Of a stretch of DNA of 32,486 nt, positions 1-32,486 are shown piece after piece (positions within the stretch are counted from its first letter, which is position 1; every line of letters begins with the position of its first letter). Location of the stretch: positions 1-32,486 of the forward strand of contig JAJYAT010000009.1 in the NCBI GenBank assembly GCA_021779375.1, written 5' to 3'. The position numbers and the translations under genes are program-made. The notes beneath the pieces were generated by a model. That model worked only from the letters and a program-made list of their open reading frames with translations. It was not told where the DNA came from and did no database searches. The stretch is from a bacterium. GTDB taxonomy: Bacteria > Patescibacteriota > Gracilibacteria > JAHISY01.

Positions 1-41
1 TGTAGGCGTGGTGAGAGTTGTAAGAAATCTCCATTTAGGTT

Positions 42-103
42 GGATAGCTTAGGAATGGGTAAACCCCATTCTACGCTATCCAGCTCGGGGGCAAGCCCCC
101 GAG
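42..103. repeat. Two adjacent REP-like hairpins
   Basis: The first hairpin pairs GGATAGC (42-48) with GCTATCC (75-81), with an inner stem GAATGGG (53-59) / CCCATTC (65-71). The second is a perfect stem, CTCGGGGGC (84-92) / GCCCCCGAG (95-103), with an AA loop. The same 20-nt hairpin recurs at 32369-32388, again beside a second hairpin. Paired GC-rich palindromes in a gene-free stretch are typical of REP/BIME elements. No gene is visible in 1-221; a role in ending guaA transcription (which arrives on the minus strand) is possible, but the second hairpin lies about 120 nt past the guaA stop. Confidence 0.7.
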
Positions 104-221
104 ATTTCCGCTTCGCGTGTTAAAAAAAACTTAAATTAAAATTCAAAATCGCTCTCTGAATCTTACGGAATTTTGAACAGAAAGTAACATTTTCGTTTTA
201 AATTTTAAACTTTACACTTTA

Positions 222-2018
222 TTATTCCCACTCAATCGTCGCAGGCGGTTTATTCGTGAGATCCAAAAATACATGCTCGACACCATCGAGCTTAAGTAAT
301 TTTTTGGTGACCGTCGCGAAAAAAGTTTTGGGTAAGCGCGCGAAATTCGCCGTCATCGCCTCTTCGGAATTAATCGGACGGAGGATAATCGCCTCCCCGC
401 CTTTTTCAAAAACCGGCGCCAACACGACCGGAAATTGCCAAACCTTGGCGTAAAGTTTTTGCGCGGACAAAGTCTGATTCACGATGGCATCAGCAGCGCG
501 AGCCAGCTCGACGCGCGAGGCAGTCAGCTTCGCTGGAGCCGCCAAAAAAACACGCGGCGCTTTCGCGACATCGAGACCTAAAACGACACGATTGATTTCG
601 GGGAATTTATTGACGATCCAGGTCGCAATCGCCGAGAGCTTGTCGAAATCACGCGACGCGGTGAAAAGCGCGACCGGATGTGCGAATGTCCGTGCATCGC
701 CCTGCACACCGACTGAACGTAGTGGCAAAACTTTGCCGCGAATTTTCCATTTGCGATTAATCTCAGTCTCAATCTTGTTCGTCGTTTTCGGTTTTTCAGA
801 TTCACCGCAGAGAATCCGCACACCGAGTCCCGGTCCAGGAAAAGGATGGCGTTCGATTAAATTTTTCGGCAGCTTCAATTTGCGACCGACTTCACGCACC
901 TCGTCCTTGTAAAGTTCCGCGAGCGGCTCGACGATTAAACCTTTTTCAATCATTTTTTCAATCTCCTCGACGCGGTTGTGGTGTGTTTTGATTTTGTCGG
1001 AATTGGCTGTCCCCGCTGACTCAATCGTGTCCGGATAAATCGTGCCTTGTCCGAGCAACCACTCGCGCGGATTGAAACGTAGGCGCTTCAAAACTTTGCG
1101 CTGCACTTTGAGAAAAACGCGCCCAATGATACGACGTTTCTCTTCCGGGTCGGTGATATTTTTGAGCGCAGCCGCGAAGTGACCAGCCTCATTCGCAACT
1201 TTCAAATTGGCGAATCCCGCCTTGGTCAAACTCTTGTGAACTTCTTCGGCTTCGTTTTGGCGCAACAAACCGGTGTCAATCATCAGACCAAAAACGCGTT
1301 TTTTGCCGAGTGCTTTTTCGAGCAGCGCGAAGGCAACCGTCGAATCCACTCCGCCCGAGACGAGCAGAAAAACTTTTTTCTGACCAACCTGCTTTTTAAT
1401 TTTGGAAATCTCGTCTTTCAAAAATTTGTCGAGATCCCAGCTTTTTTTCGCGCCGGAAATTTTGAGAAAGTTCGCCAGAATTTTTTCGCCGAATTCCGTG
1501 TGCTTCACCTCGGGGTGAAATTGGACGCCAAAAATTTGACGAGCGGAATCTTCAATCGCAGCAAATTCGCAGTCCGCGGTCGAAGCAATTTTCTCAAAAC
1601 CTTTTGGTAATTTTTTGACTTCATCGCCGTGACTCATCCAAGCGGTCGAAGCCTTGGGCAGACCAGCCAGTAATTTCGATTTGCCTGTAATTTTTAATTT
1701 CGCTTCGCCGAACTCCCCGCCAGCGGCTTTTTTGACTTGACCGCCAAGCGCATGGACGAGAAATTGCAGACCGTAGCAAATTCCCAAAATCGGTTTTTTG
1801 ATTTCGAAAATCGCCGGATCAACTTTGGGTGAATTTTTTTCGAAAACGGATTGCGGACCACCGCTCAAAACCACCGCGCAAAAATCTTTCAGCTCAGTAG
1901 CTGGGTCAACGAGATTTTGTGGAATGATGATTTCAGCGAAAACACCCGCCCGGCGAATGCGATTCGCAATCAAGTGAGCGTACTGCCCACCGAAGTCGAG
2001 AACAGCGATTTTGTCCAC
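222..2018 (-). CDS. guaA: GMP synthase (glutamine-hydrolysing), long form
   Basis: Makes GMP from XMP, ATP and glutamine, the last step of guanine nucleotide synthesis, in the cytosol. The N-terminal class I glutamine amidotransferase has its nucleophile in GICYG (Cys81) and the partners His168 and Glu170 in QFHPE. The ATP pyrophosphatase P-loop is SGGVDST (221-227). The dimerisation part starts with RHPFPGPG (390-397) and ends with the family tail KPPATIEWE. At 598 residues it is about 70 longer than the E. coli enzyme (525). The extra length is in the C-terminal part, where a LRSVGVQGD module (about 430-480) is followed by a second similar module (about 505-598), recalling the two-part dimerisation region of long eukaryotic forms. 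The start is GTG at 2018, with TAAAAT 7 nt upstream and no Shine-Dalgarno. It stands alone, divergent from ftsE. Confidence 0.96.
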   Translation of the reverse strand: MDKIAVLDFGGQYAHLIANRIRRAGVFAEIIIPQNLVDPATELKDFCAVVLSGGPQSVFEKNSPKVDPAIFEIKKPILGICYGLQFLVHALGGQVKKAAGGEFGEAKLKITGKSKLLAGLPKASTAWMSHGDEVKKLPKGFEKIASTADCEFAAIEDSARQIFGVQFHPEVKHTEFGEKILANFLKISGAKKSWDLDKFLKDEISKIKKQVGQKKVFLLVSGGVDSTVAFALLEKALGKKRVFGLMIDTGLLRQNEAEEVHKSLTKAGFANLKVANEAGHFAAALKNITDPEEKRRIIGRVFLKVQRKVLKRLRFNPREWLLGQGTIYPDTIESAGTANSDKIKTHHNRVEEIEKMIEKGLIVEPLAELYKDEVREVGRKLKLPKNLIERHPFPGPGLGVRILCGESEKPKTTNKIETEINRKWKIRGKVLPLRSVGVQGDARTFAHPVALFTASRDFDKLSAIATWIVNKFPEINRVVLGLDVAKAPRVFLAAPAKLTASRVELARAADAIVNQTLSAQKLYAKVWQFPVVLAPVFEKGGEAIILRPINSEEAMTANFARLPKTFFATVTKKLLKLDGVEHVFLDLTNKPPATIEWE

Positions 2019-2025
2019 GAGCGAG

Positions 2026-2031
2026 ATTTTA
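2026..2031 (-). promoter_or_regulatory. -10 element of guaA, probably leaderless
   Basis: On the minus strand TAAAAT lies 7 nt before the GTG start. That spacing puts the expected transcription start on or next to the start codon. No -35 consensus is obvious. Confidence 0.55.
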
Positions 2032-2096
2032 CATCATTCAGCCCGGAACGAGGAACGGCGCAATTTCGAAAATTTGTTTTTCGTCGAACTTCTAAA

Positions 2097-2205
2097 TTTT
2101 CAAATCCCAATTTTCAATTTCCAAATAAATCTCAAATCTCAATTCCGAAAATTTGGATTTTAGAATTGGAATTTATTTGGGATTTGTTTTTTGGATTTTG
2201 GAATT
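2097..2205. repeat. AT-rich inverted repeat of short words
   Basis: The left part is built from variants of CAAATCCCAATTTCC and AAATAAATCTCAAAT. The right part (from about 2150) is their inverse, for example GGAATTTATTTGGGATTTG, so the stretch can fold on itself. The word AATTTATTTGGGATTTGTTTTTTG also occurs, with small changes, near 13915-13940. It lies between the divergent guaA and ftsE genes. Confidence 0.6.
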
Positions 2206-2252
2206 TTCGTCCGATAAATCCCACGGCACTTTCTCCTTTCTCCTTTTCACTT

Positions 2253-2258
2253 TATACT
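2253..2258 (+). promoter_or_regulatory. -10 element of ftsE, probably leaderless
   Basis: TATACT ends 7 nt before the GTG start of the ftsE-like gene. This spacing matches the other promoters in the window, and there is no Shine-Dalgarno. Confidence 0.5.
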
Positions 2259-2265
2259 TCCCCTC

Positions 2266-2949
2266 GTGATTGTCTTCGAAAACGCCACGAAAAAATACGG
2301 TAGCCGCACAGTGCTGGATCGCGTGAATTGCGAAATCGGCGGCGGCGAATTTGTCAGCGTCGTCGGACCGAGCGGCGCCGGCAAAACGACTTTCGTGAAT
2401 CTGCTCACTGGTGCGATTCATCCGACCGAAGGCTCAGTCTCAGTCGATAATTATGAAATCAATAATCTTGATGAAATTTCGCGCGCGCTTTATCTGCGCA
2501 AAGTCGGCGTGATTTTTCAGGATTACAAACTGCTGCCAAAAAAAACAGTCTTCGAAAACATCGCCTTCGCGCTAGAGGTGTGCGGCGATCCATCGAGCCT
2601 GATTAAAAAAAGAGTCGATGAGGTCATCGGCATCGTCGGACTCACCCACCGAAGAAATGCTTTTCCCTCACAGCTCTCCGGTGGCGAATGCCAGCGCACC
2701 GCGCTCGCGCGCGCGCTCGTCCACGAACCGGCACTCATCATCGGTGACGAACCGACCGGCAATCTCGATCCACAGTCCGGCGCGGAAATCATCGATCTCT
2801 TGCTTGACATCAATAAAGCTGGCGCGACTGTCATCCTCGCAACACACGACCGCGAAACGGTCGATCGCATCAAGAAAAGAGTGATTCGCATCGAGCGCGG
2901 CAAGCTCGTGAGCGATTTGCAGGCGGGCAAATACCACCTCGAGAAATAA
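2266..2949 (+). CDS. ftsE: FtsE-like ABC transporter ATP-binding protein
   Basis: ATPase of the FtsE/LolD type. FtsE works with the membrane protein FtsX at the division site to control cell-wall hydrolases. All ABC motifs are present: Walker A GPSGAGKT (34-41), Q-loop FQDYKLLP (84-91), signature LSGGEC (137-142), Walker B LIIGDEPT (157-164) and a final switch His in ATHD. At 227 residues it has the normal FtsE length. FQDYKLLP and the short tail favour FtsE over a nutrient transporter ATPase, but without its membrane partner the assignment is by similarity only. ftsX usually follows directly; here a terminator and nrnA follow instead, so the partner must be elsewhere. The start is GTG, chosen because the domain begins at once and a -10 box lies 7 nt upstream. 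Confidence 0.88.
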   Translation: MIVFENATKKYGSRTVLDRVNCEIGGGEFVSVVGPSGAGKTTFVNLLTGAIHPTEGSVSVDNYEINNLDEISRALYLRKVGVIFQDYKLLPKKTVFENIAFALEVCGDPSSLIKKRVDEVIGIVGLTHRRNAFPSQLSGGECQRTALARALVHEPALIIGDEPTGNLDPQSGAEIIDLLLDINKAGATVILATHDRETVDRIKKRVIRIERGKLVSDLQAGKYHLEK

Positions 2950-2972
2950 TTCGCCAACATTCTGGGCGCGAC

Positions 2973-3001
2973 GCAAGCTGATTTACTAGCTTCGCTTTTT
3001 T
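2973..3001 (+). terminator. Rho-independent terminator after ftsE
   Basis: A stem of GCAAGCT (2973-2979) and AGCTTCGC (2988-2995, one bulged base) is followed by six T (2996-3001), 24 nt after the ftsE stop. Confidence 0.65.
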
Positions 3002-3009
3002 GGAAAAAC

Positions 3010-3015
3010 TAGAAT
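3010..3015 (+). promoter_or_regulatory. Putative -10 element for nrnA-like gene
   Basis: TAGAAT just after the ftsE terminator resembles the -10 boxes of priA and the 31445 gene. It would give a leader of about 95 nt that contains the tandem repeat at 3061-3109. Confidence 0.35.
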
Positions 3016-3060
3016 CAGCTCTTATCTTCACAAACAAGCGCGCAAACAAATCTCACGCCG

Positions 3061-3109
3061 TTCCATGTTCCATGCTTCATGCTTAATGTTCCATGCTTCA
3101 TGCTTAATG
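3061..3109 (+). repeat. 21-bp tandem repeat upstream of nrnA-like gene
   Basis: The unit TTCCATGCTTCATGCTTAATG occurs at 3068-3088 and again at 3089-3109 with one change at most, preceded by a partial TTCCATG and followed by CTCCATGCT. The last partial copy supplies the ATG start of the next gene. Several in-register ATG triplets lie in the repeat. Confidence 0.75.
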
Positions 3110-3113
3110 CTCC

Positions 3114-4103
3114 ATGCTAAATCTTGATTCAAAACAAATCGCGAACTTCGAAGATGCGCTGCTCACGGCACGCAAGATTTTATTGCTCACGCACAAAAAT
3201 CCGGACGGCGACGCACTCGGCAGCTTGCTCGCTTTATTCCAGGTTTTGACGAAAGCCGGACGCGATGTGACTGCTGGCTGTCTCGATCCCGCCCCGGCGA
3301 TTTTGAAATTTCTGCCGACAAGCGAAAAAATCGTCAACGACTTCGACGCAGCGGAATTTGACCTCGTCATCGTCCTCGACTGCGGAGACATTCACCAAAC
3401 CGGATTCGACAAGTCGAAGCCTGAGCTTTTCGACGGCTCGCGGAAATTGGTGAAAATCGACCACCATCCTGTCGCGAGCGATTTCGGCGATGTGCAAATC
3501 GTGAATCCAGAATTTTGCGCGACCTGCTCGATCCTGACGAAGTTATTTGAAATTTTGGAAATCCCAATCACACCCGATGTCGCGACTTGCTTGCTCTGCG
3601 GAATTTCGACGGACACCGGCAGTTTCCGCCATTCGAACACACGCCCGGAGACACTGCGTTTCGCGGCGAAATTGTTACGCCAGGGTGCGAATAATTTTGC
3701 GATTGCGAAAAATATCTACCGCTCGACACCGCTCCCTGCACTGAAGCTCTGGGGCAGCGTGCTGACAAGTTTGCGCCAGACGGACGAAGGCGTGACGCTC
3801 GCCGTCGCTCAGAGGAAAGATTTTGAAAAAGCGGGTGCGCGCGACGAAGACCTCGCCGGTGTGGTGGATTATGTGAATGCCGTACCAAACGCAAAATTTT
3901 CGATTCTCCTCAGTGAACGCGGCGGACTCGTGAAAGCGAGCCTACGCACACTCGACGATGCGACTGACGTCGCCGCCATCGCACGCCAATTCGGCGGCGG
4001 CGGTCACGTCAAAGCTGCGGGCTTCGCCGTCCCAGGGAAATTGGAAAAAGAAACACGCTGGCGCGTCGTCCCACCTGAGAAAAATGACTCAATGGGTGAA
4101 TGA
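3114..4103 (+). CDS. nrnA: DHH/DHHA1 phosphoesterase, NrnA-like nanoRNase / pAp phosphatase
   Basis: Likely degrades very short RNAs and/or removes phosphate from pAp in the cytosol, using Mn2+. The DHH domain has HKNPDGDALGS (27-37), LDCGD (88-92) and the name motif DHH (116-118), followed by GISTDTGSFRH. The DHHA1 substrate-binding domain ends with GGGGHVKAAGF near residue 295-304. Its 329 residues are normal for NrnA. Related DHH proteins (RecJ, GdpP) differ: RecJ is larger, and GdpP has membrane and PAS domains, both absent here. The start is ATG at 3114, at the edge of a tandem repeat and with no Shine-Dalgarno. The stop codon lies inside the downstream hairpin. Confidence 0.88.
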   Translation: MLNLDSKQIANFEDALLTARKILLLTHKNPDGDALGSLLALFQVLTKAGRDVTAGCLDPAPAILKFLPTSEKIVNDFDAAEFDLVIVLDCGDIHQTGFDKSKPELFDGSRKLVKIDHHPVASDFGDVQIVNPEFCATCSILTKLFEILEIPITPDVATCLLCGISTDTGSFRHSNTRPETLRFAAKLLRQGANNFAIAKNIYRSTPLPALKLWGSVLTSLRQTDEGVTLAVAQRKDFEKAGARDEDLAGVVDYVNAVPNAKFSILLSERGGLVKASLRTLDDATDVAAIARQFGGGGHVKAAGFAVPGKLEKETRWRVVPPEKNDSMGE

Positions 4104-4150
4104 GCAAATGATTTAATTATTGGATTATTTAATCATTTAATTATTCACCC
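4094..4150. terminator. Bidirectional hairpin between convergent genes
   Basis: GGGTGAAT (4094-4101) pairs with ATTCACCC (4143-4150), and AAATGATT (4106-4113) pairs with AATCATTT (4131-4138). The arms are AT-rich. It lies between the stops of the nrnA-like gene (+) and the 4165 gene (-), so it can serve both; the outer left arm includes the nrnA stop codon. Confidence 0.55.
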
Positions 4151-4164
4151 ATTTACCAATTGAT

Positions 4165-5928
4165 TTAGCGTTTCACGCGGAACTTCACATTTTCCGGCAA
4201 GTCCGGAATCATGTGCGCCCAAAACGGCCAAGAGGAAATGATCGCACCTGAAACCTCCGGTAAATTGCGAATGTACGCTTCGGATTCAGCCGTCGAACGA
4301 CCGAGAATACGCGCGCGGATTTTTTCGACCAGTCTCGCACCAACCTCCGTGTCACTCGAAATATCATATTCCTCGACGCCATCAATCGTGACTGAAGATT
4401 TCAAGTGTCCAGCCACAAAGTTATTTTCCTCGACATTAATGACTGCATTGTCGAAGTTAATTTTGACAAGTGTTTTTTCCGGATGAACTTTCGTCTCAAG
4501 CTGATTGAAAAGCAACGCGCGCAAATCGTCCGCCTCATACGCGACAGCACGCACGCGCGCCGAGACTGCAACCGCGAAATCATCCTGCTTCAGATTCTCG
4601 AGATTCGGCGGAACGTCGATTGAGAGAATTTCGATTGAGATTGCTTTCGGATCATCGAGTAAAGCGAGCGTACGTTTTTCAAGCTCATTCTTTTGCGTAA
4701 TCATATTTTTCAATTCTTCTTTCGCGAGATCTGTGACTTCACGCGTGACCGTCGCTTTGACATTGTCGAGATCCTCCTTGGAAATAAATTTCGTAATTTT
4801 GGTCACTCCGCCCGTAAAAGGCTTTTGGGATTCGCCCCAAAAAAGTGAGGGTGAGAGCGACCGAATCGCCGGAAGTGTGAAGAAGGTCGGCGCAAGATTG
4901 CCGCGATCTCCGACGAAAGTACCTTCGCAAGTGTCAGGCTCATTGACGCAATCGCAGCTCTGATCGTCAGTGAGACAAGCTTCGACTTCTGCCACGACCG
5001 AGCCGTACTCGGAGCCCACCGCCGCCGGAATCGTGAGTGCGCGAACCGTGTGAAAAATAATTCCCTCGGGCGAACGCAAGCGCGACGGCACGATAAATTT
5101 ATCTTTGTTCGAGCGATTGTAGAGCGTCACCTCGCCGCGCGCGGACGTGCCATTGAAAATCTGACCAGTCGCACCGATGCGCAAATCACGCGTGAAATTG
5201 AGCGTCAGAAATTCGGACGCCACCGTGTGTGTATCAAGCGCCTCGGAAGCACCCGAACTCACGCGGTCGGTGAAAATCACATTCACGACTTTGGAAAGTG
5301 GATCGGAGCGCGGCGTGACGTAAATCGTCGCCGTGGGGACAGCGATATAGACGATGAAGAAAAGCAGTGCGACCGCACCGGCGAGCAGTCCGAAAAGAAT
5401 GCGGCGCGACGGCGCGCGCACGACGAGCGTCGCCTTACCGTCGTCGGAAATTTCCTCGAGCGCAGCCGCACCGGCGACTCGCTGCCAGACTTTTTTGGCG
5501 CCGGAAAGCGGGTCGAGATTCGCGAGCGGAATTTCGTCACGCGAGAGTTTTTGTAATTGCGGAAAAACTTTCGCCGCAAGCTCGATGATTTTAAATTTAC
5601 GTCGGACAATTTTGGGTGGTTCGCTTACCGGCAAATTTTTGGGCGATGAACCGACGGCTTTCATATTTTCGAGCGCAGCCAGTCCGGCTTCACCCGCCAG
5701 TCGCCGCCCGGCTTCGTCGCGCGTGACGATCGTGAGCGTCTTGCCAGCGTGTTCGGATTTGAAGCGGAGAATTTTGAGACTCACCAAACTTTGCAAAACT
5801 TGAGCGCGTGCTGGAATCACGAGCGCGATGTTTTTCCCAGGCGTTTTGCGAATCTGCCCAAAAATAGTCGTTACCTCGTCGTCGAGGTCGACATAAACAA
5901 TTTCGAATTTTGGTTCAAAAACTCCCAC
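4165..5928 (-). CDS. Single-pass membrane protein with large baseplate-J-like outer part
   Basis: Function unknown. The first 95 residues look like a soluble alpha/beta domain (repeated hydrophobic strands, for example NIALVIPA and KTLTIVTRDEAGRRL) and should be cytoplasmic. After a charged linker a single membrane helix lies at about 177-200. About 390 residues follow outside, beginning with TATIYVTPRSDPL. The outer part includes a helical stretch near 380-420 and a C-terminal region resembling baseplate J/gp47-type folds; that resemblance is from memory and weak. There is a small CxC-containing segment (SCDCVNEPDTC) that may bind metal or form a disulfide. The start is GTG, with TAAAAT 9 nt upstream. 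It lies downstream of an FtsA-like gene on the same strand, so a cell-envelope or division role is possible. Confidence 0.8.
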   Translation of the reverse strand: MGVFEPKFEIVYVDLDDEVTTIFGQIRKTPGKNIALVIPARAQVLQSLVSLKILRFKSEHAGKTLTIVTRDEAGRRLAGEAGLAALENMKAVGSSPKNLPVSEPPKIVRRKFKIIELAAKVFPQLQKLSRDEIPLANLDPLSGAKKVWQRVAGAAALEEISDDGKATLVVRAPSRRILFGLLAGAVALLFFIVYIAVPTATIYVTPRSDPLSKVVNVIFTDRVSSGASEALDTHTVASEFLTLNFTRDLRIGATGQIFNGTSARGEVTLYNRSNKDKFIVPSRLRSPEGIIFHTVRALTIPAAVGSEYGSVVAEVEACLTDDQSCDCVNEPDTCEGTFVGDRGNLAPTFFTLPAIRSLSPSLFWGESQKPFTGGVTKITKFISKEDLDNVKATVTREVTDLAKEELKNMITQKNELEKRTLALLDDPKAISIEILSIDVPPNLENLKQDDFAVAVSARVRAVAYEADDLRALLFNQLETKVHPEKTLVKINFDNAVINVEENNFVAGHLKSSVTIDGVEEYDISSDTEVGARLVEKIRARILGRSTAESEAYIRNLPEVSGAIISSWPFWAHMIPDLPENVKFRVKR

Positions 5929-5937
5929 TGCCGGGAC

Positions 5938-5943
5938 ATTTTA
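5938..5943 (-). promoter_or_regulatory. -10 element of the 5928 gene, probably leaderless
   Basis: On the minus strand GTTAAAAT ends 9 nt before the GTG start. The gene therefore seems to have its own promoter, separate from the small gene upstream. Confidence 0.5.
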
Positions 5944-5976
5944 ACTCAAGGCGCAAAGAAATGAAGCCATGAAAAT

Positions 5977-6309
5977 TTAAGCTTCAAATACAGGAATGAT
6001 TTTAACTCTTGCCGCTTGCATCACTTCCAGCTCTTTCTGTGAGATAATCTCAAATTCGACCGACTGGATGCTGCCATCTCCCTCAACGATCTTAATGTCT
6101 ACAAGCCTAGCGTGTAAATCTCCAAATTTAAAAACTTTTCCAACCGAATTACAAACTTCAATATCTCGTCTGGCTCCACCCCTTAAAAAATTGAATTGAT
6201 CACAAAATCTATCATCTTCTCCAAATCTGGCGCTACCCTTAAGCAGGTTAACCCGAGTCAGATTCGGAATCGGTAAATACTCCACAATAACAGATCTCTG
6301 TTTATCCAT
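5977..6309 (-). CDS. Small orphan protein, AT-rich
   Basis: A 110-residue soluble protein that I do not recognise. It is rich in beta-type segments (VIVEYLPIPNL, VFKFGDLHARLVDIKIVEGDG, SVEFEIIS) with no signal peptide or membrane helix. Arginine is often coded by AGA, unlike in the flanking genes, and the whole gene is AT-richer, which suggests later acquisition. It is inserted between the FtsA-like gene and the 5928 gene. The start is ATG at 6309; a TAGAAT box lies about 35 nt upstream. Reading frame length and absence of a better overlapping frame support it as a gene. Confidence 0.6.
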   Translation of the reverse strand: MDKQRSVIVEYLPIPNLTRVNLLKGSARFGEDDRFCDQFNFLRGGARRDIEVCNSVGKVFKFGDLHARLVDIKIVEGDGSIQSVEFEIISQKELEVMQAARVKIIPVFEA

Positions 6310-6368
6310 AATTTTGAAAATTAAAACACAGGTTACATTCTAAAGCTCTTCTCAGCTTTCCGAAAGAT

Positions 6369-7622
6369 TCAATTTTGCAGCAGCTTCACCGTTTTGCGCA
6401 GAATTGCAGACAGCATGCCTTCTTCACCGGCAAGCGAAATCCCGAGATTCGCGAGCGCGAGCGGCGTCACATCCTGCACCGTGCGAATCAGTCCGGTCTG
6501 GTCAGTGAAATTGGAAATGTCGTCCGGACAGAGAAATTTGACTGTTGGCTTCCCGCGGAAAGGCAGATTGGCGGCGAATTTCGGATCGCTGAGAATTTTT
6601 TTAATTTCCGGCAGGCGCGATCCGCCACCGCAAAGCAAAATCCGCGGCGGCAATTCAGATTCGCCGAGCATCTCCGCGAGCGCGACCTCGACACCCGACG
6701 CCCAGACATCGATGTCGCCTGCGAGCGCATTTTCGACAATTTTTTGGCGACGGTCGCTGAGTTTATTTTGTGAGTAATCGATTTTGATTTGTTCCGCTTC
6801 GACTTGGGAAATGTTCAAAGTGTGGGCGATGCGCTTGGTGAAAGTCCGTCCACCGACCGCGAACATTTTGGTCGTCAATTCTCCACCACCGCGCAACAGC
6901 GCGAGATCGGTCGTCCCGCCGCCGACATCGATAAAAATCGCGGACAAATCTTCGTCAGGTAAGCAGCGTGCGACTGCGAATGGTTCGGTCGCAATCGTGA
7001 GCAAGTCTAACTCCAATTCGGCGGCAATCGTCTGCAACGCGCCGAAGTGAACGAGTGGCGCGAAAGAATTGAAAACAGAGAGCGTCACTTCCGACCCCTG
7101 GAAACCAATCGGATTCGAGCTGCGCTGACCGTCGATTTTGGAATCGATGACCGCCGCATTGACCAGCTTCACATCAATCTCGCTGTGACCGCTGTCACGC
7201 GCGAGCTCGCGGCGCACACGATCAAAAGCCCGCGTCTGCACGCGCTGCACGATGGCGCGCAACTCCGGCAATTCAATCCGCACTTCTGGATTTTCCCGCG
7301 TGTAGGAAATCGTCGTCGTCGCACCGCGCACCAATTCACCGGCAATTCCCATCACTGCCTGCTCCGGTTGCACGCCCGCCAATCGCGCCGCCTGCTCCAT
7401 CGCCGCACCTGCCGTCTCGGTGACGCCGGCAATATTTGCGACTGTCCCCGCTGCCATGTCGCCCAATTTTTGGCGGACTTTGGAATAACCAATCACGAAT
7501 CCATGATTGTCTTCAATGCGAAAAATCAACGCCTTCACAAATTCGCTGCCGATATCGAGCGCGAGGACGACATTGCCCTCGGGAGCTTTTGGTCGGAGAC
7601 GATAGAAAAATTTGCGGAACAA
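6369..7622 (-). CDS. ftsA: FtsA-like actin-fold ATPase
   Basis: Probably the membrane tether of the division ring, or a PilM-type relative. The actin-fold motifs are all visible: phosphate 1 LALDIGSEFVK (about 20-30), phosphate 2 IFIDVGGGTTDLALL (229-243) and adenosine motif ILLCGGGSRLPEI (328-340). A family-specific 1C-type domain lies between phosphate 1 and phosphate 2 (about 90-190). The last 14 residues can form an amphipathic helix (LSAILRKTVKLLQN), as the FtsA membrane-targeting helix does; this favours FtsA over PilM. No ftsZ or pilN/pilO is next to it. The start is TTG at 7622, supported by CGCTAAAAT 9 nt upstream; no ATG near the N-terminus fits. Confidence 0.8.
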   Translation of the reverse strand: MFRKFFYRLRPKAPEGNVVLALDIGSEFVKALIFRIEDNHGFVIGYSKVRQKLGDMAAGTVANIAGVTETAGAAMEQAARLAGVQPEQAVMGIAGELVRGATTTISYTRENPEVRIELPELRAIVQRVQTRAFDRVRRELARDSGHSEIDVKLVNAAVIDSKIDGQRSSNPIGFQGSEVTLSVFNSFAPLVHFGALQTIAAELELDLLTIATEPFAVARCLPDEDLSAIFIDVGGGTTDLALLRGGGELTTKMFAVGGRTFTKRIAHTLNISQVEAEQIKIDYSQNKLSDRRQKIVENALAGDIDVWASGVEVALAEMLGESELPPRILLCGGGSRLPEIKKILSDPKFAANLPFRGKPTVKFLCPDDISNFTDQTGLIRTVQDVTPLALANLGISLAGEEGMLSAILRKTVKLLQN

Positions 7623-7631
7623 GGTGGAGGG

Positions 7632-7637
7632 ATTTTA
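7632..7637 (-). promoter_or_regulatory. -10 element of ftsA-like gene, probably leaderless
   Basis: On the minus strand CGCTAAAAT ends 9 nt before the TTG start. It lies just downstream of the terminator at 7676-7704, so ftsA is isolated from the RNA gene upstream. Confidence 0.55.
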
Positions 7638-7675
7638 GCGAGAATTGAAAAAATTCCGAAATGAAAAATCAAAAT

Positions 7676-7704
7676 AAAAAACCCCAACCGAAGTCAGGGT
7701 TTTT
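7676..7704 (-). terminator. UUCG-capped intrinsic terminator reading leftwards
   Basis: Read on the minus strand, ACCCTGAC pairs over eight positions (two G-U) with GTTGGGGT around a TTCG tetraloop. The stem is extended by A/T pairs and ends in a run of T. A UUCG loop forms only on the minus strand (the plus strand reads CGAA), so the signal is directional. No protein gene precedes it. Confidence 0.75.
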
Positions 7705-8150
7705 CAATTGCGGTCGAAGCGCGCTCTATCGGTCGCGGGTGGCAAAAAATTGCCGAGTTGCAACTGAGAGCTTGATGCGCCCTTTCCACAAAGAAAGGTG
7801 TTCTCCTTTCCAAAAATGCTTTGCCTCACTTGCGAAGTTAGAGTCTTTCGCCGACTACTTTCTGTTTTTGTTTTCGGGGTAGCAAATTTTAGGTTTGCTG
7901 TTTGTTTGAAAACGCTATTTGAAAGCGTGTTTTGTGGGTGGAGTGGTGATTTGGGCCGCCTCCATCGCGAAGCAAAACAGCCGAAGCTGATTTTTTACAG
8001 CCGAGAATTTGTTTTGAATTCTGCTGCTCTGGTCTGGCGAGATTTGAAGGAAACGTGTCTTCCTGATTTCTTAGCGTTTCATATCAGTGTAATCGCACTC
8101 TCGCGTGAGGTCAAGCAAAGATGGCTTGTCGAAGACAATAAGTAATTGTA
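7676..8150 (-). ncRNA. Candidate structured non-coding RNA, family not identified
   Basis: About 475 nt without a convincing protein gene end at a directional UUCG terminator. On the minus strand there are many short hairpins: CAGC-TTCG-GCTG (about 7979-7990, a second UUCG loop), AGCAAA/TTTGCT, GAAAGG/CCTTTC, GGCAA/TTGCC and CAGCAGAATT with AATTCTCGGCTG. The presumed 5' end (CAATTAC near 8145) can pair with GCAATTG near 7706-7712, closing the molecule as in tmRNA, RNase P or 6S RNA. I looked for the conserved cores of RNase P RNA, tmRNA (tag frame, T arm) and SRP RNA and did not find them; a TTCGACA near the 5' end recalls tmRNA but the rest does not fit. It could be a divergent form of one of these or a new RNA. 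Confidence 0.45.
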
Positions 8151-8174
8151 TAAAATATTTATTCAGCGTTTTTT

Positions 8175-8190
8175 CGGCTTAAAAAAGCCG
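8175..8190. other. Perfect 6-bp hairpin upstream of purN
   Basis: CGGCTT (8175-8180) and AAGCCG (8185-8190) form a stem around AAAA. On the plus strand it is followed by ATTTAATTTT. It lies between the divergent RNA candidate and purN; its role is unclear. Confidence 0.5.
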
Positions 8191-8237
8191 ATTTAATTTT
8201 GAAAAATTGAGACAAAAATCGACCAATTTTACTTGTT

Positions 8238-8246
8238 TGCTAAAAT
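8238..8246 (+). promoter_or_regulatory. Extended -10 element of purN
   Basis: TGCTAAAAT is a complete extended -10 (TGN before TAAAAT). It ends 10 nt before the TTG start chosen for purN. Confidence 0.6.
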
Positions 8247-8256
8247 TTCACCTGCT

Positions 8257-8847
8257 TTGAATCCCAAAAAATCCTTTCGTATCGTCGTCCTCGCCTCGAC
8301 CAACGGCACTGATTTCGGCGCAATGCTGGCAGAAAAATCCGCTGGAAAATTGCAGGGCGTGGAATTCGTCGGACTCGTCGCGAATAAAAATTGCGGCGCC
8401 GTCGAACGCGCAGCCGCGAGCGGCGTGCCGGCGTTCGTGCTCGACGGCAAAGCGGAAAATTTCCACGCTGAGCTGCTCGCGACTGTGAAAAATTTAAATC
8501 CGGATTTAATTTGCATGGTCGGCTGGATGAAATTTTTGCGTGCGGATTTTTGCGCCGAATTCGAGAATAAAATTCTAAATGTGCACCCCAGCCTGCTTCC
8601 AAAATTCGCGGGCAAAATGGACGGCAGCGTACACGAGGAAGTTTTGAAAGCGGGCGAAAAAGAAAGCGGCATGACGATTCACCTCGCGACCGCCGATGTC
8701 GATGCCGGTGCAGTCATTTGCCAGAAATCAGTCGCCATCACCGACAACGAAACCGTCGAGAGCCTGCGCGCCAAAGTCCAGGATTTGGAAAAAAAGTGGT
8801 ATCCCGAAGTCATCAGATGGTTTCGCGATGGAAAGATTTATTTCTAA
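8257..8847 (+). CDS. purN: Phosphoribosylglycinamide formyltransferase
   Basis: Transfers a formyl group from 10-formyl-tetrahydrofolate to GAR, the third step of purine synthesis. The formyltransferase fold begins at once with RIVVLASTNGTDF (a variant of the usual GSGSNF phosphate loop). The catalytic triad is visible: Asn and His in NVHPSLLP and Asp in TADVDAGAVI. The usual KFAGKMDGSVHEEVL segment and the C-terminal RVxxxEKKWYP-like helix follow (here KVQDLEKKWYPEVI). At 196 residues it is of typical length. The frame stays open to TTG at 8233, but that codon lies upstream of the -10 box, so TTG at 8257 is the better start. No other pur gene is nearby. Confidence 0.9.
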   Translation: MNPKKSFRIVVLASTNGTDFGAMLAEKSAGKLQGVEFVGLVANKNCGAVERAAASGVPAFVLDGKAENFHAELLATVKNLNPDLICMVGWMKFLRADFCAEFENKILNVHPSLLPKFAGKMDGSVHEEVLKAGEKESGMTIHLATADVDAGAVICQKSVAITDNETVESLRAKVQDLEKKWYPEVIRWFRDGKIYF

Positions 8848-8904
8848 AGAAACTTGATTTTGTAAAAAAGAGCGAGTTAAACTCAACTCTCTTAATTTTT
8901 GAAA

Positions 8905-9264
8905 ATGACCGAAGCCCTCACCAACACCGCTGAAACTGAGATTGGGGTCAAAATTTCTGAAATCACTGTTCCTCCATCGCTCGAAGACGCGGCAGGAGCT
9001 CTGGAATCTTTGCGCACCGCGCTAGAAAAATTAAAAGGACCCGGTTTGCAAAGTTCTACACTTCACTACAAAATTCTTTGGAAAACAAAAGCATTATCGG
9101 AAATCTGTGAAACAAAAAAGAAAGCCTCTTTTCGTCGACCATCATCTCTAGTGAAATGGTCTAAAATTCTTGAAGATGTAGACTCGTTGGAAAAAGAACT
9201 CGCTTCTATAATAACCCGCGAGAAAATCAAATTCACATATTCTTCTGAAGATATGCCCGAATAA
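8905..9264 (+). CDS. Small orphan helical protein
   Basis: A 119-residue soluble protein that I do not recognise. It is mostly helical (LEDAAGALESLRTALEKLK; ILEDVDSLEKELASIITREK) and could form a coiled coil. It has no membrane segment. Codon use is AT-richer than in purN and recG. The start is ATG at 8905, preceded by TTGAAA, a pattern also seen before the gene at 31884. It lies between purN and the end of recG and stops 12 nt before the recG stop on the other strand. Confidence 0.6.
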   Translation: MTEALTNTAETEIGVKISEITVPPSLEDAAGALESLRTALEKLKGPGLQSSTLHYKILWKTKALSEICETKKKASFRRPSSLVKWSKILEDVDSLEKELASIITREKIKFTYSSEDMPE

Positions 9265-9275
9265 AAAAAAACCGT

Positions 9276-11357
9276 TTAATTGTTTTCTCTGCGTTCGTCC
9301 ATTTCCTCCAGCTTTTTTAGAATCTCCGGAAAATTTTTGAGCAACGAATCCGCAGCGAGAATCTCTTGACCGAGCTCGCGCGATTTTTTGATCAAATCAT
9401 GGTCGGTCAATTTCGCGATTTTGAGATCCGGAATTCCCGACTGACGCACGCCGAAGACTTCGCCCGGACCGCGATTTTGTAAATCAATTTTCGCGAGCTC
9501 GAAACCGGAAGAAATTTTTTCAAGCGCGTGCAACCGCGACTGCGCTTCCTCCGAATCAGCTTCGGAAAAAAGGAAACAATAACTTTGCTGCGAGCCGCGT
9601 CCGACACGCCCGCGCAATTGGTGCAGCTGTGCCAGACCGAAACGCTCGGCGGCTTCGATCAACATAATCGTCGCATTCGCGACGTCGATGCCGACCTCGA
9701 TCACGGTCGTCGCGACGAGAATCTGAATCTCGCCCGCCGCGAAGGCCGCCATCGCCGCGTCTTTTTCTTTCGGGCGCATCTTGCCGTGTAGCAATCCGAG
9801 CTTAAGCTGCGGAAAAACTTTTTTGGAAAGCCGCTCGAATTCTTTTTTCGCCGACTTGATTTCGAGCACTTCGGATTCCTCGACCAGCGGACAGACGATG
9901 AAAACCTGCCGACCCTTCGCGACCTCCGACTCAATCCATCTTTCCGCCTCGACTCTTTTGTTTTTCGGCACGATTTTGGTAATCGGTGGAATCCGACCCG
10001 GTGGCATTTCGTCGATGATCGAAACATCTTGATCGCCGAAAATCGTGAGCGCTAAAGTGCGCGGAATCGGCGTCGCCGTCAGCGAGAGCACATGCGGCGT
10101 GCCATTTTTGCGAATCAAAGTACGCTGCTCGACACCGAAACGATGCTGCTCATCAATCACCGCGAGTCCGAGATTTTGAAAATCAATTTTGGATTCCAGC
10201 AGCGCGTGTGTACCGACAATCAGGTCGAGCGCACCGGATTTTAGTTTCGCGGCAATATCTTTCTTCTTCGCCGCGGGAATCGAGCCCGTCAGGAGCTCGC
10301 CGCGAATACCGAGTGGATGCAAAATTTTGAGAAAATTGCGGAAGTGCTGCGCAGCGAGAATTTCAGTCGGTGCGAGCAAAGTTGCTTGGCAATTATTTTT
10401 TGCCGCGAGAAAAATCGCAAGCGCAGCGACAATGGTTTTGCCACTGCCGACGTCGCCTTCGAGCAAGCGATTCATCGGCAAATCTTTTTGTAAATCAGCG
10501 AGAATTTCCGCCGAAGCTTTTTTCTGCGCCGCAGTGAATTTGAAAGGCAGAGTCGTCGCGAATTCCTCGAGAAAATTTTGGGGCGCGAGAATTTTGCGCG
10601 CCGAACCCGCCGCGCCAATCTGCCAATCGAGCTTGCGACGCAGTGCGGAAAGTTGGAGCAAAAATAATTCTTCGAAGGCAAGCGTCGCGCGCGCACTTTC
10701 TAATTTGGCGAAGGAATCCGGAAAATGAATTTGGCGAATTGCCTCCCCACGCGGCAATAAATTTTTAACAGTCGTCGCTGTCTCCACCGTTAACCCCCGA
10801 GTTAACTCAGGGGTTAGCTCACCCAAAAGATTGGGCAGCTGCGCTGAATAATCGAGCAGCGGAAAAATTTTTTCGCGCAACCATTTCGCAGAAATGAGTT
10901 TCCCGTGCGTGCGGTAAATCGGCACGATCCGCCCCGCGTGAATCATTTCGTCGGAAATTTTTTCGAATGAACCGCCAACCAAAGTCATCGCTCCGCGCAG
11001 CCCGATTTGAATCTTGCCGGAGATGGCAATCTCGTCGCCATTGCGCAGAATACGCGCGACGAAAGTTTGATTAAACCAAGTCAGATTGAGTCCGCCCTCG
11101 GCGGAAATCAAACGCGCGGAGACAATCGTCCGACCGCGCGGCGTACGAAAAGTTTTCAGATTTTGAATCGTGCCAACGACTGTCGCCTCTTCATTTGGCA
11201 GTAATTCGGAAAATTTTTTAGGCGCGGAAAAGTCGACGTATTTGCGCGGAAAATAATTCAACAAATCTGCGACACGCGTGATGCCGATTTCGGCGAGACT
11301 TTTCAAATGCCGACTCGTCGTCGCAAGAATTTCGGAAAGAGGCTCAGAAACATCCAC
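9276..11357 (-). CDS. recG: ATP-dependent DNA helicase RecG
   Basis: Remodels stalled replication forks and branched DNA. After the N-terminal wedge/OB region (about 50-150) come superfamily 2 motifs: Walker A LLEGDVGSGKT, DEQHRFG (motif II plus the RecG-specific QHRF), TATPIPRTL and LRGRVGRGSQQSYC. The C-terminal GxGExFGxRQSG element (GPGEVFGVRQSG) is also present. At 693 residues it is normal. Residues 181-190 (LTPELTRGLT) are encoded by a 30-bp near-palindrome and look like an insertion: relatives have a shorter link between the LP..L segment and the EA..IHFP motif. The start is GTG at 11357, with TGTAAAAT 6 nt upstream. Confidence 0.96.
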   Translation of the reverse strand: MDVSEPLSEILATTSRHLKSLAEIGITRVADLLNYFPRKYVDFSAPKKFSELLPNEEATVVGTIQNLKTFRTPRGRTIVSARLISAEGGLNLTWFNQTFVARILRNGDEIAISGKIQIGLRGAMTLVGGSFEKISDEMIHAGRIVPIYRTHGKLISAKWLREKIFPLLDYSAQLPNLLGELTPELTRGLTVETATTVKNLLPRGEAIRQIHFPDSFAKLESARATLAFEELFLLQLSALRRKLDWQIGAAGSARKILAPQNFLEEFATTLPFKFTAAQKKASAEILADLQKDLPMNRLLEGDVGSGKTIVAALAIFLAAKNNCQATLLAPTEILAAQHFRNFLKILHPLGIRGELLTGSIPAAKKKDIAAKLKSGALDLIVGTHALLESKIDFQNLGLAVIDEQHRFGVEQRTLIRKNGTPHVLSLTATPIPRTLALTIFGDQDVSIIDEMPPGRIPPITKIVPKNKRVEAERWIESEVAKGRQVFIVCPLVEESEVLEIKSAKKEFERLSKKVFPQLKLGLLHGKMRPKEKDAAMAAFAAGEIQILVATTVIEVGIDVANATIMLIEAAERFGLAQLHQLRGRVGRGSQQSYCFLFSEADSEEAQSRLHALEKISSGFELAKIDLQNRGPGEVFGVRQSGIPDLKIAKLTDHDLIKKSRELGQEILAADSLLKNFPEILKKLEEMDERRENN
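10789..10818. repeat. 30-bp near-palindrome inside recG, in frame
   Basis: The arms are GTTAACCC (left) and GGGTTAGC (right), with CGAGTTAACTCA-like symmetry in the middle; 28 of 30 positions are symmetric. On the recG strand it encodes exactly ten residues, LTPELTRGLT (181-190). Length, ends and reading phase match the palindrome at 19827-19856 in ileS. Confidence 0.8.
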
Positions 11358-11363
11358 CTCTGA

Positions 11364-11369
11364 ATTTTA
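11364..11369 (-). promoter_or_regulatory. -10 element of recG, probably leaderless
   Basis: On the minus strand TGTAAAAT ends 6 nt before the GTG start. An AGAGG also overlaps the start region, so weak Shine-Dalgarno help is possible. Confidence 0.5.
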
Positions 11370-11390
11370 CAAAAAAACGCCCTCAAAAAC

Positions 11391-11430
11391 TCAGTGACTT
11401 AACAACTTAAAGACTTAACAACTTAACGAC
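11391..11430. repeat. Short-period repeat at the end of the pilin gene
   Basis: Repeats of GACTTAACAACTTAA-type words (about 9-10 nt period) fill the space directly after the pilin stop codon. A related array lies directly after the stop of the gene at 30756. Confidence 0.65.
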
Positions 11431-11808
11431 TCAGCTGCTCGTCAACCAAACTTGGACGAAATTGACGATGACCCAAGCGAGCACAGAAATCGCGAAACCT
11501 GTGAGCGCGTAGCGAATGGTTTTTTTACCTGCATCTTTGTCGTCCGCCATTCCGCCAATCATGTACTTGTAACCGCCCACGACGACGAAAAATACCGCGA
11601 TTCCCCCGGCAACATAAATCAAAAAATCAATCAGATAAATGATGTACGCTGGCAAATCATAAAGTTCAAAATTGCCCGTGCGAAACTTTTCGACAAGATT
11701 GCCGGATTCTGGAATCAAAGTCTTCGGCACGTCCGCGAAGACCAGTGCGACTGTCGAAGCCAGCGCAAAAGCAGCCAGCGTAATTCGAGAAATAATTTTC
11801 GCAAACAT
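11431..11808 (-). CDS. Type IV secretion-type pilin-like small membrane protein
   Basis: A 125-residue protein of the small T4SS-pilin type that is common in Candidate Phyla Radiation genomes. A signal sequence (about 7-25, ending ALVFA) precedes a short polar loop and two membrane helices at about 54-80 (containing GGIAVFFVVVGGYKYMIGG) and 101-121. The polar hinge MADDKDAGKKTIRYALTG between the helices is typical of the family. No VirB4 or other secretion genes are in the window, so the partner machinery is not seen. The frame is open to TTG at 11826, but that triplet lies inside the extended -10 box; ATG at 11808 is the start. Confidence 0.75.
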   Translation of the reverse strand: MFAKIISRITLAAFALASTVALVFADVPKTLIPESGNLVEKFRTGNFELYDLPAYIIYLIDFLIYVAGGIAVFFVVVGGYKYMIGGMADDKDAGKKTIRYALTGFAISVLAWVIVNFVQVWLTSS

Positions 11809-11816
11809 TCCTCGCG

Positions 11817-11843
11817 ATTTTAGCAAATTCGCTAAAATATAAT
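11817..11843. promoter_or_regulatory. Back-to-back promoters for the pilin gene and aroA
   Basis: On the minus strand TTTGCTAAAAT (-10 at 11817-11822) ends 8 nt before the pilin ATG. On the plus strand TTCGCTAAAAT (-10 at 11833-11838), overlapped by a TATAAT (11838-11843), ends 1-6 nt before the aroA GTG. The two -10 boxes are only 10 bp apart, so the two polymerases would compete. Confidence 0.6.
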
Positions 11844-11844
11844 C

Positions 11845-13077
11845 GTGCTTGAGATTCTTCCGCCGACGGGCGCACTTGTCGGAAATGTCATTTTGCCCGG
11901 TTCGAAATCGATCACGAATCGCGCGCTTTTATTAGCGGCGCTCGCCGATGGCAAGTCGGAGATTCGCGGCGCACTGAAGTCGGACGATACGCAGCACATG
12001 GCGACCGGACTGCGCCAGCTCGGAATCGAAATTGATGAGCCGGATACGACGACCTTCATCGTGCACGGTCAGAATGGAAAATTACTCGAATCAACTAAAC
12101 CGCTCTTCTTGGGAAATGCCGGCACGGCAACAAGATTTTTAACCGCGGCGGCGCTACTCGTGAATGGCACGACGACAATCGACGGCGACGAACATATGCG
12201 CCGACGACCAATCGGTGAACTCGTCGCAGCTTTGCAGCAACTCGGCGCGCAAGTTGAATTTCTAGGGAAAGAAAATTGTCCGCCTCTGCGCATTACTTCC
12301 AGCGGAAAAATTACCGGTGCGGCGGTAAAAATTCACGCTGACGTTTCGAGCCAATTTTTGTCGGCGATTTTGATGATTGCACCATTTGCGCCGCGAAAGT
12401 TGAAAATCGAAATCGTCGGCAAGCTCGCCTCGCGCGGCTACATCGCAATCACGGAAAAAGTCATGGCGGCTTTTGGTTTCGAGAGCGAGAGCTGCACTGG
12501 CGCGTCCAGCAAATACCGCGCGACCGATTTCACAGTCGAACCCGACGCTTCTTCGGCAACTTATTTTTGGGCGGCGGAAAAACTACTCAACCAAAAAATT
12601 GAACTCCTGAACACGCCGACAAACTGGATTCAGCCGGACGCCGCCACCGCGGAATTGATCAATCAATTTCCGCACTTACCAAACGAAATCAACGGCGAAA
12701 ATTTCCCCGATGCTATCCCGACGCTCGCCGTGCTCGCCTCTTTTTCCGGACGCGAAATTCGCTTCACCGGCATCGCAAACTTGCGCGTGAAAGAGTGCGA
12801 CCGCATCGCCGCACTCGCGCTAAATTTGAACAAAATCAAACCGGAACTCGCCGCAGAAGACTGTGACGAATTGATAATTTTCGGCGATTCGAGTTTGGCA
12901 GAAAACGCTCGTCCTACCGAAATCGAAACCTTCGACGACCACCGCATCGCGATGAGTTTTTTCCTGGCTGGACTGAAAATCCCAGGAATCAAAATCGACA
13001 AACCTGATTGCGTCGCAAAAAGTTTTCCGCAATTTTGGGAAGCCTGGGAACAGCTCGGGGTAAAATTTTTGAAATGA
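11845..13077 (+). CDS. aroA: 3-phosphoshikimate 1-carboxyvinyltransferase (EPSP synthase)
   Basis: Joins phosphoenolpyruvate and shikimate 3-phosphate, the sixth shikimate step. The motifs are LPGSKSITNRALLLAALADG near the N-terminus (phosphate and substrate binding), GNAGTATRFL, MRRRPIG, the catalytic loop around RVKECDRIAALA and DHRIAMSF. At 410 residues it is slightly shorter than usual (about 430). GTG at 11845 is the only sensible start and lies directly behind the -10 box. The stop overlaps the next ATG (ATGA), so the small membrane protein and aroK are probably translated with it. Confidence 0.95.
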   Translation: MLEILPPTGALVGNVILPGSKSITNRALLLAALADGKSEIRGALKSDDTQHMATGLRQLGIEIDEPDTTTFIVHGQNGKLLESTKPLFLGNAGTATRFLTAAALLVNGTTTIDGDEHMRRRPIGELVAALQQLGAQVEFLGKENCPPLRITSSGKITGAAVKIHADVSSQFLSAILMIAPFAPRKLKIEIVGKLASRGYIAITEKVMAAFGFESESCTGASSKYRATDFTVEPDASSATYFWAAEKLLNQKIELLNTPTNWIQPDAATAELINQFPHLPNEINGENFPDAIPTLAVLASFSGREIRFTGIANLRVKECDRIAALALNLNKIKPELAAEDCDELIIFGDSSLAENARPTEIETFDDHRIAMSFFLAGLKIPGIKIDKPDCVAKSFPQFWEAWEQLGVKFLK

Positions 13078-13310
13078 AAAAATTTGTTGAAATCGCGGGT
13101 TGGCTCGGCACGACTTTAATTTTGGGTGCCTTCGCTGCGAACGTTTTCGCAATTTGGTCCAACGAAAGTTTGTTTTACCTCAGCGCAAACGCACTCGGCG
13201 CGGCGCTCGTCGGCTGGAATGTTTTTGCCAAAAAGTCATGGCCGACGCTCGCACTTGAAATCGTTTGGTTCTTTGTCGCTATTTTTGGAATTGTGAAATT
13301 TTTCGCATGA
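13074..13310 (+). CDS. CBU_0592-type small membrane protein
   Basis: A 78-residue protein with about three membrane helices. It follows the pattern of the CBU_0592 family: an opening GWLGTTLIL, a central N.LGAALVGWN segment (SANALGAALVGWNVF) and a closing LEIVWFFVAIFGIVKFF. The function of that family is unknown. The frame is open further upstream, but ATG at 13074 overlaps the aroA stop by ATGA and fits the family start. Its end overlaps the aroK start in the same way, so it is locked between two shikimate genes. Confidence 0.78.
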   Translation: MKKFVEIAGWLGTTLILGAFAANVFAIWSNESLFYLSANALGAALVGWNVFAKKSWPTLALEIVWFFVAIFGIVKFFA

Positions 13311-13879
13311 AAAAAATTGAGAAAAATCTCGTCCTGATCGGCATGCGCGGCAGCGGCAAAACTGCCGTCGGCGAAACCTTGGCGAAATTTTTGGATTTCC
13401 GATTCGTCGACGTCGACGCCGAACTGGAAAAATCCGAGCAAGCGAAAATTTCGGAAATCGTCGCAGAAAAAGGCTGGGAACACTTTCGGGATCTGGAAAC
13501 GCGATACACCAAACAATTCGCAGCGGAAAAAGCTGTCGTAATTTCGACAGGCGGTGGCGTCGTACTGAGACCAGAGAATGTCGCAAGCTTGAAAAAAAAT
13601 GGCGTCGTAATTTTCATCCATGCGCCAATCGAATTTCTAGCACGGCGCGTCGCGAAAAATTCCAACCGACCAAGTCTGACCGGTGCGAATCCAGTCGCTG
13701 AGCTCGCGAAAGTTTGGGCTGAGCGCGAAAAATTTTATCGCGCGGCAGCGGATGTCGAGGTCTTTTTCGATTTCGAAACGAAGAACAAAAAGACCGACTT
13801 GCTGCGCAAGTCCAAATTAATTTTGAAAGCAGTCAAAAGCTTCGCAAATTCCAAAGGTCAAATTCCAATCTCCAAATAA
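13307..13879 (+). CDS. aroK: Shikimate kinase
   Basis: Phosphorylates shikimate with ATP, the step before aroA. Walker A is GMRGSGKT (12-19). The substrate-binding acidic pair is in FVDVDAELE (Asp35/Asp37), and GGGV (82-85) and the lid arginine (SNRPSL, about 119-124) are present. At 190 residues it is a little longer than the usual 170-175; the extra tail after about 175 is basic and unconserved in look. The start is ATG at 13307, inside the ATGA overlap with the previous gene. Substrate supply genes aroB, aroE and aroC are not in the window. Confidence 0.93.
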   Translation: MKKIEKNLVLIGMRGSGKTAVGETLAKFLDFRFVDVDAELEKSEQAKISEIVAEKGWEHFRDLETRYTKQFAAEKAVVISTGGGVVLRPENVASLKKNGVVIFIHAPIEFLARRVAKNSNRPSLTGANPVAELAKVWAEREKFYRAAADVEVFFDFETKNKKTDLLRKSKLILKAVKSFANSKGQIPISK

Positions 13880-13985
13880 TTTTCAAACAAACTGCAATTT
13901 GGGAATTTGAATTTGGGATTTATTTGGGATTTGTTTTTTGAAATTTGGAATTTATTTGAAATTTGGGTTTTGGGATTTGGAACTT
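13862..13985. repeat. AT-rich word repeat between aroK and murB
   Basis: Variants of CAATTTGGGAATTTG, TTTATTTGGGATTTG and AAATTTGGAATTTATTTG fill the space between the converging aroK and murB and run into both 3' ends. The left arm (CAAATTCCAAA-type words) can pair with the right. It is closely related to the array at 2097-2205. Confidence 0.6.
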
Positions 13986-14809
13986 CCAACAGCGACTACT
14001 TCCCTTTCTAATTCAATTCCGAACTTGGCTTTGACTGCCTCGGCGACGATTTTTTCTAGTGTGAGAAAATCCGCTGCTGTCGCGCCGCCCGCATTCTCGA
14101 AAAAATTGGCGTGCTTTTCAGACACTCTCGCACCGCCAATCTGCAGACCGCGACAGCCCACTGTTTCAATCAACTTCCAAGCTGACTCGCCCGCTGGGTT
14201 TTTGAACCAACTTCCCGCCGTGTTTGCGAAAGGTTGTTTGGCAACTTTTTCGAGCACGATTTTTTGAATTTTCTCAGCTAAATTTTCCGAACTTTTTTCC
14301 AATGCGAATTCAACCTCGACCAAAATTTTCGCGCGCAAATTGGAATCGCGATATTTGAATTCAAGTGAATTTTTTTCGAGAATTTCGACTGCACCATTTT
14401 CGAGAATCGTGACGCGCGCGACTTTTCCACCGATGCCATTCGCATTGCCGACGACCGCACCGCCGACCGAACCAGGAATACCAGCGAAACTTTCGAGTCC
14501 GGCGAGATTTTTTGCCGCCGCCGCGACAATCAAGTTCGCGAGCGATTCACCCGCGCCGACCTTGACGCAATTGTCATCAAACGCGATGCCGCGAATTTCG
14601 TTATGAATGATGAGGCCGCGAAATCCCGCATCCGCGAATAAAATATTTGAGCCGCCGCCAAAAACGAAGACAGGCAAATTTTTACTTGTTGCGAATTCGA
14701 GCGCGAACTTCAGCTCAGCTAAATTCGTGACACGCGCGAAAAAGTCTGCTGCACCACCGACACGCAAAGTACTGAACTCGGCAAGCGAAATATTCTTTTC
14801 AATTTCCAC
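13952..14809 (-). CDS. murB: UDP-N-acetylenolpyruvoylglucosamine reductase
   Basis: Reduces the enolpyruvyl group with NADPH to give UDP-MurNAc for peptidoglycan, using FAD. The FAD-binding half has RVGGAADFF (16-24), the GGGSNIL loop (51-57) and GIPGSVGGAV (110-119). The substrate half has YRDSNLR (153-159), the catalytic Ser200 in AGSWFKNPAG and the C-terminal Glu in LEREVV. At 285 residues it has normal type II length. The final ten residues (SSKSQNPNFK) run into the downstream repeat and are probably not functional. GTG at 14809 lies inside the end of the PRC-barrel gene (11-nt overlap), which suggests translational coupling. Confidence 0.93.
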   Translation of the reverse strand: MEIEKNISLAEFSTLRVGGAADFFARVTNLAELKFALEFATSKNLPVFVFGGGSNILFADAGFRGLIIHNEIRGIAFDDNCVKVGAGESLANLIVAAAAKNLAGLESFAGIPGSVGGAVVGNANGIGGKVARVTILENGAVEILEKNSLEFKYRDSNLRAKILVEVEFALEKSSENLAEKIQKIVLEKVAKQPFANTAGSWFKNPAGESAWKLIETVGCRGLQIGGARVSEKHANFFENAGGATAADFLTLEKIVAEAVKAKFGIELEREVVAVGSSKSQNPNFK

Positions 14810-15356
14810 TTTCGTCTGTTTTTAAAGTCGCCGGCGCGAGATTCGGTGCGATTTCCTTGTCGGCAATTTTTTTCTCCCGCACTTGGACGACAGCATCGCG
14901 GACAGTGATTTCATTGGATTTGATACGAACGATTTGCGAAGAATTGATCAGCTTTTGCGCCGTCGGAATCCCGAGAATTCTTTTCGCGACATCAATCTTG
15001 GTCAGCACCCAGCCATTCGTCTCGAAACGAAAGTCGATAACCTCACCGAGAAATTGACGCGAAACTGTAAAAACGCGATTACTGAAAATCGGCGCGTTCA
15101 TCTTGATTACTTCGGCGATACGAATAATTTCATCAGGAGTCGCGAGCGCTTCGGGATTTTCGACCCAGACTGCGTCAGCCGAAACACGCACGACGTCGAC
15201 TGTCGGCAACAGCAATTTGTGATCCTTCCTCGTGAAAAACGCGACAATCTCACCGTTCAACGGATTGACGATCAGCTGCTCGACACGACCGAGCAGACCG
15301 TGCGACAACTTCTCACGAATCGGTAAACCGAGAATTTCTCGAAAACTTTTTTGCAT
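14799..15356 (-). CDS. Double PRC-barrel protein
   Basis: A 185-residue soluble protein with two PRC-barrel-like beta domains, at about 3-75 (REILGLPIREKLSHGLLGRVEQLIV at its start) and about 90-160 (SRQFLGEVIDFRFETNGWVL). A variable charged tail follows. PRC-barrels occur in RimM, photosynthetic reaction-centre H subunits and small RNA- or membrane-associated proteins; a more exact role cannot be read. It precedes and overlaps murB, so the two are probably co-expressed. The start is ATG at 15356, with CGCTAAAAT 9 nt upstream. Confidence 0.78.
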   Translation of the reverse strand: MQKSFREILGLPIREKLSHGLLGRVEQLIVNPLNGEIVAFFTRKDHKLLLPTVDVVRVSADAVWVENPEALATPDEIIRIAEVIKMNAPIFSNRVFTVSRQFLGEVIDFRFETNGWVLTKIDVAKRILGIPTAQKLINSSQIVRIKSNEITVRDAVVQVREKKIADKEIAPNLAPATLKTDESGN

Positions 15357-15365
15357 CGGATAGCT

Positions 15366-15371
15366 ATTTTA
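15366..15371 (-). promoter_or_regulatory. -10 element of the PRC-barrel/murB pair
   Basis: On the minus strand CGCTAAAAT ends 9 nt before the ATG. It follows the same leaderless pattern as other genes here. Confidence 0.55.
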
Positions 15372-15418
15372 GCGCGAAGATAAAAGATAAAACCAGACCA
15401 TTAGTGTCTTTGACTTTT

Positions 15419-15430
15419 CATAATATTATG
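15419..15430. promoter_or_regulatory. 12-bp perfect palindrome upstream of Fic-like gene
   Basis: CATAATATTATG lies 44 nt before the Fic-like start, just after TTGACT (15410-15415). It could be an operator, or simply AT-rich chance symmetry. No clean -10 with proper spacing to TTGACT is seen. Confidence 0.25.
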
Positions 15431-15474
15431 TGAAAATACAATCTTAACCATATTTAACTCATCCAGTATTAACA

Positions 15475-16182
15475 ATGACCACCGAACAACTTTGTGCGGC
15501 GACCCTACAAAAAGACTGGCTAAAAAATGACCCCAGATATGTTTTTCCCAAAGATGAAATAGAAAGAAATCACGAAAAAGTAAGCATCGTTATAGAAGAA
15601 TCAGATATAATAAAAAAATTAGCTGAAGAAAAAAGAATATCTATCGGCAATTTACTTACATTCGATCCACACAACTATCTTGAAGCACTCGACTTCTTTA
15701 GTAACATTCTGCGAAAAAAGGATTTTTCAGAAGGTAGAGACTTAGAACATTGTTTTGTAAGGTTTCTAAATATAGCTACCCGATCAGAAAACGAAAATAA
15801 CGACGACTACTATCAACCAAAAATAGGAAGGGGGGGCAACAATGAAATGTCAGGATTGTTTAATAAAATCGTAGAGAGCGGAAAACAAGAACCATTTGAA
15901 CCTCTCTTGCGATTTAGCGTAAGAAGCTTTGTCGAGATTATCACAGCGCAACCATGTATTAATGGGAATCATCGAGCTGCCGATTTTATTTTGAATCTTA
16001 TTTTAATGAAGAATGGTCTACCTTTTTTTGCGCTCACCGAAAACAATGTTGAAGAATATTACTCACTCTTTAATACTAGAGACCTGCAAGCAGGAAGAAT
16101 TAAAACAGGAAAAATGATCGAATTTATGGCAAAAGAGACATTAACCAACATTGATCATTTTGGGTCTTTAGAAAATTGCTAG
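15475..16182 (+). CDS. Degenerate Fic/Doc-like protein
   Basis: A 235-residue soluble protein. Residues 159-170 read QPCINGNHRAAD, followed by a hydrophobic helix FILNLILMKNGLPFF. This is the layout of the Fic motif HPFxxGNGRxxR and the helix after it, but the catalytic His is Gln, the Phe is Cys and the second Gly is His. Fic enzymes transfer AMP or another phosphate-bearing group to a target and need that His, so AMP transfer by the usual mechanism is doubtful. No inhibitory (S/T)xxxE(G/N) helix is evident and no antitoxin gene is adjacent. Arginine is mostly AGA and the gene is much AT-richer than its neighbours, which suggests transfer. The priA promoter lies in its last codons. Confidence 0.7.
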   Translation: MTTEQLCAATLQKDWLKNDPRYVFPKDEIERNHEKVSIVIEESDIIKKLAEEKRISIGNLLTFDPHNYLEALDFFSNILRKKDFSEGRDLEHCFVRFLNIATRSENENNDDYYQPKIGRGGNNEMSGLFNKIVESGKQEPFEPLLRFSVRSFVEIITAQPCINGNHRAADFILNLILMKNGLPFFALTENNVEEYYSLFNTRDLQAGRIKTGKMIEFMAKETLTNIDHFGSLENC

Positions 16183-16185
16183 AAT
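16177..16185 (+). promoter_or_regulatory. Extended -10 element of priA
   Basis: TGCTAGAAT ends 6 nt before the GTG start of priA, overlapping the stop of the Fic-like gene. Confidence 0.55.
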
Positions 16186-16191
16186 TCCTCG

Positions 16192-18117
16192 GTGATTTTC
16201 GCCGAAGTTGTCTTCCCGAATTCCCCGACTGCTTTCACTTTCGCGAGTGAAATCGAGAATCTCGAAGTCGGTGATCTCGTCGCCGCGCCGCTGCGCGCGC
16301 AGATTTTGAACGGCGTAGTCGTCTCAATTTCAAAGACCAAGCCAGATTTTGCGACGAAAAAAATCGTGGCGCTTGTTCGCAAAAACATTTTATCAAGCGA
16401 GCAAGTCGCGCTGGCGAAATTCATCCGTGAATATTACGCCGCGAATTTTGGCAAAGTCCTAAAATTATTTTTGCCAAATCGCATTTGGGCGAATGAGCCG
16501 GCGAAGCGCAAGGCGAAACTGACGGAAATTCAGGCGAGCGAGCAACCGAAGAAAAAACTGACCGCAGCGCAGAAAAAAGTTTTTGAGACAATTCAAAAAT
16601 CCGAAAAACCAACTCTTTTGAAAGGAATAACTGGCAGCGGAAAAACGGAAATTTATTTGCGCGTGATTCTGGATGTCTTGAAAAAAGGTCAATCAGCAAT
16701 CTTGCTCGTCCCTGAAATCGCGCTGACACCGCAGCTCGTCGGTTATTTCGCGGCGAGCATTCCAAAAAATGAAATCGCTGTTTTGCATTCGAATTTGTCG
16801 GAAGGCGAAAAATTAAATTCCTGGGAGCGGATTTTCGCGGGCGAAGTAAAACTCGTCATCGGCTCGCGCTCGGCGCTCTTCGCGCCAGTCCGAAATCTCG
16901 GTGTCATCGTCCTCGACGAGGAACACGAGTGGAGTTACAAAAATGACCAAAATCCGCGCTACCACGCCCGCGCCGCCGCCATGGAATTTGCGAAATTGAG
17001 CGGCGCGAAATTGATTCTCGGCAGCGCGACGCCGAGTCTCGAAAGTTATTTCGCGGCGAAGTCCGGTCGGCTGGAATTGCTCGAATTGCCCGACCGCATT
17101 GGCGACTCACAATTGCCGGAAGTCGAAATCGTCGATTTGCGCAACGAAATGAAGCGCGGCAATTACTCGCCTTTTTCGGAAGTTTTGGTTGCGAAAATTC
17201 GCGAGCGCCTGGTGCGTAAGGAACAGATTATTTTGTTGATCAATAAGCGCGGCTTCGCTAGCTCAATCGTCTGCCGTGATTGCGGCTTCACGCTCGAATG
17301 CGAAAACTGCAGCCTGCCGCTGACTTTTCATTCGAAAATCAATCGCTGTCTTTGCCACGGCTGCGGCGCGTGGAAAACTCCCCCGACAAAGTGTCCGGGC
17401 TGCGGCTCTGTCGCGATTCGCTTCCTCGGCAGCGGCACGCAAAAAATCGAAAGTGAATTACCGCAGCTTTTCCCCGAGGCGCGGATCCTGCGCGCCGACC
17501 ACGACACGACGACACTGCGCGGCAGCCACCAGAAAATTTACGAAGCCTTTCGTGACCACAAAGCCGACATTTTGCTCGGTACGCAGATCGTCGCGAAAGG
17601 TCTGGATTTGCCGAATGTTTCCTTGGTCGGCGTCCTGCTCGCAGACATCGGACTGCATCTCCCCGACTTTCGCGCTGCGGAAAAAACTTTCGCGCTGCTG
17701 ACTCAGGTCGCCGGTCGCGCTGGTCGCGGCGACAAACTCGGCGAAGTCGTGATTCAAACTTATTCGCCGGAAAATCCTGCCATCATCGCCGCCCGCACAC
17801 ACGACTTCGAGAAATTTTTTGCGAGTGAAGTCGCCGACCGCAAAAGCAATTTCTGGCCGCCCTTTTCCAAAGTCGTGAAATTTATTTTCGTCGACCCGAG
17901 CGAATCGGTCGCGCGCAAATCCGCCGAAAAATTCGCGGCGGAATTAAAAAATCTCGGTGAGAAAAATGTCTGGCTCGCGCCCGCGCTAATCGCACGCCTG
18001 CACAACAAATTTCACTTCCACGTAATTTGGCGTGGTGGCGATCCGCGCAAACTCTTGGCGCGAATCGCGATTCCTGAAACATGCCGCGTCGATGTCGATC
18101 CAGCGAATTTAGGCTAA
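16192..18117 (+). CDS. priA: Primosomal replication restart helicase PriA
   Basis: Reloads the replisome at repaired forks as a 3'-5' helicase. The N-terminal DNA-binding region (1-110) precedes Walker A GITGSGKT (145-152) and motif II DEEH (242-245) with the PriA-specific DQNPRYHARAAA. Zinc-binding cysteine pairs lie at about 361-403 (CRDCGFTLECENC, CHGCGAW, CPGCGS), then motifs V/VI (GTQIVAKGLDLPNV; QVAGRAGRG). At 641 residues it is short but normal for reduced bacteria. The start is GTG at 16192, directly behind its -10 box. Its stop overlaps tail to tail with the small gene on the other strand. Confidence 0.95.
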   Translation: MIFAEVVFPNSPTAFTFASEIENLEVGDLVAAPLRAQILNGVVVSISKTKPDFATKKIVALVRKNILSSEQVALAKFIREYYAANFGKVLKLFLPNRIWANEPAKRKAKLTEIQASEQPKKKLTAAQKKVFETIQKSEKPTLLKGITGSGKTEIYLRVILDVLKKGQSAILLVPEIALTPQLVGYFAASIPKNEIAVLHSNLSEGEKLNSWERIFAGEVKLVIGSRSALFAPVRNLGVIVLDEEHEWSYKNDQNPRYHARAAAMEFAKLSGAKLILGSATPSLESYFAAKSGRLELLELPDRIGDSQLPEVEIVDLRNEMKRGNYSPFSEVLVAKIRERLVRKEQIILLINKRGFASSIVCRDCGFTLECENCSLPLTFHSKINRCLCHGCGAWKTPPTKCPGCGSVAIRFLGSGTQKIESELPQLFPEARILRADHDTTTLRGSHQKIYEAFRDHKADILLGTQIVAKGLDLPNVSLVGVLLADIGLHLPDFRAAEKTFALLTQVAGRAGRGDKLGEVVIQTYSPENPAIIAARTHDFEKFFASEVADRKSNFWPPFSKVVKFIFVDPSESVARKSAEKFAAELKNLGEKNVWLAPALIARLHNKFHFHVIWRGGDPRKLLARIAIPETCRVDVDPANLG

Positions 18118-18464
18118 AAGATTTTGATGTCACGCCAGTCTATCTTTCTAGCAGGAATCTCAATTTCTTTAACATGATTGACAACACTGACCGTATTCCA
18201 AATCGTAGTGACATTCTTTCGAACAAAATAAATCAATTTACCATTTTTGCTTAAAATTCCCTCCTCCTTGCTGTCGTTTTTAGGCGTGACACTTGCAACT
18301 ACTTCCCTACCTCCCTTGAGGATTGCAACAAGCTTACGAGCAAAATCTCCATCCTCAGATTTCAAAACACAACCCGGTTGAGTTAAAAGTTTGTCGACTA
18401 ATCCTCTCAGCCATTTCAACAAAGAAGAGTTCTTTTCGTGCGAATCGACAATTTCTTTAGTCAT
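18114..18464 (-). CDS. Small orphan protein, AT-rich
   Basis: A 116-residue soluble protein that I do not recognise. It has an N-terminal helix (SSLLKWLRGLVDKLL) and then mostly beta-type segments (REVVASVTP; GKLIYFVRKN; TVSVVNHVKEIEIPARKIDW). It has no signal or membrane segment. Codon use is AT-rich compared with priA and the first part of ileS. The start is ATG at 18464. It is wedged between priA (stops overlap by 4 nt) and the ileS promoter, one of several single small genes placed between housekeeping genes in this window. Confidence 0.6.
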   Translation of the reverse strand: MTKEIVDSHEKNSSLLKWLRGLVDKLLTQPGCVLKSEDGDFARKLVAILKGGREVVASVTPKNDSKEEGILSKNGKLIYFVRKNVTTIWNTVSVVNHVKEIEIPARKIDWRDIKIF

Positions 18465-18534
18465 GATTTATTTAATTAAAATTAAGGTGGCATCTTAACT
18501 AAACTTCGGAAATTCTCAAACTCGCTTTTTGCGC

Positions 18535-18540
18535 TAAAAT
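18535..18540 (+). promoter_or_regulatory. -10 element of ileS
   Basis: GCGCTAAAAT ends 12 nt before the ATG at 18553. A TTG three nt after the box (18544) is in frame but too close, so the ATG is preferred. Confidence 0.5.
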
Positions 18541-18552
18541 CTCTTGCGTTTT

Positions 18553-21500
18553 ATGCCTTTTCCCAAAATAGATCCGAAGCAGTCTTTCCCTAAGATGGAG
18601 GAAGAGATCCTCGCGTTTTGGCAGCGGGAGAAAATTTTTGAAAAGAGTCTGGCGCGGAATCCGGCGACCAAGGAATTCAAATTTTTCGACGGTCCGCCTT
18701 TCGCAACGGGACTGCCGCACTACGGTCACATCTTGCAGGGCGTAATCAAAGACTTGATTCCAAGGTATAAAACGATGCAGGGCTACCATGTTCCGCGCAT
18801 TTGGGGCTGGGATTGCCACGGTTTGCCGGTCGAGAATTTGATCGAAAAAGAACTCGGGCTGAAAAGCAAAAAAGACATCGAGGATTTTGGCGTCGCGAAG
18901 TTCAACGAAAAATGTCGCGAGTCAGTTTTGAAATTCGCGGGCGAATGGGAAAAAACCGTCGCGCGCATGGGCCGTTGGATTGACATGGAGCACGCGTACA
19001 AAACCATGGATCTCGAATTCATGGATTCGGTTTGGTGGGTCTTCGGCGAGCTTTGGAACAAAGGTTTGATTTACGAAGGTCTGAAGCCGATGCAAGTCTG
19101 CCCACGCTGCGCCACGCCGCTGGCGAATTTCGAAGTCGGTTTGAATTACAAAGATGTCACAGATCTCTCGGCAATTGCGAAATTCGAAGTCGAAGGCGAG
19201 CCAAATACTTACCTACTCGCGTGGACGACGACACCGTGGACGCTGCCGGGAAATGTGGCGTTGGCGGTGAATCCGAAAATTGAGTATTTAAAGATAAAAG
19301 TTGATGTTTATAAATACAAAGACGGGAGCAAAACATTCAATGACACTATCATTTGGGACCAGAAAAAAGAAAAAGCTCCCGAGATCCCAATAAAGATTGG
19401 AGAAGAAACTTATATTGCATCTCGAAAATTTTTCGATAATGATTGGGCACAACACGGAAGATTCGAGACTTATTATGGAACTAAAAATTATGCATCCCTC
19501 AATGGAAGTGATTTAATTGGAAAAACCTACAAACCACTCTTCAATTATTTCGCTGACAAAGATAACTATGAAAATGTTCCCGGACTTTATTTCATCACAT
19601 TCAATACGGAAGACGGAGCTGAAATTTTTAAAGACGAAAAATTAAGATCCGCTTGTGGCGAGGCTTTTCGCGAGATTGCCGAAGAAAATAATTACGAAAT
19701 TTACGAGCTGGCGATTATGCCGGATCATGTGCACTTGGTCGTCGAAATCAAAGAAGGCGGCGCGAGTCTGCCGAAAACATTACAGCAGCTAAAGTGGTTT
19801 TCATCTTGGAAGCTCAAAGCTAATCCGTTAACCCACCAGATATCTGGTGGGTTAACTACTGGGATAGACGAAAAAACTGGGAAAGAATTCATCAAGCTTT
19901 GGCGCAAGGGTTACGACAAAAAATTCATCTATTCTGAAGATGAATATTCCAAAGTCTCTGATTATATCCGCCAAAATCCGGAGAAAAAAAATCTCCCGCC
20001 TCAAGAATACACTTGGCTGAAAATTTTTGACGATGCGAATCAACCTATTAAATTTGCCGAACAAAAACCGCAAGGTTTTCGCATCGTCGCCGCTGATTTC
20101 GTCACGACCGAAGAGGGCACGGGCATCGTTCACATCGCGCCCGCTTTCGGCGAGGACGATTACAATCTCGCGAAGAAAGAGCGTTTGCCGATTTTTCAAA
20201 ACGTCTCACTCGACGGCAGATATACCGACGCCGTCACCGACTTCGTCGGAGTCGAGGTCAAGCCGAAAGACGACCCAACCAAAACCGACCGCAAAATTGT
20301 CGAGTTCTTGGGCGAGCAAATTTTCACGACCCAAAACTACAAACACTCTTATCCGTTTTGCTGGCGCTGCGAATCCCCGCTCCTGAATTACGCGACCTCG
20401 AGCTGGTTCGTCGCGGTCGAGAAATTGAAAGCCGATTTAATCAAAAATAATTCCGGCATTAACTGGATTCCCGAACACATCAAAACCGGACGCTTCGGCA
20501 AATGGCTCGAAGGCGCACGCGATTGGGCGATTTCACGGAATCGTTTTTGGGGCGCACCACTGCCGATTTGGCGTTGTGAAAAATGCGGCGAGCTGAAGTG
20601 TCTTGCGTCGCGCGCGGAGCTGGAAAAATTGAGCGGCAAAAAAGTGGACGACCTGCACAAACATTTTGTCGATGCGATTGAGATTCCTTGCGAGAAGTGC
20701 GACGGCAAAATGCAGCGCATTCCGGAAGTCCTCGATTGCTGGTTCGAATCCGGCTCAATGCCTTTCGCGCAATTCGGCGAGAAAGCCGCAGCGCAAATCC
20801 CCGCCGACTTCATCGCCGAAGCGCAGGATCAGACGCGCGGCTGGTTTTATACTCTGCACGTCCTCGCGACTGCGCTCGCAAATAAACCCGCTTACGCGAA
20901 TTGCGTTTGCTCGGGATTAATCTTGGCAGAGGATGGCGCGAAAATGTCGAAGTCGAAACAGAACTTCCCACCGCCGCAGAAAATTTTTGACGAATTTGGC
21001 GCGGACGCGATGCGGCTTTATCTGATGAATTCGCCCGTCACACATGCCGCTGATTTGCGTTTCAGTGAGCGCGGCGTCGAGGAAATCCTGCGCGGAGTTT
21101 TGCTGCCGCTCTGGAACACTTTTTATTTCTTCACGACTTACGCGAATGCCGACGGCTGGGAGCCAACTAAAAACTTGGAACTGAAAACCCAAAACAAATT
21201 GGATGCTTGGATTCTTTCCGAACTAAATATTTTGGTGCGCGAGATGACGGCGAATCTCGAGCAATTCGAAATTCAGAAAGCTGTCGCACCACTCGAAAAA
21301 TTCCTGGACGGTCTGACGAATTGGTACGTTCGCCGCAGCCGCCGCCGTTTCTGGAAATCAGAAAACGATTCGGACAAAGGCGAAGCCTACTCAACCCTGT
21401 TTGAAGTGCTGAAAACTGTCGCGAAATTACTCGCGCCAATCACACCATTCCTCGCAGAAAAAATTTGGCAGAATCTAACCGGCGGCGAATCCGTCCATCT

Positions 21501-22248
21501 CGAATCTTGGCCGGCTTTCGACAAAAATTTGATCGACGAAAATTTGTCTGCGGAAGTCGACACGACTCGCAAAATCATTTCGCTTGGCTTGAAAATTCGC
21601 GCAAGAAACAAGATTGGCGTTAGACAACCACTTGCAAGCATTACAATTGCACTGCCTAAAAATCTAAAAATTAAAGATTCTGCTTCAATAAAAGAAGAAT
21701 TGAATGTTAAAAATGTAAAAATCGCAGAAGACCCCTACGAAATATCTAGACCAACGATAAAACTGGATAGTAAAAAAATAGGACCACGATTAGGTAAAAG
21801 AACTCAGGAAATTATAAATCTAATGAAACAAGGTGAATATGAAATTTTACCTAGCGGCGAAATCAAGGTTAGCGATGAAATAATAAAAAAAGATGAATTT
21901 ATTCTTGGATATGAGAGCAAAAGCACATTTGATTTTCTTGAGGTTGAATCCGATGAAGGCATCGTTGTGGCCATGGAGATGGTAATAACTTCAAAGCTAG
22001 CTCTTGAGGCCAGAGCAAGAGGGATTATAAGAACTATTCAAGACATGAGGAAAGCTGCTGGATATGATGTATCTGACCGAATAGAGCTTCAAATTATCGA
22101 AGCAGATGAAGTAATGGAAGAACATGGCAAGTACATAATGCAAGAAATCCTCGCAGAAAAAGTAATCAACAAGATAGAAAACTATGATTTAATGGGTGGA
22201 TTGGTAAATAGCAAAATAAAATTCGGTATTAAAAAGATTTCAAAGTAA
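18553..22248 (+). CDS. ileS: Isoleucyl-tRNA synthetase with an internal REP-type transposase domain
   Basis: Charges tRNA-Ile. All catalytic parts are intact: HIGH-type HYGH (56-59), the editing-site threonines WTTTPWTLPGN (from Trp224), GTGIVHIAPAFGEDDY (522-537), DWAISRNRFWGAPLP and KMSKS (797-801). At 1231 residues (from ATG 18553) it is about 200 longer than usual. The excess is in the CP1 editing domain. Residues about 342-494 form a complete Y1 (IS200/REP-type) transposase domain between FADKDNYEN and FRIVAADFV, segments that are adjacent in normal enzymes. The tail after about residue 1016 (from 21600) is AT-rich with many AGA codons, unlike the middle; residues about 245-340 share this trend. 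The reading frame is unbroken throughout, so the insert is translated unless removed at the protein level, for which no splicing motifs are seen. Confidence 0.93.
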   Translation: MPFPKIDPKQSFPKMEEEILAFWQREKIFEKSLARNPATKEFKFFDGPPFATGLPHYGHILQGVIKDLIPRYKTMQGYHVPRIWGWDCHGLPVENLIEKELGLKSKKDIEDFGVAKFNEKCRESVLKFAGEWEKTVARMGRWIDMEHAYKTMDLEFMDSVWWVFGELWNKGLIYEGLKPMQVCPRCATPLANFEVGLNYKDVTDLSAIAKFEVEGEPNTYLLAWTTTPWTLPGNVALAVNPKIEYLKIKVDVYKYKDGSKTFNDTIIWDQKKEKAPEIPIKIGEETYIASRKFFDNDWAQHGRFETYYGTKNYASLNGSDLIGKTYKPLFNYFADKDNYENVPGLYFITFNTEDGAEIFKDEKLRSACGEAFREIAEENNYEIYELAIMPDHVHLVVEIKEGGASLPKTLQQLKWFSSWKLKANPLTHQISGGLTTGIDEKTGKEFIKLWRKGYDKKFIYSEDEYSKVSDYIRQNPEKKNLPPQEYTWLKIFDDANQPIKFAEQKPQGFRIVAADFVTTEEGTGIVHIAPAFGEDDYNLAKKERLPIFQNVSLDGRYTDAVTDFVGVEVKPKDDPTKTDRKIVEFLGEQIFTTQNYKHSYPFCWRCESPLLNYATSSWFVAVEKLKADLIKNNSGINWIPEHIKTGRFGKWLEGARDWAISRNRFWGAPLPIWRCEKCGELKCLASRAELEKLSGKKVDDLHKHFVDAIEIPCEKCDGKMQRIPEVLDCWFESGSMPFAQFGEKAAAQIPADFIAEAQDQTRGWFYTLHVLATALANKPAYANCVCSGLILAEDGAKMSKSKQNFPPPQKIFDEFGADAMRLYLMNSPVTHAADLRFSERGVEEILRGVLLPLWNTFYFFTTYANADGWEPTKNLELKTQNKLDAWILSELNILVREMTANLEQFEIQKAVAPLEKFLDGLTNWYVRRSRRRFWKSENDSDKGEAYSTLFEVLKTVAKLLAPITPFLAEKIWQNLTGGESVHLESWPAFDKNLIDENLSAEVDTTRKIISLGLKIRARNKIGVRQPLASITIALPKNLKIKDSASIKEELNVKNVKIAEDPYEISRPTIKLDSKKIGPRLGKRTQEIINLMKQGEYEILPSGEIKVSDEIIKKDEFILGYESKSTFDFLEVESDEGIVVAMEMVITSKLALEARARGIIRTIQDMRKAAGYDVSDRIELQIIEADEVMEEHGKYIMQEILAEKVINKIENYDLMGGLVNSKIKFGIKKISK
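19576..20034 (+). mobile_element. REP-associated tyrosine transposase (Y1, HUH) domain inside ileS
   Basis: It begins GLYFITFNTEDGAEIFKDEK, the usual N-terminal strand and helix of Y1 transposases. The metal-binding HUH motif is in IMPDHVHLVVE (His392, His394 in ileS numbering). After the KWFSSWKLK helix comes KLWRKGYDKKFIYSEDEY, the equivalent of the family's VWQRGYYDHIIR segment. The expected catalytic tyrosine is Tyr471 in YIRQNPEKKNL (family form YI..NPVRAGL). Order and spacing match stand-alone proteins of about 150 residues. REP-associated transposases of this type nick single-stranded REP hairpins. No start codon with a ribosome site precedes the domain, so it is seen only as part of ileS. 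All catalytic residues are kept, so it may be active or only recently inserted. Confidence 0.85.
19827..19856. repeat. Perfect 30-bp palindrome inside the transposase domain, in frame
   Basis: The arms are GTTAACCCACCAGA and its exact complement around the centre TATC/GATATC; all 30 positions are symmetric. It encodes LTHQISGGLT (ileS 426-435), placed between the KWFSSWKLK helix and the KLWRKGY segment where relatives have only a short link. It matches the recG palindrome in length, ends and phase. Confidence 0.88.
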
Positions 22249-22254
22249 AAAATT

Positions 22255-22263
22255 TGCTAAAAT
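22255..22263 (+). promoter_or_regulatory. Extended -10 element after ileS
   Basis: TGCTAAAAT, 7 nt after the ileS stop, ends 20 nt before the ATG of the holin-4-type gene. It probably drives this gene, secG and perhaps the peptide-binding protein gene. Confidence 0.5.
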
Positions 22264-22283
22264 CAGCCCATTAAAAATTAACC

Positions 22284-22697
22284 ATGCTCAGCCGAATCGT
22301 CCTCTCGATCATCGCGAATTCAGCCGGACTGTATGTCGTCGACTACTTCCTCAGCAACCTGTGTTTCGTGGAGCGCGCTGCTGTGGCTTGTCCGGTCAAG
22401 CCGGAATTTAATTTGCTCGCTTTCGCGATTGCCGCCGTGACGCTCGGACTTTTGAATGTTTCCATCAAGCCCTTTCTGAAAATCATCTCCCTGCCAATCA
22501 CCTTCCTGACTGCCGGACTTTTCATGTTCGTCGTGAATGGCATCGTCTTCGGACTGCTCGTCTGGATTCTGAATACGCTCGACCTCAGCTCGCTCAAAGT
22601 TCTGATCGAAGGACAAAACGTCTTCTTGACTTATCTTTACGCCGCGATTATCCTCGGACTCTTCAATATTCTCACGCACTGGCTCGTGCGCAAATAA
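22284..22697 (+). CDS. Phage holin-4 family (YvlD-like) membrane protein
   Basis: A 137-residue integral membrane protein with about four helices. The family hallmark is the segment LLAFAIAAVTLGLLNVSIKPFLKIISLPITFLTAGLF, in which a helix, N..IKP and LPIT are conserved; it begins near residue 48. The last helix follows a loop with VLIEGQNVFLTYLY. Despite the family name it is a chromosomal protein of unknown role in most bacteria, not proof of a prophage. It sits 9 nt before secG and probably shares its transcript. Confidence 0.85.
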   Translation: MLSRIVLSIIANSAGLYVVDYFLSNLCFVERAAVACPVKPEFNLLAFAIAAVTLGLLNVSIKPFLKIISLPITFLTAGLFMFVVNGIVFGLLVWILNTLDLSSLKVLIEGQNVFLTYLYAAIILGLFNILTHWLVRK

Positions 22698-22706
22698 TTT
22701 TTTTAA

Positions 22707-22922
22707 ATGCAAAACATCCTTCTTTACGTTCAAATCGGCTCCGCCATTCTGCTCATCCTGACCATTTTGTCACAGAGCAAATCAGCCGGTCTCTCGGCGA
22801 CTTTCGGCGGAGGCGGCGGTGCATTTACGAGCAAACGCGGCGTCGACCGCATCCTCGAAAATGCGACGATTGTTTTCGCAATCGTTTTTTTCGGCGCGGC
22901 ACTCGCGTATATTTTCATTTAA
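22707..22922 (+). CDS. secG: Preprotein translocase subunit SecG
   Basis: The small two-helix subunit of the SecYEG channel. It is 71 residues long, with helices at about 5-24 and 50-70. The conserved cytoplasmic loop reads SQSKSAGLSATFGGGG followed by a short basic segment (TSKRGVDRILENAT), as in other SecG proteins. It follows the holin-4-type gene by 9 nt and precedes the peptide-binding protein by 18 nt. No Shine-Dalgarno is seen. Confidence 0.92.
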   Translation: MQNILLYVQIGSAILLILTILSQSKSAGLSATFGGGGGAFTSKRGVDRILENATIVFAIVFFGAALAYIFI

Positions 22923-22940
22923 AAACTGAAAATCTTAGGT

Positions 22941-25055
22941 ATGTTCAAGCTTTTTAATTCGTGCTCACTTACCGAAAAAATTTTAGTCGGTGCTTTGAGC
23001 TTGGCGATTTTGATTGCCGCTTTCCAGATCGGTAATCGCTTCTATCTGGAAAATTCCGAGCCGGTACCGGCGACAGGCGGAACTTTCGTCGAAGGCGTCA
23101 TCGGCGAATTTAATTTCATTAATCCGGTCCTCGCTCAGACGAATCTCGACCGCGATCTGACTTCGCTCGTCTTCAGCGGACTCACCCGCTTCGATCCGGT
23201 TTCGAATACAATTGTCGACGGCATCGCCACTCACGAGCTTAGTGCTGATCAGCGCACTTACACTTTTCGCATCAAGGACGGCGTGAAGTGGCAGGACGGC
23301 GAGCCGGTCACCGCTGACGATGTTGTTTTTACTTTTCACGACATCATCCAAAATGAGAACTTTCCGAATCCGGCTGTCGCCAATGACTTCAACGGCGTGG
23401 AAGTCAAAAAGGTCGATGACATGACTGTGACGATGACCCTGCAAAAGAAATACGCCTTTTTCATTTACAATACGACTGTCGGACTTTTGCCGAAACATAT
23501 TTTGGAAGGGACGAAAGCCGCCGACCTGCTGTCGAGCGATTTCAATCTGAATCCGATTGGCTGCGGACCGTACCGCATCGACTCAGTCGGCGCCAATGCG
23601 ATTCGCCTTTCGGCTTTCGACGGTTTCTACGCCGGACGACCGTACATCGACTCAGTGATTTTCCGAATTTTCAGCAATGAAGACGAGCTGCTCGCCAATT
23701 TGGACGGCATTCTCGGCACCAAAGATTTGAGCGATAAAAGCATAAAAAGTTTTGGCAATGACGCGCGTCTGGAGCTGCACGATTTCACTTTGCCGCAGTA
23801 CGTCGGACTTTTTTTCAATACCGAACGCCCGATTTTGAGCGACAACAAATTGCGGCTCGGTCTCCAGCTCGCGACGAACAAAGACAAAGTCGCAGAGGCG
23901 CGCGGCGGTCGCGTGAAAGTCATCGACACGCCGCTACTCGAAATCGCCTCGGCGGATTGGAAATACGAGTTCGACGCCGCTCGTGCCGACGGCGCACTTT
24001 TCGACGCCGGTTGGCTGTATCCCGCCAGTGCCAATGTCACCGTAGGCGCCACCTCCACGCCCGTCGTCAAGAAATCGCCAAAATTTATCAATCAGCCGAC
24101 GAGCCAAGATTTTTTTGCCACAGCGGAGACGGAATTTTTCGTCGGAGGCACCGCGCCGACCGATTCGGCGAAAATTATCGTGAATGGTTATCAACTTTCG
24201 AAATTCACCGCCGGTGACGCCGACTGGACTTACAAAGCCTCGGTCGCGCTCGGAACTTTGAAAGAAGGTGAAAATGAATTTGTCGTCGCCAATCAAATTG
24301 GCGAATTCGACCGCGTGAAGATTTTTTATTCAACGGATGCCGCCGCACGGGAAAAATGGCTCGGCGAGCAGCAAGCTGCTATCGCGAAAACTCCGGCTGC
24401 GCCAGCTCCGACGCCGACACCGACTCCAGCCGTCACCACTCCGAGCAGTGATACGCCAAATTCCCTGCTGCTACGTTACAAAGATGGCGAACCACTCGCG
24501 CTCAAACTTTTGATTTCGGAAGAGCAGCCGGAATTTTTGTCCGTCGCCGAGGAAATCGCGCGGCAGTGGCGCGAACGCGGCGTGAAGCTCACCATCGAGC
24601 GTTTACCGGAAGATGACTTCCTAGCGCGTCTGAATAAGCGCGATTACGATATCGTGCTCTTCGGTCAAAATCTCGGCTACAACCTCGACGCCTATTCTTT
24701 CTGGCATTCGAGCGAAGCACGCGAGGGCGGCAGCAATTTATCGAATCTGAAATCCTCGTCCGTGAATGCTTGGCTCGAGCAAATCCGCTCGAGCTTCGAC
24801 TCGACCGAACGCCGCAAGCGCCTCGCGAATCTACGGATGGTCCTGAGCGAGGAAGTCCCGGCAGTCATGCTCTACACGCCGACTTATTCCTACGCCATCG
24901 ATAAGAAAGTCGAAGGCTTCAATCTCGGTCACATTGCGCTCAAACGCGACCGCCTCGCGAATCTGCCGACTTGGTATCTGCGCGAATCACGCCAGGCGAA
25001 TGCCAATTTCAATTTGTTGAATTTCGCGAAGTGGTTTTTTAGCGAGGCTCTGTAA
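22941..25055 (+). CDS. Membrane-anchored peptide-binding protein (SBP family 5) with inserted Ig-like domain
   Basis: Resembles the extracellular peptide/nickel-binding proteins of ABC importers (DppA/OppA). A membrane helix at about 13-30 anchors it; there is no lipobox, and the only nearby Cys (residue 8) precedes the helix. The binding fold starts at GGTFVEGVIGEF and shows the family segments LSADQRTYTFRIKDGVKWQDGEPVTADDVVFTFHDI in order. After ALFDAGW a module of about 80 residues (382-463) resembling an Ig/cadherin-type beta sandwich (FFVGGTAPTDSAKIIVNGY) and a Pro/Thr linker (about 482-508) interrupt the fold, which resumes at LLRYKDGEPLALKLL. At 704 residues it is longer than the usual 520-600. 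No permease or ATPase genes are adjacent. Confidence 0.85.
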   Translation: MFKLFNSCSLTEKILVGALSLAILIAAFQIGNRFYLENSEPVPATGGTFVEGVIGEFNFINPVLAQTNLDRDLTSLVFSGLTRFDPVSNTIVDGIATHELSADQRTYTFRIKDGVKWQDGEPVTADDVVFTFHDIIQNENFPNPAVANDFNGVEVKKVDDMTVTMTLQKKYAFFIYNTTVGLLPKHILEGTKAADLLSSDFNLNPIGCGPYRIDSVGANAIRLSAFDGFYAGRPYIDSVIFRIFSNEDELLANLDGILGTKDLSDKSIKSFGNDARLELHDFTLPQYVGLFFNTERPILSDNKLRLGLQLATNKDKVAEARGGRVKVIDTPLLEIASADWKYEFDAARADGALFDAGWLYPASANVTVGATSTPVVKKSPKFINQPTSQDFFATAETEFFVGGTAPTDSAKIIVNGYQLSKFTAGDADWTYKASVALGTLKEGENEFVVANQIGEFDRVKIFYSTDAAAREKWLGEQQAAIAKTPAAPAPTPTPTPAVTTPSSDTPNSLLLRYKDGEPLALKLLISEEQPEFLSVAEEIARQWRERGVKLTIERLPEDDFLARLNKRDYDIVLFGQNLGYNLDAYSFWHSSEAREGGSNLSNLKSSSVNAWLEQIRSSFDSTERRKRLANLRMVLSEEVPAVMLYTPTYSYAIDKKVEGFNLGHIALKRDRLANLPTWYLRESRQANANFNLLNFAKWFFSEAL

Positions 25056-25451
25056 ATGAAGCTGCTCGCGCTCGATTTCGGCGGGCGGAGAATCGGCGTG
25101 GCTGTCGGTGATGCGGAAATTGGCGTAGCGAATGCCCGACCTTTTTTGCTGAATGACAGCGACGCGCTGGACAATCTGGTCGAGCTCATTGAGCGTGAAG
25201 GTGTTGAAAAAATTTTAATCGGGCTGCCTCGGGGTTTCCGCGAAGAAACTGAGCAAACTGACATCGTGCGCAAATTTGCCGCTGAACTGGATGCGAAAAT
25301 CGCGATTCCGCTGGAATTCGTGGATGAACGCTTCACGAGCAAAATCGCGACCAGTAATCTTCAAACCGCAAACCTGAATTCGCGCGAGCAAAAAAATTTG
25401 GTGGATTCCGAATCTGCCCGGATAATTCTGCAAGAATTTTTTGACACTTAA
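25056..25451 (+). CDS. ruvX: Putative pre-16S rRNA nuclease / Holliday-junction resolvase-like protein
   Basis: YqgF/RuvX family, an RNase H-like fold thought to mature the 5' end of 16S rRNA. The first strand is LALDFGGRRIGVAVGD (4-19) with the catalytic Asp. VDERFTSK and the final DSESARIILQEFF supply the other acidic residues. At 131 residues it is normal. The ATG directly follows the TAA of the peptide-binding gene, so translation is probably coupled. Confidence 0.93.
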   Translation: MKLLALDFGGRRIGVAVGDAEIGVANARPFLLNDSDALDNLVELIEREGVEKILIGLPRGFREETEQTDIVRKFAAELDAKIAIPLEFVDERFTSKIATSNLQTANLNSREQKNLVDSESARIILQEFFDT

Positions 25452-25479
25452 TATTTAATACTTAACACTTAATATTTAA
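25447..25479 (+). repeat. Short-period AT repeat before the flippase gene
   Basis: Words ACTTAATATTTAA and TACTTAACACTTAATATTTAA repeat between the ruvX stop and the flippase ATG. No ribosome site is visible. Confidence 0.55.
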
Positions 25480-26967
25480 ATGAGTACTGCCCGCAAAGTT
25501 TTATCAAACACCGCCGTCCAAATGCTCGGACAACTCACGACTGCCGGCGTCGCGATCGTGATTTTGAAATTGATCTCGAGCTACCTCGGCGCGTCCGGCT
25601 ACGGTGCCTACACTACTGTTTACAGCTTTCTCGCTTTCTTCGCTATCATCGCGGACTTCGGCATTTTCCAAATTACGGTGAAAGAAATGAGCGCGCATCC
25701 TGAAAAACGCGCTGAAATCTTCGGCAATATTTTCGCGCTACGCATCTGCCTCTCGCTCTTCGCCATGCTCGCTTCGGTCGCCACAGCCTTCATAATTCCG
25801 AAATACACCGGCACGCCCATCCCGCTCGGCATCGCCATCGCCAGTGCCACGACCTTTTTGACGATTGTTTTCGGGACGCTCTCCTCGCTGCTGCAAGTCG
25901 ACCTGCGTATGCAGTGGAATGCGCTCGGTCTCGTCGCTTCGAAATTCGTCGCACTCGGCTGGATGCTCGCGACCATTTTCAAATATTTCCCGGACAATCC
26001 TGAAGCCGGATTTTTTCAGCTGCTCATCGCTGGCATCGTCGGCGGCATCTTCCAGGTCGCGATTGTCCTCTGGGCAGCCCGCGGTGATGAGCTCAAGCTG
26101 CGCTTTGATTTTCGCTTTTGGAAAGAAATCCTGATCAAAACTCTGCCCTACGGCGGTGCCGTCTTGCTCGCGACGATTTATGTGCGTCTGGATGTCATCC
26201 TGCTTTCGCTGATGCGCAACAGCACAGAGGTCGGCATCTACGGCGTCGCGGCGCGCGTGATGGAAAATCTCGCGGTCATCTCGATTTTATTTTTGAATTC
26301 GACGCTTCCGGCAGTCTCGCGGCTTTTTCGCACAAATAAAGAACGCCTGAAAAAAATGCTGCAATATTCCTTTGATTTCCTGAGCATCATCGCGCTCCCA
26401 ATCGTCGTCGGCGGCAGTGTCCTCGCCTATCCGATCGTCGCGCTCGTCTCCTCGCCGGAATTTTTGTCGAATCCCGCCACTGGCTTCTACGGCTCGGATC
26501 TCGCGCTGCAAATCCTACTTTTCACGATGCTACTCGCTTACTTCGGCAATCTGCTCGGCTTCGCGCTGCTCGCGGGCAATGCGCAACTCAAACTGTTTTA
26601 CGTGAATTCCTCAGCTGTCGTCTTCAATCTCGTGCTAAATCTCGCCGTCATCCCATTCTGGGGTTTTCGCGGAGCAGCCGTCGCCAGCGTCGCCAGCCAG
26701 ATTTTCGTTTGCACACTCGATTACATTTTCTTGAGGAAAATCATCGACATCACTTTCAATCTGCGGACGACTATCAAAGCCACCATCGCGGCAGCAGTCA
26801 TGGGCAGCGCGGTCTGGTGGCTCGAGCCAATCTTCCTGAATTTCTTAGGACCAAATAAAGGCGTCCTGCTCCTGATCCCAGTCGGCGGCTTAGTCTATGG
26901 TTTGATGCTGCTTTTGCTTCGGGCAATCACGCCGGAGATGCGCGCGCTGCTACGAAAACAGGCTTAA
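25480..26967 (+). CDS. Polysaccharide/lipid-linked oligosaccharide flippase (MOP superfamily)
   Basis: A 495-residue integral membrane protein with about 12-14 helices, of the Wzx/RfbX (PST) type. It opens with KVLSNTAVQMLGQLTTAGVAIVILKLISSYLG and an LGASGYGAYTTVYSF motif, the usual first helices of the family. DFRFWKEILIKTLPYGGAVLLATIYVRLDVILLSLM marks the second half. It moves lipid-linked sugars across the membrane; the exact substrate cannot be read. MurJ is a more distant relative and less likely, given the LGASGYGAY motif. No glycosyltransferase genes are next to it. Confidence 0.85.
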   Translation: MSTARKVLSNTAVQMLGQLTTAGVAIVILKLISSYLGASGYGAYTTVYSFLAFFAIIADFGIFQITVKEMSAHPEKRAEIFGNIFALRICLSLFAMLASVATAFIIPKYTGTPIPLGIAIASATTFLTIVFGTLSSLLQVDLRMQWNALGLVASKFVALGWMLATIFKYFPDNPEAGFFQLLIAGIVGGIFQVAIVLWAARGDELKLRFDFRFWKEILIKTLPYGGAVLLATIYVRLDVILLSLMRNSTEVGIYGVAARVMENLAVISILFLNSTLPAVSRLFRTNKERLKKMLQYSFDFLSIIALPIVVGGSVLAYPIVALVSSPEFLSNPATGFYGSDLALQILLFTMLLAYFGNLLGFALLAGNAQLKLFYVNSSAVVFNLVLNLAVIPFWGFRGAAVASVASQIFVCTLDYIFLRKIIDITFNLRTTIKATIAAAVMGSAVWWLEPIFLNFLGPNKGVLLLIPVGGLVYGLMLLLLRAITPEMRALLRKQA

Positions 26968-27013
26968 TTTTCGAAGAAAAATTGTGTGCTGTAACTTAGG
27001 CGAGTTTTCGCTA

Positions 27014-27042
27014 TTGACAAATACCAACTTATGGTTTAGATT
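27014..27042 (+). promoter_or_regulatory. Consensus sigma-70-type promoter of the two-gene cassette
   Basis: A perfect -35 TTGACA (27014-27019) and a -10 TAGATT (27037-27042) are separated by exactly 17 nt. This is the only consensus -35 I see in the window. Transcription should start near 27049, leaving a leader of about 210 nt. Confidence 0.8.
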
Positions 27043-27081
27043 TCCATTTCCCAGTTTATTTTTTGCTCCTTGAAATCACGC

Positions 27082-27220
27082 GTAGTGGGGATTCATTCGG
27101 TTTGGTGGTTGGCGAAACCCGCGAGGGAAGTCGCTAATCCGAGACCGAATCCCCTCTCCACTACTCAGTCGAGGTTGGCGATTTGCTTGTGAATTTCGCA
27201 GGTGAGCCGTCAATCTCGAC
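27082..27220 (+). promoter_or_regulatory. Structured 5' leader RNA of unknown class
   Basis: The first element (27082-27164) is a long rod: GTAGTGG pairs with CCACTAC, GGGGATTC/TCGGTTT with GACCGAATCCCC, and GGTTGGCGA with TCGCTAATCC, capped by CCC-GCGA-GGG, a GNRA tetraloop. The second element (27168-27220) pairs GTCGAG with CTCGAC and GTTGGC with GCCGTCAA. The elements lie between the promoter and an exposed AGGAGG site, the layout of a cis-acting regulatory RNA. I match it to no known riboswitch. No intrinsic terminator is evident between the leader and the gene, so any control would more likely act on translation. Confidence 0.6.
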
Positions 27221-27245
27221 TAACCAATAACTTTAAAATGCTCTT

Positions 27246-27251
27246 AGGAGG
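27246..27251 (+). promoter_or_regulatory. Strong Shine-Dalgarno site
   Basis: A full AGGAGG lies 6 nt before the ATG at 27258. Almost no other gene in the window has such a site, so this marks the cassette as different. Confidence 0.85.
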
Positions 27252-27257
27252 AATCAA

Positions 27258-27572
27258 ATGGAGTTCAAAAATTTTGCGACAGTAAAAGCCGTAATCGTAA
27301 TGTTGTTGTTGGGTCTTGTTATTATTTTTGGGCTGTCTCGCATCACAGCCCAGACCCCTGCCCATCGACCAGCCGCCTCGACGTTCGCACCAAGTCAAAA
27401 CATTATCGTTACTGCAAAAGTCTATGCAGATGCGGTTGTTTACGCGTCTGCTCGGGACGAGCACGGCGAAGATGTCGTGCTCTCCGAGCGTGATTTCAAC
27501 CGCGCAGAAAGCGCGGCTACGAAATCCTGGCTAAAAAACGGTAAACAAAGAGAATTCAACCTCAATAATTGA
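27258..27572 (+). CDS. Small signal-anchored protein, cassette gene 1
   Basis: A 104-residue protein that I do not recognise. A membrane helix at about 9-27 is followed by ITAQTPAH, which could be a signal-peptidase site, and then a short exported part. The exported part has a predicted strand pair (NIIVTAKVYADAVVYASARDEHGEDVVLSE) and a basic, Asn-rich tail. Cys is absent. It is the first gene behind the leader RNA and has the AGGAGG site. The second gene follows after 30 nt with its own ribosome site. Homology is unknown; both genes are read as real because of promoter, ribosome sites and terminator. Confidence 0.72.
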   Translation: MEFKNFATVKAVIVMLLLGLVIIFGLSRITAQTPAHRPAASTFAPSQNIIVTAKVYADAVVYASARDEHGEDVVLSERDFNRAESAATKSWLKNGKQREFNLNN

Positions 27573-27602
27573 GAAGGGAGCACTGCTCTCGAAAGGAAAG
27601 CC

Positions 27603-28109
27603 ATGAAACATTTTGCCATTTTAGTTTTAGTAGTTCTCGTAATGTGTGTCCTGGGACTGGTTGCTCTTGGACTCTACAAAACCCAACAACCCGCCCCGAA
27701 TACCGAGAACCCGGCTCAAACCGAATCGCCAGTCTCCGTAGGCGATTTTTACTCGGTTAAACCAGGCGAAGTCGTTCGGTTACAAGGCTATTGCCTTGGA
27801 AATGACGACCCTGATCAGTGCTCTGAACATGCAGTCTTCGTCGCATGCTTAGAAAATGAAAGTCGGTTACTAATTAAGGCAACCGTCTGGCCCAATCTCT
27901 GGGAATATCAGATTGATGTCAAGCGCCTCCTCTTGGTTGAGGAGATTGTCACCACAGATAAAGTTCCCGATAACGAGATTGCTCAGGTTCTCCAGGCACT
28001 CCTCGGCGAAGGCATGGTTGACGAAATCCTAAAAGATTTTGAGATGGCCGCCACTGACGACCCCGACAACACCGAGCCACCTTTTCTGGACAAGTCCAAA
28101 GGATTTTAA
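27603..28109 (+). CDS. Small signal-anchored protein, cassette gene 2
   Basis: A 168-residue protein that I do not recognise. A membrane helix at about 4-25 precedes a Pro/Asn/Thr-rich linker (about 27-46) and a compact domain of about 100 residues: VKPGEVVRLQGYC, HAVFVACLENESRLLIKATVW and IDVKRLLLVEEIV are strand-like, and EIAQVLQALLGEGMVDEILKDFEM is helical. Three Cys (64, 73, 82) lie in the domain; CLGNDDPDQC could form a disulfide. The tail is acidic. A GAAAGGA ribosome site precedes the ATG. The strands resemble a small OB-type beta fold, but this is only a guess. Confidence 0.74.
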   Translation: MKHFAILVLVVLVMCVLGLVALGLYKTQQPAPNTENPAQTESPVSVGDFYSVKPGEVVRLQGYCLGNDDPDQCSEHAVFVACLENESRLLIKATVWPNLWEYQIDVKRLLLVEEIVTTDKVPDNEIAQVLQALLGEGMVDEILKDFEMAATDDPDNTEPPFLDKSKGF

Positions 28110-28138
28110 ATCTCTCGGTTTTTCGGAGAGGGGAAAAT

Positions 28139-28175
28139 GGACCGGCTTAGCTTCATTGCGAACCGGTCCCTTTTC
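28139..28175. terminator. Terminator between the cassette and the M23 gene
   Basis: GGACCGG (28139-28145) pairs with CCGGTCC (28163-28169), followed by CTTTT on the plus strand and ATTTTCCCC on the minus strand. It can end both the cassette (+) and the M23 gene (-). A smaller CTCTC/GAGAG hairpin lies just before it (28112-28130). Confidence 0.7.
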
Positions 28176-28245
28176 TGTGTCTGTATTTTCACAGCAAAAT
28201 CCAGCGCGAAATGCTGAGCTTTGCCTTCTAAATTCCGCCCGCGAC

Positions 28246-29358
28246 CTAGTAAAAAGCGAGCGGATTTTTCTTGATACCATTATCCACGACTTCGAAGTGA
28301 AGGTGGATACCAGTCGCACCGTAGACACGACCGGTGTTGCCCATCGTGCCAATCTTCTGACCTTGCTGGACAGAATCACCAGCCGACACCGCTAATTCGG
28401 AGAGATGACCGTACAAAGTCTGGAAGCCGTCGCCATGGTCGATGACAATCACGCAACCGTAGCCGCCATTCCAGCCACATTGCGATTTCACGACTGTGCC
28501 ATCGGCAGCCGCGTGAATCGGCGGTTTGCTGCGGTCAGCGATATCGACCGCCCAGTGTCCACTGTGAAAATACTGAGAATAAATGCCATTCGTCGGCTTG
28601 ATCATCCATGTTCCGTCTTTGTCCTGCGCTCCATTCGCGACGATGATCGCACCGTCGACGGAAGCCGGCGCACGATAGCTCGCGTAGGTCCCCGGCGCAG
28701 AGGCAATGTAATTGCGTTTCGATGCTGGCGGCGCAGCGATAATTTTCTTGCCGCCCGGAATGATGATTTTCGCGCCTGCGACTAGCGTGCCGTCAGCCAA
28801 ATCGTTTTGTTTGGAAATCTTGTCCTCCTCGACGCCGTATTTTTTCGCGACCGCTGCGAGCGTATCACCTGCTTTCACTTCGTGCATGACTCCCGAAACC
28901 GGCAAAATCGAAAGCTCCATACCCGGTTTCAGCTGTTGTGGATTGGAAATGTTATTTTCCCAAATGATGGTGTCCATCGAAACACCGAAACGGCGCGCAA
29001 TCGACGACAGCACATCGCCGCTCTCGACGGTGTATTTGATTGGATCGCTCAGCCCGGAATTATCGACCTCGGCACTTTGACCGGCGTTTTTGAGCAGAAA
29101 TCCGTCTTCCGTCATCGCCAGCGTATCAAGTGTGAAGGTCGGCGAATCAATCGCGAGCGGTCCGCCACCTCCATAATCCGCCTCAGCCAATTCAGCGACT
29201 GCGCCACCTGGCAAGAAAAATGGTGCGAGCAGGACGGAACTGGCGAGTGTGAAGACCTGGATGGCGAGTCGGCGACGTGGTGAACTCTGGTGCTGCTGTT
29301 TGAGTTTCTGGATTCTTTCCCGGCGGGCAGCGATACTTACTCTTGATCGAAACAACAT
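28246..29358 (-). CDS. LysM-containing M23 metallo-endopeptidase
   Basis: A cell-wall hydrolase anchored in, or exported through, the membrane. A basic N-terminus (RRERIQKLK, SPRRR) precedes a hydrophobic helix at about 31-50. Two LysM peptidoglycan-binding domains lie at about 107-153 and 158-201. The lysostaphin/LytM catalytic domain (258-370) has zinc ligands His268 and Asp272 in GHWAVD and the HLHFE motif (352-356), so it should be active; degenerate activators of the EnvC type lack these. Cys294 and Cys302 could form a disulfide. FtsEX controls such enzymes in other bacteria, which links it loosely to the ftsE-like gene. The start is ATG at 29358; a longer frame is closed. Confidence 0.92.
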   Translation of the reverse strand: MLFRSRVSIAARRERIQKLKQQHQSSPRRRLAIQVFTLASSVLLAPFFLPGGAVAELAEADYGGGGPLAIDSPTFTLDTLAMTEDGFLLKNAGQSAEVDNSGLSDPIKYTVESGDVLSSIARRFGVSMDTIIWENNISNPQQLKPGMELSILPVSGVMHEVKAGDTLAAVAKKYGVEEDKISKQNDLADGTLVAGAKIIIPGGKKIIAAPPASKRNYIASAPGTYASYRAPASVDGAIIVANGAQDKDGTWMIKPTNGIYSQYFHSGHWAVDIADRSKPPIHAAADGTVVKSQCGWNGGYGCVIVIDHGDGFQTLYGHLSELAVSAGDSVQQGQKIGTMGNTGRVYGATGIHLHFEVVDNGIKKNPLAFY

Positions 29359-29529
29359 ATGTAGTGGATTAGATTCTGATACCTACTAGATTTAGACGGT
29401 GGGAAAAATTGCTTTCAAGGATTTTAGACACGGGTGCCCTCTTTTTTCCAACCTTTTGGCTTGACTTTTTGGGGTATTATTTCGGAATTTTTAGCGGTAA
29501 TTTTAGTCTTTTTCGTGCAAAAAACAAGT

Positions 29530-29558
29530 TTGCAAATTCCTGCGTGACGATTTAAAAC
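29530..29558 (+). promoter_or_regulatory. Promoter of the HAD phosphatase gene
   Basis: A -35-like TTGCAA (29530-29535) and a -10-like TAAAAC (29553-29558) are 17 nt apart. The box ends 7 nt before the ATG, again the leaderless spacing. Confidence 0.5.
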
Positions 29559-29565
29559 TGGGCGC

Positions 29566-30222
29566 ATGAAATTGAAAGCCATTTGTTTCGACTTCGACGG
29601 GACGCTCGTCCACTCGATCGACCTTCTCGTCTCTATTTTCAAGCAGGTTTTAGCAGAAAAGCAGCTGCCCATTCCGCCTGGAAATGCCCTGCGCAAATTG
29701 ATTGGTCGCCCGCTGGCTGAAATTTTTCAGGAAATTGCGCCAAGCGAAAATGCCGACGTACTCGAAAAACGCTTCCGCGAAATCGAATTCACACACAATA
29801 ATTCCGACGAAATTGCCCTCGTCGCCGAGACTCGTCCGACCCTGGAATTCTTGCAATCGCGCCATCTCAAGCTCGGAATCGTCTCGACGAAGCGCGTCGC
29901 GGTCGTGGAAAAGCTCGCGCGCGAGCTTGGAATTTGGGATTTCTTCGCGGTCGTCGTCGGTCGCGACCTAATCGCGAAGCCGAAGCCGGATCCCGAGCCA
30001 ATCCTCTTCGCCTGCGAAAAACTGGGGGTCCACCCGCGCGAAATTCTTTTTGTCGGTGATTCACTCCTCGATCTCGAGTCGGCGAAAAATGCGGGGGCGC
30101 CTTTCGTAGGGGTTTTGACCGGCGTCTGCGACCGCGCCGAATTCACGAAAAACCGCGCCGATTATATCTTCAGCCACGTCGGGGAGTTGGTGAATCTCGT
30201 CCGCGAAATCAACGGAAATTAG
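29566..30222 (+). CDS. HAD-superfamily phosphatase (PpaX/Gph-like)
   Basis: A 218-residue soluble phosphatase. Motif I is CFDFDGTLVHS (nucleophile Asp in DFDGT), motif II the Ser-Thr in GIVSTKR, motif III the Lys in IAKPKPDPEP and motif IV VGDSLLDLESAKNAG. The alpha-helical cap between motif I and motif II is of the phosphoglycolate phosphatase / pyrophosphatase PpaX subclass. The substrate cannot be fixed from sequence. It is divergent from the M23 gene and followed by about 530 nt without a gene. Confidence 0.88.
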   Translation: MKLKAICFDFDGTLVHSIDLLVSIFKQVLAEKQLPIPPGNALRKLIGRPLAEIFQEIAPSENADVLEKRFREIEFTHNNSDEIALVAETRPTLEFLQSRHLKLGIVSTKRVAVVEKLARELGIWDFFAVVVGRDLIAKPKPDPEPILFACEKLGVHPREILFVGDSLLDLESAKNAGAPFVGVLTGVCDRAEFTKNRADYIFSHVGELVNLVREINGN

Positions 30223-30423
30223 AGAAACAGCCAAATCCAACAAAGCTCCGAACCGCGAATCTCGAAACTAATTAGAGACTTGAGCTGAGTAAAATTTTCG
30301 AATTTTCAAGTTTCGTAATTTACGAAATAATTTTCAAGCTTCAATTCTTGGCACTATGGCTAAACAATTATAAAATGCCACACCTTTTGCCTTATTTTCT
30401 TTAGCTTTCCCGCGCACTCATTT

Positions 30424-30500
30424 TGTCTTCCCCGCGAAAGCGGGGATCCAAACAGACTCGCGCTTTTGCATTTTGGTTTCCTGCCTTCGCAGGAATGACA
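30424..30500. repeat. Pair of REP-like hairpins in a gene-free stretch
   Basis: CCCCGC-GAAA-GCGGGG (30430-30445) and CCTGC-CTTC-GCAGG (30480-30493) face each other, framed by TTGTCTTCC on the left and GGAATGACAAG on the right, which are also complementary. This is the layout of a two-palindrome BIME. The rest of 30223-30755 is AT-rich, with simple word repeats (GAAAATTTGAAAATCG near 30600) and no gene that I can support. Confidence 0.7.
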
Positions 30501-30707
30501 AGAAGAGCGCGGTAATGACTTTGCATGTCAATTTATAGTTGCTTAGCTATATAATTTCAAGCGTTTTGATTTTTTTAGCCTTAAGCCTTGAGTTTTATTT
30601 GAAAATTTGAAAATCGTAAATTTGAAAATTTTCCACGCCTTCAGGGTTTCCATGTTTCTGAGTTTGGAAATTCGCATTCCAAGCCCACTAACCAAATAAC
30701 CCTCCGA

Positions 30708-30755
30708 ACCCAAAGACTCAAAGACTTAGCGACTTAATGGCTCAAAGACTTAATT
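30708..30755. repeat. Short-period repeat at the end of the 31445 gene
   Basis: GACTCAAAGACTTAGCGACTTA-type words repeat with a period near 9-10 nt directly after the stop codon. The family is the same as at 11391-11430, also directly after a stop. Confidence 0.65.
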
Positions 30756-31445
30756 TTAGTCTTCCTCCTTTTTCTTGCGCGGAGCACGCTTCTTGGGTTT
30801 TTCCTCGGAAATCGTGAATGAATCGTCGTCGTCTTCGAAGCTAATCGCATTCGCAGCTTTTTTCGATTCAGAAATAATTTTTTCCTCAGCTTCGACCTCA
30901 GCCTGCAAGCGCGGAATCACATTGTCAATCGCGCCCCATTCCGACTCACCGGACGCCGGCACGAGCAGGACGACTTCGTCCCCCGGTTCAGCGCGGTAAA
31001 AAGTAATTGAAGCCAGCAAAACTTTGTAAGCGCGACCAGCCGCGATGACTTTGTACTGTCCGTCTTCTGAAGTTAGCGGTCCGACGACGCGTTTGCGCTC
31101 GACCGGTCCGATTTGTTTGTAGGTAAATCCGCCGTCCGGCGCGACTGTCAGCTTCATCACATCACCCGGGACGAGTTTGGATTTGGAAGCGTAATTCGCC
31201 GGAATCGGATATTCGCGTTTGTCCGGACCAATCATCGACTTGCCATCGAAAATACCTTCGATGATTTTTCCGCCTTCGTCATATGAAGTGTCGAGCTTGC
31301 TCGCCGCGCGCGCGAAATTGGAACGGATCTGCGCTCCGCCGCCCTCGCCGGTGAATTCCGAAAGCAGCTGCTTCGCACCGCGAAGACTCGCTTCGGCTGA
31401 ATCGATCATCTCTTTGATTAGGGCAATTTTGGAAAGGTTGCTCAT
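30756..31445 (-). CDS. Conserved protein of unknown function found in candidate phyla
   Basis: A 229-residue soluble protein. The N-terminus is a helix (KIALIKEMIDSAEASLRGAKQLLSEF). The middle carries the memorable segment EGIFDGKSMIGPDKREYPIP followed by ANYASKSKLVPGD and FTYKQIGPVERK. I recall close matches to it in several candidate phyla, always without a known function. A second beta-type domain (QYKVIAAGRAYKVLLASITFYRAEPGDEVVLLVP) follows. The tail is first acidic (EDDDDSF) and then strongly basic (KPKKRAPRKKKEED), which could bind nucleic acid. The beta domain next to a nucleic-acid-type tail suggests an RNA or transcription role, but this is inference. The start is ATG at 31445, 33 nt behind a TGCTAGAAT box. 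Confidence 0.8.
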   Translation of the reverse strand: MSNLSKIALIKEMIDSAEASLRGAKQLLSEFTGEGGGAQIRSNFARAASKLDTSYDEGGKIIEGIFDGKSMIGPDKREYPIPANYASKSKLVPGDVMKLTVAPDGGFTYKQIGPVERKRVVGPLTSEDGQYKVIAAGRAYKVLLASITFYRAEPGDEVVLLVPASGESEWGAIDNVIPRLQAEVEAEEKIISESKKAANAISFEDDDDSFTISEEKPKKRAPRKKKEED

Positions 31446-31478
31446 TTTTTTTGGTTTAATTTTGGAGTTGTTTTGCTA

Positions 31479-31487
31479 ATTCTAGCA
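31479..31487 (-). promoter_or_regulatory. Extended -10 element of the 31445 gene
   Basis: On the minus strand TGCTAGAAT lies 33 nt before the ATG. It sits within an inverted repeat TTTTGCTA-ATTC-TAGCAAAA (31471-31490), which could also end transcription of the gene behind it. Confidence 0.5.
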
Positions 31488-31503
31488 AAAAAAGGTGCAG
31501 AAA

Positions 31504-31884
31504 TCAATCGCGACTATTAGGCCAATAACCTCTAAAGAAGGCGTCATCACGGCTAGAGTTCCCTGGGTTCGAAGCCGATTTTGGTTGTGGCCATTTGTCT
31601 TGAATTTGAGCATGAAATCGCGCTTGTGCTTCCGCGTCTGAAGCCAACCGAATTTCGATATCAAAATCAAAATCCCTATACCGTCCAAACTTGTCTTCTG
31701 AATTTAACCAAGCAAAAAGTCCGTAAAAATCTCTCAACAAAGACCTTGTGGACTTCGCGATTAACTTGATATCTCTTGATTTTAGAGCATCCAATATTTC
31801 TTTAAAGTTACCTCTGGTTACTGCTTTAAAGTTTTCTAAAAACACTTCTCTCTTACTTTTTCTACATTCAAATGATGTCGGCAT
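31504..31884 (-). CDS. Small orphan protein, AT-rich
   Basis: A 126-residue soluble protein that I do not recognise. The N-terminal half is helical and basic (CRKSKREVFLENFKAV; FKEILDALKSRDIKLIAKSTRSLL). The C-terminal half is polar and probably loose (KWPQPKSASNPGNSSRDD). No membrane segment is seen. Arginine codons include many AGA. The start is ATG at 31884; TTG at 31890 is also in frame. It lies between the 31445 gene and another orphan on the same strand. Confidence 0.5.
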   Translation of the reverse strand: MPTSFECRKSKREVFLENFKAVTRGNFKEILDALKSRDIKLIAKSTRSLLRDFYGLFAWLNSEDKFGRYRDFDFDIEIRLASDAEAQARFHAQIQDKWPQPKSASNPGNSSRDDAFFRGYWPNSRD

Positions 31885-31968
31885 TTTCAAATTACTTAGA
31901 AGACGCCAATTTATTCAAATCGCGCCCAAAAAGCAAATTATTCTTGTTAAATCTGCGAGTGCGTAAAT

Positions 31969-32316
31969 TCAGTCGTCGCAACTGCCGCCCCAATAACGAT
32001 TGGCTGAAGCATCAATGCTCAAAACATTAACATCACTTGGCTGTCTGTTTTGGTTGTCTGGACTCGCCGCCGCTTCCAACCCTGCTCGCCCAACAGACCT
32101 GGCCTGAGCATGTAAAACAAGAAATTTTTTCTGTGCTTTTGCTGCTTCTGAGCTTAAAGCCGCTACTAAATTACCCCTCTCAGTAATAATTCCTTCAAGC
32201 AGATTTCGGCCATCCTGAATCCGCTGATCAAGACCGCCAGTTGTTTCAAGCGAACTGGGTTCATCCGGTCTAGCTTCGAAAAAGTGTAAAAAAATCGGGC
32301 ATCTTCGTCGATCCAT
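31969..32316 (-). CDS. Small orphan protein, weakly supported
   Basis: A 115-residue frame on the same strand as the two genes before it. The central part is helical (GLDQRIQDGRNLLEGIITERGNLVAALSSEAAKAQKKFLVLHAQA). The ends are polar, finishing NRYWGGSCDD. No domain is recognised. The start is ATG at 32316, with only a weak AAAAG before it. It is accepted because the frame has a protein-like helix, codon use like its neighbour and no better overlapping frame; a chance frame cannot be excluded. Confidence 0.45.
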   Translation of the reverse strand: MDRRRCPIFLHFFEARPDEPSSLETTGGLDQRIQDGRNLLEGIITERGNLVAALSSEAAKAQKKFLVLHAQARSVGRAGLEAAASPDNQNRQPSDVNVLSIDASANRYWGGSCDD

Positions 32317-32368
32317 CTTTTGTCGCCTTTAATTGACGAACCAGGATAATTGTCTGTTTTTTAAATCA

Positions 32369-32423
32369 CTCGGGGGCAAGCCCCCGAGATTTTCAAGTTA
32401 GATTAACTGAAGCTGTGCTTCAG
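32369..32423. repeat. Two adjacent REP-like hairpins, first identical to that at 84-103
   Basis: CTCGGGGGC (32369-32377) and GCCCCCGAG (32380-32388) form a perfect stem around AA, identical to the copy near position 84 and followed by the same GATTT. A second stem, CTGAAGC (32407-32413) / GCTTCAG (32417-32423), follows 18 nt later. No gene is seen in 32317-32486. Confidence 0.75.
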
Positions 32424-32486
32424 CACGATCGAGGGTTTTAAGTTGGTTCTGTACATATTTCTTTACCTCAGCTTCATTGTGATTAC

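Follow-up and report, generated by a model that had tools for sequence, protein, structure and literature searches.

In the window, by which we mean the whole 32,486-nucleotide stretch of DNA that was analysed, a two-gene cassette lies between a flippase-type gene (25480-26967, forward strand) and a LysM/M23 peptidase gene (28246-29358, reverse strand). The host genome (G000) is a 1.07-Mb assembly in 14 contigs and is 98% complete. The features of the cassette are collected in Table 1. Its promoter is the joint best sigma70-like match between 22.5 and 32.5 kb, with a score of 10/12. An earlier note on this DNA, made from the letters alone, had described TTGACA with 17-nt spacing, two strong ribosome sites and a clear terminator, and all of these are present where it placed them. 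Its remark that the unit breaks every rule of the window is overstated, as GC content drops only slightly, to ~0.48 against 0.50 to 0.55.

Table 1. Features of the cassette, numbered from the first position of the window
Feature	Position	Strand	Remarks
Sigma70-type promoter, TTGACA-17-TAGATT	27014-27042	+	TTGACA 27014-27019, TAGATT 27037-27042
boxA GCTCCTTGAAATC, rRNA-operon antitermination signal (predicted NusB-S10 site)	27065-27077	+	From PWM and the host's own rrn leader
Rod hairpin: helix 1, 3x4 internal loop, helices 2-3, AA/AAG loop, GNRA cap	27082-27164	+	
Second long hairpin: 14 bp, 1x1 loop, 11 bp, triloop	27167-27221	+	From fold
Shine-Dalgarno AGGAGG, gene 1	27246-27251	+	Start codon ATG at 27258
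Gene 1, 104 aa, signal-anchored small orphan	27258-27572	+	
Shine-Dalgarno GAAAGGA, gene 2	27591-27597	+	Start codon ATG at 27603
Gene 2, 168 aa, one N-terminal TM helix, three-Cys outer domain, orphan	27603-28109	+	
Intrinsic terminator-like hairpin, GGACCGG...CCGGTCC-CTTTT	28139-28175	+	7-bp G+C-rich stem, then T run

The leader is a conserved structured RNA family

The leader folds at -91 kcal/mol (z = -7.5), a stability equalled by none of 200 shuffles, and the region of the second hairpin folded alone gives z = -6.9. The fold confirms the two-hairpin leader with a GNRA-capped rod that had been read from the sequence, the cap being CCC-GCGA-GGG. Helix 1 of the rod is the pre-16S-like GUAG-UGGGGA/UCUCCACUAC, and the conserved 3x4 internal loop sets UUC (27092-27094) against CCCC (27151-27154). 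No match to the leader was found in Rfam 15, even at a relaxed E-value, and no family gathering threshold was reached; nor did the open-access literature yield an earlier report of it. The possibility that the rod is tRNA-like was dropped, as ARAGORN reported no tRNA.

In a DNA search of 60 relatives, the only part with a counterpart was the rod, which is 75% identical at the corresponding site of the sister species G004; there it has the same flanking genes as in the window, with a different gene behind the leader. The two rods share their fold, and a covariance model built on both found a third copy at another locus in G002, which keeps the 9-bp apical helix, the AA/AAG internal loop and the cap in quite different letters. 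Models rebuilt with three and then seven members reached families f18, f5 and f33. Altogether the leader is found at 27 to 28 loci, spread over some 25 genomes that all belong to this class (families f1, f5, f18 and f33; E-values from 1e-22 to 6e-4), counts that miss some copies because the many-genome searches used stricter filters, and that may include false positives among the weak members. Outside the class, phylum samples of 380 and 287 genomes gave nothing convincing. Three genomes (G319, G338 and G006) were excluded from the leader counts. Three early covariance matches were judged false from their context: those in G218, a short hairpin behind rplL, and in G007 and G566 (within an rpoD-like coding sequence). 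A pattern scan of the genome contigs returned G004 and two chance matches (Treponema, Anaerolinea).

Most members in f1 and f18 have a promoter scoring 9 to 12 of 12, mostly TTGACA with 17-nt spacing, at the equivalent place; scores of 10/12 or higher occur in 1.5% of control windows. A long hairpin resembling the second one also occupies the equivalent position in most f1 and f18 members and is absent from f5. A very stable rod hairpin is found in every member, with z from -2.4 to -9.1. The consensus runs from boxA across mostly 3-9 nt to GUAG-NGR-GA, the loop strand KUC, AU-helix 2, and a variable helix 3 with its cap; the 3' half then returns through helix 2, CCCC and UC-YCN-CUAC. The internal loop varies in f18, where GCC/CCTC takes the place of KUC/CCCC.

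Covariation supports the helices of the rod. Among three sequences, 12 of 32 pairs are changed on both sides, against a shuffle mean of 4.6, and among seven sequences the count is 18 of 32. With 27 sequences, 28 of 32 pairs show double changes, amounting to 160 double-changed cells versus 56.6 ± 6.4 after shuffling and at most 66 in a slid control; the alignment behind these figures was fitted to the model, yet the structure had been defined without 20 of the 27 sequences. The homologous leaders thus show compensatory changes, the generic mark of a cis-regulatory structured RNA and the check that the earlier note had proposed, which makes the leader a conserved family of structured RNAs within the class. 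The family resembles the orphan cis-regulatory RNA motifs listed as riboswitch candidates in Rfam in that a covarying leader precedes genes of unassigned function; unlike them, it has no Rfam 15 entry to match.

The interval between the flippase and peptidase genes lacks the cassette in four relatives (G001, G002, G003 and G005). In G001 (L029, C96) this interval holds a stretch translating as VIPDLIGNP, which we take to be typical of short repeated palindromes. In two f5 genomes (G030 and G219; L043, L067), alone among the loci read, the leader has a XerC/D-like tyrosine recombinase gene a short way upstream, whose proximity is probably chance or local synteny. Some members of the class read through TGA, as seen in a peptidase search.

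The leader opens with a boxA and a stem with some likeness to the pre-16S leader

For comparison, rrn leaders of the same organisms and their relatives were obtained through Rfam RF00177, and a boxA PWM was built on 19 rrn boxes chosen by eye in the leaders beforehand. The PWM matches 27 of the 28 cassette leaders directly 5' of the rod (p ≤ 0.035 versus shuffles), the exception being G192, which gave no match. In locus-specific controls, ≤3.3% of control windows reach the boxA score for 26/28 leaders. The host's own rrn leader carries GCTCCTTGATTTC (in a longer read, TTGCTCCTTGATTTCTCGG). The cassette carries GCTCCTTGAAATC, the sole exact match in the window (in a longer read, TTGCTCCTTGAAATCACGC). 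A boxA like that of the species' own rrn operon is found in 27/28 members. The element lies within the predicted transcribed leader, downstream of the promoter, and the same order is seen in most f1 and f18 members.

The boxes also follow lineage in part. Those of f1 and f18 cassettes are CTTTGAAA-like, while rrn leaders in f5 have CTTTCACA, CATTCACA or CCTTCACA and several f5 cassettes have CCTTCACA or CATTCACA. Such sharing of the TTCACA variant between f5 rrn leaders and cassettes is as expected if one binding factor reads both. Judged by sequence comparison, the identification of the cassette element as a boxA is well supported.

The likeness to rRNA operons extends into the stem. In rrn leaders outside f1, a gap of 5-7 nt separates boxA from GTAGTAGAGAAG. 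By duplex prediction this element, often together with boxA, pairs with the post-16S spacer (CTTCTCTACTCTGTAATGCTGTGAATG in G030, for example), which makes it most probably the strand that the leader contributes to the pre-16S leader-trailer helix. The rod base is similar in sequence, yet its pairing partner lies within the rod. Taken alone, this likeness is moderate: it reaches p ≤ 0.05 in 15/28 members and is not significant in 13/28, so that it is supported, not proven. The gap between boxA and rod in cassettes, mostly 3-9 nt (32 nt in G001), agrees with the rrn spacing outside f1. Within f1, rrn leaders place 31-59 nt between boxA and GTAGCGGGAA, more than most f1 cassettes do.

The rRNA genes of the class have a peculiarity of their own. 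In some members (for example G219, G054 and G271; L085-L121), the 16S rRNA is matched in several separate pieces, the pattern that an inserted or fragmented rRNA gene would give; rRNA insertions in CPR have been described (PMC11270868).

The genes behind the leader differ among families

Both window products are small and signal-anchored, with a hydrophobic N-terminal segment in each ORF, and protein 2 has three Cys in its outer domain, as the earlier note had said. They also stay unrecognised: no relative of either was found, and profile searches of Pfam, NCBIfam, PHROG and PADLOC gave matches at noise level only, as they did for the other leader-borne products (libraries varied by product). 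A structure prediction of protein 2, made without relatives, was uninformative, with a confident N-terminal helix and a poor remainder (pLDDT 48).

In f1, the products (window proteins 1 and 2 and those of G001, G002, G004 and the second G004 copy) are signal-bearing and mostly small, and BLASTP among them detects no mutual homology. Because these products are unrelated and the site is empty in four relatives, we conclude that in f1 the leader is conserved and gene and locus vary, either by exchange or by very fast divergence. For the window cassette, its absence from four relatives and the lack of relatives of its proteins mean that what it encodes may be recent or may have been replaced. In f18, by comparison, five loci encode secreted proteins with a common Cys-containing domain, and in five genomes, four of them among those five, the leader lies downstream of the same VirD4-type ATPase gene. 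Nearly all f5 loci, though not that of G237, encode one ~120-aa family that lacks a signal peptide, and there the ribosome site comes immediately after the rod (ten loci: L056-L058, L061, L062, L066, L067 and L070-L072; consensus ...W..MPH...G.L.I.KP.GTQ...V.AW..Q...W..LF.PV....V.R.IDLG.YRILWYVLH....QD.CVVL.KP). No one protein function can hold for all members, because the f5 products are not secreted. A role at the envelope or surface, one of the possibilities raised in the earlier note, is plausible for the f1 and f18 products and does not extend to the f5 members; the link to envelope stress is unsupported.

A possible rRNA-style route for messenger RNA

We propose, with a probability of roughly 0.55, that the unit is an mRNA with a pre-rRNA-type 5' leader that is Nus-loaded and probably cut by RNase III and that drives the production of abundant, fast-evolving small proteins. 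Behind a strong housekeeping promoter come boxA and then the rod, whose base would copy the strand that the leader gives to the pre-16S leader-trailer helix but pairs locally, where the rRNA precursor uses the 16S trailer; usually a second long hairpin comes next, ahead of a strong ribosome site and one or two small genes. We infer Nus-factor binding, RNA processing and protein function as follows. NusB-S10 and other Nus factors would load on boxA as in rRNA, and RNase III, or the enzyme that processes pre-16S, would probably cut the hairpins. By analogy, an rRNA-type complex would transcribe the message and the hairpins would be trimmed, giving high, growth-linked output, so that transcription and 5' maturation of the message would be coupled to the rRNA pathway. 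The products, presumably exported in f1 and f18, would be abundant and fast-evolving, and divergence or exchange would then alter the gene while leaving the regulatory head in front of it unchanged.

Several lines of evidence are consistent with this proposal, among them the covariation, the spread of the family over the class, the boxA matches with their lineage pattern and the partial likeness of the rod base to the rrn stem. In E. coli, a boxA is enough for Nus factors to be recruited, and RNase III acts on leader-trailer helices (PMC10250234). The cassette shares with the rRNA operon leader described there the boxA sequence and a strong sigma70 promoter and shows, to the extent given above, a similar boxA-stem spacing and GUAG...GAGA stem strand; it differs in that its stem is a local hairpin with extra conserved internal loops, followed by a Shine-Dalgarno sequence and small protein genes instead of 16S rRNA. 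Synteny of the leader is kept in G004 and in five f18 genomes. The earlier picture of a self-contained, probably highly expressed and regulated unit gains support as well, the leader being a genuine structured RNA.

Phage T7-type RNase III processing hairpins lie in mRNA leaders and are irregular, a small asymmetric internal loop separating two helices. The rod resembles them in this shape; unlike them, it is combined with a boxA and has no phage genes nearby.

Other observations count against the proposal. The G192 leader has no boxA match, the rrn gaps of f1 exceed those of most f1 cassettes, and in 13/28 members helix 1 falls short of a significant likeness to the pre-16S stem. The unsecreted f5 proteins, which leave the members without a shared protein function, are a further difficulty. 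Antitermination would also gain little, because the unit is only ~1.1 kb long and has its own terminator. A broader claim, that a class of mRNA leaders in these Patescibacteria, imitating the rRNA precursor by boxA and a locally closed pre-16S-like stem, ties fast-evolving small surface or secreted proteins to rRNA transcription and processing, with output following ribosome synthesis, is one that we hold tentatively, at a little short of even odds.

The main rival has the opposite sign, which is known for boxA on E. coli mRNAs: in the accessible text of PMC5725501, boxA lies in the 5' UTR of suhB and of a ParE-like toxin gene, ≤ ~50 nt from the start codon, and represses; these are different genes in different phyla, and that text describes no covarying rod for them. 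By this account NusB-S10 recruited to boxA would lower expression, and the gene would be made only while rRNA synthesis draws off Nus factors. The boxA matches in 27/28 leaders serve it equally, and the two repressed genes are the only tested boxA-bearing mRNAs that we found, as far as the accessible text goes. Against it, a high output is suggested by the strong promoter, AGGAGG and terminator, and control of the suhB type needs no extra covarying rod. Nor does a switch in which boxA pairs with and masks the ribosome site exceed its control (mean pairing 0.47 versus 0.43 with shuffled boxA, and higher in only 9/21). We regard repression as unlikely.

Conserved internal loops (KUC/CCCC and AA/AAG) within covarying helices, with a ribosome site just downstream, would also suit an element that binds a metabolite or protein and gates translation. 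Yet the genes downstream have no common metabolic or transport function, the loops vary in f18, no conserved alternative fold or pairing to the Shine-Dalgarno sequence was found, and a riboswitch would not need a boxA and a stem sequence in common with rRNA operons; we consider such a sensor quite improbable. Slightly more doubtful still is a purely stabilising role, in which the very stable hairpins of every member would protect or process the 5' end and boxA would be coincidental: the box occurs in 27/28 leaders at mostly fixed spacing and partly tracks the rrn boxA of its lineage, and the internal loop is conserved in sequence.

A mobile cassette, its hairpin serving as an attC- or REP-like single-stranded DNA site for recombination or transposition of small genes, would account for one leader with different genes in f1, for the G002 copy elsewhere and for the empty sites, but is very improbable given one or two copies per genome (usually one), placement 5' of genes, orientation with promoter before and Shine-Dalgarno after, a conserved f18 locus and no attC R-box; an integron would have attC-type hairpins 3' of genes, many copies and an integrase. 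Origin outside the host, as suggested in the earlier note, or from phage was likewise rejected, as the leader occurs throughout the class with the host's own rRNA-leader signal and at the same place in G004, and three rod patterns found no match in IMG/VR.

Implications of an rRNA-like head on variable genes

In these tiny, uncultured bacteria, a constant rRNA-like head on variable small, often exported proteins suggests messages that are made and processed in rRNA style. To our knowledge, antitermination by Nus factors is mostly regarded as a matter of rRNA and phages, and few mRNA targets are known; if the proposal holds, a conserved family of mRNAs headed by a complete pre-rRNA-style leader would add to it protein genes of Patescibacteria, a group in which, as far as we know, gene regulation is almost unknown and few species are culturable. 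The leader may also mark strongly expressed, lineage-specific and mostly exported proteins, which would be candidate mediators of contact with host cells or neighbours of other kinds, and the covariance model is available for finding further members.

Elsewhere in the window, the IleRS gene (18544-22248) has an in-frame insertion of ~200 aa in the region of the editing domain. The insertion matches Y1_Tnp (IS200-like/REP transposase, E = 2e-11, with the HVH motif), and in a comparison with the solved IleRS 8c8u, residues 253-500 are placed between its residues 247 and 287.
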